This document shows positions 1 through 43,600 of a stretch of DNA of 43,600 bases, piece after piece (the stretch's first letter is position 1; each line of letters starts with the position of its first letter). Made by a program: the position numbers and the translations under genes. The stretch lies in the IMG/VR virus record IMGVR_UViG_3300038825_000894, positions 1 to 43,600 of that record. One strand, 5' to 3'. Under the pieces are notes generated by a model. That model saw nothing but the letters and a program-made list of their open reading frames with translations, ran no database searches and had not been told where the DNA came from. Source of the stretch: a virus.

Positions 1-783
1 CAGACCGATGAAACTACGGCAGCTTTTTCGATTGGAGATACCGCTACGGGGGGGATGCGTATTTACGGCGGCGTAAATAATACAACAAATTACGCATATA
101 TAGGGGCAGTCGAGTCTGGCACTGCCTATCGCGCTTTATCTCTACAACCGAATGGAGGAAACGTGGGCATCGGAACTCCCACCCCCACTGTCGGTAATCT
201 TCAAATACGAGACGCTTCTGGCAGCACACTAGCGTTAACGCGAACCGCTGGGGCGACAACCGGCACGCTTGGTTTGGTGAGGTTTGGAAATACAGACATA
301 GATTCAAACCTAGCGAATATACTTGTTTATCAAGATAACGCTACCGATGCCGCAGCAATCGCTTTTCAGACGCAAGCGACCGGCGGCGCAACTGCTGACC
401 GTTTGACGATAGGAAGCGATGGATTATGCACCTTCGCGAATGGCATTCAAGTTAATGATGCGGCTGGCGGGATGGCGCAAATTCAGACAGGCGGGGCGAT
501 TACAATAGCTGATGACGCTAGCATAACTCTGTCATCGACTATCAACGAAGGTGCATTAATTAGCGTTCACCACAACACTCTTGGTGCCGCAGTTTTGTTT
601 TATGTGACATTTGCAAGCGTAGCGCAAATCATCTCTGACTCTAGTTCGTTGGGTTCAGCGACTGACACAGACGGTAAAATGTGCATGATTAAAACCGCAA
701 ACTCACACGCTATGACTTTTAAAAACCGACTTGGGTCATCTGTCACTTTCAAATTCGCACAACTCGGAGGAAATTTAGTTTAA
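1..783 (+). CDS. Tail fibre / receptor-binding protein, C-terminal part (5' truncated by window)
   Basis: The frame is open from base 1, so this is the end of a longer gene; the first internal ATG is at 55. The 260 visible residues are rich in Gly, Thr, Ala and Ser, with short beta-type repeats such as GGNVGIGTPTPTVGNLQI, which are typical of phage fibre and tailspike shafts. The last 90 residues (after about residue 165) are less repetitive and may be a tip or trimerisation domain. It is most likely the 3' end of the fibre gene that runs off the right edge (42406 onward), because both carry the same kind of V/I-G-x-G shaft sequence. The product would be a virion surface protein contacting the host. 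The family assignment rests on composition and position, not on a recognised domain. Confidence 0.7.
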   Translation, partial: QTDETTAAFSIGDTATGGMRIYGGVNNTTNYAYIGAVESGTAYRALSLQPNGGNVGIGTPTPTVGNLQIRDASGSTLALTRTAGATTGTLGLVRFGNTDIDSNLANILVYQDNATDAAAIAFQTQATGGATADRLTIGSDGLCTFANGIQVNDAAGGMAQIQTGGAITIADDASITLSSTINEGALISVHHNTLGAAVLFYVTFASVAQIISDSSSLGSATDTDGKMCMIKTANSHAMTFKNRLGSSVTFKFAQLGGNLV

Positions 784-784
784 T

Positions 785-1063
785 ATGAAAACAGTTGTAA
801 AAACATTTCAAAACGAAGGCGACCAAAAAAAGGTCGGATTTAAAATAACAGACGATGCTGGCAACTTGTTTGTAATTGATAAACTTGTCGCAATAGCAGA
901 CGGCAAGACTAACGAACAATATGTCACAGAAGCACTCGCCGCATCACAAGCCGAGATTGACGAATGGCAAGCATCGTTCGCGGTAATCGGTCGTGAGTGG
1001 GACGCTGACGCTGGTGCGTTTGTTGAACCGGCGGCAGCAGAATCTAGCGAGGAAACAGAATGA
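785..1063 (+). CDS. Small acidic hypothetical protein after the fibre gene
   Basis: 92 residues, acidic, ending in a Glu-rich tail (AAAESSEETE). No family recognised. A GGAGG sequence lies about 13 nt before the ATG, and the start follows the fibre stop by one base. The stop overlaps the next ATG (ATGA), so the two are translationally coupled. In this position many podoviruses have a small fibre chaperone or minor tail protein; that is only a positional guess. Confidence 0.6.
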   Translation: MKTVVKTFQNEGDQKKVGFKITDDAGNLFVIDKLVAIADGKTNEQYVTEALAASQAEIDEWQASFAVIGREWDADAGAFVEPAAAESSEETE

Positions 1064-1365
1064 TTGAAATAAACACAGTACCCACAGCGGAACTAAACGC
1101 CAGCAAGGTCGCAATTCAACTGAACTCCGCACAGGAGTTTGGTATGCAATTCAGCGTAGCGGCATTTGGCAAGGTGACGGTAGACGGCGAAGAAGTGTGG
1201 GGCCAGAACCCGCTCTACTCTGGGTTGCTGAGCGTGACCGGCGATGCATGGAACAACTGGGGTAGCGACCAAGACGATGCGACTTATGTTGGCGACCTAG
1301 CACTTGCCCAGCTTGGGCTGGAACGTGCGCCAGTTGAGGAAGCACCGGCTGAAGGTGGTGAATGA
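1060..1365 (+). CDS. Small hypothetical protein in fibre-distal operon
   Basis: 101 residues, acidic, with a central stretch rich in Trp, Tyr and Asn and a Glu/Pro/Ala-rich end (PVEEAPAEGGE). It overlaps the preceding and following genes by 4 nt (ATGA) at each end, the tight coupling seen in this operon. The Pro/Glu/Ala C-terminus resembles that of the preceding protein (both end in acidic disordered tails), which could reflect related roles. Function unknown. Confidence 0.55.
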   Translation: MIEINTVPTAELNASKVAIQLNSAQEFGMQFSVAAFGKVTVDGEEVWGQNPLYSGLLSVTGDAWNNWGSDQDDATYVGDLALAQLGLERAPVEEAPAEGGE

Positions 1366-1757
1366 CTAATGTCCTAGATCATGCAGCACTTGAGCGTGTA
1401 GCAGAACAAGCAATCGGTCATTACGGCTGGTTGCTTATTGCTGCGTTTTGTGCGCTGTTGTTTAAGGACATCTTGTTTAACTTTGCACAAGGCTTGCTAA
1501 TCTACTGGGGTAGCGACTTTGAGAACGATGAGATACTTTACATTAGTGGACGACAAGCGCGGGTTATACGACTTGGCTTAACGTCTACTACATTTTTTAT
1601 GACAGACAGGCAGACCAAGATGATCGTGCCGAATGAGCAGTTAAAGGCTCTTGTCGTAGAGAAAAAACTACCTGTTAACGGTGGCGAAGCCTACTTGCCG
1701 AAAGGGGATGAAGGCGGTGTAATGAAAGTGGAGCTAGTAAAAGATGGGCAGGACTGA
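1362..1757 (+). CDS. MscS-like mini-protein: membrane helix plus mechanosensitive-channel beta domain
   Basis: 131 residues. Residues 18-50 are strongly hydrophobic (one long or two short membrane helices). They are followed by a segment, about residues 52-97, that reads like the small beta domain of MscS small-conductance mechanosensitive channels: an FENDEIL start corresponding to the F-x-x-G-D-x-I/V region, then RVIRLGLTSTTF and IVPNEQL, which match the R/V-x-x-I-G-L-R-x-T and V-I-P-N-x-x-L pattern of that family. Full MscS has about 286 residues and a large C-terminal cage, absent here. Its place just before membrane and lysis genes suggests an inner-membrane role, perhaps in pore formation or osmotic control late in infection (inference). 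Coupled to its neighbours by overlaps. Confidence 0.6.
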   Translation: MTNVLDHAALERVAEQAIGHYGWLLIAAFCALLFKDILFNFAQGLLIYWGSDFENDEILYISGRQARVIRLGLTSTTFFMTDRQTKMIVPNEQLKALVVEKKLPVNGGEAYLPKGDEGGVMKVELVKDGQD

Positions 1758-1893
1758 TAAAATAACGCTAGGAATTTTTATAGGCGCGATGGTGCTTATC
1801 GTCGTGTTGGCAAATGGTTGTAAGTCACTCCCCGGCTCGTTGGAAGTAGACACACCATTCTTTGATATAGAGTACCAAGGTGCTAAAGAATGA
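1744..1893 (+). CDS. Small lipoprotein-like or membrane-anchored peptide (49 aa)
   Basis: 49 residues read directly from ATG 1744 to TGA 1893, overlapping the end of the preceding gene by 14 nt. It has a hydrophobic N-terminal segment (residues 8-24) ending in LANGC. This resembles a lipobox with Cys26, although the residue at -3 is Ala rather than the usual Leu. A short polar tail follows. It could be a lipid-anchored outer or inner membrane peptide; it lacks the Pro-rich linker of Rz1-type spanins. Its stop overlaps the next ATG (ATGA), supporting expression. Confidence 0.5.
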   Translation: MGRTDKITLGIFIGAMVLIVVLANGCKSLPGSLEVDTPFFDIEYQGAKE

Positions 1894-2045
1894 ATTTTGA
1901 TGATCTTAAAGTTGCAATCGCTAGCGTTACTGGTTTGGGTAACTGGATGGTTGAGATAGACCTTGTACTGAAGGTGGCTATATCTGTTGCAAGTTTGATC
2001 TACATAGGTTTAAAGATAAGACAACTTTTGAAGAATGGCAGCTAA
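1890..2045 (+). CDS. Single-pass membrane peptide (51 aa)
   Basis: 51 residues from ATG 1890, overlapping the previous stop as ATGA and the next gene by 11 nt. Residues 24-42 form one hydrophobic helix (VLKVAISVASLIYIGLKI) followed by a short basic end. The size and topology suit a pinholin-like or accessory membrane peptide of the lysis region. There is no family match I can name. Confidence 0.5.
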   Translation: MNFDDLKVAIASVTGLGNWMVEIDLVLKVAISVASLIYIGLKIRQLLKNGS

Positions 2046-2292
2046 AGGCATACCGACATCTTACAACAAACCACGGCGCATCAAAGCAGGTGAGCCGGGG
2101 TACGGTAAGAAAAAGTTTGTAGTCAATGCGAAGCAGGGTAGTCAGACAAAGGTTATAAGGTTTGGTGACGCGAACATGGAAATAAAGAAGGACAATCCTG
2201 CGCGTAGAAAGAATTTTAGGGCGAGGCATGGTTGTGACAAACGTCCACCCAGTAAACTAAGTGCGCGTTATTGGTCGTGTAAGAAGTGGTAA
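2035..2292 (+). CDS. Small basic Cys-containing conserved phage protein (85 aa)
   Basis: 85 residues, strongly basic. The C-terminal half contains IRFGDANMEIKKD, RARHGCD and ARYWSCKKW, a pattern I recall from short uncharacterised proteins of marine and giant-virus genomes that keep the same Cys and aromatic positions. First of five consecutive lysine-rich small genes. The conserved His/Cys residues could bind a metal or DNA (inference). Function unknown. Confidence 0.65.
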   Translation: MAAKGIPTSYNKPRRIKAGEPGYGKKKFVVNAKQGSQTKVIRFGDANMEIKKDNPARRKNFRARHGCDKRPPSKLSARYWSCKKW

Positions 2293-2293
2293 G

Positions 2294-2464
2294 ATGGCAG
2301 TAAAGAAAAAAGCTAGCAAAAAGCCAAAGCCTACAGACCCTGCGAAGTGGTCTAGGGCGAAGGCGAAAGCTAGAGATAAGTTCAAAGTCTACCCTAGTGC
2401 TTATGCAAATGCCTGGGCAGCGAAGGAGTATAAGAAGATGGGAGGCAGTTGGAGAAATGCCTAA
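2294..2464 (+). CDS. Small lysine-rich conserved protein (56 aa)
   Basis: 56 residues starting at ATG 2294, directly after the preceding stop. An upstream in-frame ATG at 2261 would overlap the previous gene heavily and is less likely. An N-terminal poly-Lys tract is followed by AKWSRAKAKARDKF and YPSAYANAWAAKEYKKMGG. The latter is a motif I recall from small proteins in phages and large DNA viruses; I do not know its function. It overlaps the following gene by 8 nt. Confidence 0.6.
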   Translation: MAVKKKASKKPKPTDPAKWSRAKAKARDKFKVYPSAYANAWAAKEYKKMGGSWRNA

Positions 2465-2726
2465 ACCAATGCAAGGACTGACGCGCTGGTTTAAAGAGGA
2501 ATGGATTGATGTTAGAACTGGTAAGCCGTGTGGTAGAAAAAAAGGTGAAAAGCGCGGTACACCATACTGTAGGCCAAAGAAAAGAGTTACGAGTAAAACG
2601 CCGAAGACAGCGAGTGAGATGACTGCTGCCGAAAAGCGTAAAAGAATTTCGCAGAAGAAACGTTTGGGTCAACCTGCTGGCAAGCCGAGGCGAGTCTCTG
2701 TTGCAAAAAGAAAGAAAAGAAAATGA
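2457..2726 (+). CDS. Small basic protein resembling DUF5872 (89 aa)
   Basis: 89 residues from ATG 2457, which has GGAG sequences just upstream and overlaps the preceding stop; a longer start at 2397 is less plausible. Contains LTRWFKEEWIDVRTGKPCGR, a KKGEKRGTPYCRP stretch and a long Lys/Arg-rich tail. The WFKEkWvDv..GkpCGR..GEkR..pyCRP pattern is what I recall for viral proteins filed under DUF5872 (from memory, not searched). The two Cys and very basic character suggest nucleic-acid contact. No function is known to me. Confidence 0.6.
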   Translation: MPKPMQGLTRWFKEEWIDVRTGKPCGRKKGEKRGTPYCRPKKRVTSKTPKTASEMTAAEKRKRISQKKRLGQPAGKPRRVSVAKRKKRK

Positions 2727-2836
2727 CACCGGGATATATGTACGGAGGCATGAAGCCTATGAAGCCGAAGAAGAAAAAGAAGGCTGTTAAGAAGGCTGCG
2801 CGAAAGCCAGCACGTAAGATGAAAGGTTACAAATGA
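2723..2836 (+). CDS. Tiny poly-Lys basic peptide (37 aa)
   Basis: 37 residues from ATG 2723. The start overlaps the previous stop and the stop overlaps the next start (ATGA both sides), which supports real translation despite the size. Starts MTPGYMYGGMKPMKPKKKKK and is about 40 percent Lys/Arg. Resembles eukaryotic-type or bacterial DNA-condensing tails. Function unknown. Confidence 0.45.
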   Translation: MTPGYMYGGMKPMKPKKKKKAVKKAARKPARKMKGYK

Positions 2837-3009
2837 TTAAGAGCAAAACATTTTGGGCAGGAGTTACCGGAGTAGTCAGCGCAATTGCTGGCTATCTCAC
2901 GGGTGAACTGGAGTTAGGTGCTGCGATTAACGTAGGCATCACATCTGCGCTTGCTATCTTCGTGAGGCATGGCGTGAAGAAGGTGGAGAAGAAGTTAGAC
3001 GGAGAATAG
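2833..3009 (+). CDS. Putative holin with two membrane helices
   Basis: 58 residues from ATG 2833. Two hydrophobic segments, about residues 7-23 and 29-44, are separated by a short acidic turn (TGELEL) and followed by a basic tail (RHGVKKVEKK). This size and topology match class II phage holins, which make the inner-membrane lesions that start lysis. It lies 630 nt upstream of an overlapping spanin-like gene pair. No endolysin is recognisable next to it, which is unusual. Assignment is from topology and context. Confidence 0.65.
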   Translation: MIKSKTFWAGVTGVVSAIAGYLTGELELGAAINVGITSALAIFVRHGVKKVEKKLDGE

Positions 3010-3010
3010 C

Positions 3011-3643
3011 ATGGCATACGGTAAACGTAAAAAAGGTGGCCAGCGCTTGATGGAGATGTCTCGTGCTGGGGCGAAGCGTAAGACGGCTCGTAAAGCGAAG
3101 ACGCTTGCACAGGCGAAGGCTAACATAGCTAAAGGCCCAGTTACACGAGGTGGTGCGAAGAAGAAAGTTGCACCCAAGAAGAAGGTAGCAGCACCTAAAG
3201 GTAGCGGTAAGTTGATGGAGATGTCACCACGCAAGAAGACTTCTCGTAAAAGCAGCGGCCCAGCACCATTACCTAAAACTATGGTAGGCAGGGAAAGTTT
3301 TATGGATGCTGTTAAAAAGCGTGGCCCTAGCGCAGCTCTTACTGCTCTTAGCATAGTTCCCGCAGTTAGAGGTGCTAGAGCGTTGGGAGGTTTATTAGGT
3401 ATGGGTCGTAAAGCTATGCCAAAAATTAAACCAGATGCAGCAAGTAAGGTTTTGAGACAGCAAGCTGACAGAAAAACTATCGACAAGGCTAAGCGTAAAT
3501 ATACTGGAGAGACTACAACACCTAAACCAAAAGATAAACGGTTTCAGCAACTTAAAAAAGTAGAAGCCTCTCAGCGCAGCAAACAGCAAAAGTCTGTTAT
3601 CCCTAAGAAGAAAACAGCCAAGAAAAAGACAGCTAAGAAGTGA
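3011..3643 (+). CDS. Lys-rich, histone-tail-like protein (210 aa)
   Basis: 210 residues with very high Lys, Arg and Ala content. The motif RLMEMS / KLMEMSPRKK occurs twice (near residues 13 and 68), inside KKK/AKK-rich repeats that recall bacterial histone H1-like proteins. The central part (about 95-135) is a hydrophobic Gly/Ala-rich segment (ALTALSIVPAVRGARALGGL) and the C-terminus ends in PKKKTAKKKTAKK. GGAG precedes the ATG. It may bind or condense DNA in the capsid or act at the membrane during ejection; both are inference from composition. It ends with a 4-nt overlap into the spanin-like gene. Confidence 0.6.
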   Translation: MAYGKRKKGGQRLMEMSRAGAKRKTARKAKTLAQAKANIAKGPVTRGGAKKKVAPKKKVAAPKGSGKLMEMSPRKKTSRKSSGPAPLPKTMVGRESFMDAVKKRGPSAALTALSIVPAVRGARALGGLLGMGRKAMPKIKPDAASKVLRQQADRKTIDKAKRKYTGETTTPKPKDKRFQQLKKVEASQRSKQQKSVIPKKKTAKKKTAKK

Positions 3644-3927
3644 TAAAGTTCCTGTATGCTATTGCCAAAGCCATCCCTGCTCTTCAGCAAATTCTGGACA
3701 AGCTGTTCGGAGTTGCTAAGGAGCATACGGCTGCGGCTCGGCGTACAGCGAAGGACGATCTCGTTGACAACGCTATTGCTGATGCTCTCAGTTTTCCTAG
3801 CGAGCGGATGCACGGCGACAAAGCTAGCGAACAGCGAGCGGCTGATAGCACATCCACAGTTTCGGGCAGCAGCACAGGCAGCACCGGAGTTCACGCGCGA
3901 AGCGCTCAAGACGATCAACCGTCTTGA
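3640..3927 (+). CDS. Putative inner-membrane spanin-like (Rz-type) protein
   Basis: 95 residues. A short moderately hydrophobic N-terminus (FLYAIAKAIPALQQILDKLFG) is followed by a charged, probably coiled region with RRTAKDDLVDNAIADAL and a Ser/Thr/Gly-rich tail. Its gene almost completely overlaps, in another frame, an ORF encoding a lipoprotein signal. That embedded arrangement is characteristic of Rz/Rz1 spanin pairs, which fuse inner and outer membranes in the last step of Gram-negative lysis. The N-terminal helix is weaker than in lambda Rz, so the call depends mainly on gene architecture. Confidence 0.5.
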   Translation: MIKFLYAIAKAIPALQQILDKLFGVAKEHTAAARRTAKDDLVDNAIADALSFPSERMHGDKASEQRAADSTSTVSGSSTGSTGVHARSAQDDQPS

Positions 3928-3949
3928 GTATGAGTTGGAGAGAAAATGA
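3656..3949 (+). CDS. Putative outer-membrane spanin lipoprotein (Rz1-type), embedded
   Basis: Frame lying within and just past the preceding gene. Reading from ATG 3656 gives 97 residues. The convincing part begins near residue 33: Arg-Arg, then a hydrophobic run ending in VFLASGC, a lipoprotein cleavage site with Cys52 as the acylated residue. An AAGGAG sequence at 3718-3723, just before that signal, suggests the real start is an internal non-ATG codon, so the 5' end is uncertain. The mature part is short (about 46 residues) and basic/acidic mixed. The overlapping layout supports a spanin pair. Confidence 0.5.
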   Translation: MLLPKPSLLFSKFWTSCSELLRSIRLRLGVQRRTISLTTLLLMLSVFLASGCTATKLANSERLIAHPQFRAAAQAAPEFTREALKTINRLEYELERK

Positions 3950-4038
3950 CACCAGCAGTAAAGGTAACTACTACGAAAGAAACCGCGCCTCCTACGAAGC
4001 GCGATAAACCTGCGGTAGCGCCAGCAGTAAAACGATGA
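3946..4038 (+). CDS. Tiny Pro/Lys/Thr-rich peptide (30 aa)
   Basis: 30 residues between the lysis genes and the adaptor gene, with 4-nt overlaps on both sides (ATGA at 3946 and 4035). Composition Thr, Pro, Lys, Ala, Val; ends PAVAPAVKR. No hydrophobic helix. Possibly expressed only as a coupling peptide. Function unknown. Confidence 0.35.
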   Translation: MTPAVKVTTTKETAPPTKRDKPAVAPAVKR

Positions 4039-5057
4039 GTGTAGAGTATATATTAAACAGGTTTGGTAAGAAGGTTGGTATGCTTCCGAGTGATACCAAC
4101 CAGCGTTCGTTGCTGCTTGACTACCTTAACGAAGCTGCGCAGGAACTTTATGAGCAGTCCGATATGCCGGGTTGCTTAGAAGAGGCGGAGTTCTACGTGC
4201 AAGGCGACAAGACGATTGCCATGCCAGCGGATGTCTACGCGATACGCGGCATCCGCGAGAAGTCGGGGGACAACGAGATGTGGGACGCAGAGCCGATGAC
4301 GGCTCGCTACCGTGAAAACGGGTGGGAGACAGACCACAACAAGTTTCGTATCAAAGGCTACAGCGCATTGCAGCGTTCGTTGCCCACAAGCATTACGGAA
4401 GCAGCTAACAGTATAGACAAGCTAATTGTTAAATGGTATGGCATTACAGCCGCTACTGACACTTTTAGCATAGTAGTTACTACGACAATTAGTGCTGGTT
4501 ACACTCTAACTGTTGGCAACGCTGCTGTAACAAGTAATCCAAGCAGCTCTCTCGGAGTAACGCTAAGCAACCTCACCGTCCCGTTTACGGGCGTTACAAG
4601 TTTTGTTCGTAACTCAAAGCCTTCAAGCACTCAAGGAAAAGTTCAGCTAATTGACTACGCAGATAACAGTATCGTGTATGCTGAAATACCGTCGAATGCT
4701 ATGGAGTCTCGTTACTTGATCGTGGATGTCAGCGACTTTCCGTTTAGCTCTACTGCATCGCAGGACGATCAGCATACTTTACAAGTTCTCTACAAGAAAA
4801 AGCTACCTCGATTACAAAATGATACGGATGAGTTTCCTGCGCCGGGTTACGACAACATCCTCGTGAGTAAGTGTATGGAGTTGTTCCTTGAGGAGCAGGG
4901 CAAGTTGGAAGAAGCAATTCTCCACGACCGCAAAGCATCGCGCTCCTTGGCACGTAGGCAAGCTGATCTAGAACGAGGTCAGGAACAACAAGTAATTTTC
5001 AAACGCCACAACCACGATAAGCTGACATGGCTCGCTACGCGCAAACCTCGTTTATAG
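4035..5057 (+). CDS. Head-tail adaptor / tail tubular A-type protein
   Basis: 340 residues. Residues 1-115 are helical, with a segment (LLDYLNEAAQELYEQSDMPG) resembling the N-terminus of podovirus adaptor proteins, followed by PADVYAIRGIRE. Residues 145-235 form a Thr/Ser/Val-rich beta insert. The C-terminal helix (LVSKCMELFLEEQGKLEEA) is typical of the family's return helix. It sits directly before the nozzle-like gene, the usual order of gp11 and gp12 equivalents. In the virion it would connect the portal to the tail nozzle. The insert makes it longer than T7 gp11 (196 residues). Ends with a 31-nt overlap into the next gene. Confidence 0.65.
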   Translation: MSVEYILNRFGKKVGMLPSDTNQRSLLLDYLNEAAQELYEQSDMPGCLEEAEFYVQGDKTIAMPADVYAIRGIREKSGDNEMWDAEPMTARYRENGWETDHNKFRIKGYSALQRSLPTSITEAANSIDKLIVKWYGITAATDTFSIVVTTTISAGYTLTVGNAAVTSNPSSSLGVTLSNLTVPFTGVTSFVRNSKPSSTQGKVQLIDYADNSIVYAEIPSNAMESRYLIVDVSDFPFSSTASQDDQHTLQVLYKKKLPRLQNDTDEFPAPGYDNILVSKCMELFLEEQGKLEEAILHDRKASRSLARRQADLERGQEQQVIFKRHNHDKLTWLATRKPRL

Positions 5058-7321
5058 GCGGCATGAACATGGCCGTTGACGATTCTCGCATTGGAGATGA
5101 CGAGTATCGCATAGGCTATAACGTGCGCAATAGGTTTGGTGAGCTGCGTCCTATCAAACGTCCAGAGGAACTTGATACGGGCATAGACTCGCAGAAGGGC
5201 AGCATTGACAGCATCACGATACACAAAGGCGGCACAGGTTATACCGCAGGTAACTTGGTTGCTACTGACCCTACTGGCAGCGGTTCTGGTTTTGCTGGAA
5301 CGTACACGGTAAGCGGTGGTGTAGTAAACACCGTCACGATCACGAACGGTGGCGAGAACTACAGCAAAGAAACCACCATAAGCACCCAATACTTTGGTAA
5401 TTTTGACAACAGCCTGTCGTACACGCTCGACTACAATGAATCTCCTGTGCAGGGTTTGTATGCGCTGGGTGACTTTCTGATTATCGTACAGAACGGCAAC
5501 GCACGATTTCGTCATCGGCTTTCTACAACATGGACTACACTTTGGGATGCCTCGACAAACGCAACCCTACGACTTGATCCCAACGCAAGCGATGTTTTCA
5601 TACAAGCTGTGCCGGGGTCTACGATGGATATACCGCGCCGTGCAAAAGATAACCAAGATGCGCTAGGAACTGAGGGCGCTCATTCTATAGAGCTGCACTA
5701 CAATACAGCTTTGTGGGCGAGGACTGACGCAGGTGTTGTGTTTCAAGATGGTAGCAATCAGCCAAACTTGCTGACATTCTCGTCTAGCGAGCAAGGCGCT
5801 ACTGCTACGGTGCGCAAGTGCAAGGCTTATACTGAGTGGGGCGCGACTTACAGAGAGTACGTGCCTATCGGCAAGCAAATGGTTTACTTCAACGGTAAAC
5901 TTTTCATTGTCAGCGCAGACGGCCAGAAGATTTACCAGAGCGTCACAGGTAGACCGCTGGATTTTGTAACGGCTGTTGATACAACAGGTGCGCAGATAGA
6001 TGCTGCTGAGTCAGAAGGCGGCGCAGATGTCACAGCTTACAGCGTAAGCTACGAAAAGATTTCGTGCATTGCGCCCCTTAACACGGATAGCCTGATCGTT
6101 AGCACACGGACGGGTACTTTTGCGATTAAACCGGACTACGAGCATACGTTGTTTGGTGAGCCTACATGGACTAAGCAGTATATGTTTGGCGCATCGGTCG
6201 TAAATCAGTTTTCGTTCGTGGACATACTGGGCGACTTTGCTTTCATAGACGCTGAAGGCTTACGCTCGTTTAACGCCGTGCGACAGCTACGCAACGAAGG
6301 TCGCAACAGCGCGTTCTCGCTCAAGGTCGCAAAACTTTTTGAGGATATTGTGCAGGTAGGCGGCGCTGCCATCAGCTTCGACAACTACACTTTCTTTTCA
6401 GTTAAGACAATCTATGGCTACGGTGTGCTTGTGTTTGACGGCACGCTCCAGAAGTTTGTGTCGCTTGACTTGTATCAGACAGACACGAATGAAACGCTTG
6501 GGCAGATCACACACTTTTCAAAAATAGACACAGACACAACACACGAGATTTATGCGGTAACTGCGCAGGGCGGCTTCTACAGACTGTTCACAGGCGCTAA
6601 GTACAACGACAGCTTTGTACAGACGAAGGCGTTCAACACAGGAACGTTGGATGTTGAGCAGAAGCCAATGCAGTTGCGCACACTGTTTAACGGTATTGAG
6701 CGGTGGGAGTATTCTGATACTCCGGTACTTTTACGAGAAGGTGCAAATGTTAGTCCTAATGGAGTTAACACAAATCACTCAAACCCCGGCACACTAGAGA
6801 CAGGTAGTGCATTTGATTTAAATGTTGAGGCTATACCATTTGATCTTGCTAGTGGCACAGAGATATTTTTCACGGGAGGAAGTCCGAACACAGGCGGTAC
6901 GTTTACGCTTACAGAAGCTGCTAACACAGGTACGGTAGTAATCACAGGAACGTTTACTAGCACAGGATACATAAACAAATCTTTTACTAAAGGCTTTATA
7001 CGTTTTACTGGCGAGGGAACTGCTAGGGTTGCTGTTATCAGCAATGCACGTAAGTCAGAAACTCCTTCGACAATCAGTAAGACTATTGCAGCGCCAAAAG
7101 CTATAGCCGTCAACTACACCGACACGTATCCGGTAATGTGGAACAACGAGAACAAGATGCAGAACTTTCTTTTTAACTTTCAGCAAGGTCGTCAAGGGCT
7201 GAAAGTGGGCTACACTATTGAGTGGAACACGAATGCGACACTCTCTATGATAACGCCAGAGACGATAGATTTAACACCTAAAAATCCTTTTATGACACAA
7301 GCTTATGGGAGCAACAGTTAA
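5027..7321 (+). CDS. Tail nozzle / tail tubular B-type protein
   Basis: 764 residues, similar in length to T7 gp12 (794). The start SFIGGMNMAVDDSRIGDDEY, with YNVRNRFGELRP, is the classic opening of podovirus nozzle proteins, where F-x-G-G-x-N is followed by a short acidic loop and a conserved asparagine. The rest is beta-rich and consistent with a propeller fold. It contains a Gly-rich insertion around residues 60-125 (HKGGTGYTAG, NGGENYSKET) like the Ig-like or fibre repeats often inserted in nozzles. The protein would form the distal part of the short tail. No membrane segments. Confidence 0.7.
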   Translation: MARYAQTSFIGGMNMAVDDSRIGDDEYRIGYNVRNRFGELRPIKRPEELDTGIDSQKGSIDSITIHKGGTGYTAGNLVATDPTGSGSGFAGTYTVSGGVVNTVTITNGGENYSKETTISTQYFGNFDNSLSYTLDYNESPVQGLYALGDFLIIVQNGNARFRHRLSTTWTTLWDASTNATLRLDPNASDVFIQAVPGSTMDIPRRAKDNQDALGTEGAHSIELHYNTALWARTDAGVVFQDGSNQPNLLTFSSSEQGATATVRKCKAYTEWGATYREYVPIGKQMVYFNGKLFIVSADGQKIYQSVTGRPLDFVTAVDTTGAQIDAAESEGGADVTAYSVSYEKISCIAPLNTDSLIVSTRTGTFAIKPDYEHTLFGEPTWTKQYMFGASVVNQFSFVDILGDFAFIDAEGLRSFNAVRQLRNEGRNSAFSLKVAKLFEDIVQVGGAAISFDNYTFFSVKTIYGYGVLVFDGTLQKFVSLDLYQTDTNETLGQITHFSKIDTDTTHEIYAVTAQGGFYRLFTGAKYNDSFVQTKAFNTGTLDVEQKPMQLRTLFNGIERWEYSDTPVLLREGANVSPNGVNTNHSNPGTLETGSAFDLNVEAIPFDLASGTEIFFTGGSPNTGGTFTLTEAANTGTVVITGTFTSTGYINKSFTKGFIRFTGEGTARVAVISNARKSETPSTISKTIAAPKAIAVNYTDTYPVMWNNENKMQNFLFNFQQGRQGLKVGYTIEWNTNATLSMITPETIDLTPKNPFMTQAYGSNS

Positions 7322-7640
7322 GAGTACAGAGTTCGTAGATGACAACGTTTTGTTCGCGTCGAAAGGTGCGGCAAACAGTTGGCGTTTGTCTATGACCGTG
7401 GACAGCAGCAACGAGATTGCGGAGGGCGTAGCAAAGCGCTGCGTTCACGTGGCTGACATTGCGACAGTAGACGGCACGGCAATAAACACAGGCAGCAGCG
7501 CTACAGATCAAACGTCTGTACCTGCGCTTGGTGGAGCATATAGCGAAGCTGAAGTGAAAGCCGCGTTTACGGCGCTCGCAGAGAAGATAAACTACCTAAC
7601 GTACAAGTTGGAACAGGCCGGACTAATGTCCGACAGCTAA
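7305..7640 (+). CDS. Small structural-type hypothetical protein after nozzle gene
   Basis: 111 residues, beginning 17 nt before the nozzle stop. Ends in a helix (AAFTALAEKINYLTYKLEQAG) that looks like a C-terminal coiled coil. No family recognised. Its location between nozzle and internal virion genes suggests a small virion component or an assembly factor. Confidence 0.55.
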   Translation: MGATVKSTEFVDDNVLFASKGAANSWRLSMTVDSSNEIAEGVAKRCVHVADIATVDGTAINTGSSATDQTSVPALGGAYSEAEVKAAFTALAEKINYLTYKLEQAGLMSDS

Positions 7641-7651
7641 GGAGATAAGAT

Positions 7652-8575
7652 ATGGGACTTTTAGATGACATCGGAGGTTTGCTAGGCACAGGCGCGACAA
7701 TCTACGGCTTGTCGCAGTTGGGTCGTACGCCAACGCCGTCAGTTCAAGAGACGACAGGAGAAGCTCTAACAGCTTTCAGAGACAACTACCCTGCGTATGC
7801 AGAGATGTTGCGTCAGGAAGCTGGTCGAGAGTTAGAGCGTCAGCAAGAACTTTACCCCGAACAACTCAAGCTAGCTCAGCAACAGCTCGGTGCAGCTAGA
7901 GCCTTTGTACCGCAGTACGGTCAGCTTGCTTCTGACGAGGCATACCGCGAGGCGATGTCCGAAGCTGGCAAGCAGGTGGACGTTCTTCGTGGCCCCGGCG
8001 GTCAGCTTATAGATGAAGCGTACGCTAAGGCACAGCAAGTAGATCCAGAGTTCTACGGCCAACGCGCTCAAGCAGGTGCGCTGCTTGGTGACTTGCTTCG
8101 CAGTTTTACTGATCCAAGTACAGGGCGTTTCACCGGAGAACTTAGCGGAGGCGAGCGTGCAGAAGTTGAACGGCAAGTTAACAGAGCGCGACAGATGCGT
8201 GGTGGTTTGGGTGGGCCGCAGAACGTAAGTGATATAGTTTCTCAGGCGATGCAGTTCGGACAAGCCGCACAACGCAAGCGCGATCAACTCGGTCAGGCGC
8301 TAGGTGTTGCTACATCTTTCCTTCCTGCGTCTCGTAGCGGATTTGACCCACTACAGGTTGCACTCGGCAGACCGTCGCAGCAATTCGGTGCGCAACAGTT
8401 TGCACCGCCGCAAGCTGTAGCTCCCACGCAAGGGCAAGCTGGTCAGTTTATGGGTAACGTGATGGCAGGAGCTAGGCAATCTGCTGGGTTCCAAGCAGCG
8501 CAACCTTCGCTACTCACAAACATTGGTAGCGTAGCAAAAACATTTCCCGGCCTCGCAGGAGGTCTTAGCTGGTAA
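7652..8575 (+). CDS. Internal virion (ejection) protein candidate, Gln/Ala-rich
   Basis: 307 residues with a strong GGAGATAAG ribosome site before the ATG. A short hydrophobic, Gly-rich N-terminus (LLDDIGGLLGTGATIYGLSQL) precedes a long helical region rich in Gln, Ala, Glu and Arg (about 45-215), then a Pro/Gln/Ala-rich tail. This arrangement and the position immediately before two larger helical proteins match the small internal or ejected proteins of podoviruses (T7 gp14-like role, by context). No enzymatic motif seen. Confidence 0.55.
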   Translation: MGLLDDIGGLLGTGATIYGLSQLGRTPTPSVQETTGEALTAFRDNYPAYAEMLRQEAGRELERQQELYPEQLKLAQQQLGAARAFVPQYGQLASDEAYREAMSEAGKQVDVLRGPGGQLIDEAYAKAQQVDPEFYGQRAQAGALLGDLLRSFTDPSTGRFTGELSGGERAEVERQVNRARQMRGGLGGPQNVSDIVSQAMQFGQAAQRKRDQLGQALGVATSFLPASRSGFDPLQVALGRPSQQFGAQQFAPPQAVAPTQGQAGQFMGNVMAGARQSAGFQAAQPSLLTNIGSVAKTFPGLAGGLSW

Positions 8576-8583
8576 GGACAAAC

Positions 8584-9459
8584 ATGACTGAAGAAGAAAG
8601 AAGACGACGACTAGGTATACAAACTACTCCAGAGTATGAGGACTATCTCATACGTGTTGCACAAGCGCGTGCAGCAGGACTACCTGACCCTGCACCGTTA
8701 GTTGGAGTGCCTACTGAAGAAGCACAACCTACGTCTCGCGCTGCTATGATGCAGCCCGGTGAGCAGCGGTTGATACGTCCTTACGTTGACCCTCGTGACG
8801 AGATGATTGCATCTAGCCCTGCGCTCGTACGTCCGGTTTACAGCATACTTGATCGAATGCTGCGTCCCGGTCGTGCTGGTATGGCAGATCGCATGAACCG
8901 CGAGTACATGGAGGGACTGCTTCAACGTGATGCTGACCAGCGCCGTGCATTAGCTGAGCGTCAGTTGATAGAGGCGCAAGGCCAGAAGATGCAATCGGAT
9001 GCTGCGCTTGCAGAGGTAGAGCGTAAGGCAGCAGAAGGTGATCCAGTTGCAATTGATCAACTTGAAAAGTATAGCAGAGCAATGTACGCAGGTCGTCGCA
9101 CAGAAAGTCCTGACTTTACACAACTTTTTGGAGCGGGAGGAAGTGCCGGAGGTCAGGCTAGCGGTGATCGACCTCCTATGATACCAACACCAGAAGGCGC
9201 TAGAATGCCTATGCGAAGAGCTGAACCTGCTAATCCGTACGCAAATCTGAGTGCTGAAGATGCAAGGGCATTATACGATTCTCGCATAGCTGAGATAGAT
9301 ACAACAGCACAGCAGCAGATAGATAGCGCTCCTTTGAGTAGTGTATTAACAAACGTTACTGGTGGCCCTGCTGAGACTGTACGACAAGCGGAGGCATTAA
9401 AAGCGTTAAACCTTCGACAGCTTAGAGAATATCATCCTAACGTTGCTCCTCAGTTATAA
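8584..9459 (+). CDS. Putative internal virion protein (291 aa)
   Basis: 291 residues, mostly helical and charged. It begins MTEEERRRRLG, closely resembling the start of the following giant protein (MTEEEKRRLL), so the two may share an N-terminal signal. Central coiled-coil-like stretch at about 105-165 (RRALAERQLIEAQGQKMQSD), then a disordered Pro/Ala part and a final helix. Ends by overlapping the next ATG by one base (TAATG). Inferred to be packaged and ejected with DNA. Confidence 0.55.
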   Translation: MTEEERRRRLGIQTTPEYEDYLIRVAQARAAGLPDPAPLVGVPTEEAQPTSRAAMMQPGEQRLIRPYVDPRDEMIASSPALVRPVYSILDRMLRPGRAGMADRMNREYMEGLLQRDADQRRALAERQLIEAQGQKMQSDAALAEVERKAAEGDPVAIDQLEKYSRAMYAGRRTESPDFTQLFGAGGSAGGQASGDRPPMIPTPEGARMPMRRAEPANPYANLSAEDARALYDSRIAEIDTTAQQQIDSAPLSSVLTNVTGGPAETVRQAEALKALNLRQLREYHPNVAPQL

Positions 9460-12400
9460 TGACCGAAGAAGAAAAGCGTAGGCTGCTTTTACAGTATGGG
9501 TACAATCCAGATGAGTACGATCTGGTTGAGCCTATAGAGTATTATAAAAGCGAAACGACACGACCTAGCGCAGTAGGGACAGGTTTAAAGCAAAGCGTAG
9601 GCCCGACGGTTGGCGCTCTTTACGGTGCTAAAAAAGGCGCAACGTTGCTTGGCCGTTTTGGGCCTCTACCCGGTCTAGTTGGCGGTTTTACTGGAGGTGT
9701 TATAGGCGCTATAGGCGGCGGTCTTGGTCAAGACGTTGTAGAAGAAGCTGTTTTAGAAGAGGCTGATAAAACAGCTCTCAACCTAGAGCGCCAAGCAGCA
9801 GCACAAAAATACCCTTACACAACATTCTTAGCTCAGTCAGTACCATCTGGCTTTGTTGCAGGGCCGTCGTTGACAACTCTTAAAGCACTTCCCGGTGCTA
9901 TAAAGAACGCTCCGCTACGTACAATGACTGCGCTTGAAAAACACGCACTCACAAGCGCAGGTATAGGTAGCGGTCTTGAAGCCGGTGTAGAAGCTGGTTC
10001 ACAGATAGTGAGAGGTGAGGATCTAGACTATGGTAGAATAGGCCTTGCTGGTCTTGTCGGTGGCACACTTACCGAACCTACAAGTTTAGGGCGTAAAATA
10101 TTTGACACACCTAAAGCACCTCTACCGGACAAAGTAAAAGTAAGAGATGCTGAAGGTAACGTCCAAGAGATAAACAACCCAGCGCTGATGGAGCAGTTGG
10201 CTGCTACACGTAGCCGAGTCTTTGAGGAGAAAGCCGCAGCAGAGAAGCAGCTTGAGCTAGACATTCAAGCAAACGAAGCGAAGCAAGCAGCAAACGATAG
10301 CGCCAGAGCTGACGCAGAGACAGCGAAGCGCGACGAGACAACGGCCTCGGAAGACAAGGAGTCAGCGCGGCTACTGAAAGAAGAGGGTATAACTCTGAAC
10401 AGAGAACACGCTGAAGCGAAGAAACAACGAGATGCTTTAGATCAAGAGCTTAAAAGTTTAAGCGAACAATACGACTCTGATCATATACTTGTAAGCAAAA
10501 AGAAAGCCGAAGGGCTAAAGGCTGTTCAAACACTCAAGAACGTAGAAGAACGTATACTTCAAAACAACAAAGCTAAAGCAGCTTTAAAGAACGAGACGTA
10601 CGCTCAAGAGCAGGAGGCTAATGACCTAGCTGAACTTCATATCCGCAGAGAACAAGCGATCACAGGCAAGACGCTGAAAGCTCCGCCTCCCGCTGATACG
10701 CTAAGAGCTGCCAAAGGTTTGGCAGAGCGTATCGGTATGAGTTGGCGTGCGGCTATCCCAGAAGTCGTGAAGATGGCCAACGTCGAAACGCCTGATAAGT
10801 TGCGAGGAATTTACAGCGTAGCAGAACACGCGGCTGCTATAAACGAAAAGACTGCCACACCTGACACTCCCATACACGAGGCTATTCATGGCGTATGGCA
10901 GGTTATGAAGCGCGGCGAAAACTTAAAAGATCAAGAGATCATAAGTTTTCTAGAGAACGATTTAATCAAGAGCGGCCCTGAGTTTGATAAGCTCGAAACA
11001 GCGCAGGAGAAACGCATCCTTGCCGAGGAGCTTATCGTAGAAGGCGCTGGCCGTGTGCTGACCAAGCGACTAAACGAAGCACCGCAAGGTGTTGTCAACA
11101 AGTTCAAACGCTACATTGACGACTTGATACTTGCGCGTGAGGCACGCAAAGGATTTCCACAGAAGAACCTTCAGCGCATATCTGAGTGGCTCGCTATGAG
11201 AGTAGAGCGCCAGCCAGCGTTACAACCGCAGCAGCTAGAGCTGTTTCTGAAAGACTTGCCCGTGCCGAACATTGTGACCAAGCCGGACGGTAGCAATGCT
11301 GCTGAAGAAAGTGGCGGCTTGTTCGACGACAGGATGCGCACGCAAAAGAAAAAGCAGCGCTACTACACCGACGAGGAAATCGCCAAAGAGTTTGGTAGAG
11401 TACGTGAGGCCATCGAGAAAGAGCATGGCCTCAAAGCTAGCAAGCCGCTTGTGGATGATGCCAAGCGCATCTTCAATAAGATTCAGCAAGACCATCGCAG
11501 ACTACAGAAGGTAGACGAAGACAAGACTGCCGAGGCTTTTGAGGTAGCCTCGATGTACGACCCTGCGCTCAAGGGCAAGTACAGTAAGCGAGTGCGCAGC
11601 AAGATGTCGGTCGATCAGATTCATAAGGCACTAGCCCGCTTTGCTAGCAGACCTTTCCCAGAAGACATGAGCGGGGAGGACATAGCGAAGGTCGTGAATG
11701 GTATGCCTTTGTACCACGGGTCAAGGTACTCAGACTATATGTTCTCCGCACGTGAGCGTAGGTCTCCGAAAGAGTTTGTTTTAGCTGAAGGCTTTAAAGG
11801 TGAAGGGCTTTCACCAAAAGGTAATTTAGGTCGTGGCATATACATGACTCCTTCAGAAGATATTGCCAAAGGCTATGGAGAACTCTTAACACTAAGAACA
11901 AACTTTAAAAGTCTTTATGATATAAACAAGTTATACGAGGAGCGGAGGCCTTGGCGAGGCGCTGCTGAATTTATAGAAGCAGCCGAAGAACTTGGATATC
12001 CAATAGAGCGCGACTTTAAGTATAATGAGAGGAACGTTGTAGCAATAGCCGGTGGCAATATACCTTTTGAACAAACACCTAAACTAGAAAAAGACTTTCA
12101 AGAAGGCTTAGCACCATCTGATATAAGAAATCGTGTGTTAAGTTCTATGGGTTACGATGGCTTAGTTCAAGTAACTCCCGGCTTTACTACAGAAATCGTA
12201 GCCTTCCGTGAACCATTTGAGAAAGCCAACGATACCGTAAAAGACTTCTACACAGGCCAACGCTTGCAGAGGAAAGAGGGCGGCATTAAAGGCGGCGACG
12301 ATCCTTATGGCATAGAAGACTACTTTAAGAAGTTGAACGACTACCAGCTAACGTCTGGCACAGATCACTTCTCATCTAACCCATCCATACTGCACGGCTT

Positions 12401-14954
12401 CAAGCTGACCAGCGTTGTTGATAGCATACGTCTCATCGGTAAAAGCATCGAGGAGAAGAAGTACGCGAACCAAGTTGCTGATGCGCTCGACGCTACTGCA
12501 CGGGACAGCCGTGAGTTGCAGGGCCGGTTCATAGAATCGCTGATGTTGCAGATTGCTGGTAAGAAGCTATCGAAGAAGGATGCGGAGCTGCTGCAAACTT
12601 ACATGGTTTACAAGAGGGCGAAGGAGCCGATACCTGCTGATGTGCAGCAAGCCTACGATGCGCCGAACAGTATGATACGGCATTACCACAAAGTTCTGAC
12701 CGATGCTTATCAAGAGAGTGGTAAAGTTATGGTATCGGAGGACATCAAGGTTTACTCGCGCAACACAGGCGAGTATCGCAAGCGTCTTCTTGACGAGAAC
12801 TACGTGCCAGAAACGATCAACGCTACAAAGCTGCGTGAGTTGCAGGGTGACGCTGGTGCAGCCGAGCAGCGCAATGCTCGTGCCGAACTCATCAAATACT
12901 GGAAGAGCGCCCGTAAGGACGCTGACATGATTACCGATGAGGACTTAGAGATCGCAGCCAATCGCTACATTACAAAAAGCACAGACTTCGACAACGATCT
13001 CGGTTCTTCTAAGTTCGGCGCTGTACGTAAAGTGCAGGGTCTAGGCTTACCTCGCACACGAGATGCCGCCACCGGCAAGCTGGTGTGGATTGAGCCGAGC
13101 GCAGTCAACAACTACACAAGATACTTTAAGCGCTTTGCAGATGACGTTGCGTTCTACCGTAACGTTGAAAAGAACTCCACGGTCAGCGCATTGCTAGGTG
13201 TTGCACACGAGGGAGTGCATGGCGCTCGGATAGAGAACAGTCCGTTCGTTACGCCTACCAAGAAGGAGATCGTAGAAGGACGCGAGGTCATCTTGAACGC
13301 TGGTATGACCAGCCATCCAGCCGTTCGTGATTTCATGAAAGGCTACCTCGGTTACTACGATGGTTCAGAACTTATTGGCAGGACTGCAAACCGCGTTGTA
13401 ACGAGTCATTGGTTGGGTTTAATGTCCGGCATACGTGATCTGTTTACATCTTATACACTAGCGCTGCCTTACCTTTCGTGGAACAACGCGAGTGCGCTGG
13501 CGAAGTCGTTCACTACATGGAAAGAGAACTGGACGAACAGTCATATGTACGGTGTGAACAAGGCGCAATCCAACAGAATTGAGTTTGGCCTAGAAAGTCA
13601 CAGCGCGTTGCTAGACTACGCCGATAAGTGGAGTGACTTTATGGCCAGACTTTCTGGACGTAATATGCTGGAGCGCTCAACTCGTGCGCTACAGTTTGGC
13701 TTGGGTCGTGCCGTCACGTTGCAGAACCTAACGCTCCCCGATACTAACCGGACTGCGATGCGTACGCTTCAAACGCTCAGCAGAATGTCGGGCGTGGACT
13801 ACAAGCGACTGCGCCGTCATGCAGACAACGAGACTCCTGCTAACAAAGATTTCAAGTTAAGTAAGGAAGAGTACGACGACGCGCTAAACAAGATGGCCGC
13901 TGCTTGGGTAGAAGTAAACCAAGGCACGTACGATGTTCGTGGCGTACCGTCATGGACGCTGTTCGGTGCGCCTTCGCTGTTCACCTCGCTCTCACGCTGG
14001 ACGGTAGAGAAGACCACGCGCATGGAACGTGACATTCTCAATCCGCTGCTGAACGAGGGCGACCCCAGACCGCTGCTGAAAGCTACGCTTGGCGCTTTGT
14101 TCACCGGCTACGTTTTGCAGGAGGTGAGCGAGGAGGTTTACAACAAGCTGCAAGGTTCGCCTACGTTTGAAGAGTCGTTGAAAGCGGAGAACCGTGAGGA
14201 GGCTACGTATGCTGTCGTGAATATGCTGAATCAGTCCGGTTACTTCGGCCTCGTAAGTGCGCTGCTGAACGATTGGGCTAGAGCAGAACAAGGCTACAAC
14301 CCCGACATACCGGGCGGCTTCGTGTTCCCAGCGTATGACTTCTTCACTAACACGCTGACTGATCCCCTGCTTGACGCAGCTCGCGCTATTGAAGAGGGCG
14401 CTCCTGCACTAGCAACTCTCGGTGAAGCGATTTTTGGTCAGCATGGTGTAGTCACAAAGTCCACGCAGACTTATCGCATTATGATGCAGCAAGCGTTCCT
14501 GCGTGATGAGATGTCCGACATGAATATGCGCCGTGACTACCGTGTGTTCCGTCGCCTTGAAGGTTTCAAGGATGCGCCGGTATCTCCTGAGATGGGCAAC
14601 AAGTTCATGCGCCCAGCTACGCGAGAGTTCAAGGAGGCTGAGACGCTTGAGGAAATGTACCAGAGCTTGCCGAAGGCGCTCGACGAGCAGATCGAGAGAG
14701 CGAACGGTCGCAGCGACAAACTGAAGTCCTACGTGCAGGGTATGTATACAACCTCTGATAAGACAATGCCCTCGGTGAAAACGGATGAAGGTGTTGAAGA
14801 GTTCCTACGCTACCGCCAGTACATGATGGACTTGGGTAGAGGTAAGGATTGGCAGCGTACGTTCAACGAGTGGGCAAGACGTAAGCAGATGGCTCCTGCA
14901 AGGAAGGCGCTCGTCAAAAGCTACGTGCAGCATAGGGTAGCAACGGGCGGGTGA
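9459..14954 (+). CDS. Giant polyvalent ejection protein with zincin and ADP-ribosyltransferase motifs
   Basis: 1,831 residues. Residues 45-90 are a Gly-rich hydrophobic, membrane-active-looking segment. About 245-400 is a charged coiled coil. Then HEAIH at 473-477, with an acidic pair at 523-524 (AEELIVEG), forms the HExxH plus Glu pattern of a zincin peptidase. Residues 750-916 carry an ADP-ribosyltransferase pattern: Y-H-G-S at 752-755, G-I-Y-M-T at 793-797 and a late E-I-V-A-F at 912-916. The remaining 900 residues are helical. This architecture fits the polyvalent proteins described in phages and conjugative elements, which enter the cell with the DNA and attack host defences. Whether either site is active is untested. 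Here it also occupies the position of the large podovirus internal core protein. Confidence 0.75.
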   Translation: MTEEEKRRLLLQYGYNPDEYDLVEPIEYYKSETTRPSAVGTGLKQSVGPTVGALYGAKKGATLLGRFGPLPGLVGGFTGGVIGAIGGGLGQDVVEEAVLEEADKTALNLERQAAAQKYPYTTFLAQSVPSGFVAGPSLTTLKALPGAIKNAPLRTMTALEKHALTSAGIGSGLEAGVEAGSQIVRGEDLDYGRIGLAGLVGGTLTEPTSLGRKIFDTPKAPLPDKVKVRDAEGNVQEINNPALMEQLAATRSRVFEEKAAAEKQLELDIQANEAKQAANDSARADAETAKRDETTASEDKESARLLKEEGITLNREHAEAKKQRDALDQELKSLSEQYDSDHILVSKKKAEGLKAVQTLKNVEERILQNNKAKAALKNETYAQEQEANDLAELHIRREQAITGKTLKAPPPADTLRAAKGLAERIGMSWRAAIPEVVKMANVETPDKLRGIYSVAEHAAAINEKTATPDTPIHEAIHGVWQVMKRGENLKDQEIISFLENDLIKSGPEFDKLETAQEKRILAEELIVEGAGRVLTKRLNEAPQGVVNKFKRYIDDLILAREARKGFPQKNLQRISEWLAMRVERQPALQPQQLELFLKDLPVPNIVTKPDGSNAAEESGGLFDDRMRTQKKKQRYYTDEEIAKEFGRVREAIEKEHGLKASKPLVDDAKRIFNKIQQDHRRLQKVDEDKTAEAFEVASMYDPALKGKYSKRVRSKMSVDQIHKALARFASRPFPEDMSGEDIAKVVNGMPLYHGSRYSDYMFSARERRSPKEFVLAEGFKGEGLSPKGNLGRGIYMTPSEDIAKGYGELLTLRTNFKSLYDINKLYEERRPWRGAAEFIEAAEELGYPIERDFKYNERNVVAIAGGNIPFEQTPKLEKDFQEGLAPSDIRNRVLSSMGYDGLVQVTPGFTTEIVAFREPFEKANDTVKDFYTGQRLQRKEGGIKGGDDPYGIEDYFKKLNDYQLTSGTDHFSSNPSILHGFKLTSVVDSIRLIGKSIEEKKYANQVADALDATARDSRELQGRFIESLMLQIAGKKLSKKDAELLQTYMVYKRAKEPIPADVQQAYDAPNSMIRHYHKVLTDAYQESGKVMVSEDIKVYSRNTGEYRKRLLDENYVPETINATKLRELQGDAGAAEQRNARAELIKYWKSARKDADMITDEDLEIAANRYITKSTDFDNDLGSSKFGAVRKVQGLGLPRTRDAATGKLVWIEPSAVNNYTRYFKRFADDVAFYRNVEKNSTVSALLGVAHEGVHGARIENSPFVTPTKKEIVEGREVILNAGMTSHPAVRDFMKGYLGYYDGSELIGRTANRVVTSHWLGLMSGIRDLFTSYTLALPYLSWNNASALAKSFTTWKENWTNSHMYGVNKAQSNRIEFGLESHSALLDYADKWSDFMARLSGRNMLERSTRALQFGLGRAVTLQNLTLPDTNRTAMRTLQTLSRMSGVDYKRLRRHADNETPANKDFKLSKEEYDDALNKMAAAWVEVNQGTYDVRGVPSWTLFGAPSLFTSLSRWTVEKTTRMERDILNPLLNEGDPRPLLKATLGALFTGYVLQEVSEEVYNKLQGSPTFEESLKAENREEATYAVVNMLNQSGYFGLVSALLNDWARAEQGYNPDIPGGFVFPAYDFFTNTLTDPLLDAARAIEEGAPALATLGEAIFGQHGVVTKSTQTYRIMMQQAFLRDEMSDMNMRRDYRVFRRLEGFKDAPVSPEMGNKFMRPATREFKEAETLEEMYQSLPKALDEQIERANGRSDKLKSYVQGMYTTSDKTMPSVKTDEGVEEFLRYRQYMMDLGRGKDWQRTFNEWARRKQMAPARKALVKSYVQHRVATGG

Positions 14955-15346
14955 AATCTGTAGGAGTCAGGGGGGAACTTCTAGTAGCGCAGGAGTTGAT
15001 GCAGCGTGGCTGGAGCGTCGCGTTCCCATTCGGTGATAACTCCTACTACGATCTGATAGCTGAAAGACTCAGCCACATCTGCCGCATTCAAGTGAAATGT
15101 ACTGAGCGCCTCGCACTTAACGTAGGTGGTCACGGCCCTCACTACAGTTTTAGTCTGACGCACGGCACGGGTACAAATAAAATGGGCTACGATGAAACTA
15201 TGATAGACTTCTTCATCTGCTGCTCGATTGAAGGTAATCGCTACTGGGTACTGCCTGTCAAAGCTGTAACGACGAAGACGTTGAAGATTTTCTTGGATGG
15301 TCAGAAGTACCACGAGTACGAAGGTGCGTGGGACTTGTTGCATTAA
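14951..15346 (+). CDS. PD-(D/E)XK nuclease-like protein (131 aa)
   Basis: 131 residues with GTG start overlapping the preceding stop (GTGA). E9 in RGELLVAQELMQRGW, D34 in YYDLI and Q47-x-K49 in RIQVKCTE reproduce the E...D...(E/Q)xK arrangement of the PD-(D/E)XK fold, close to the small intron-type or archaeal resolvase-like nucleases. It could resolve branched DNA or assist packaging. It is the last gene of the late plus-strand block and is followed by a terminator hairpin. Coupling to the giant ejection protein may mean it acts with it. Confidence 0.7.
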   Translation: MKSVGVRGELLVAQELMQRGWSVAFPFGDNSYYDLIAERLSHICRIQVKCTERLALNVGGHGPHYSFSLTHGTGTNKMGYDETMIDFFICCSIEGNRYWVLPVKAVTTKTLKIFLDGQKYHEYEGAWDLLH

Positions 15347-15347
15347 A

Positions 15348-15376
15348 AGCACGGCGAGCGTCTAACCCGCCGTGCT
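15348..15376. terminator. Bidirectional terminator between convergent gene blocks
   Basis: Perfect 9-bp stem, AGCACGGCG paired with CGCCGTGCT around an 11-nt loop. It lies 2 nt after the plus-strand nuclease stop and 2 nt before the minus-strand stop. A run of A's on the left (TTAAAAG) gives a short U tract for minus-strand transcripts; the plus side is followed by GTTC only. Its position between converging operons makes it the likely stop for both. Confidence 0.75.
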
Positions 15377-15378
15377 GT

Positions 15379-15720
15379 TCAAACCCGCTCTAGCCACTCG
15401 ACTAGCATTGCTGCATCTACCAACTCCGTCTCGCAGTCAGCATCGTTGCCGTCTGGTGTTGAACCTAGCAGCAAGCCGCGACCTGCTATCGGAGAAGGGT
15501 AGCCCTCGAACATGAAGAACTCGTGAGGCTTACCGTCGATGAGGCTCATGTCGTCAACGTAGAGCGTGTCGCCGTTGTCGAGCGCACGTATTGTTGTGAA
15601 GATGTCACACTCAAGGTGATCTTGAATATCCTTGAAGTTCGCTACGCTAACTACAGATACTAGCTTCGACTCAGGGTCTATCAAATATCCTGTGCTACTT
15701 TTTTCCTCCGAAGTATTCAT
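15379..15720 (-). CDS. DUF3846-like hypothetical protein
   Basis: 113 residues. The sequence YLIDPESKLVSVV, then DTLYVDDMSL and PIAGRGLLLGSTPDG, follows the order I recall for DUF3846 proteins of phages and actinobacteria (IDP..., L-y-V-D, ...i-a-G-r-g-l-v-x-G). No known activity. AGGAAGG lies about 10 nt before ATG 15720. Last gene of the leftward replication block; overlaps the SNase gene by 26 nt. Confidence 0.6.
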   Translation of the reverse strand: MNTSEEKSSTGYLIDPESKLVSVVSVANFKDIQDHLECDIFTTIRALDNGDTLYVDDMSLIDGKPHEFFMFEGYPSPIAGRGLLLGSTPDGNDADCETELVDAAMLVEWLERV

Positions 15721-16060
15721 CAGCGTAACCTTCCTCTACTAGGACTTCGTTGAAGTTCACATCGTACTCGCCGTACAGCGTACCCAACACTCTGCCGTAC
15801 TTGCCCTTCTTGTCGAGAGACGTACGTATCACGCAGCGGTTGTCGTTGTCGGCCAGCAGTTCCTCTAGGCGAGCCATTGCAGCCAGCCCAGCCTTCTTCT
15901 CGATCTTGTCGCGTGTGCGAATCTCCGGTGTGTTGATGCCGTACAGCCGTATGCGTTGCTTGCTGTAGGTGTTGAAGCCGAGGTCAACGAGAGCGTCAAC
16001 GGTATCGCCGTCAACTACCCTCGTCACCTCTGCGTTGTAGTGGTATAGCTTGTCGCTCAT
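15695..16060 (-). CDS. Staphylococcal nuclease-like (SNase) endonuclease
   Basis: 121 residues from ATG 16060, which overlaps the upstream stop as ATGA; a GTG further upstream is less likely. VVDGDTVDAL (D17, D19), RIRLYGINTPE (R38, E46) and KYGRVLG (R90) match the calcium-binding and catalytic positions of thermonucleases. One Ca-ligand-type Asp (the D of the usual D-T-P-E) is replaced by Asn43, common in phage and plasmid relatives. No secretion signal, so it would act in the cytoplasm, plausibly on host DNA for nucleotide recycling or in recombination. Confidence 0.8.
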   Translation of the reverse strand: MSDKLYHYNAEVTRVVDGDTVDALVDLGFNTYSKQRIRLYGINTPEIRTRDKIEKKAGLAAMARLEELLADNDNRCVIRTSLDKKGKYGRVLGTLYGEYDVNFNEVLVEEGYADEYFGGKK

Positions 16061-16332
16061 TTCCAAAGCTGCCACCACTTCCGCTCTTTCATAGGCCGTA
16101 CATCCTCTATGTTCTTGGCAGCGCGTGTTCTCGCCTGAGACAAGTCAGCTACCGTAAACATATAAGGTGTAGGTTCGCCGTCGCGTTTCGCGAACAGCCC
16201 GTCTAGATACACGAGGTAATACTCATCGTTAGAACCTCTGTACTTGTTTGTGTTCTTTACAATAGCAATCTCACCGAGCGCTATCGTCTCACGAGCTTTC
16301 ATCATCTCGTGCTTTTCTTCGTCATTCATCAT
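16057..16332 (-). CDS. Hypothetical protein (91 aa)
   Basis: 91 residues from ATG 16332 (or 16329, one codon later), overlapping the upstream gene's stop; a GGGAG site is 8 nt upstream. A longer frame back to 16425 is probably not used. It has charged N- and C-termini and a middle GEIAIVKNTNKYRG... YYLVYLDGLFAK that may be a small beta barrel. Ends KERKWWQLWK. Function unknown. Confidence 0.55.
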   Translation of the reverse strand: MMNDEEKHEMMKARETIALGEIAIVKNTNKYRGSNDEYYLVYLDGLFAKRDGEPTPYMFTVADLSQARTRAAKNIEDVRPMKERKWWQLWK

Positions 16333-16645
16333 ATCTTTGCTCCCATGCTGCTTCTTCTGCACTTTCTTCTGTCTCCTCGACGGCAAGGTCTTCGGCCTTA
16401 GTGTACTCTTCGTTTGTGAGTTCAACCTCGTCGAAGTTACCGTCGAAAAATGTCAGGTTAGACTCGGATAGCCTAACGTTTACTCGGTAAGGGCCATCGT
16501 CTTCATCTAGCCACACCTCAGCTTCATACGTAACCGTGCTATCTTCGCTTATGAAAACTTCACGGCCATGCAGGAAGTCTAGCGGTTTGTCTATTGATAC
16601 GTTTAACGTTACATCAAACGTACCTTTGTATCGTCTTCTAGTCAT
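16322..16645 (-). CDS. Hypothetical protein with acidic tail (107 aa)
   Basis: 107 residues. The first 80 are beta-type (GTFDVTLNVSIDKP, STVTYEAEVWLDED), followed by a Glu-rich end (VEETEESAEEAAWEQ). Start overlaps the stop of the DUF3987-type ATPase gene. Acidic tails of this sort are found on phage DNA mimics and on SSB-like proteins, but there is no clear family. Confidence 0.5.
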   Translation of the reverse strand: MTRRRYKGTFDVTLNVSIDKPLDFLHGREVFISEDSTVTYEAEVWLDEDDGPYRVNVRLSESNLTFFDGNFDEVELTNEEYTKAEDLAVEETEESAEEAAWEQRYDE

Positions 16646-17889
16646 AGGTAGTCTGTTGGGTCTGCTGGTTTTTCTACGAGGGCGATGTAGTGGTCGCTCT
16701 CAAATCGTACTTGCTCTGTTGTGACGAGGAACTCTAGGCAAATGCGTAGCTCGTCTGCGTTAAGATCGTCGATGAAGACGAGCAGCAACTTCTTAAAGCG
16801 CACACCGTCCTTACCTTCGTTGATGATGTACTGGCACACACGGCGCTGGATGTCTGCTAGGATGTTCCTGCCCACGGTGTTGTATGCCTCGTGCATATTG
16901 ACCTCGGTGTGCGCTAGAAAGCGCATCGCTCGCTCCACGGTTTCCTTCTCGATGACCATGCTTTCTGTCTGATCTGCGAAGTGCATTATCATAGACATCT
17001 TCAGCAGGTGTACGTTCTTTCTGCCGTAGTATGTTTCGAGTCGGTGATCTTTGTTCACGGCTTTCTGCGTTAGCTCGCCGCTCTCGTAAACGTCCTTGTG
17101 ATACTGCGATGCCTCGTCGCTCATCGTCAGCGGCCCACCTACCTTCGCAAGTTTCTTGAGGTGTTCTAGCAGCGATGCCTTACATTTCTTCTGCTGCTCG
17201 TCTACGCCAGGGAACTGGCGTAGGAACCGAGGCTGGCCACCGTAGATCATAATGACACGGGATGTGAAACCCTGCGATATGATCTGATCGCTGAACGCCT
17301 GTTTGATGAACGAAGGCGTAGTGCCGCCGAGTATGTTAACGCAGATGTTCTTGATGATGTCCGTGCCTTGGTGCTTCGTCTTGTACGTGAAGTCACGGCT
17401 GTCGTAGAACTGGTTCAACATATTCACGATGTTGTCCGTGTTCTTGCGTAGCAGCACGCCCAGCTCTTCTACCATGAAGCCAACCGAGAAATGCGAAGCG
17501 CGTATCTGCTCGCCCTTGTCCTCGTAGTAGAAGTCTCTCGCACACTCCTTCACAATGAAACGTACGAGCGCCTCCTGTGTGATCGTGTCTGCGCTCAGCG
17601 GGAAGTACGGCTTCACCGTTACCTTGTTTGTTTTCTTATTGGGCTTGCGCTCAATGAGCATCGGGTTCTTAACGAACTCGCTCACCTGCGATATAACCCG
17701 CGACTTACCAGCAGCCGGTGGGCCTACGAAAAGTACGAAGAGGTTAGGGTAGAGGGTGAACGTATCAGGGAACAGCCATACTCTGCGTTGGAGTGCTGTT
17801 GCTATCATACTGTAAAATCCCCAGTCTATAAACATATCTGGAGATTCTAAGTCTTTGAGGAAGTGTCGCCATTTTTCTATGTTAGTCAT
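16642..17889 (-). CDS. DUF3987-type replication ATPase / putative helicase
   Basis: 415 residues. Walker A GPPAAGKS at 56-63 after LYPNLFVLFV, a Walker B-like GFMVEELG about 85 residues later, and GGTTPSFIKQAF, which resembles the S-x-x-x-P...G sensor of the DUF3987 family. Members are often found in phages in place of a DnaB-type helicase. It is encoded directly next to the DNA polymerase (the ATPase start overlaps the polymerase stop by one base), so a role at the replication fork is likely. No primase domain is visible. Confidence 0.65.
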   Translation of the reverse strand: MTNIEKWRHFLKDLESPDMFIDWGFYSMIATALQRRVWLFPDTFTLYPNLFVLFVGPPAAGKSRVISQVSEFVKNPMLIERKPNKKTNKVTVKPYFPLSADTITQEALVRFIVKECARDFYYEDKGEQIRASHFSVGFMVEELGVLLRKNTDNIVNMLNQFYDSRDFTYKTKHQGTDIIKNICVNILGGTTPSFIKQAFSDQIISQGFTSRVIMIYGGQPRFLRQFPGVDEQQKKCKASLLEHLKKLAKVGGPLTMSDEASQYHKDVYESGELTQKAVNKDHRLETYYGRKNVHLLKMSMIMHFADQTESMVIEKETVERAMRFLAHTEVNMHEAYNTVGRNILADIQRRVCQYIINEGKDGVRFKKLLLVFIDDLNADELRICLEFLVTTEQVRFESDHYIALVEKPADPTDYL

Positions 17890-20297
17890 TATACATCAAT
17901 CATATCTCCCCAGTTCTCGCCTATCATAGCTTCCGACTTCATCTTGAACGTTTCACCGAAAGGAGAGGTCATCTCACGGTTAAGCGCTACGCAAGCGAGC
18001 TTCGCTACTTCGTCTGCTACATCTGGAGAACATTGCAGCAAGACGCTATCGTGGTTATTCTGTATAACGTCAGCACCCAACTCTCGTATGCGTGCGTTGT
18101 TATACAAATCTGTAAAGGCCATGTTCGTGATGCAGCCTACGGTTGACTGTGGTACGAAAGCGTAGGCTTCCTTGAACATGGATGGGTCTATCGTCTGTGT
18201 GAACATTCGCGGATAGCCGAAGAGGTTACGCAAGATGCGTGTGCGTTTCAGCTCTGCGATTGTTTCCCTGTGCCAGAGGCGTATCTCAGGGAACAGCGTG
18301 TGATAGGTTTCCAGAAAGAACACGGCGCGTTTGTTCGTGAGGTTGACTGCGCCGCCTGACTTCTGGAGTACGTTGACTCGGAAGGTCGGAGCCTTCATGC
18401 CGTAGTTGCTGGCGTGGCATACCATCTTGGCCATGAAGTAGTAGCGTTTGTCTGCGCTCCAGTTGTCGCTGGACGAGATGAGCTTCTTGAGTTCTTCCCA
18501 GCGAGGTAGTTTGACGAGATCGGCGGCAGGAGCCTCGCAGTAGTCTTTGATACTCTGACCTAGCTCAGCAGCCCATACATCCTCAAAGAGACGCAACGCC
18601 ACATATACGTGAGACTTCACGCCGTTAGCAAACAGACTGCGGAAGTTACCTTCGCGGCACAAGTAGCTGACAACGAGCGCCTCTGCACCAGCTTGGTCAG
18701 CTTGCACTAGAACGTTGCCGGGATCAGCAACGAACAGCTTGCGTAGCTTCTTGGGAAAGTTCTGCACGTTTGTTCCCCACTTACCCAGCAACCTACGAGA
18801 CGCAAGACGGTACGACGTAGTGCCAGCTAGATTGTATGCGGTGGTGATACGCTTGTGATCGAGAGGCTTCACTCCGTCCCACGGCGGGAACTTTAATTGA
18901 CCGCTCTCCTTTGCGAGAGAGCGGTAGCGTAGAATGAGAGCCATCACCGGATTGTCTGGCTTGGATAGACGTAGTTGTAAGAGCGCCTTTTCACTCGTTA
19001 CGTCCTTGGATGGTCGCTTGTAACCGAGCCTGTTGTAGAGGTAGTCAGCGACTTGCTTGGGACTGTTTGGGTTAAGGTCTTTACCTACGAGCAATCGGAG
19101 AAATCGTAGCAGTACATTCTGATGCCTGTCGTTGTTGGCGATGATGTCGTCGAGCTTGGCGTCATCGTAGCGGATGCCCTGCAACATCGCAGTCAGGTAC
19201 GGCACGATGCTGTCGTTCACCTGCTGGATGCTCTCGGTCGCCTTGAAGTTTGCTGCCGTAGCATCTATCTGCGGCTGGAGCAGAGCCATACTGATAACGT
19301 CCTTGGCGTTGTACTCGTATAGCTGAGTCTGCTGCTCGTGGCCATGCGCTTCAAACACGCCCTCGTTCTTATGGTAGGGCTGATCGGTGTAAAGTGAGAG
19401 GCAATGTCCCAGCGACTTCTCCACTTCTGGGAACAGTCGGTGGTGCGCTAGCATCGTATCGTAGACGCGACGAGGCGCAGGGATGCCGTACTTGTAGCCC
19501 ATCACGAACAAGTCAAAGAGGGAGTTGTGTATGACGGTGGTGTTGTCTCGCATAGCAACGGCGAGTGCGCGTAGGATGCGCGGCGTGTCGCTGTAGTAAT
19601 AGCCTTCACGGGGAGAGACTACCATAGGTACACACCATGCACGCTTCTCGTCGAAGGAGAAGCCGAAGCAGGTCATCTCTAGCGAACGGTTTGTCTCTAT
19701 GTCAAAGTACATATGCTTACCCTTCGTCTCGGTGAGAACTCTCACGACCTCATCTGCGCGAGGCCAGAGTACGTGCGCTGCCTTCGTTACCTCCGGTGGC
19801 GTGGTCAAATAGGCTACCGCTTTCTTTACGTCACGAGTGAGCCAGAACTTACGATTGGGCCTACGCGTTTTACCGTGACGGCCCTTGTCATCACCACCGC
19901 CCTTATCGTCAGAGTCGTTGGGGTTGAAGTAGGCTTGGCGATCTACCGCCTCTTGCGGCTCATAGCTTGGCACGTACGTGATGCCGTCCTTGATGATGGG
20001 ACAACCGCGCTGCTCATCTATGCTAACGCCGGTCGCTACCATATCCAGAGCCTTCTGACCTAACAGCAGGACAACCTTAGTGTCCGGCTTGTAACTGACC
20101 TCACCGTTCTTCAGCGCGTCAGCTAGAAATACATCTACACTCTGCCGAGCCAGCGGCGAGAGCGCATTGAAAAACATCTGGCCACCGTAGCCGCTAAGCA
20201 GTTGCGCACGGTCGAAGCGAGATGGCTTCCCTAAAACAACGGTCAACCCTTTGTATGGTAGGGTTGACATCTTGTATCTGACAGTTTCTACAGACAT
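17889..20297 (-). CDS. polA: Family A DNA polymerase fused to a UDG-like N-terminal domain
   Basis: 802 residues. Residues 15-120 resemble the uracil-DNA glycosylase superfamily: VVLLLGQKAL at 75-84, an RGCP turn at 97-100, and SYEP at 111-114 where active enzymes have an H-P motif. Residues 190-340 are the 3'-5' exonuclease, with D199/E201 in DIET, H257-N258...D262 and Y327...D333. Polymerase motifs are A: D534-Q-A-G-A-E539; B: K624 with YG at 632-633; C: H749-D750-S751. Two oddities are the residue aligned with E. coli Phe762 reading His628 and the usual HDE reading HDS. It is the replicative enzyme. The ATG has no clear ribosome site and the gene has a 197-nt leader with repeats. Confidence 0.9.
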   Translation of the reverse strand: MSVETVRYKMSTLPYKGLTVVLGKPSRFDRAQLLSGYGGQMFFNALSPLARQSVDVFLADALKNGEVSYKPDTKVVLLLGQKALDMVATGVSIDEQRGCPIIKDGITYVPSYEPQEAVDRQAYFNPNDSDDKGGGDDKGRHGKTRRPNRKFWLTRDVKKAVAYLTTPPEVTKAAHVLWPRADEVVRVLTETKGKHMYFDIETNRSLEMTCFGFSFDEKRAWCVPMVVSPREGYYYSDTPRILRALAVAMRDNTTVIHNSLFDLFVMGYKYGIPAPRRVYDTMLAHHRLFPEVEKSLGHCLSLYTDQPYHKNEGVFEAHGHEQQTQLYEYNAKDVISMALLQPQIDATAANFKATESIQQVNDSIVPYLTAMLQGIRYDDAKLDDIIANNDRHQNVLLRFLRLLVGKDLNPNSPKQVADYLYNRLGYKRPSKDVTSEKALLQLRLSKPDNPVMALILRYRSLAKESGQLKFPPWDGVKPLDHKRITTAYNLAGTTSYRLASRRLLGKWGTNVQNFPKKLRKLFVADPGNVLVQADQAGAEALVVSYLCREGNFRSLFANGVKSHVYVALRLFEDVWAAELGQSIKDYCEAPAADLVKLPRWEELKKLISSSDNWSADKRYYFMAKMVCHASNYGMKAPTFRVNVLQKSGGAVNLTNKRAVFFLETYHTLFPEIRLWHRETIAELKRTRILRNLFGYPRMFTQTIDPSMFKEAYAFVPQSTVGCITNMAFTDLYNNARIRELGADVIQNNHDSVLLQCSPDVADEVAKLACVALNREMTSPFGETFKMKSEAMIGENWGDMIDV

Positions 20298-20494
20298 TTT
20301 AAATAGTGAAACGCAGGGCGATCAACTAGGGGGGAGGTGAAAGCTAAACCTCGGAACCTCGGTGCATCTTAATAGCATCTCTGTACCCTACGTTTCGGAA
20401 ATTAAATGTTATAGCCTTGGCGATCAATGCAGCACTCAGAGGGCTGTCTGCATCTTAATAGCAGTATGTACCAAGACTATAACGTGACCTACCC
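20298..20494 (-). repeat. Non-coding leader of the DNA polymerase gene with duplicated motifs
   Basis: 197 nt without a gene. Two copies of TGCATCTTAATAGCA (20363-20377 and 20449-20463) are each followed after 3-4 nt by TGTACC, and two copies of GGCGATCAA (20317-20325 and 20419-20427) precede them, so a whole unit appears duplicated. CCTCGG also occurs twice (20349-20362 area). No promoter is convincing on the minus strand: a TAAGAT box is present in both copies but lacks a -35. Could be a regulatory leader or a replication element for polA. Confidence 0.5.
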
Positions 20495-20980
20495 TTAACC
20501 TATCGTATGATCGGCGTTCTTACGCAGAACACGTTTCAAGCGATAATTGTTGTTCATCACAGCGTTACCGTTGTCGTCAAGAACCGGGCTACCGTCGTCG
20601 CTAGTCTGAGCGCTCTGCTCAGTCTCGATGGTTACGTCAGCGGCTAAGCCGGTGTACTGATCTACGTCAGGGCTGTCCGTGTCTACGGAAGCGGAGAGAT
20701 CGAATGCGCGGTGAAACGATTTGATCTTCTTCAACGTGATCTCCATAGCACGCTCGCTGAATGACCAGTAGTCACGGAACTGTAGCCCAGCGATACGAAC
20801 TGTGTTACCTTCGAGGTCTTCGGTAGCTTCTGGAGCTACGACCTCCCATTGCAGCACGATCATAGGCGCACCGGCCTTGCTCGTGGTGAACTCAGCCTCG
20901 ATGATACGAGCTGTGTATGTGTCCTTCTTCAGATAAGGTCTTACGTTATCTGCGATGTCATCTAAGTTGATGATTGCCAT
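20495..20980 (-). CDS. Putative single-stranded DNA-binding protein (DUF669-like)
   Basis: 161 residues. The opening INLDDI, YTARIIEAEFTTSKAGAPMI, VLQWEV and FRDYWSF recall DUF669 phage proteins, which have an OB-type fold and bind single-stranded DNA. The C-terminus is not the acidic DDDIPF type of bacterial SSB but ends basic (RLKRVLRKNADHTIG). Located between polymerase and the Sak4-like recombinase, which is the usual setting for this family. The call is from remembered pattern plus context. Confidence 0.55.
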   Translation of the reverse strand: MAIINLDDIADNVRPYLKKDTYTARIIEAEFTTSKAGAPMIVLQWEVVAPEATEDLEGNTVRIAGLQFRDYWSFSERAMEITLKKIKSFHRAFDLSASVDTDSPDVDQYTGLAADVTIETEQSAQTSDDGSPVLDDNGNAVMNNNYRLKRVLRKNADHTIG

Positions 20981-20989
20981 TATGTTTTA

Positions 20990-21232
20990 CTATTTATTAT
21001 TAGAGGGAGCGTCTTCGTTTATATGTTCCCCGTCAACCGCGCTCCTGCTGTTTTCTGGAGAAAGTGTTTGAGCTATACCGTAGGTTAGCTTGTCTATCGT
21101 GATCGTTTGAAGCAGAGTCATAGCATCGCTATAGTCTATCTTCAACTCGCTTGCGAGTTCCTTGACCTGCTCGTGGGCAGCTTTCGCTACCGTGAGGGTC
21201 ATTTCCTTGTAGTGTTTTTCTTCGTTAGTCAT
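20990..21232 (-). CDS. Small hypothetical protein (80 aa)
   Basis: 80 residues. Residues 1-55 are predicted helical (TVAKAAHEQVKELASELKID), and the tail is polar and disordered. Start overlaps the upstream gene's stop as ATGA. No family recognised. Sits between SSB-like and recombinase genes and may be an accessory factor. Confidence 0.5.
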   Translation of the reverse strand: MTNEEKHYKEMTLTVAKAAHEQVKELASELKIDYSDAMTLLQTITIDKLTYGIAQTLSPENSRSAVDGEHINEDAPSNNK

Positions 21233-21522
21233 CGTTCGATGTATTCAATAAGTTTATCTACCGTGTCTATGTTAGCAGAAGCTAAGACGTTCTTGAGCTG
21301 GCGTAGCTTGCGCAGTTGGCCAGCGTCATACTCTTTCGTAGGTGTGCCGTACAAGTCCTCAATGTCCTCTAGGATTGTGTTGAGGTCTAGCGGCGACGGC
21401 CACTCAGGCGCTGCGGGGAACTCGTCCATCGCATTCTGAACCTGTTGCCTAGCGTTACCGATGTCGGTAACTGCATCGTCTAGCCGCTGAAACAAATCAG
21501 ATACGTTACGCTGTGTAATCAT
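21229..21522 (-). CDS. Small helical hypothetical protein (97 aa)
   Basis: 97 residues, helical, with two leucine-rich stretches (LFQRLDDAVTDIGNARQQV and LRKLRQLKNVLASANI). Overlaps the Sak4-like gene upstream (ATGA). No domain known to me. Cotranscription with recombination genes suggests a role in DNA metabolism only by association. Confidence 0.5.
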   Translation of the reverse strand: MITQRNVSDLFQRLDDAVTDIGNARQQVQNAMDEFPAAPEWPSPLDLNTILEDIEDLYGTPTKEYDAGQLRKLRQLKNVLASANIDTVDKLIEYIER

Positions 21523-22175
21523 GCGCTGTAGTATTTCTTGGCTGCGTCGATGACAGCGGCGATGTCGTTGTCAATGTACGGCTCGTCGAACATACCCATC
21601 GGAGTCTTAGCGGAGGTGATGCCGTCGCTGTTCGTCTGGAAGACGTAGCGTACCTTGCCATCCTTGTCGCGTTTGACCTCGGTGAACAGTACCATAAGGA
21701 ACTCCTTCTCAATGCAGCCCTCATGTTGCTTACCCTGCACCTTGATGCGGCGTACGTTATACGTGTCACCGCTAGGCTGTGCGATCTGCACAATCTCGTC
21801 GATGCCGGTGAACACTACGACAGCACGGTCGTTCTTAACCTTGTCGAGCGTAGCCCGAATCATACGGTTGTAGTATGACCATACATCGTAACCCTTGAAG
21901 CTAGCCTGAGCCAGCGCTATGAGCGTCTCGGTGTACTTGGTGAATGACTCAATGACAATCACCTCACATTTCTCATCGCCCAGCGCAGCGTCTAGCGCCT
22001 TGTCGAACTCCTTGATGTTGGAGCATGGCGTAACCTTGAACTTGCTTGCGTTAGGAAACGGTAAGCCCTTGCGCTCAAGGTCTATGATATGCGTGGCCGC
22101 AGGAGATAGATTGCGCAGGGATGTTGATTTGCCTGTGCCGCTACTACCCACGACTCCTATGATAGCCTTACTCAT
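21519..22175 (-). CDS. Sak4-like RecA-fold recombinase (AAA_24-type ATPase)
   Basis: 218 residues. Walker A GSSGTGKS at 10-17, Walker B VIVIES about residue 75-80, and later GDTYNVRRIKVQG and the C-terminal DIAAVIDAAKKYY pattern. Small RecA-core ATPases of this type (Sak4 family) are phage single-strand annealing or strand-exchange proteins that work with an SSB. An SSB-like protein and a Cas4-like nuclease are encoded in the same operon, supporting a phage recombination/replication module. Confidence 0.7.
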   Translation of the reverse strand: MSKAIIGVVGSSGTGKSTSLRNLSPAATHIIDLERKGLPFPNASKFKVTPCSNIKEFDKALDAALGDEKCEVIVIESFTKYTETLIALAQASFKGYDVWSYYNRMIRATLDKVKNDRAVVVFTGIDEIVQIAQPSGDTYNVRRIKVQGKQHEGCIEKEFLMVLFTEVKRDKDGKVRYVFQTNSDGITSAKTPMGMFDEPYIDNDIAAVIDAAKKYYSA

Positions 22176-22324
22176 CGTAGCGCCTCCTTCAGCAGGTCTG
22201 GCACTAAGCCGTTGAGTCGTTTGCCTTCTCGCTTAGCGAGCTTCTTCAAGCGTGCGTGTAGCCGCTCCGGTATCATTACTGGACGGTAGGACTTAACCCT
22301 AGCGTCAGTCTTTTTTCTTCCCAT
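22172..22324 (-). CDS. Small ribbon-helix-helix-type protein (50 aa)
   Basis: 50 residues, ATG 22324, stop overlapping the Sak4 start (ATGA). VKSYRPVMIPERLHARLKKL is a ribbon-helix-helix pattern: a beta strand with alternating residues and then a helix, followed by a second helix (LNGLVPDLLKEALR). Strongly basic. Arc/CopG-type proteins bind operator DNA as dimers, so it is a candidate repressor of this or another operon. It overlaps the upstream gene by 20 nt. Confidence 0.6.
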   Translation of the reverse strand: MGRKKTDARVKSYRPVMIPERLHARLKKLAKREGKRLNGLVPDLLKEALR

Positions 22325-22631
22325 TGTTGTCATTTTTCTTTGGTTTGTTGACCTTTTTAAGGTCAGAGATTTCCTTCTCTAGTTTTGCTATCTTCTTACG
22401 GTAGTCGTCTCCGTCTAGCAGTAGCGTGGTTATCTTCATGCGCAGCGCTACAGAGTAGTGCCATGCGTCTATGATCTCTTCGTCTATGGCGTTGAGTATC
22501 TGCAAGGGCGACATACGGTACAGTCCCTTGTCTCCGTTAGGGTTATGCTCAGCAATGCCCTTGTTAAATTTAGCTACAGCTTCTACTGAGTAGCGGTGCT
22601 GTGCTAAGTCTCGTATTTCTTCGTCAGTCAT
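22305..22631 (-). CDS. MazG-like or helical hypothetical protein (108 aa)
   Basis: 108 residues. MSPLQILNAIDEEIIDAWHYSVALRMKI has the E-E-x-x-D-A-x-x-Y spacing of MazG-type nucleotide pyrophosphohydrolases and dATP/dGTP-hydrolase-like proteins, though only one such helix is visible. The C-terminal 40 residues are a coiled coil of Lys/Glu (KKIAKLEKEISDLKK) and a polar tail. The enzymatic assignment is weak; it may simply be a small helical protein. Stop/start coupling as TAATG with the nuclease gene upstream. Confidence 0.4.
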   Translation of the reverse strand: MTDEEIRDLAQHRYSVEAVAKFNKGIAEHNPNGDKGLYRMSPLQILNAIDEEIIDAWHYSVALRMKITTLLLDGDDYRKKIAKLEKEISDLKKVNKPKKNDNNGKKKD

Positions 22632-23569
22632 TAGGCTTGAAAAAGTAGTGGGTCGTAGGTGTTCGTTGTTGTGAACAAAGATTCTATGATAGTCTCGCGG
22701 TCATCCTTGCGTGGCGTAGTGCAGACCGGAGAGAACTTACACGTACCGAACTTAGTCTCGCAGCAGGTGAAGTTAGGAAAGAACATATCGTCCGGTTCTT
22801 TCCCATCTTTTATGACGGCGCGTAGGTTGTCCATGTAAGCCATGATCGTCTGGCGTAGGTGCTGCTCAAACTCTTCGAGTACGTGATCGCTGAACGTGAT
22901 GAACGGCGAGCGTTGGAACTTGTTGCGTCCGCTACGGTTGAGAAAGATACCGTTGATGACAACGTTACGCTTCTCGTCAGGGAACAGCCGCTTCCATATC
23001 ATACTGTAGAACATCATCTGCGGAGAGTTTTGGTAGCTGTCTAGGTACTTCTCGACTTGGTTGAGCGAGGTTGTCTTGTGATCTATGAGCGCAGGTAATC
23101 CGTTGTACGTGCCGATCATGTCTACCGTACCGCAAAGCACAACGTCGAGTAGCTCACCGTCGGTGATGTACGGCACGGCGAAGCGCTGCTCCAGTAACGG
23201 CCCGTCTGGGCCAACGTCTGCCTTGAGGCCATCGAACTGCTCGTAGGCCATGAAGTATTGCTGAAGCGTAGCAACAAGATGCCCCATGTTACGGAAGTCA
23301 TTGTCCGGTACGTGGATGTCATCCTGTTCAAAGTGTTCTATCGCAAGCGCTGTCGCAGCCTTCTCGTTGCCCGTAGTGTAGAACTCTTGGAGCGCTTTGT
23401 GAAAGGCTGTGCCGTACTCCATCTTGTGCGACTTAGAATCGTACGTGAGGCCGCGAGCGCCCATGTACCACAAGCGCCGAGGACAGGCTGTCTGAGTGTA
23501 GAGCGAAGCGTCTATCTTAACTATGTAGCGACCGTCGCTAGTCTTCTTTAGTGTTAAAGGTTGTGTCAT
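22631..23569 (-). CDS. Cas4/AddB-like PD-(D/E)XK exonuclease with Fe-S cysteines
   Basis: 312 residues. Catalytic pattern: H57 in GTAFHKAL, D150 in GTVDMIG, D163-H-K165 in LIDHKTTS and Q184...Y188 in QMMFY. Cysteines at C29 (TACPRRLWY) and C269/C270, C277, C283 (TCCE, GTCKFSPVC) fit the four-cysteine iron-sulphur cluster of Cas4 and AddB-type nucleases. Likely a 5'-3' or end-processing exonuclease producing single strands for the Sak4-like recombinase. Confidence 0.8.
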   Translation of the reverse strand: MTQPLTLKKTSDGRYIVKIDASLYTQTACPRRLWYMGARGLTYDSKSHKMEYGTAFHKALQEFYTTGNEKAATALAIEHFEQDDIHVPDNDFRNMGHLVATLQQYFMAYEQFDGLKADVGPDGPLLEQRFAVPYITDGELLDVVLCGTVDMIGTYNGLPALIDHKTTSLNQVEKYLDSYQNSPQMMFYSMIWKRLFPDEKRNVVINGIFLNRSGRNKFQRSPFITFSDHVLEEFEQHLRQTIMAYMDNLRAVIKDGKEPDDMFFPNFTCCETKFGTCKFSPVCTTPRKDDRETIIESLFTTTNTYDPLLFQA

Positions 23570-23829
23570 CGTAGGTTAGCAGGGAGGTTGTCAGATGCGT
23601 TTTCGAGGTCTATGCCATTCAGCTTAGCTAGCTCCTGCATCTGTTCTTCTAGTGTTTGTTTTTTCTTTTTGCTCATCGTCGAGCTTTTCTTACGTTTAGG
23701 TTTTGCAACTGACACGTTAGGGTCAGGCTGCGTTACAGCTAGGTAAGGCTTGAAATGCTCACGTAGCTCGTCATCACTCATCGCTTCCAACTCTGCGATG
23801 TCGCAGTTCAGTAGTTCTTCTATCGTCAT
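23566..23829 (-). CDS. Small charged hypothetical protein (87 aa)
   Basis: 87 residues. An acidic helical N-terminus (TIEELLNCDIAELEAMSDDELREHF) is followed by a Lys-rich middle (KPKRKKSSTMSKKKK) and a Gln/Glu-rich helix. 4-nt overlap with the nuclease gene. The mixed acid/base blocks suggest protein or nucleic-acid binding. Function unknown. Confidence 0.5.
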   Translation of the reverse strand: MTIEELLNCDIAELEAMSDDELREHFKPYLAVTQPDPNVSVAKPKRKKSSTMSKKKKQTLEEQMQELAKLNGIDLENASDNLPANLR

Positions 23830-23903
23830 TCTTTAATGTAGGTATACCAAAAAACTATGATCACTACCGACCAGAACAGATAACCGAAAGTTAATGCGCT
23901 CAT
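23826..23903 (-). CDS. 25-residue single-pass membrane micropeptide
   Basis: ATG 23903 to TGA 23826. Start and stop each overlap the neighbouring genes by four bases (ATGA), so all three are chained. The peptide is almost all hydrophobic (ALTFGYLFWSVVIIVFWYTY) with a lysine-glutamate end, so it is a membrane peptide. Precise coupling on both sides argues it is really translated. A role in membrane attachment of the replication machinery or in superinfection control is pure inference. Confidence 0.5.
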   Translation of the reverse strand: MSALTFGYLFWSVVIIVFWYTYIKE

Positions 23904-24493
23904 CGTATGATGCGAAAGCTATTGTCCTTGAACAACATCTCCGCATCGGGAGCCATCGTAGCCAGCGTGTCACGTAGCCAGCGCTCGTCGTCATCTGTTA
24001 GCGGCTCTTCTATGTTACCGCTCTCAAACATCTTGCCTTCTGTGGCAGACTCTAACCAGCGCACTACGTTATGTCGCCAAAGCGAGCTGTCGGTTGTGTG
24101 AAACTCTAGCGCCTTGCCTTCGTGGTTCTTGCGACGCATCTTACGCATACCACGTTTGAAGTACACTAGAACGCCGGGGTTCTCATCGTCTTGTATGATG
24201 CGCGTAGAAATTTGCGTACGTAGGAGGGCGTATTCTTCTGGCTCGTCTAGGTTTTCTATGAACCATAAAAGCCCATCGTTGATCTTAACGCTTAGCGTAC
24301 CTACTGTGTAGCCTGTGCCAAGTGACGGTACGAATACGTCTTTAGGTTCGGCTAGGAGCTTGTCGAGAATAGGTTTAATTGTCTCTGCGCTAGTCTCTGT
24401 ATAAGTTGAGCGCTTTATCTTGAGCGGAGAGTTTGCCTTACGCTCAGGTTTCTTGAGCTTGCCTACTACAATATCTATAGTGTCGTTGTCCAT
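23900..24493 (-). CDS. Hypothetical protein (197 aa) in replication operon
   Basis: 197 residues with Lys-rich N-terminus (KLKKPERKANSPLKIKR), a middle with YTVGTLSVKINDGLLWFIE and a C-terminal helical part. No domain recognised. First gene after the small transcription unit at 24548-24955, separated from it by a hairpin; it probably depends on readthrough or on an unseen promoter. Confidence 0.5.
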   Translation of the reverse strand: MDNDTIDIVVGKLKKPERKANSPLKIKRSTYTETSAETIKPILDKLLAEPKDVFVPSLGTGYTVGTLSVKINDGLLWFIENLDEPEEYALLRTQISTRIIQDDENPGVLVYFKRGMRKMRRKNHEGKALEFHTTDSSLWRHNVVRWLESATEGKMFESGNIEEPLTDDDERWLRDTLATMAPDAEMLFKDNSFRIIR

Positions 24494-24504
24494 TTTAGTA
24501 AAGT

Positions 24505-24540
24505 AGGGGAGGAGCGCCTGTGTTCGACGCTCGCTCCCCT
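24505..24540 (-). terminator. Hairpin behind the 24548 gene (weak terminator or processing site)
   Basis: On the minus strand, AGGGGAGCG and CGCTCCTCCCCT can pair with a 3-nt bulge around a loop of about 15 nt. It begins 8 nt after the stop of the 135-residue gene. It is followed by ACTTTACT rather than a U run, so termination would be partial. This fits a highly transcribed first gene with attenuated expression of the replication genes behind it. Confidence 0.45.
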
Positions 24541-24547
24541 CGCTAGG

Positions 24548-24955
24548 TTAGTTGCCAGCCATCAGCTCTTTCATCTGACGGAGCAAGTCTGTACCCTTAT
24601 CGGTATCACCGGCAGCAAACGCAGCTTGCGCCTGTTTGAACAATGCGTTAGGAGTTAAATCCCTAGCATCCGGTTTCCATTTATCAGCGTCCTCCTTGGA
24701 GAATAGCACACCGTCTGGGTGTTTCTCTTGGTAACGCGACTGTGCGGTCAGCAGGTCATCTCCGCTAAGCCCTTTCGGTAGCGAGTTCTTGACCTTCGCT
24801 CGTATACGACTAGCTACTTGCTGGTTGAGCAACGCTAGAACGTTGTTTTCTCCGATAGAATCTACAGCTTCTGCTGCGCTATCGAACTCCTTCACGGTGA
24901 AGCGGAAGCCTTTCCAATCACCGTCCTTGTACTCTTGTACGTTATACTGTGCCAT
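24548..24955 (-). CDS. Small protein expressed from a sigma-54-type promoter (135 aa)
   Basis: 135 residues. Beta-type N-terminus (YNVQEYKDGDWKGFRFTVKE), then helices, ending LFKQAQAAFAAGDTDKGTDL. It is effectively a single-gene unit: a strong -24/-12 promoter lies 62-77 nt upstream and a hairpin follows. The C-terminal helix resembles that of the plus-strand gene at 31093, which has the same layout. Function unknown; such isolated units usually encode abundant early or middle proteins. Confidence 0.6.
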   Translation of the reverse strand: MAQYNVQEYKDGDWKGFRFTVKEFDSAAEAVDSIGENNVLALLNQQVASRIRAKVKNSLPKGLSGDDLLTAQSRYQEKHPDGVLFSKEDADKWKPDARDLTPNALFKQAQAAFAAGDTDKGTDLLRQMKELMAGN

Positions 24956-25016
24956 TGTCTTATGTGGTTATCTCTACGTTAGTGCCTTACATCTGATGCA
25001 CTCGCACCATATATAA

Positions 25017-25047
25017 AGCAAGATTCATGCCAAATCTTCTATCTTCT
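25017..25047 (-). promoter_or_regulatory. Sigma-54-type promoter with AGAAGAT boxes (minus strand)
   Basis: On the minus strand TGGCATGAATCTTGCT occupies 25032 down to 25017, matching the -24 GG and -12 GC of RpoN promoters with 10 nt between. AGAAGAT boxes lie at 25034-25040 and 25041-25047, the second exactly 8 nt before TGGCA; a third copy at 25062-25068 overlaps the end of the AAA+ gene. Predicted start of transcription is near 25006, giving a 51-nt leader to ATG 24955. Best of the sigma-54 matches here. Confidence 0.75.
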
Positions 25048-25059
25048 AAAACTTTTTTT

Positions 25060-25797
25060 CTATCTTCTAAACTGTGCCGGAAGTTCTTTTAGAACGTCGT
25101 ATCGCAGGATTGCTTGTTCTAGCTCACGGTAGTTACCTTCTAAGGTCGCATTGCTAGCGTAGTCTAGGAAGGTGTTATAGTCTTCGGTGTTTGTGTCTAG
25201 GTTATTGCCGATGTAGTGGGCGGCGTCGCAGGGTCGCTCACGTAGGGGTGTTAGGTGCAGGTTGAAAGTGGAGAGTCGGTAGTATAGGTCTTTACGAAAG
25301 CGACCGGAGGCGATCAAGTCTTGTAGCGGAGCGCAGGTTGCTGCGATAACTCGGCAGTTAGCTGTGCGCTCCTCGTTGTCACCGACTCTACGGTACGTGC
25401 CGAACTGGATGAAGCGTAGCACCTTGGCTTGCAGGTCGTAGGGCATATCGCCTATCTCATCGAGGAACAGCGTACCGTTGGCGGCGTGTTCTACGAGGCC
25501 GGTCTTGTCTCGGAAAGCGCCGGTAAAGCTACCCTTGAGGTGGCCGAACAGCTCGCTCTCAAAGAGAGTATCGGTTACGGCTGTCGTGTTCACGGTAGAG
25601 AACTCACCGCTACGTGTACCGTGAAGTATACGAGCGATGAGTTCCTTACCTGTGCCTGTCTCACCTGTGATGAGTACGGGTTCGCTGCGCGGCGCTAGCT
25701 TGACGGCAGCTTCTACCGTGCGCTTTGTCGCAGCGTCAACCGTGCTGTAGTCTTGGACAGCTTGCGCAAACGCTAGGTATCTTTCTTTCTCAGTCAT
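25060..25797 (-). CDS. Sigma-54 activator-type AAA+ protein lacking a DNA-binding domain
   Basis: 245 residues from ATG 25797; a GTG at 25872 would overlap the upstream gene heavily. It carries the complete central domain of bacterial enhancer-binding proteins: Walker A GETGTGKE 45-52, sigma-54-contacting loop GSFTGA 89-94 (usual form GAFTGA), Walker B GTLFLDEIGD 108-117, FRKDLYYRL arginine-finger region 167-175, and GNYRELEQ 221-228 (usual GNVREL). Only 17 residues follow, so there is no helix-turn-helix, and no receiver or sensor domain precedes it. Predicted to hydrolyse ATP and open host sigma-54 RNA polymerase promoters from solution. Last gene of the early operon; three sigma-54-type promoters occur in the genome, one immediately downstream. 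Confidence 0.85.
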   Translation of the reverse strand: MTEKERYLAFAQAVQDYSTVDAATKRTVEAAVKLAPRSEPVLITGETGTGKELIARILHGTRSGEFSTVNTTAVTDTLFESELFGHLKGSFTGAFRDKTGLVEHAANGTLFLDEIGDMPYDLQAKVLRFIQFGTYRRVGDNEERTANCRVIAATCAPLQDLIASGRFRKDLYYRLSTFNLHLTPLRERPCDAAHYIGNNLDTNTEDYNTFLDYASNATLEGNYRELEQAILRYDVLKELPAQFRR

Positions 25798-26071
25798 GGT
25801 ATACGTGATCTGTGATGCCACGGTAGCGGCTGTAGTCTGTGGGCGTGAACGTTTCGAGAGCCAGACGCTCACGGTAGTGGCGAGCTAGCATAGCGTCCCA
25901 GCCCTCCTTGAGTAGCCGAAGCATCTCGGACTTGTCGTAGGTGAACACTACGTCACGCTTGTCGTATGTTGTATTGCCGGGGCTAAGCATAGCTATCTCC
26001 GTGTCGTCTTCGAGTTCGCCTAGTTTGTATGCGCCTGTTGGCGTGCGGAAGTTAACCCTTACTATACTCAT
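25790..26071 (-). CDS. Hypothetical protein (93 aa)
   Basis: 93 residues: IVRVNFRTPTGAYKLGEL, then RLLKEGWDAMLARHYRERLAL. The short basic C-terminal part has several Arg and Tyr. Gene overlaps the AAA+ gene start by 8 nt, so the two are coexpressed. Could be a partner of the activator, but there is no sequence evidence for that. Confidence 0.55.
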   Translation of the reverse strand: MSIVRVNFRTPTGAYKLGELEDDTEIAMLSPGNTTYDKRDVVFTYDKSEMLRLLKEGWDAMLARHYRERLALETFTPTDYSRYRGITDHVYHD

Positions 26072-26411
26072 CTCCAGTAAGTAGGTTTATGTTTATGAGT
26101 TCATCGTCAGCTACCCGACGACCAGCGCTAGTGGTACGTAGGTACTGCTCGCCTTTGCGTTGGCTGAAACCTACGCCGGGATGGCCTAGCTCAGACAGCA
26201 GTCCGTTGAGCCGCTCGCGTGTCGTAGGTGTTCCCCAACCTGCTAGCGTCAGCAGTACACCGTCAGGATCGTCGTGCTTCTTGAGCGCTATGATGTTGTT
26301 GTGCAGGTAGAGAACTGTACGGTTCTCGTCTACGGCTACTCGTGTATTGTCCAAGTGCCAGTTCTCGTTCGCTATGAACGCCTCGCTTGCTAGTCTAGTT
26401 ATCTTTCTCAT
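26052..26411 (-). CDS. Conserved phage protein with AGWGTPTTRERLN motif (119 aa)
   Basis: 119 residues from ATG 26411, coupled by ATGA to the gene upstream; the open frame extends to 26498 but that start is unlikely. Contains LYLHNNIIALK and LAGWGTPTTRERLNGLL, a signature I recall from short uncharacterised proteins of marine phages (N-x-I-A...aGW.T.TTreRLN). Function is not known. Confidence 0.6.
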   Translation of the reverse strand: MRKITRLASEAFIANENWHLDNTRVAVDENRTVLYLHNNIIALKKHDDPDGVLLTLAGWGTPTTRERLNGLLSELGHPGVGFSQRKGEQYLRTTSAGRRVADDELININLLTGDEYSKG

Positions 26412-26827
26412 CGTAGTATGTATTTTGTGTTTCGGTTGTAGGGTGGTTTCAGCTCGTCTTGAAAGAACGGAGCTATCGTAGTGTGTTTTATAACCCAAGC
26501 ATACAGCGCTGGGTTATCGTCGAACAGTTCGTTTAGTGGCCCTGAGAAGTATACTCTAGCAGGGTTGTCTTTGTTACCGCTCCATATCTTCACTCGGAAC
26601 TGGTTGTTGTAGCGCTGCGAAACGTTCATAGACTTTCGCTTCTCGCGTCCAGATATGCCGCTGATGCTGCGTGTTATTTGCGAACGCACGGGGCCATCGC
26701 TCCATATCTCCTTACCTAGCGCAGCTTGCAGCGCTAGGCTACGGTTCAGTTGTTTAGTTAGGTCTATGCGCTTAGCCTGTTTGTCAACTATCGCATCCGC
26801 TTTTATTGCTATCTCATCTGCTGTCAT
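26408..26827 (-). CDS. Hypothetical protein (139 aa)
   Basis: 139 residues, helical N-terminus (KADAIVDKQAKRIDLTKQLN) and a more mixed end with YFSGPLNELFDDNPALYAW. No domain recognised. Joined by 4-nt overlaps to both neighbours. Part of the early operon. Confidence 0.5.
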   Translation of the reverse strand: MTADEIAIKADAIVDKQAKRIDLTKQLNRSLALQAALGKEIWSDGPVRSQITRSISGISGREKRKSMNVSQRYNNQFRVKIWSGNKDNPARVYFSGPLNELFDDNPALYAWVIKHTTIAPFFQDELKPPYNRNTKYILR

Positions 26828-26964
26828 CTTTTCTTTGGTTTTGTACGGTTAGTGGCCCGTGTTTTGCTAGAGTTGGCTGGTCGCATTAGGTTATCAACAC
26901 CTAGCTGACCTGTTTTATTTAATACTCCATTAAGAGATTTCATTATAGCGAGTCTTCTCTTCAT
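26824..26964 (-). CDS. Small basic peptide (46 aa)
   Basis: 46 residues from ATG 26964; start and stop overlap the neighbouring genes as ATGA. Strongly basic with no hydrophobic helix (MKRRLAIMKSLNGVLNK start, TKPKKR end). Perhaps a nucleic-acid or RNA polymerase-binding inhibitor of the early phage type; inference only. Confidence 0.5.
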   Translation of the reverse strand: MKRRLAIMKSLNGVLNKTGQLGVDNLMRPANSSKTRATNRTKPKKR

Positions 26965-27305
26965 ATCTTCTGTAGTGGTACTATGCTAACGAGGTTAGCG
27001 ATGTTGTCTATGCTATCGAGTATCGCAGCGTACTGCCGTGCGCTAACGCCGGTCATTACATCGGAGTCGTGTCCGTGTGTTACGATGTCCTCGTAGTTTT
27101 CGCCGTGATGGTCGAACGTATACCAGTTGTCGTTGTTATCGTAGATGGCGACCTCCGCGAATGTTTGGTCGTTACCTAGCGTTTCCTTGGTGATAGCGGA
27201 GACGGTGATGCTCAAGTGTACCTTTGGTGTATACTCTGGCTTCCAAGATGACGTACCGTAGTCGAAGCGTATCTTGAAGATGTTCTCCCGTGCTGCGAAG
27301 CTCAT
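26961..27305 (-). CDS. Hypothetical protein (114 aa)
   Basis: 114 residues from ATG 27305, which overlaps the upstream gene's stop; the much longer frame from 27539 would run inside that gene. Beta-rich: IFKIRFDYGTSSWKPEY, VHLSITVSAI, TFAEVAIYDN. Has HHGENYEDIVTHGHDSD with clustered His residues, which might bind metal. No family known. Confidence 0.5.
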   Translation of the reverse strand: MSFAARENIFKIRFDYGTSSWKPEYTPKVHLSITVSAITKETLGNDQTFAEVAIYDNNDNWYTFDHHGENYEDIVTHGHDSDVMTGVSARQYAAILDSIDNIANLVSIVPLQKI

Positions 27306-27829
27306 AGCTGGCCCTCCCGTAGTGCAAGGTCTACGTTCTCGTTGAACCATGACGGTTCCTGTGATGTGGGTGTAGCCCATCGGGCGAAGCGGCGCTTGGC
27401 TGTGCGATAGTAGCGACGGTATCCTGCGATAGGATCGCCGGGAACGTAGCACCTGTCTTGGTAGTCTCCGAAGCACTGCGGATGCTCGGTCAGTCCCTTG
27501 TCTGGGAAAGACAGCATACGTTTCATAGCTTTGCACCATTTGATAGGTACTTCGCTGGCGTGCTGTATCATGTCGCTGCCGTAGCGCTTGGTGTACTCAG
27601 CGCAGAGCGCAAGGCCGTGCTGTACAAGCCAATCAAAATTGGCTTCCGATTGCCTAGCCCATTGCGTACACGGATGGTTGTAGTGTACGCGCTTGTATGG
27701 CGCTAGGTCTAGCGGGTCGAACGCAGAGCATAGCATCTGCGCAGTTTCTAGCGGCATCTTGACTACGTGCTTATCACATAGCTGCTGAGCCGCTACCGTA
27801 GGGTCGTGATCTACTGTGAATATGTTCAT
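27302..27829 (-). CDS. Conserved phage protein with CDKHVVKM motif (175 aa)
   Basis: 175 residues. Begins NIFTVDHDPTVAAQQLCDKH, followed by VVKMPLETAQML, HNHPC-like YNHPCTQWAR and the C-terminal AGYRRYYRTAKRRFARW. I recall this signature (N-I-F..L/V-D.DP..AA..CDKHVVKM) in a widespread, uncharacterised family of cyanophage, vibriophage and pelagic phage proteins. Conserved Cys/His residues suggest a metal or catalytic centre. First gene behind the sigma-70-like promoter at 27894-27922. Confidence 0.65.
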   Translation of the reverse strand: MNIFTVDHDPTVAAQQLCDKHVVKMPLETAQMLCSAFDPLDLAPYKRVHYNHPCTQWARQSEANFDWLVQHGLALCAEYTKRYGSDMIQHASEVPIKWCKAMKRMLSFPDKGLTEHPQCFGDYQDRCYVPGDPIAGYRRYYRTAKRRFARWATPTSQEPSWFNENVDLALREGQL

Positions 27830-27867
27830 ATGTTGTTGTCTTTTTGTATACGCTAGGCGTAGTGGTT

Positions 27868-27893
27868 ATGTTCCTAGTGGAACGTGAGAACAT
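27868..27893. promoter_or_regulatory. Operator-like inverted repeat beside the early promoter
   Basis: ATGTTC (27868-27873) and GAACAT (27888-27893) form an inverted repeat with 14 nt between, ending exactly at the -10 box of the minus-strand promoter. Nested within it is GTTCC-TAGT-GGAAC (27870-27883). On the minus strand this lies between the -10 and about +18, where a repressor or a 5'-hairpin would act. The ribbon-helix-helix protein at 22172-22324 is one possible binder; that is inference. Confidence 0.4.
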
Positions 27894-27922
27894 AGTATAA
27901 CACAAGGTTGCTACCATGTCAA
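27894..27922 (-). promoter_or_regulatory. Sigma-70-type early promoter (minus strand)
   Basis: On the minus strand TTGACA (27922-27917) and TATACT (27899-27894) are separated by exactly 17 nt. The -35 is perfect and the -10 five of six. The predicted start lies about 7 nt past the -10, with a leader of about 57 nt to ATG 27829. Drives the genes from 27829 leftward to the AAA+ activator at 25060. Confidence 0.8.
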
Positions 27923-27925
27923 GTT

Positions 27926-28210
27926 TTATTTTCTAACGTCGAAACCTTTTCTTCTAAGGTAGGCGCTTCGGTAGTCTATGAGTGTGAAGTCTACGATACC
28001 GCGCTTTTCGATGAACGCTACGTACTTCTTGGAGAAGTCTGCGAAGCAGACCTTAGCGTCGGGGTCGCCGTCCATAGCGTAGTCGCTCTCGTATTCGGGG
28101 AGGTGGCAGACGTACGGTTCACCGTCAAGTGTACCGTAGTCGCCATGCCCCGCTGTCACGCCGAGATACCACTCTAGCGGACGACCTCCGTTAATGCGTT
28201 TGTGGTTCAT
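27926..28210 (-). CDS. Hypothetical protein (94 aa)
   Basis: 94 residues. RINGGRPLEWYLGVTAGHGDYG, PYVCHLPEYE, DYAMDGDP and VDFTLIDYRS suggest a compact alpha/beta protein. Overlaps the helicase stop (ATGA). No domain recognised. Followed by a 96-nt gap holding the early promoter. Confidence 0.5.
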   Translation of the reverse strand: MNHKRINGGRPLEWYLGVTAGHGDYGTLDGEPYVCHLPEYESDYAMDGDPDAKVCFADFSKKYVAFIEKRGIVDFTLIDYRSAYLRRKGFDVRK

Positions 28211-29700
28211 TGCAGTAGCCCTTCGTCAAGACCGTAGTCAACTTCGCTGTCTGTGTCAGCATCTACGTTACCGAGGTCATCGTCTACGTTCGGTGCGAAC
28301 AGCGATGCCCATTGCTCCTTAGCGGAGACGGCCTTGTTGATACACTTGACTTTGTTTTCTACGACAGCAGCGACTCGCTCCTCAATGGTGTCTCTGTACC
28401 ACAGGACTTCTTGGAGTGTGTTGCTGCGTGAGGTTATGCGATGGCTGCGGCCTAGACATTGGATGAGGTCTATCGCAGACCACGTGGGTGGCAGTATGAT
28501 GTGGCGAGGTCGAGCCTCGTCCTGCTCGTGGTGTAGACTGATACCTACGCCACCAGCTTGCATCGTCAGTAGCATAACGTCTCGCTTACCAGCTTGGAAC
28601 TCGTCTACGTGACGTTGGCGCTGCTCTGCTGTCTGGCCGCCGGTAACAAAACCGATACGATCTGGGTCGTAACCGTAGCGTTTCGTGAGGGCTTGCCATG
28701 CACCGCGCAGCATATTCTTGAAGTTGCTGGCTATGATAACCTGCGAGCCTTCTTGGATGGCGTTGTGTGCGCGACCAGCTACGATGGGCGAGCGTATCTC
28801 CTCAGCTTTTTGGCGAAACTTCTGCATCGCCACTAGACGAGCTGCTAGGATACCGTGACCCGTCTGGCCTCGCAGTCTGAACAGCTCTTCTAGGTACTCG
28901 TTGTACGCGTTGTTGTATGCGTCGCGTTCCTCGGAGCGCTGGAAGTTAATGAGGACGCATTCTGTGTGCGCTTTGTGTTTAAAGCGTATGCCTTTGACGT
29001 TTACGGTATAGGGTTGCATAACGCCCTTGACTTTCTCCATTGCCTTGGGGCTGTACGCTGAGGTGTTACCGTAGGTTGCGAGGGAACGCATAACCGAGGG
29101 CGCTGTCCCTTGCGATAGCGGCAGGACGTTGTACTCGGAGCGCATACCTACACCAACCATCACCGTACGTGCCTCGCATACTCGCTGGTAGGGCGTGGCG
29201 CTGATGAACAGACGCTTGACGCTATCGGGTAGACCGCGTGCGATAGCCGTGCGCGTAGACTCCTCATTCTTGAGCGCTTGGCACTCATCGAAGACTACGA
29301 GACGAGGCAACATACACTCACGCCAGTCGTACACTATCTGCTCCTGTCCGTACGTAACCTCGGTGCGCGTCTGGTAGAACATAGCGCCGCCCGTCTTAGG
29401 AGAAGTGAGCGCGGAGTAGCTGAGCGTCATAACGTACTGGGCGATGCCGTAGCTTTTCAGCACACGCTGCGTTTGAATCATCGTAGCAGCGGGGCCAATC
29501 CATAAGACAGGAAAGGGCGTGTCCGGTGCTTCGCGTTCGAGTAGCGTAGGGATCACTTGTTTGAGAGCTTGCGCTGTAATGTAGGTCTTGCCTACGCCAG
29601 TTCCAGCTTGTAACAGAGCGCCTCGCTCTTTCAGTAGCTTATCTGCTAGCTCAAGGGCTGCTGTCTTCTGGAAGGGGATGTCTTTAGTAGTTGCTGTCAT
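28207..29700 (-). CDS. SNF2/SF2-type DNA helicase
   Basis: 497 residues. Motif I GTGVGKT at 33-39, motif II DECQ in RLVVFDECQALKNEEST, motif III SATP in LFISATPYQ, motif IV/V GFVTGGQTAEQRQ and LTMQAGGVGISL, motif VI QCLGRSHR. The Q-C-L-G-R-x-H-R and GGVGISLH patterns are those of SNF2-like translocases and of phage replication-associated SF2 enzymes. Predicted ATP-driven DNA remodeller or branch migrator in early replication. Coupled by 4-nt overlaps to its neighbours. Confidence 0.85.
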   Translation of the reverse strand: MTATTKDIPFQKTAALELADKLLKERGALLQAGTGVGKTYITAQALKQVIPTLLEREAPDTPFPVLWIGPAATMIQTQRVLKSYGIAQYVMTLSYSALTSPKTGGAMFYQTRTEVTYGQEQIVYDWRECMLPRLVVFDECQALKNEESTRTAIARGLPDSVKRLFISATPYQRVCEARTVMVGVGMRSEYNVLPLSQGTAPSVMRSLATYGNTSAYSPKAMEKVKGVMQPYTVNVKGIRFKHKAHTECVLINFQRSEERDAYNNAYNEYLEELFRLRGQTGHGILAARLVAMQKFRQKAEEIRSPIVAGRAHNAIQEGSQVIIASNFKNMLRGAWQALTKRYGYDPDRIGFVTGGQTAEQRQRHVDEFQAGKRDVMLLTMQAGGVGISLHHEQDEARPRHIILPPTWSAIDLIQCLGRSHRITSRSNTLQEVLWYRDTIEERVAAVVENKVKCINKAVSAKEQWASLFAPNVDDDLGNVDADTDSEVDYGLDEGLLQ

Positions 29701-30134
29701 GCTAAGCCTATGAGTTTGCGTATGTCATCGACGTTCATAGTGTCAAACATCTGCTGAGTTAGTTGCTCGTTTATGCCAAGGGATTTCATGCGGTCGCGCA
29801 GCTCGTCTATCGCAGCTTGGGCCGCAGCCTCTCGTTTGGCGATTGCCGCTTCTCGCTGAGCGCGGCGCTCCCGTGCTAGGTTGCCAACGATCTTGTACTC
29901 TTCGCGCCGCCATAGCCGATAGAGCTGCTTGCCGCTATCGTTGACTCCGACGGCAGGGACTTGACCTATGCGAGCGCCGCTCCAACCTACAACGTCGGGG
30001 TCGTTCTCGCACTTCATAGTCTCGCTACCGTAGTCGCTGTTGTCTATCGCAGCTTTCGTCTCCTCGTCTACGATAACCCACGGCCTTGAGCCGATGACGA
30101 GGTCTGCGAATAGCTTCTCGTCTAGCGTAATCAT
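29697..30134 (-). CDS. Hypothetical protein with coiled coil (145 aa)
   Basis: 145 residues from ATG 30134. Central Arg/Ala/Glu helix (ARERRAQREAAIAKREAAAQ) is a strong coiled coil, preceded by a beta-type part (VVGWSGARIGQVPAVGV) and followed by MFDTMNVDDIRKLIGLA. Overlaps on both sides. Could partner the helicase it is coupled to; no family known. Confidence 0.55.
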   Translation of the reverse strand: MITLDEKLFADLVIGSRPWVIVDEETKAAIDNSDYGSETMKCENDPDVVGWSGARIGQVPAVGVNDSGKQLYRLWRREEYKIVGNLARERRAQREAAIAKREAAAQAAIDELRDRMKSLGINEQLTQQMFDTMNVDDIRKLIGLA

Positions 30135-30379
30135 GCTGTGACCTCCGTTGGTGTTGTCATTATACGCGAGAACGCATCTCGTATGCGACTGTCCTGCCAT
30201 GATAGCTCATCCCAACGCTCTACGATAAACTTCAGCTTGTTATACGTTAGCTTGCTGTCACGTTCTATCATAGTTGCAACTCTACCTTTAATGATAACAC
30301 CTACCCTAGTGGGCGAAGGCTCGCCACGTAGCGCTTCCAGTAGCCGATGCAGCTCTATGTTTTCTAGGAACTCTGTCAT
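30131..30379 (-). CDS. Hypothetical protein (82 aa)
   Basis: 82 residues from ATG 30379. Contains LLEALRGEPSPTRVGVIIK and YNKLKFIVERWDELSWQDSR. The open frame to 30445 adds an unlikely Cys-rich start. Linked by ATGA to the 48-residue membrane peptide upstream. Function unknown. Confidence 0.5.
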   Translation of the reverse strand: MTEFLENIELHRLLEALRGEPSPTRVGVIIKGRVATMIERDSKLTYNKLKFIVERWDELSWQDSRIRDAFSRIMTTPTEVTA

Positions 30380-30522
30380 AGCTTTCCTCCTAACAGCGCA
30401 AAGAGCGCAGCTACCGTAGCAAACAGCAATAGCATACCACCACACACCAATGCCGCCTCGCGGCGACGCTCTGCTAGCACCTTGTCTAGCCCATCGTATC
30501 TTCTATGTTTGTTGTCTTTCAT
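30376..30522 (-). CDS. Small membrane protein (48 aa), first gene of early operon
   Basis: 48 residues from ATG 30522 to TGA 30376. Basic, charged N-terminus (KDNKHRRYDGLDK, RRREAA) and one hydrophobic helix (residues 26-44, CGGMLLLFATVAALFALLGG). First in the early operon, after the promoter at 30572-30600. Early single-helix phage proteins often block superinfection or host processes; here only the topology and timing suggest this. Confidence 0.55.
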   Translation of the reverse strand: MKDNKHRRYDGLDKVLAERRREAALVCGGMLLLFATVAALFALLGGKL

Positions 30523-30571
30523 CTTCTAGCGTAGCTGCCGACGACTATCGTAGTCTCCAACAACCGCTAAC

Positions 30572-30600
30572 ACCGTACCACAACCGCCCTTGGATGTCAA
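30572..30600 (-). promoter_or_regulatory. Sigma-70-type early promoter ahead of the 30522 operon
   Basis: On the minus strand TTGACA (30600-30595) is followed after 17 nt by TACGGT (30577-30572), a perfect -35 with a weak -10. The first 7 bases (TTGACAT) equal those of the promoter at 27894. A GACTA-TCG-TAGTC inverted repeat (30543-30555) lies in the predicted leader and might be an operator. Confidence 0.6.
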
Positions 30601-30686
30601 GCTTTTTTCTTCTAGCGGATGGGGTGTTATCTTCTAGCGTAACGAGCGAAGCGAGTCTAGCGAGCGCTGTAGAAGCAGCGTTAACG

Positions 30687-30702
30687 GTTAAGTTAATTAA
30701 CA
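30687..30702 (+). repeat. Left arm of 16-bp inverted repeat around AT-rich core
   Basis: GTTAAGTTAATTAACA at this position is the exact reverse complement of TGTTAATTAACTTAAC at 30863-30878, and each arm contains the palindrome GTTAATTAAC. The similarity continues for another 3 bases after a mismatch. The arms enclose 160 bp with long TATATA runs. Confidence 0.8.
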
Positions 30703-30862
30703 AAATCCAATAAGGGGGGTATGTACGTGGGGGGATGGGTGTATGGTGTATTCTTTTATACAATATGTAGATATATATACAATTATATATATATTAACAT
30801 ATAGAACCACATACCCTATAACGCCCCTCTAAAGAGGTGTGCGGCACGCCCTTATCAGATTA

Positions 30863-30878
30863 TGTTAATTAACTTAAC
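30863..30878 (-). repeat. Right arm of 16-bp inverted repeat
   Basis: Exact inverse of the arm at 30687-30702. The segment between arms is strongly A+T-rich and also contains a small CCTCT-AA-AGAGG hairpin (near 30835). Confidence 0.8.
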
Positions 30879-30892
30879 TCGCAACATATCTT

Positions 30893-30968
30893 CTACGCCG
30901 CCCTACGTTAACTACTAGAAACGGCTACGCCGCCGCGTCTGTTAACTACTGGGAACTTCTACGCCGCC
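30893..30968 (+). repeat. Iteron-like direct repeats
   Basis: CTACGCCGCC occurs at 30893-30902, 30925-30934 and 30959-30968 (spacing 32 and 34), interleaved with GTTAACTACT at 30907-30916 and 30941-30950 (spacing 34). The regular 33-nt period, about three helical turns, suggests binding sites for one protein on one face of the DNA. Confidence 0.65.
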
Positions 30969-31053
30969 GAGCCGCAGAAGATAGTGACGAAAACTTTTAG
31001 AAGATGTAATGAAACTTTTTTAGAAAAAGGGGGTTGACACCTAGCGTAGGCCG

Positions 31054-31069
31054 TGGCAAGCTGGGGGCT
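31054..31069 (+). promoter_or_regulatory. Weak sigma-54-like site before the 31093 gene
   Basis: TGGCAAGCTGGGGGCT keeps GG, ten bases and GC, but the -12 region is G-rich and no AGAAGAT box sits 8 nt upstream (copies do lie at 30976 and 30999). A TTGACA at 31034 overlaps the area without a usable -10. Predicted start about 31080, 13 nt before the ATG. Confidence 0.35.
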
Positions 31070-31092
31070 GTCCTGAATTGGGACGTACTAAA

Positions 31093-31542
31093 ATGAGTAA
31101 CGAAATAAAAAACATAGTGGGCGAGATCAAAAGCAATCTCGTGTTAATCACCAACAACAACGGCGTGCAACTGTACGGCATAAAGGATGAGGACATCGAG
31201 TTGATCGAGCGTCTAGCAGATGAGCGCGGCCAGCATGACAAATACCAGTATCACGTAGCGTACCGTTTCAATAGTCTGCTCAAGACGCCACAAACTACTC
31301 AAGACGGTAGCAAACGCGTTGACACACTCAGCCTAGACGAGAAGCGCGTAGAAGCGGAAAAGTGGGTTGATACTATCTTCACCGCGAAGGAGAGCGCCGC
31401 GACTAAGCAAAAGAAAGCTATCACCAACGGCGCTGACCTAGTGAAGCAGATAGACGCGGCCAAGGCCAAGGGTGACAAGAAACTTGAAAGCGAATTGCAA
31501 GAGCAACTTAATGACATGATGCGCGCATTCGCTACGAAGTAA
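31093..31542 (+). CDS. Small hypothetical protein, single-gene unit (149 aa)
   Basis: 149 residues from ATG 31093; an upstream TTG frame is less likely. Beta-type beginning (NLVLITNNNGVQLYGI) then long Lys/Ala/Glu helices (AKESAATKQKKAITNG, LVKQIDAAKAKGDKKLE). The C-terminal helix resembles that of the 24548 gene. Own promoter region upstream and a strong terminator directly behind make it a separate unit, expected to be highly expressed. Function unknown. Confidence 0.6.
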   Translation: MSNEIKNIVGEIKSNLVLITNNNGVQLYGIKDEDIELIERLADERGQHDKYQYHVAYRFNSLLKTPQTTQDGSKRVDTLSLDEKRVEAEKWVDTIFTAKESAATKQKKAITNGADLVKQIDAAKAKGDKKLESELQEQLNDMMRAFATK

Positions 31543-31545
31543 TCA

Positions 31546-31590
31546 CTACGCTAGGGCGCGGGGTAAAACCTGCGCCCTTTCTTAGCGTAG
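31546..31590 (+). terminator. Strong double-stem terminator
   Basis: Inner 10-bp stem AGGGCGCGGG / CCTGCGCCCT (one G-U) around GTAAAA, followed by TTCTT. It is enclosed by an outer stem CTACGCT / AGCGTAG, and the whole begins 4 nt after the stop codon of the 31093 gene. Confidence 0.75.
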
Positions 31591-31790
31591 CTTACAGAGA
31601 CTGAGTCTCGTTTGCAAATCGCCTCGGAGAGTGTGGGCTACGCCCAGAATGAGTTACTGTACAGAACTATAACCTGCTCTGAAAAAATGACTTCTGAAAC
31701 TTTTTGGTTAGAAGATGCACTGCGAGCTACGCTACAGCGGCAGGGTAGAAGATGAGCGCCGTGGCACGGGAATTGCTATTTGGCGGGGGT
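31591..31790 (+). other. Non-coding stretch before the late promoter
   Basis: About 200 nt without a convincing gene. It contains a palindrome GAGACT-G-AGTCTC near 31598, a short GGGC-TAC-GCCC hairpin near 31638, an AGAAGAT box at 31710-31716 and another at 31747-31753 that belongs to the promoter below. No tRNA structure found. Confidence 0.4.
31747..31777 (+). promoter_or_regulatory. Sigma-54-type late promoter with AGAAGAT box
   Basis: TGGCACGGGAATTGCT at 31762-31777 is a full match to the -24/-12 consensus TGGCACG-N4-TTGC. AGAAGAT at 31747-31753 ends exactly 8 nt before it. Predicted start of transcription near 31788, about 99 nt ahead of ATG 31887. It would transcribe the ejection-type gene, terminase and portal genes. 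Confidence 0.75.
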
Positions 31791-31883
31791 ATGGACAACA
31801 ACTTTTCGACCGATACTATCACGCTCTGCGAAAACACTCCGTTGCTTCGTTACTGGGCGGCACAACGCTCTAGCGAACAATAA
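31791..31883 (+). CDS. Possible leader peptide (30 aa), doubtful
   Basis: An ORF of 30 codons from ATG 31791 to TAA 31883, 3 nt before the next start. A GGCGGGGG stretch precedes the ATG, but the predicted transcript begins at about 31788, so that site would be absent from it. The peptide (MDNNFSTDTITLCENTPLLR start) has no family. Kept as a weak candidate only. Confidence 0.25.
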   Translation: MDNNFSTDTITLCENTPLLRYWAAQRSSEQ

Positions 31884-31886
31884 TGT

Positions 31887-34800
31887 ATGGCAACGCCAGC
31901 TTTCACGGGAGTTGACTACCTCTCTGCGCTTTCTGAATTTCCCGGTGGGCCTCAAGGTCTCATAGATGCGGCTGTTGAGCGTTTTGGCGCTCAAGGTCTG
32001 ACAGCAACCCCACGAGGCGACGACTTCTCGTTGTACGTGCCGGGTGAGTTCATGTCGTCTGGTAGGCCGACAAACTATGCTTCAGTGCTTGCCGACCCGA
32101 CAGTAGGAGGCAGTTACTACGACTACTTGTACAGTACACCAGCGTTTAAAGACATTTACACAAACATACTGTCTCCGACGCTGACAGGACTTCAGCAAGC
32201 ACCCCAACAAACAGGTTACGCTAGCAGACCCAACTACGGCGCAACCCGACCCATAGCTAAAGCAGGGCCAACAGTTGACCCCATCATAGGTGAAACGCAA
32301 CAGCCACCTCCAGCTACAGTTCCGTTGGAGCCATCGCCGCGCATTGCAGAAGCAGCCCAGCCAAGCATACCTACTGAGCGTCAAACCTTAGAAAGTGCTT
32401 TAACGGCTACGCCAACAACCCCAACGCAGCCAGCAACGCCGTTGCCTGTTGTAGATCGCGTAGCTGAGCCAACACCACCGCAAGCTCAGCCAACTCCGAT
32501 AGATACACGGACTGCGCAAGAGAAAGCTACGGATGAGTATTTTGACCTTGTTAACCGTGTGGAGTTTGGTGGAAAAGAAGTTTTAAAACGTTCGCTAACA
32601 CGCGATCCAGCAGCGACCACAGCAATTACACGTGAAGTAGCAGCAGAAAGACCGCCTACGAAGGGCTTAGTGCTTGATATGCCCCTAACGTCTCGTTATC
32701 CAGACTCTACTGGACAGCAATACCTGAGAGGCGGCTTAGATGCTTTTGCTTACAGCGGCCCTCAAGGCTATGCTGACGTTAGGCAACGGCTTCTAGGTGA
32801 ACCTGCTGACGTATTAACGGGGCCAGAGGTAGATTGGCAACGGCTAGCGCAACCAGCTCCGTCAGACATTTATCTTGAGACAGGCTTTCCAGACATCTCA
32901 GTAGACGACATCCTTGCTAACATTCCTAAAGTTGATCCGAAGCTAGCACCACCGCCGCCACCTACACCAAAAGCTTTTGCAGATACAACGGCAGAGCTTG
33001 TTGAAATAGACAGAGATAATCTGTTTGACCGTGTTATAGAGGATTACGGCGAACTTGAGCTAGAGCGCAAAGAAGATTTAAAAAATCGCATAGACTCTTT
33101 TATGCCGGAAGCCGGTGAACTTTCACCATATCCCGTTGACCTTAGAAGCAAAGAAGCTGAAGGCTTCAAGTTTTACGAACATCCGAAAACTAAAGCTGTT
33201 GTAGGAAACATAATAGGAAACATTAAGAACGTCATCACTAAAGCAGGTGATGGTGTAGAAGTTGCAGTAAAACACTTAAAAGGGCTTACAGATGAGCTTA
33301 CGCGCTTTGTAGAACGTAACGGTGGCCGTAGTTCTGTTGAGCAACAGGCTTGGGGGCCAACACTTCTTGGCGTTACAGACATACTTACGGGCGATTTAAA
33401 GGGTTTTGATAAGCAAACGCAGGGTGACATTCAATGGGCAGCAGTAGCTATCGCGATAGCTGAGTACGGAACTCCTATAGGCAACGCTATCGGCGCTATG
33501 CAGCTAGCGAATACAATCAAAGATTGGGGTAAATCTACTGTAAACGTGTCAACTTTTGACAGCCCCTTGTATGAGTCTGGCAATGAAGCATCGTTCGACG
33601 CAGCTTACAGAGACTCGATTGAGTTTGTAGGAGATGTGTTGCGTCCGATGGCTAAAACCATTTCTAAATACACTTTAGACAAGTTAGCTAAAGATGTTCC
33701 AGCAGATGCTAGCGTAAGGCAAAAGCTGCAAGCGGTTTTTGGCCGTGAAATAGGGGAAATGGAAGGGCCAAAACAGTTTGCCATAACTGATCAAGAGCCT
33801 GTTCAAGGGCCGCAGCAAGACCCGACAGGGCAAATAACGCTAGAGGTTCCTGATGTAGGAGTGCCTTCAGCACCTACTCCTGCGTTAAACATAGAAAGGC
33901 CTACAACACAAACACCTATAGCGTCTAGAACACTAACGCCAATAGAAGTTGAGTATGAAACTGCACAACAACCTACAGCAGTTGGTGGCACACAGCCAGT
34001 TGTTGGCGCTCCGCAGACCGTTGTAGAAAGCAGAGCGCCCATTAGTTTGGGTGATATTGCTACGTCGCCTCTAACAGAAGTGCCTTTTGACCGTGGTGAT
34101 GTGTTGGATTTATCACAACCTAGAATAGACCCCTTACAATCTACAGATTCTTTTGGTCGTGTGATCCCCACGCTAGATGAGCTTACATTTGTGCCAGACA
34201 CGGCAACTATGCCAAGTCCGTTTACTGGCATGGGTGTGAGTGCGGGGGCGCTAGATCGTCCGATGTCTACGTTACCGGGAGCTGAGTTAATACCAGTAGA
34301 CTCTGATCGCATACCTATAGCAGATGACATACAGCTTGGAGTACCACGACCACAAACACGTGGAGCTACTGAAGGTACAACGCCTTTTACTGAGGTTGCG
34401 CCAAGACCTTCACTTGAGCCTATTACAAGAGAGCCAGCAGATGCCATAAACGCTTCCTTACCTGTTGACGCAAACGGTCAGGTAACTACAAACATAAAAG
34501 ACATTGTAGGCTTTCGCAATTTTTCGACTAATGTAGAAAGTTTGACAGAAATGTTTGGCGGAGGAGAAGCTGGTGCGAGGGCTGCTAGTGCAATTGCTGC
34601 TGGCGCTGGCCCACAATACGGCAACCCACTACCAGAACTACGTGAGCAATGGAACATTCAGCAAACGCAAACTCTAGAAGATGAGTTAAAGACTAAGGCT
34701 ATAGACTCGTTTGTTGACTCAACAGGCAGTCCTGAAGGTTTTAAACAAGCATTTCCCGATTATCAAAACACGGTTAAGCGTACAATAGACAGAAATCATG

Positions 34801-35396
34801 AGTATTACAAAGAGCGTTTTGGTGACGATTTTCCGTTATCTGCTAGCCTCTACATAACGTTACGTAATAACCCCTCGCTTGGAGGCAGCGCTAAGCAGCA
34901 AGCATTTAAAGACAATTTTACAGAAGCTCTTAAAACTTTTGCTCAGGATAAAACAATTCTCTCAGAACTCAATAAGCCTTTAAACCTAGACAACATAGAA
35001 GAGTCAGTAAACATAGACAACAGCGCAATACTTGATCGCATGGGTATTCGCATAGAAGGGTTGACTAATGTAGGTACGGATTTTTCAGGCGAACGTCCAG
35101 ACATTTACAGAGAACCTGCAAGAGAGATTTTTGAAGAGCAGTTTACGTCAGATAAGCTAAATGAGCTTATGCGCTTAGATGACATAGCTTTGCAGACTTT
35201 ACGTAATATGGGAGAAGACCAGCGTAAAGAGTTGCTAGACTATTACAGATCACAGAATTTTGATGTAAGTGAGTTTGATGACTTTCCTGTTGCGAAGATT
35301 GATGACGCGTCTGCTGAATTCGATTTACCTGACTGGCTTACTGTTGATATGATTGCTGATGAGTTTATTGGCCCGCCTGAAGGGCCGGGAGATTGA
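31887..35396 (+). CDS. Large Pro/Thr-rich virion-type protein (1,169 aa)
   Basis: 1,169 residues with no enzymatic motif I recognise. Alternating segments: N-terminal domain (1-100), long Pro/Thr/Gln linkers (about 115-220 and 630-860), a helical middle (about 390-600, with TPIGNAIGAMQLANTI), and a C-terminal acidic helical part ending DWLTVDMIADEFIG. The architecture and size suit an internal or ejected virion protein, or an accessory capsid protein. Position at the head of the late operon, just before terminase, is unusual for an ejection protein. Start has no good ribosome site; the stop overlaps the small terminase ATG. Confidence 0.5.
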   Translation: MATPAFTGVDYLSALSEFPGGPQGLIDAAVERFGAQGLTATPRGDDFSLYVPGEFMSSGRPTNYASVLADPTVGGSYYDYLYSTPAFKDIYTNILSPTLTGLQQAPQQTGYASRPNYGATRPIAKAGPTVDPIIGETQQPPPATVPLEPSPRIAEAAQPSIPTERQTLESALTATPTTPTQPATPLPVVDRVAEPTPPQAQPTPIDTRTAQEKATDEYFDLVNRVEFGGKEVLKRSLTRDPAATTAITREVAAERPPTKGLVLDMPLTSRYPDSTGQQYLRGGLDAFAYSGPQGYADVRQRLLGEPADVLTGPEVDWQRLAQPAPSDIYLETGFPDISVDDILANIPKVDPKLAPPPPPTPKAFADTTAELVEIDRDNLFDRVIEDYGELELERKEDLKNRIDSFMPEAGELSPYPVDLRSKEAEGFKFYEHPKTKAVVGNIIGNIKNVITKAGDGVEVAVKHLKGLTDELTRFVERNGGRSSVEQQAWGPTLLGVTDILTGDLKGFDKQTQGDIQWAAVAIAIAEYGTPIGNAIGAMQLANTIKDWGKSTVNVSTFDSPLYESGNEASFDAAYRDSIEFVGDVLRPMAKTISKYTLDKLAKDVPADASVRQKLQAVFGREIGEMEGPKQFAITDQEPVQGPQQDPTGQITLEVPDVGVPSAPTPALNIERPTTQTPIASRTLTPIEVEYETAQQPTAVGGTQPVVGAPQTVVESRAPISLGDIATSPLTEVPFDRGDVLDLSQPRIDPLQSTDSFGRVIPTLDELTFVPDTATMPSPFTGMGVSAGALDRPMSTLPGAELIPVDSDRIPIADDIQLGVPRPQTRGATEGTTPFTEVAPRPSLEPITREPADAINASLPVDANGQVTTNIKDIVGFRNFSTNVESLTEMFGGGEAGARAASAIAAGAGPQYGNPLPELREQWNIQQTQTLEDELKTKAIDSFVDSTGSPEGFKQAFPDYQNTVKRTIDRNHEYYKERFGDDFPLSASLYITLRNNPSLGGSAKQQAFKDNFTEALKTFAQDKTILSELNKPLNLDNIEESVNIDNSAILDRMGIRIEGLTNVGTDFSGERPDIYREPAREIFEEQFTSDKLNELMRLDDIALQTLRNMGEDQRKELLDYYRSQNFDVSEFDDFPVAKIDDASAEFDLPDWLTVDMIADEFIGPPEGPGD

Positions 35397-35752
35397 TGAG
35401 TACAGCAAACGAGCAAATCTACCAACTAAAGCGCATGGGGTTTTCTAACGAGGAAATCTCCAAAGATTTGCGCTATGACAAGGAGATCGTGGATGTTGTA
35501 GCACCCGACTCGCCATCTGCTAGTCAAGCAGTTCAGAAGCTGGACGACCTTGGCGACGCTGCTATTAAGGTTCTGGAGGAACTGATGCACTACGGCGAGA
35601 ACGAGCGTGTGCGTGCTGATGCAGCCAAGTTTATCGTCGATAAGCAGTACGACAAGGAGAAGTCGAAGGCGACTATGGAGTTCTCACAGTTCACAGATCG
35701 TCTGCAAAAGGCTCAAGATCGTATAAACGAGCTGCGTGTTATGGAGGGATGA
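35396..35752 (+). CDS. terS: Terminase small subunit candidate
   Basis: 118 residues from ATG 35396 (overlapping the previous stop as TGATG). N-terminal helix-turn-helix-like part (QIYQLKRMGFSNEEISKDL), then a helical body (AIKVLEELMHYGENERVRADAAKFI) and a charged end. Position directly before the large terminase, with a 4-nt overlap, and the HTH-plus-oligomerisation-helix layout match small terminases, which recognise the packaging site. No sequence family match claimed. Confidence 0.65.
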   Translation: MSTANEQIYQLKRMGFSNEEISKDLRYDKEIVDVVAPDSPSASQAVQKLDDLGDAAIKVLEELMHYGENERVRADAAKFIVDKQYDKEKSKATMEFSQFTDRLQKAQDRINELRVMEG

Positions 35753-37302
35753 ACTACGAAAACAATGTTATCAAGTTTGAAAACCCGCACGAGATGTTGC
35801 TCGTGTGTGATGATAACCTTCTAGACGGCCATCTCAGTCTGCATCCGTGGCAGGATAAGATACTACGCGAGTTTGCAGAGCCATCCACCTCCGATGAACC
35901 TTACAAGGCTGTAGTTCGGGCAGCTAACGGTAGCGGTAAGGACAACTTTATCATTGCGCCCTGCGCTGTCTGGCTTTCTCTGCGCTACGAGAACTCTCTC
36001 ACGGTCATAACCTCAGCATCCGGTAATCAGCTAGACCGGCAAACCGACAAATACATCAAGCAACTGACCAATGCGCAAAACAAAATCTTTGGCACGCAGA
36101 TTTGGAAGCAGAACTACCGGCGCTACGAGAACCTTATCAACGGCTCGACGATAGAGATGTTCGTCACGGATGAGGCTGGACGAGCAGAGGGCTGGCATCC
36201 TCCTGTGCCGGGAGGTCAGATGGCCATACTGGTGAGTGAGGCCAAGTCCATACACGACGACATCTTCACGGCGCTAGCACGTTGCACAGGCTTCACCAAG
36301 CGCATCGACGTTAGCAGCCCCGGCCTACCGTCAGGTCACTTCTACAACGCTTGTGTTGGCGGTAGTTGGCGACATCACCACATAACAGCTTTTGACTGTC
36401 CTCACCTAAGCGAGGACTACATCAACGACATACGCAACACCTACGGTGAGAACTCTGCGCTCTACCGCTCGATGGTTCTAGCAGACTTTGGCGGCTTGGA
36501 AGAGCAGGTTGTCATAAACTTCTCCGCGATTGCAGAACTGGACAGCATGGAGATAGAACACGCACCGGACAACTACAACATAGCTGGCCTTGACTTGTCA
36601 GCAGGTGGCGATGAGCAGGTAGTTGTGGTGCGCAACGGTAACAAAGTGATTGGTGTGGAGGCGTTTAAGTATGCAGATACGACGGTATTGCTCGATAAGT
36701 TGGGAGAAGTTTTTTACAAGTATGATTTGGATAATCCAAATAGCGTTATTTACGGTGATGCTGGTGGGCTTGGTAAGCCTATACTTGATCAGCTCCGTCG
36801 TGATGGTTGGCCTGTCAATTATGTCCTTAACCAAGCGGCTCCTTACAACAAGCTGGCGTACTTAAACAGGGGCGCTGAGTTGTGGTTTAGTGTAGGCAAA
36901 CATATAGAGAACTGTGAGATTATACTCCCAAAAGACACTACGTTACGTAAACAACTTGCGTCACGTTATTACACGATCACGCCGCAAAACAAGATACAGT
37001 TGGAAAGCAAACGTCAGGCCAAGGCTAAAGGCCATGCTTCACCTGACAGGGCAGACGCTTTCGTGCTTGCTTTTGCAGACTACCGTGGCGTAATGCCTCA
37101 GCGCTATGTCTCACGGGATGTAGTGCAGTACGAGCTAAACGAGATCAGCGAGCCAGAACCGCAGCAACACTCCTCGCTACGCGCTCGACTACAGCGACCA
37201 CGCGAAACACACAAACGATTTAAGTCTACCGGATGGAGCGACGAGATAATCTACGAGGTAGAGCAGATGAACCAAAGACTTTTAGAAAATGCAAACAACT
37301 GA
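35749..37302 (+). CDS. terL: Terminase large subunit
   Basis: 517 residues. ATPase: Walker A region RAANGSGKD at 57-65 (deviant GxGK form typical of terminases), Walker B-like LVSEAK at 161-166, where the usual acidic pair DE is S163-E164. Nuclease: D282 in GLDLSAGGDE, D337 in IYGDAGG and D433/D436 in SPDRADA, the three-Asp RNase H-type metal site. It cuts and pumps DNA into the prohead. The Walker B Ser is noteworthy, since most relatives have D-E-A-K there. Followed by portal with 14-nt overlap. Confidence 0.85.
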   Translation: MNYENNVIKFENPHEMLLVCDDNLLDGHLSLHPWQDKILREFAEPSTSDEPYKAVVRAANGSGKDNFIIAPCAVWLSLRYENSLTVITSASGNQLDRQTDKYIKQLTNAQNKIFGTQIWKQNYRRYENLINGSTIEMFVTDEAGRAEGWHPPVPGGQMAILVSEAKSIHDDIFTALARCTGFTKRIDVSSPGLPSGHFYNACVGGSWRHHHITAFDCPHLSEDYINDIRNTYGENSALYRSMVLADFGGLEEQVVINFSAIAELDSMEIEHAPDNYNIAGLDLSAGGDEQVVVVRNGNKVIGVEAFKYADTTVLLDKLGEVFYKYDLDNPNSVIYGDAGGLGKPILDQLRRDGWPVNYVLNQAAPYNKLAYLNRGAELWFSVGKHIENCEIILPKDTTLRKQLASRYYTITPQNKIQLESKRQAKAKGHASPDRADAFVLAFADYRGVMPQRYVSRDVVQYELNEISEPEPQQHSSLRARLQRPRETHKRFKSTGWSDEIIYEVEQMNQRLLENANN

Positions 37303-38980
37303 TTTAACAAATTACGAGGATGCAACGGTTAAAATCCGAGAGCTTCTTAGTGTTGTATCGGATTTAGAGACTGTTGCGGATGAGAACAGGAACTCGCGCA
37401 AGCTGGACGTTAACATTGAGGCTGAGCGATCTGACGGCTACCTAGATGAGGACGAGTTTCTTGTACCTGCGCATATTATTGACACGAACATTCGACGTGA
37501 ACAGTCGAAGTACGTGGCGTATGTGACGGGTAGCAGACGCTCCGCGATCTTTACTTCTATCACAGAACCGACAGCAGCTACTGGCGCTCTTGAGCGCGAC
37601 TTTACGGACAAGAGTCGCTATTCGGGTTGGCAGGTTCCGCTGTTCAAGGTCATTGACGGTATGCAACTGCATGGCTACAGCGTAGCGGAGGTCTTGTTTG
37701 ACACCGAGAAGCCGGGGCATTTTGCTGTTGAGGCCGTCAACTACGAAGACTTTGGCTTTCCACCAGACACACGCGACATACAAGCGTGTGAGATGCTTGT
37801 GCATCGGCATTACTTCACAGCGTTGCAGCTACGTGAGACAGAAGACTTCAACGAGGACGTTGTGGAGATGCTACTCGACGACAATCCTGACGGAGACTCC
37901 GGTACGTTTCTGCATGATGAGTCGCTCTATCGTATAGAGAAGGTGATGTTTAAGCAGGACGGCAAGGTTTTCGTAGGCTGGTCGTGTTGTGATAAGTGCC
38001 ATGATTGGTTGCGTGAGCCTCGACCACTTTATCTCGGACGGCGCTTGGGTGACACCTTTGTAGACGAGACAGAGTACCCGTACGTTATCTTTCCTTACAA
38101 CATTCACGAGGACAGCGCCATACAGAACGCATCGGGCCGTGCATTTTTAGACCGCACAGCGCAGGAAACGATCACCTCGCTGATGTCATCGTTCGTGACA
38201 GCGCATCGACGCGCCTCGAACTTCTACTTTGCCAAGGACAATGAAGACCCCAACAACACTAACGTACAGACGGGCGTTAAGTTCCAGCCGGGAGCGCTCA
38301 TTGACTCAAACATCAAGCAGTTTCAGCTTTCGCCGCCAGATTCTTCTATGCTTGGTGCGATTCAATCGCTTATCAGCCAGAACGCTCAAGAGCAATCTCA
38401 GATAAACTATGCGGCGATAAACCGGCGTGACAGCCGAAAGACCGCTACAGAGATTCAAGCAGCTTCTAGTGAGGCGCAGATGCTTTCGTCTACGCAAGTG
38501 TCGCTCTTTAGCATTGCGCTCAAGGATGTCTACGAGATTTGCTTCCGTATTTACCAAGCCCGTGTGATAGCGGGGGTGCTGCGGCCTACAGCTTCGCTCG
38601 ATCTCTACCTTAACCACACCTTTAGCATCAAACCAGCGGGTGATGTAGATGTAATCGAGCGTGCTGAGAAGTCGCAGAAGATGATGCAAGCGTGGCCCGT
38701 TGTTTCGCAGACAGGACTAGCTCCGAAGTTCTTGCAAAACATGATGAGGCTGATGTTCCCCGATGAGGGTGAAGAGTACGCAGAGATGCTACAGACGGAT
38801 GACCGTAAGAACGCGCTCTTGCAGCAGCTACTTCAAGTTGTGAACTCCCTTGTGGTTGACCAGCAGACAGGTCAGCTCTCTGAAGAAGCACAGCCATTCG
38901 CACAACAACTACAGTTACTGCAATCACAGGTGCAGGACGTTCTAGGAAATGACCAAGGAAATACTACGCCAGCAGGTTGA
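37289..38980 (+). CDS. Portal protein
   Basis: 563 residues, the right length for a podovirus portal (T7 gp8 has 536). Features: FLVPAHIIDTNIRREQSKY and later DRTAQETITSLMSSFVTAHRRASNFYF, the long crown helices near 405-470 and a Gln-rich C-terminus (QQLLQVVNSLV, QQTGQLSEEAQPFAQQLQ). Between terminase and scaffold genes, as usual. Forms the dodecameric DNA channel. Confidence 0.8.
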   Translation: MQTTDLTNYEDATVKIRELLSVVSDLETVADENRNSRKLDVNIEAERSDGYLDEDEFLVPAHIIDTNIRREQSKYVAYVTGSRRSAIFTSITEPTAATGALERDFTDKSRYSGWQVPLFKVIDGMQLHGYSVAEVLFDTEKPGHFAVEAVNYEDFGFPPDTRDIQACEMLVHRHYFTALQLRETEDFNEDVVEMLLDDNPDGDSGTFLHDESLYRIEKVMFKQDGKVFVGWSCCDKCHDWLREPRPLYLGRRLGDTFVDETEYPYVIFPYNIHEDSAIQNASGRAFLDRTAQETITSLMSSFVTAHRRASNFYFAKDNEDPNNTNVQTGVKFQPGALIDSNIKQFQLSPPDSSMLGAIQSLISQNAQEQSQINYAAINRRDSRKTATEIQAASSEAQMLSSTQVSLFSIALKDVYEICFRIYQARVIAGVLRPTASLDLYLNHTFSIKPAGDVDVIERAEKSQKMMQAWPVVSQTGLAPKFLQNMMRLMFPDEGEEYAEMLQTDDRKNALLQQLLQVVNSLVVDQQTGQLSEEAQPFAQQLQLLQSQVQDVLGNDQGNTTPAG

Positions 38981-39215
38981 TATATGGTGTGATAACCACA
39001 CAACAAGAATTTTCCGTGAGCTGCTCGAAAGTAGAAGAGAGCGCTTACTAAAGGAAATGAAATTTGCTACAGCCAAGCACGAGAACCCAGAGATTACCGT
39101 GAGGCTGGTAGCAAAACTGACAGAGCTAGACGAAATTCTAGCACACACAAAAGATGCAAACGTTATTACAGAACACGGAAGTAGAGGAGTCATTGACACA
39201 ACAGGCAGAAGCTGA
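38949..39215 (+). CDS. Small helical protein between portal and scaffold (88 aa)
   Basis: 88 residues, wholly helical and charged (FRELLESRRERLLKEMKFATAKH). Overlaps the portal end by 32 nt and the scaffold start by 62 nt, so it is densely nested. Its role is likely a minor head-assembly factor; no family is known. Confidence 0.5.
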   Translation: MTKEILRQQVDIWCDNHTTRIFRELLESRRERLLKEMKFATAKHENPEITVRLVAKLTELDEILAHTKDANVITEHGSRGVIDTTGRS

Positions 39216-40317
39216 TGACAACTTGAACACAGGGTTTAATCCACTTGAAGGAGAACTGATAGATGACGACGGAGGAGAAGCAGACGTATCGGAAGATGTA
39301 TCTGCGGAGACTGCATCACAATCAGATGCTGCTGATAGCGATGTCGCTGAACAAGGATCAGATACCGGAGATAGCGATGGAGGAGGGGATAACGGAGGAA
39401 CGTCTGATAGAGTTGATGAAGAGGGACATGAAGCGGATGGTGAAGAGGGTGAAGAAGTATCAGCGTTATCTGAAAGCCTTGGAAAGCTGAAGACTCCGAA
39501 AGGTCGCGACTACAGTAAGTTCAGCGAAGAGGACGCGAAGTATCTGAAGCAAATGTCCAATGAGGCATTTGAACACTTCAGCAAGCTATCCGAGAAGAGC
39601 AACAAGCTACAAGAGGAGATGGAGGCCGTCAAGCAACAGGCGGCAAAAGAAGTCACGACAGCCGATCATCCCGACGCTTACATCTTGAGCGACGAGTACA
39701 AGGACACGTACGCTAACATGGCCAAAGCTCAGCAGGAACAGCAGCATTGGCGTGCGCAGCTCATTAAGATACGCAACGGCGATAACTGGCAGAACATCGA
39801 GGGCTATAACGATGCAGGTCAGCTCGTTGTCGGCAAGGATGCCTTCAAGCCTACGCAGCAGTCAGAGATTGATGTGGAGATGGCCATGCAAGAAGCGGCA
39901 GGGCTTAGCCGCAAATTCAACGGCGAACTTGATAACGTCAGCAAATCGTACAAGAAAAACTACGAAGATGCCGTCACGCTCCTAGACCGCGAGCAGAAAG
40001 CTAACTTCGCATGGACAACTGACGATGCCGTCGCAAAGCAAGAACTGGTGCTGCCTAACGTAGGGTCAACTACAATTCAGCAGATAAAAACCACGTTCTC
40101 TAACGCGCTGCCGAAGACATTTCAGAAGCATCCGCTTGCTGAGCTTGCTTCTAACTTGTTTGTCACGTTGCAGCTACAGGCTGCTCACGCAGATTCTGAG
40201 AAAGCCGCTGTAAAAGAAGAGGTGCGTAAGGAGCCAAAAGCTAAGCGTAAGTCTAGCGTAGCAGCTACTGAATCTTCTGATGAAGAGTTTAGCGTACCAG
40301 ATTGGATGAACGTTTAG
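39154..40317 (+). CDS. Scaffold protein (acidic)
   Basis: 387 residues. Residues 20-110 are extremely acidic and of low complexity (Asp/Glu/Gly/Ser). Then a helical region (about 115-190), including LSEKSNKLQEEMEAVKQQ, and the end contains KAKRKSSVAATES-EEFSVPDWMNV, a basic patch next to a hydrophobic tail of the sort that binds coat protein. This layout is characteristic of podovirus scaffolds, which shape the prohead and leave. Immediately before the capsid gene. Confidence 0.75.
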   Translation: MQTLLQNTEVEESLTQQAEADDNLNTGFNPLEGELIDDDGGEADVSEDVSAETASQSDAADSDVAEQGSDTGDSDGGGDNGGTSDRVDEEGHEADGEEGEEVSALSESLGKLKTPKGRDYSKFSEEDAKYLKQMSNEAFEHFSKLSEKSNKLQEEMEAVKQQAAKEVTTADHPDAYILSDEYKDTYANMAKAQQEQQHWRAQLIKIRNGDNWQNIEGYNDAGQLVVGKDAFKPTQQSEIDVEMAMQEAAGLSRKFNGELDNVSKSYKKNYEDAVTLLDREQKANFAWTTDDAVAKQELVLPNVGSTTIQQIKTTFSNALPKTFQKHPLAELASNLFVTLQLQAAHADSEKAAVKEEVRKEPKAKRKSSVAATESSDEEFSVPDWMNV

Positions 40318-40346
40318 AAGATAGCGCCCTTGGCATGAATTGTGCT
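40316..40346 (+). promoter_or_regulatory. Sigma-54-type promoter of the capsid gene with AGAAGAT box
   Basis: TGGCATGAATTGTGCT at 40331-40346 has GG, ten bases and GC as required for RpoN, with a near-consensus -24. AGAAGAT (40316-40322, overlapping the scaffold stop) lies exactly 8 nt upstream. An inverse copy ATCTTCT is at 40272-40278. Predicted start about 40357. Differs by 2 of 16 bases from the promoter at 25017. Confidence 0.7.
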
Positions 40347-40356
40347 TGCTTCTAGG

Positions 40357-40506
40357 CGTGCTTCAATTCGGGTAAGGGCATACCCACTTTACTGAGGAAA
40401 CTTAGTAAGTCTTGCTTCTAATAGGCGAAGGGCATCGCAGCGTAAGGAAAGACGCGCAGAGATGTCTTTCGCTTTTTTGTTTAACAATACTTACATATAA
40501 AACATT
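40357..40506 (+). ncRNA. Structured leader or small RNA ahead of the major capsid gene
   Basis: Predicted transcript from the promoter above folds into successive hairpins by eye: GGGTA-AGGGCA-TACCC (40370-40385), a 9-bp stem TTTACTGAG / CTTAGTAAG with a GAAA tetraloop (40388-40409), GCGA-AGGGCA-TCGC (40425-40438) and GAAAGAC / GTCTTTC (40447-40470) followed by GCTTTTTT. The two hairpins share the loop AGGGCA and each follows a CTTGCTTCTA segment. It could be a regulated leader of the capsid mRNA or a free small RNA of about 120 nt. The capsid ATG has no Shine-Dalgarno sequence close by. Confidence 0.5.
40447..40477 (+). terminator. Terminator-like stem in the capsid leader
   Basis: Perfect 7-bp stem GAAAGAC / GTCTTTC with a 10-nt loop, then GCTTTTTTG, a good intrinsic terminator. 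It sits between the promoter at 40331 and the capsid start at 40507, so it either attenuates capsid transcription or ends a small RNA, as well as ending readthrough from scaffold. Confidence 0.65.
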
Positions 40507-41979
40507 ATGGCTTCATCAGTAAATGCAGCAGCAGTAAACAATGCCGCTAGTAACGCAGCAGTTACAACTGGCGGTGAGTTCAAGAAGTTAAGTTTTTACT
40601 TAGCAAAAAACGAGGTTGCCCTTTATCCGAAATGGAACGTCTACGACCAGCTTTTCGGTTCTATCGCATGGCAACCTAATATGGGGAGTACCCTAACAGG
40701 GACAACTCCAACGCCTTCACCAGTAACTCGTACTACTTTCATGCCGGAAACGCTTGATACTTTTCCGAAGAAAGATCAGTACACAGTTGGTGAATATACG
40801 GAAGACGCTCAACTCGGTATGCACCGTTTTGAGTCGAATCGTTTCCGCTTCCTAAACAACTTTGAGTCTTTCTGGAGAGATCACTTGAGCTACGCTCAGG
40901 CTGACATCGTACGTCAGATCCAATGCGCGAATAACATCTTTATTCGTACGTTGATGTACTACCAAGCTCCTGACGCTTATGTTGCTAACAAGGGACTTAG
41001 CTCTCAGATTGGTCATACAAGCGGCATCAGAAAGCGTGGGTTCTCTCAGGCATCTATCAGACTTATCGAAAACGGTGATGATAGCTTAGACACTAATACT
41101 ACTCACTCTGTTGATGGTGTTGCAGCTAACACTATCTCCAAGTCTGGTGGTGTTAAGTTTAAGGAAGATTGCGCCGAAGGTGGTAATGATAGTGATACTG
41201 ACGGTAACGTACCCGCAGGTAACTTAACTTTGAAGGAAATCTTCAAGGCTATGCTTGTGTTGCAGGAAGACGTTGCTGCTCCTACGTTTGATCGTATCTA
41301 CAACGTGCCAAAGCAGTCTGAGATGGTTAAGGGCAAATACGTTCTTGTCTGCTCGACTGAGGCTTGGTCTTCGTTGTTGTGGGATAGCAACTTGCGTACA
41401 AACAATACCACATCGGGTGGCGCTACCCAGCTTGCTCCAGCTAACATGAACCTTCTGCAAGATGGTTTTGCTGGTGACTTGTTCGGCAAGGTTACTGCTA
41501 AGTTCGACCAGTATCCGTTACGTTTCGACCATAACGGTGATTGGGTTGTTCCGCAAACCGTCGATACCGGAACTGGTAAGGTTGTACCTAACCCATCTTA
41601 TACTGCTATTGGTGATGGTAGTGGTACTGACGCGAACGATGCCTCTGCGAATGATGCTGGCAATGCCTCTTATGAGGTTGCGTTCTTGGTAGGTGCTGAT
41701 GCGTTCAAAACCATTCAAGTTGGGCCGCCGCCTAGCGAGTTTGCGTCTAAGAACATGAGCGCCAAGAAGTTCTACAGCATGAAGTGGAACGGTGAGGTTC
41801 ACCTTACTGATCAGTTCTTGATACCGAATAGCGGCACTCCGTTGTCTGATACTGGTACTCAAGACTTGAACGTCTACGGTGATTACTTGAAGTTCATCTC
41901 GCAAGCTACGTTCGGTGGCATCCCCGGTGATGCTCGCTACTGCTTGCCGATCATCTTCAAGCGTCAGCGCGTAAGCTAA
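40507..41979 (+). CDS. Major capsid protein
   Basis: 490 residues. Location after the scaffold gene, own promoter and following terminator, plus a sequence composition typical of HK97-fold coat proteins, support this. An N-terminal arm rich in Ala/Ser/Asn (SSVNAAAVNNAASNAA) is followed by a helical and beta body including RFRFLNNFESFWRDHL and a Gly-rich C-terminal part. Larger than T7 gp10 (344), suggesting an insertion around residues 170-230 or 325-385. The most abundant virion protein; it forms the icosahedral shell. Confidence 0.75.
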   Translation: MASSVNAAAVNNAASNAAVTTGGEFKKLSFYLAKNEVALYPKWNVYDQLFGSIAWQPNMGSTLTGTTPTPSPVTRTTFMPETLDTFPKKDQYTVGEYTEDAQLGMHRFESNRFRFLNNFESFWRDHLSYAQADIVRQIQCANNIFIRTLMYYQAPDAYVANKGLSSQIGHTSGIRKRGFSQASIRLIENGDDSLDTNTTHSVDGVAANTISKSGGVKFKEDCAEGGNDSDTDGNVPAGNLTLKEIFKAMLVLQEDVAAPTFDRIYNVPKQSEMVKGKYVLVCSTEAWSSLLWDSNLRTNNTTSGGATQLAPANMNLLQDGFAGDLFGKVTAKFDQYPLRFDHNGDWVVPQTVDTGTGKVVPNPSYTAIGDGSGTDANDASANDAGNASYEVAFLVGADAFKTIQVGPPPSEFASKNMSAKKFYSMKWNGEVHLTDQFLIPNSGTPLSDTGTQDLNVYGDYLKFISQATFGGIPGDARYCLPIIFKRQRVS

Positions 41980-41999
41980 TTCTGTGTTGTTGTCATGGG

Positions 42000-42029
42000 G
42001 GGTAGGGAGTTGTGGTTAGCTCCCTGCCC
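42000..42029 (+). terminator. Terminator after the capsid gene
   Basis: 10-bp stem GGGTAGGGAG / CTCCCTGCCC (one T-G pair) around a 10-nt loop, followed by TCCACTTTTAAAATTTT. Begins 21 nt after the capsid stop. Likely lets only part of the transcription continue into the head and fibre genes. Confidence 0.7.
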
Positions 42030-42052
42030 TCCACTTTTAAAATTTTCTAGTC

Positions 42053-42406
42053 ATGGCTTTACAATCTATAAAACTTGGCCACCTTACAAACGGTACGGTC
42101 AATACTCCCTCTGAACTTTCTGTACCGTCTACGGGCAGTAGTGTTACTTTACTTGATGGCCGTTACAATTACGGCTCTGCGTTAGTGCAGAATGTTGGCG
42201 GCAGCGATATACTTATTCGCGTAGACGGCACAGCCACTTCTAGCGCTTACCACGCTTTACTTACACCCAACTCACAGGCTGACATAGGAGAGGTTTCCTA
42301 TGTTAATGTTACTGCTTGCTGCGCTAGTGGACAGACCTCAAAGGCTGTCGTGTTTAGCGTGCAGATCAACGACTCTGTGAGTCAGGGTGCAACCTCATAC
42401 GCATAA
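42053..42406 (+). CDS. Small structural protein after capsid (117 aa)
   Basis: 117 residues, beta-rich (SVTLLDGRYNYGSALVQ, SDILIRVDGTAT, AVVFSVQIND), with no Trp and few charges; such proteins behind the coat gene are often head decoration or minor capsid proteins. Stop overlaps the fibre start (TAATG). No named family. Confidence 0.5.
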   Translation: MALQSIKLGHLTNGTVNTPSELSVPSTGSSVTLLDGRYNYGSALVQNVGGSDILIRVDGTATSSAYHALLTPNSQADIGEVSYVNVTACCASGQTSKAVVFSVQINDSVSQGATSYA

Positions 42407-43600
42407 TGGCTAGGGTTATAGATCAAGTTTTAGGGGCAACGACTTCTAGCGTTGTCGGTGAAATTACACGCGAGCTAGTCAACGCCTCAGACGGCGCGGG
42501 ACTGCATTTTGATGGCAGCGGTTACGTTTCAGCCGGTGACACTACTGTCATTGACGGTGCGACAAAGTTAAGCGTCGAAGTCATTGCCTCGACTACTGCC
42601 GCCGATGACGGCGAGATGATTGCCAAAGCGCACGCCTCAACTGCGCTGAGATTCTACGTTAACACTTCTGGCCAAGTTGTTTTTCGCGTTAATAACGGCA
42701 GCGGCAACGGAACTGCCACATCCAGCGGCACAGTTAATGACGGCAATCCGACTCACATCGTTGGAGTGTGGGACGGCTCAACCGTTAAAATTTATATCAA
42801 CGGCAACGAAGATGGTTCCGCTGCATTAAGCGGCGGTGCGGTTCCTAACATTGCCGACAAATTAGCACTCGGCACACAGTTAAGTAGCTCAGATTCTACT
42901 GCGAACAGTTTCACCGGAACGCTGTATCGTGCGCGGATATGGAACAAGGCAGTTGATGCCAAGGCACTTTACGAGCGCGCTGACGTTGATTTTGCTGACC
43001 AGTATGGACGGCAAGCTGTTACAGATGGCAATTTTCCAAACGATACGAATTGGACAGAGGGAACCGGTTGGAACATTGCCAGCAATAAAGCCACTTTCAC
43101 AACTGGTCAAACTTCAGCGTTAAGTCAAGCTGGTGTTTTTACGTCAGCAGATGTTGGGAAAACAGTTCGTATAAATTTTGAAATCGAAACCGCAACCGCA
43201 ACGATTCTTATTGGGAATGCTGCTGGCGGAACACAATATTTAGGCACGGGGTATGTTGCTTATGCCGTTGGGTCGCACACAATTAGTTTCACGATGCCTT
43301 CTGGCGAAACGACGCTTGGGTTTTGGTCAAGTGGTGCGACGTTCTCGCTGAAAAATGTTAGCGTTCACGTTGAGGGTTGCGTCAGCGACTACGACCTAGC
43401 ATTTGCAAACCCAACGCAATCACTAACTGTACAAGACCGTAGCGGCGCAGCGGATGGCACGGCAAGCACAAGCGGCGTGACGCAAGTGCAGAAGGTGGTT
43501 CAAGGCAACCTCACAAGTCTGGCAGTCACTACTTCGCAGCAAGCGTCGGGTGTTCCTGCGGATGGTGATATTATAGTTTCTGGTGGTGTTGGTGTTGGTG
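42406..43600 (+). CDS. Tail fibre / adhesin with LamG-like domain (3' truncated)
   Basis: Open from ATG 42406 to the window end, 398 codons. Residues 30-190 look like a concanavalin/LamG-type carbohydrate-binding fold (ALRFYVNTSGQVVFRV, VGVWDGSTVKIYINGNEDGS, LALGTQLSS, FTGTLYRARIWNKAVDA), a domain found in phage adhesins. A second beta domain follows (about 205-325), and the last residues (IIVSGGVGVG) start a fibre shaft. Predicted host-surface binding. It probably continues as the partial gene at 1-783; joined directly, the frames do not fit, so bases are missing between the edges. Confidence 0.7.
   Translation, partial: MARVIDQVLGATTSSVVGEITRELVNASDGAGLHFDGSGYVSAGDTTVIDGATKLSVEVIASTTAADDGEMIAKAHASTALRFYVNTSGQVVFRVNNGSGNGTATSSGTVNDGNPTHIVGVWDGSTVKIYINGNEDGSAALSGGAVPNIADKLALGTQLSSSDSTANSFTGTLYRARIWNKAVDAKALYERADVDFADQYGRQAVTDGNFPNDTNWTEGTGWNIASNKATFTTGQTSALSQAGVFTSADVGKTVRINFEIETATATILIGNAAGGTQYLGTGYVAYAVGSHTISFTMPSGETTLGFWSSGATFSLKNVSVHVEGCVSDYDLAFANPTQSLTVQDRSGAADGTASTSGVTQVQKVVQGNLTSLAVTTSQQASGVPADGDIIVSGGVGVG

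Follow-up and report, generated by a model that had tools for sequence, protein, structure and literature searches.

Twin AGGGCA-loop hairpins before the capsid gene of an uncultured phage lineage, a probable cis-acting RNA switch

The capsid gene of an uncultured phage is preceded by two hairpins with the same loop, and the question is what such a leader does. The window, that is, the whole 43,600-nt stretch of DNA that was analysed, is a 43.6-kb phage record (IMG/VR IMGVR_UViG_3300038825_000894) with the gene order terminase, portal-like gene, gene in the scaffold position, and capsid gene. The capsid leader is the interval between the end of the upstream gene (40317) and the capsid ATG (40507). 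A sequence-only reading had described twin AGGGCA-loop hairpins, a GAAA-capped stem, and a terminator, all of which are present in the leader, where the following parts were distinguished:

40330–40346 (+): sigma-54-type promoter, TTGGCATGAATTGTGCT, with GG at 40332–40333 and GC at 40344–40345; expected transcript start near 40357
40360–40365 (+): box 1, GCTTCA, kept in relatives 5′ of hairpin 1
40370–40385 (+): hairpin 1, GGGUA-AGGGCA-UACCC; stem pairs co-vary, loop nearly invariant
40388–40409 (+): 9-bp stem with a GAAA tetraloop, an optional insert between the hairpins that is missing in most other clades
40414–40419 (+): box 2, GCTTCT, preceding hairpin 2
40425–40438 (+): hairpin 2, GCGA-AGGGCA-UCGC, the switchable copy, complementary to its own leader
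40424–40479 (+): alternative fold (terminator), 40424–40436 paired with 40461–40473 and a U-run at 40473–40478, from folding energy and a terminator-like site listed here
40440–40470 (+): possible H-type pseudoknot, from a by-eye reading of 10 distinct clade sequences
40440–40443 with 40452–40455 (+): putative pseudoknot helix P3, GCGU/ACGC
40447–40451 with 40466–40470 (+): putative pseudoknot helix P4, GAAAG/CUUUC
40507–41979 (+): major capsid protein gene, 490 aa, N4-gp56-like HK97 fold, from a predicted model and fold matches

Some details of the earlier description had to be revised. CTTGCTTCTA had been placed before each hairpin, but its first copy (40345–40354) overlaps the −12 element, 5′ of where the transcript should start; the conserved boxes are instead GCTTCA before hairpin 1 and GCTTCT before hairpin 2. 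The capsid start indeed has no Shine-Dalgarno sequence, as had been remarked, but this does not set it apart, as most genes in the window have none.

The leader belongs to a family that was recovered in two ways, by pattern and independently by capsid protein. The capsid protein query found 16 IMG/VR loci at 63–91% identity, and the capsid alignments extended to family members at 25–30% identity. The initial IMG/VR pattern lacked stringency, and its matches were mainly chance ones in coding DNA; the scan for two AAGGGCAT loops with an intervening box returned 57 stretches. All identified true instances of the twin-hairpin RNA precede one capsid family. A host version was sought in bacterial genomes, and none of the 74 pattern matches was kept after stem filtering. 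The capsid protein had no match among named phages; with the terminase, Akkermansia phages were matched, at just 31%. Two phyla (388 and 395 genomes), entered through one Verrucomicrobia and one Flavobacteriaceae assembly, were examined for prophages, and none carried this capsid. In L019 (5176–5290) and L061, 26-nt tandem repeats with GAAGGGCATCAG were seen that are unrelated to the capsid leader.

Among 45 leaders reached by capsid protein similarity alone and mutually more than 25% different, 33 had twin hairpins, whereas none of 200 shuffled sets gave any twin; at least one hairpin was present in 39, against a mean of 0.5 in the 200 shuffled sets. Because a MAFFT alignment of whole leaders (A1) breaks up the 3′ arm of hairpin 1, fixed-length units were counted. 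Over 31 distinct twin units, 94.5% of stem cells were paired (56.4% when shuffled), two-sided stem changes numbered 124 (40.5 when shuffled), and the covariation score was 0.944, compared with 0.189 when shuffled and at most 0.171 when the partner was slid. Compensatory change had been named earlier as the check on the structure, and across the relatives it strongly favours it. The stems (4–7 bp) vary freely yet remain paired, and the 6-nt AGGGCA loop is nearly invariant, with AGAGCA, AGGGUA, and UGGGCA as the few variants. The A-U pair closing the loop is constant in the 31-unit set because the collecting pattern contains it; the loop is AGGGCA regardless of the closing pair, which is A-U in the window and U-A, C-G, or U-G in distant clades. 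Rfam gave no gathering match in the window and no leader match better than E 4.6, and in 15 relatives it gave only two matches, both to snoRNA models and below gathering (sR52, E 0.4; snoU85, E 0.064).

A box reading GCUWC, GCCUC, or similar begins approximately 7–12 nt 5′ of each stem, and pairing between box GCY and loop GGC is possible in 42/43 distinct units (permutation p 0.027). Matched changes of box and loop occur in L266 (ACUU with AGGGUA) and in L269/L270 (GCUU with AGAGCA); since the L266 box was chosen by eye, support for a box–loop pseudoknot is modest. These pairings are suggestive, and each hairpin may fold back onto its own box.

A sigma-54-type promoter (TGGCAN-N5-NNGC) precedes 42/45 of the distinct homologous leaders, compared with 0.7 expected in shuffles; such promoters are marked by GG and GC ten bases apart, with TGGCAY and TTGC. 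In the capsid promoter of the window GG-N10-GC is intact, but GTGC replaces TTGC, so that this copy falls outside the regular expression as a weaker match. The earlier interpretation is supported in this respect: downstream of a sigma-54-type promoter lies a structured leader, regulatory in character, whose repeated hairpins resemble binding sites. The window also encodes an activator, and two further promoters of this type were listed:

25060–25872 (−): sigma-54 activator of 270 aa, AAA+ domain with a GSFTGA loop (PF00158, E 9.5e-57)
25017–25033 (−): second sigma-54-type promoter, TTGGCATGAATCTTGCT, directly after the activator gene
31762–31777 (+): third sigma-54-type promoter, TGGCACGGGAATTGCT, before the ORF at 31887

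The activator has the AAA+ domain and GAFTGA-type loop that define a bEBP, and the loop was aligned in 12 genomes; neither a receiver domain nor a helix-turn-helix was seen in its sequence. The PF00158 domain is encoded in 37/37 relatives tested, and it exceeded the cut-off in 1/29 control contigs, which were IMG/VR chance matches from the two pattern scans. The promoter right after the activator gene has the same placement in several relatives, and that at 31762–31777 (+) heads an apparent structural operon. This phage lineage appears to combine the sigma-54 of its host with an activator of its own. Across the 12 genomes that were scanned, no twin hairpins were found at other sigma-54-type sites; they occur in the capsid leader only.

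Hairpin 2 differs from hairpin 1 in its relation to the downstream leader. In a set of 30 long twin leaders, hairpin 2 paired with its own downstream leader at a mean of −17.18 kcal/mol, whereas clade-swapped leaders gave −11.94 kcal/mol (sd 0.54) and none of 5,000 permutations reached the observed value. The same comparison gave no signal for hairpin 1 (−10.80 vs −10.76 kcal/mol; 2325/5000 permutations). Hairpin 2 is therefore specifically complementary to its own downstream leader, and the RNA has two mutually exclusive, conserved folds, as expected of a cis-acting leader switch. In the window, the fold of 40424–40474 alone has −24.9 kcal/mol (z −5.3), and its stem is followed by six T; in close relatives of the same clade, the matching strand is followed by 7/8 T. 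An intrinsic terminator thus exists, as had been reported, but it does not form a hairpin of its own further downstream: hairpin 2 supplies its ascending arm, so that hairpin 2 and the terminator exclude each other. For this reason, the suggested control of readthrough fits the window's clade, but other clades mostly have no U-run, and terminator-like U-runs are a minority across the family. In most other long leaders, the matching strand ends within approximately 20 nt of the start codon with no U-run after it, and in L254 it overlaps the GTG start. Five long leaders (L254, L260, L262, L277, and L411) show no preference for their own downstream strand over the strands of other leaders. Short marine leaders (77–86 nt; L284, L292, and L318) have the twin hairpins, but the matching strand was not found in them; the switch is therefore not universal, and the hairpins must have some role there as well.

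In the window's clade and in the L006 clade, the putative P3/P4 pseudoknot can form beside hairpin 2, with which it is compatible, but not beside the terminator, whose 3′ arm it occupies in the window's clade. Its pairs were read by eye, since alignment A9 places the clades one base out of register with each other; so read, P4 occurs as GAAAG/CUUUC, GAGGA/UCUUC, GGAGA/UCUUC, GAGAGU/ACUCUC, GGGAGU/ACUCCC, and GGAGAU/AUCUCC. We rejected the idea of a conserved leader peptide, as the short ATG frame in the terminator arm of the window is missing in L002 and L003.

Comparative sequence analysis thus demonstrates the predicted folds, their conservation, and their exclusivity. The conserved module, the strand that tracks hairpin 2 by clade, and the two kinds of output together lead us to propose that the capsid mRNA leader is a cis-acting RNA switch, in which factor-bound hairpins let the capsid gene be expressed; we consider this explanation likely, although well short of certain. 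The conserved binding module consists of the two box-plus-hairpin units with the AGGGCA loop. In fold A hairpin 2 is formed, and in fold B it is opened by the clade-matched downstream strand. The factor would be made, or be present, late in infection and would most likely be a protein; it would bind both hairpins together, with hairpin 1 always available and hairpin 2 as the conditional half, and its binding would hold fold A. In the window's clade, fold A would block the terminator and would allow the pseudoknot on the terminator 3′ arm, so that RNA polymerase would enter the capsid gene. Elsewhere, in the majority of clades, fold A would leave the strand that ends near the start codon single-stranded, and translation of the capsid gene could proceed. 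The off state would be fold B, adopted when the factor is missing. We infer that fold A is the on state and that its output is antitermination or start-site release. A more specific form of this proposal, which we put forward tentatively and think less likely to be right than wrong, is a new class of phage RNA switch, in which a dedicated late protein of the lineage reads the twin hairpins and couples production of the capsid to a phage-run sigma-54 programme.

One gene was noted as a candidate reader or regulator of the twin hairpins. It lies near the activator gene (23900–24493, −), encodes a 197-aa protein without a family match, and is present in 10/12 genomes compared; by BLAST, its product was found in 9/9 twin-hairpin genomes and 1/3 without twin hairpins. 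Separately, a DUF669-like gene (20495–20980, −) was found by BLAST in 9/9 twin-hairpin genomes and 0/3 without, a contrast that BLAST sensitivity may explain, and a 1831-aa ORF (9459–14954, +) without a Pfam or PHROG match is present in 11/12 genomes.

Other mechanisms were weighed against the switch. The twin hairpins could act as an antiterminator of the HK022 put type, binding RNA polymerase itself and resisting this and later terminators with no separate factor. The arrangement is reminiscent of putL, which spans approximately 70 nt and forms two stem-loops immediately after a promoter (PMC9378689); here, too, two conserved hairpins lie near the transcript start, followed by a terminator in the window's clade. 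However, hairpin 2 itself forms part of the terminator, clades without a U-run also show selection for complementarity to hairpin 2, and the RNA stands solely before the capsid gene and not at other sigma-54-type sites of the same genomes. In addition, the published put has two long bulged stems with a triplex (PMC9378689), and the capsid leader has stems of 4–7 bp with a 6-nt loop. We therefore regard antitermination of this type as improbable.

No better placed is autoregulation, in which free capsid or scaffold protein would bind the twin hairpins and lower or raise capsid synthesis; this is one choice of ligand inside the switch explanation and not an opposing mechanism. The RNA is capsid-gene-specific throughout the lineage, and twin identical sites would suit a dimeric or multivalent protein. 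The capsid protein of the window has no PHROG or Pfam match, and a model predicted from 21 relatives was of moderate confidence (mean pLDDT 59.4, pTM 0.65); its best fold matches were capsids, with N4-like phage DEV and N4 first (E 6.6e-9), and many capsids of N4-like and other phages were matched, consistent with an HK97 fold. Nothing ties this capsid family to RNA binding, and L363, L364, and L448 have the same capsid protein family yet no twin hairpins, so that this ligand is also an unlikely one. Among distant members, a single hairpin is found in L355 and L414, and none in L363, L364, and L448. In L363 and L364, which have no AGGGCA hairpins, the capsid gene is nevertheless preceded by a strong terminator-like stem and by a sigma-54-type promoter.

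In the L006 clade, both hairpins persist without a local promoter or terminator, and hairpin 1 overlaps the preceding gene's stop codon; the RNA is therefore conserved for itself. Hairpins at a gene junction would fit a 5′-end stabiliser or processing site, where they mark an RNase cut or shield the 5′ end so that the capsid mRNA outlives its neighbours, and the short leaders without a switch strand fit it as well. Such a role leaves unexplained why the downstream strand follows hairpin 2 but not hairpin 1, and it does not account for the nearly invariant loop and box; we give it slightly less credence than the two preceding explanations. That the locus yields a trans-acting small RNA of approximately 120 nt ending at the terminator, a product suggested earlier, is very improbable, and a general role of this kind is unlikely, since the L006 clade has the hairpins but neither of the two elements that would delimit such a transcript: promoter and terminator do bound a 120-nt unit in the window's clade, but U-runs are absent from most other clades, and the RNA is always immediately 5′ of the capsid gene.

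The preferred reading, a cis-acting switch, concerns a structured RNA family with a testable switch before the gene in heaviest use in a widespread, uncultured phage lineage. Every tested member of the lineage encodes a sigma-54 activator, and the capsid gene has a sigma-54-type promoter in nearly all. In open papers, we found no account of this RNA or of a lineage-wide phage sigma-54 activator; the structured RNA family before the capsid gene is apparently undescribed.

Several known systems share parts of this design. A lambda-type nut site consists of boxA plus the boxB hairpin, and the capsid leader likewise has a linear box followed by a small hairpin; it differs in having two such units, box and loop sequences other than those of nut, and a hairpin that pairs with a downstream strand. 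The CsrA/RsmA motif is GGA in a hairpin loop. Its sites resemble the leader in their paired hairpins with G-rich loops, but the leader has AGGGCA, without GGA, in nearly all units and a specific box before each stem. TwoAYGGAY, a comparative-genomics candidate RNA from human gut, gamma-Proteobacteria, and Clostridiales (Weinberg 2010, PMC2864571), would be alike, judging by its name, in two hairpins with similar loops; the loop here is AGGGCA, and TwoAYGGAY had no match in the Rfam scans of the window and 15 relatives. HK022 put is likewise a phage element with two stem-loops near the transcript start, placed as the hairpins are before the terminator in the window's clade, whereas the second hairpin of the capsid leader belongs to the terminator, and its short hairpins with an invariant loop serve one gene only. 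Ribosomal-protein leaders and RNA-binding antiterminators are similar in combining a conserved binding module with a variable downstream platform. Protein-dependent leader switches also use a terminator in part of their members and pairing at the start site in other members; what distinguishes the leader described here is its twin AGGGCA hairpins, its GCUWC boxes, its place before a phage capsid gene, and its sigma-54-type promoters.
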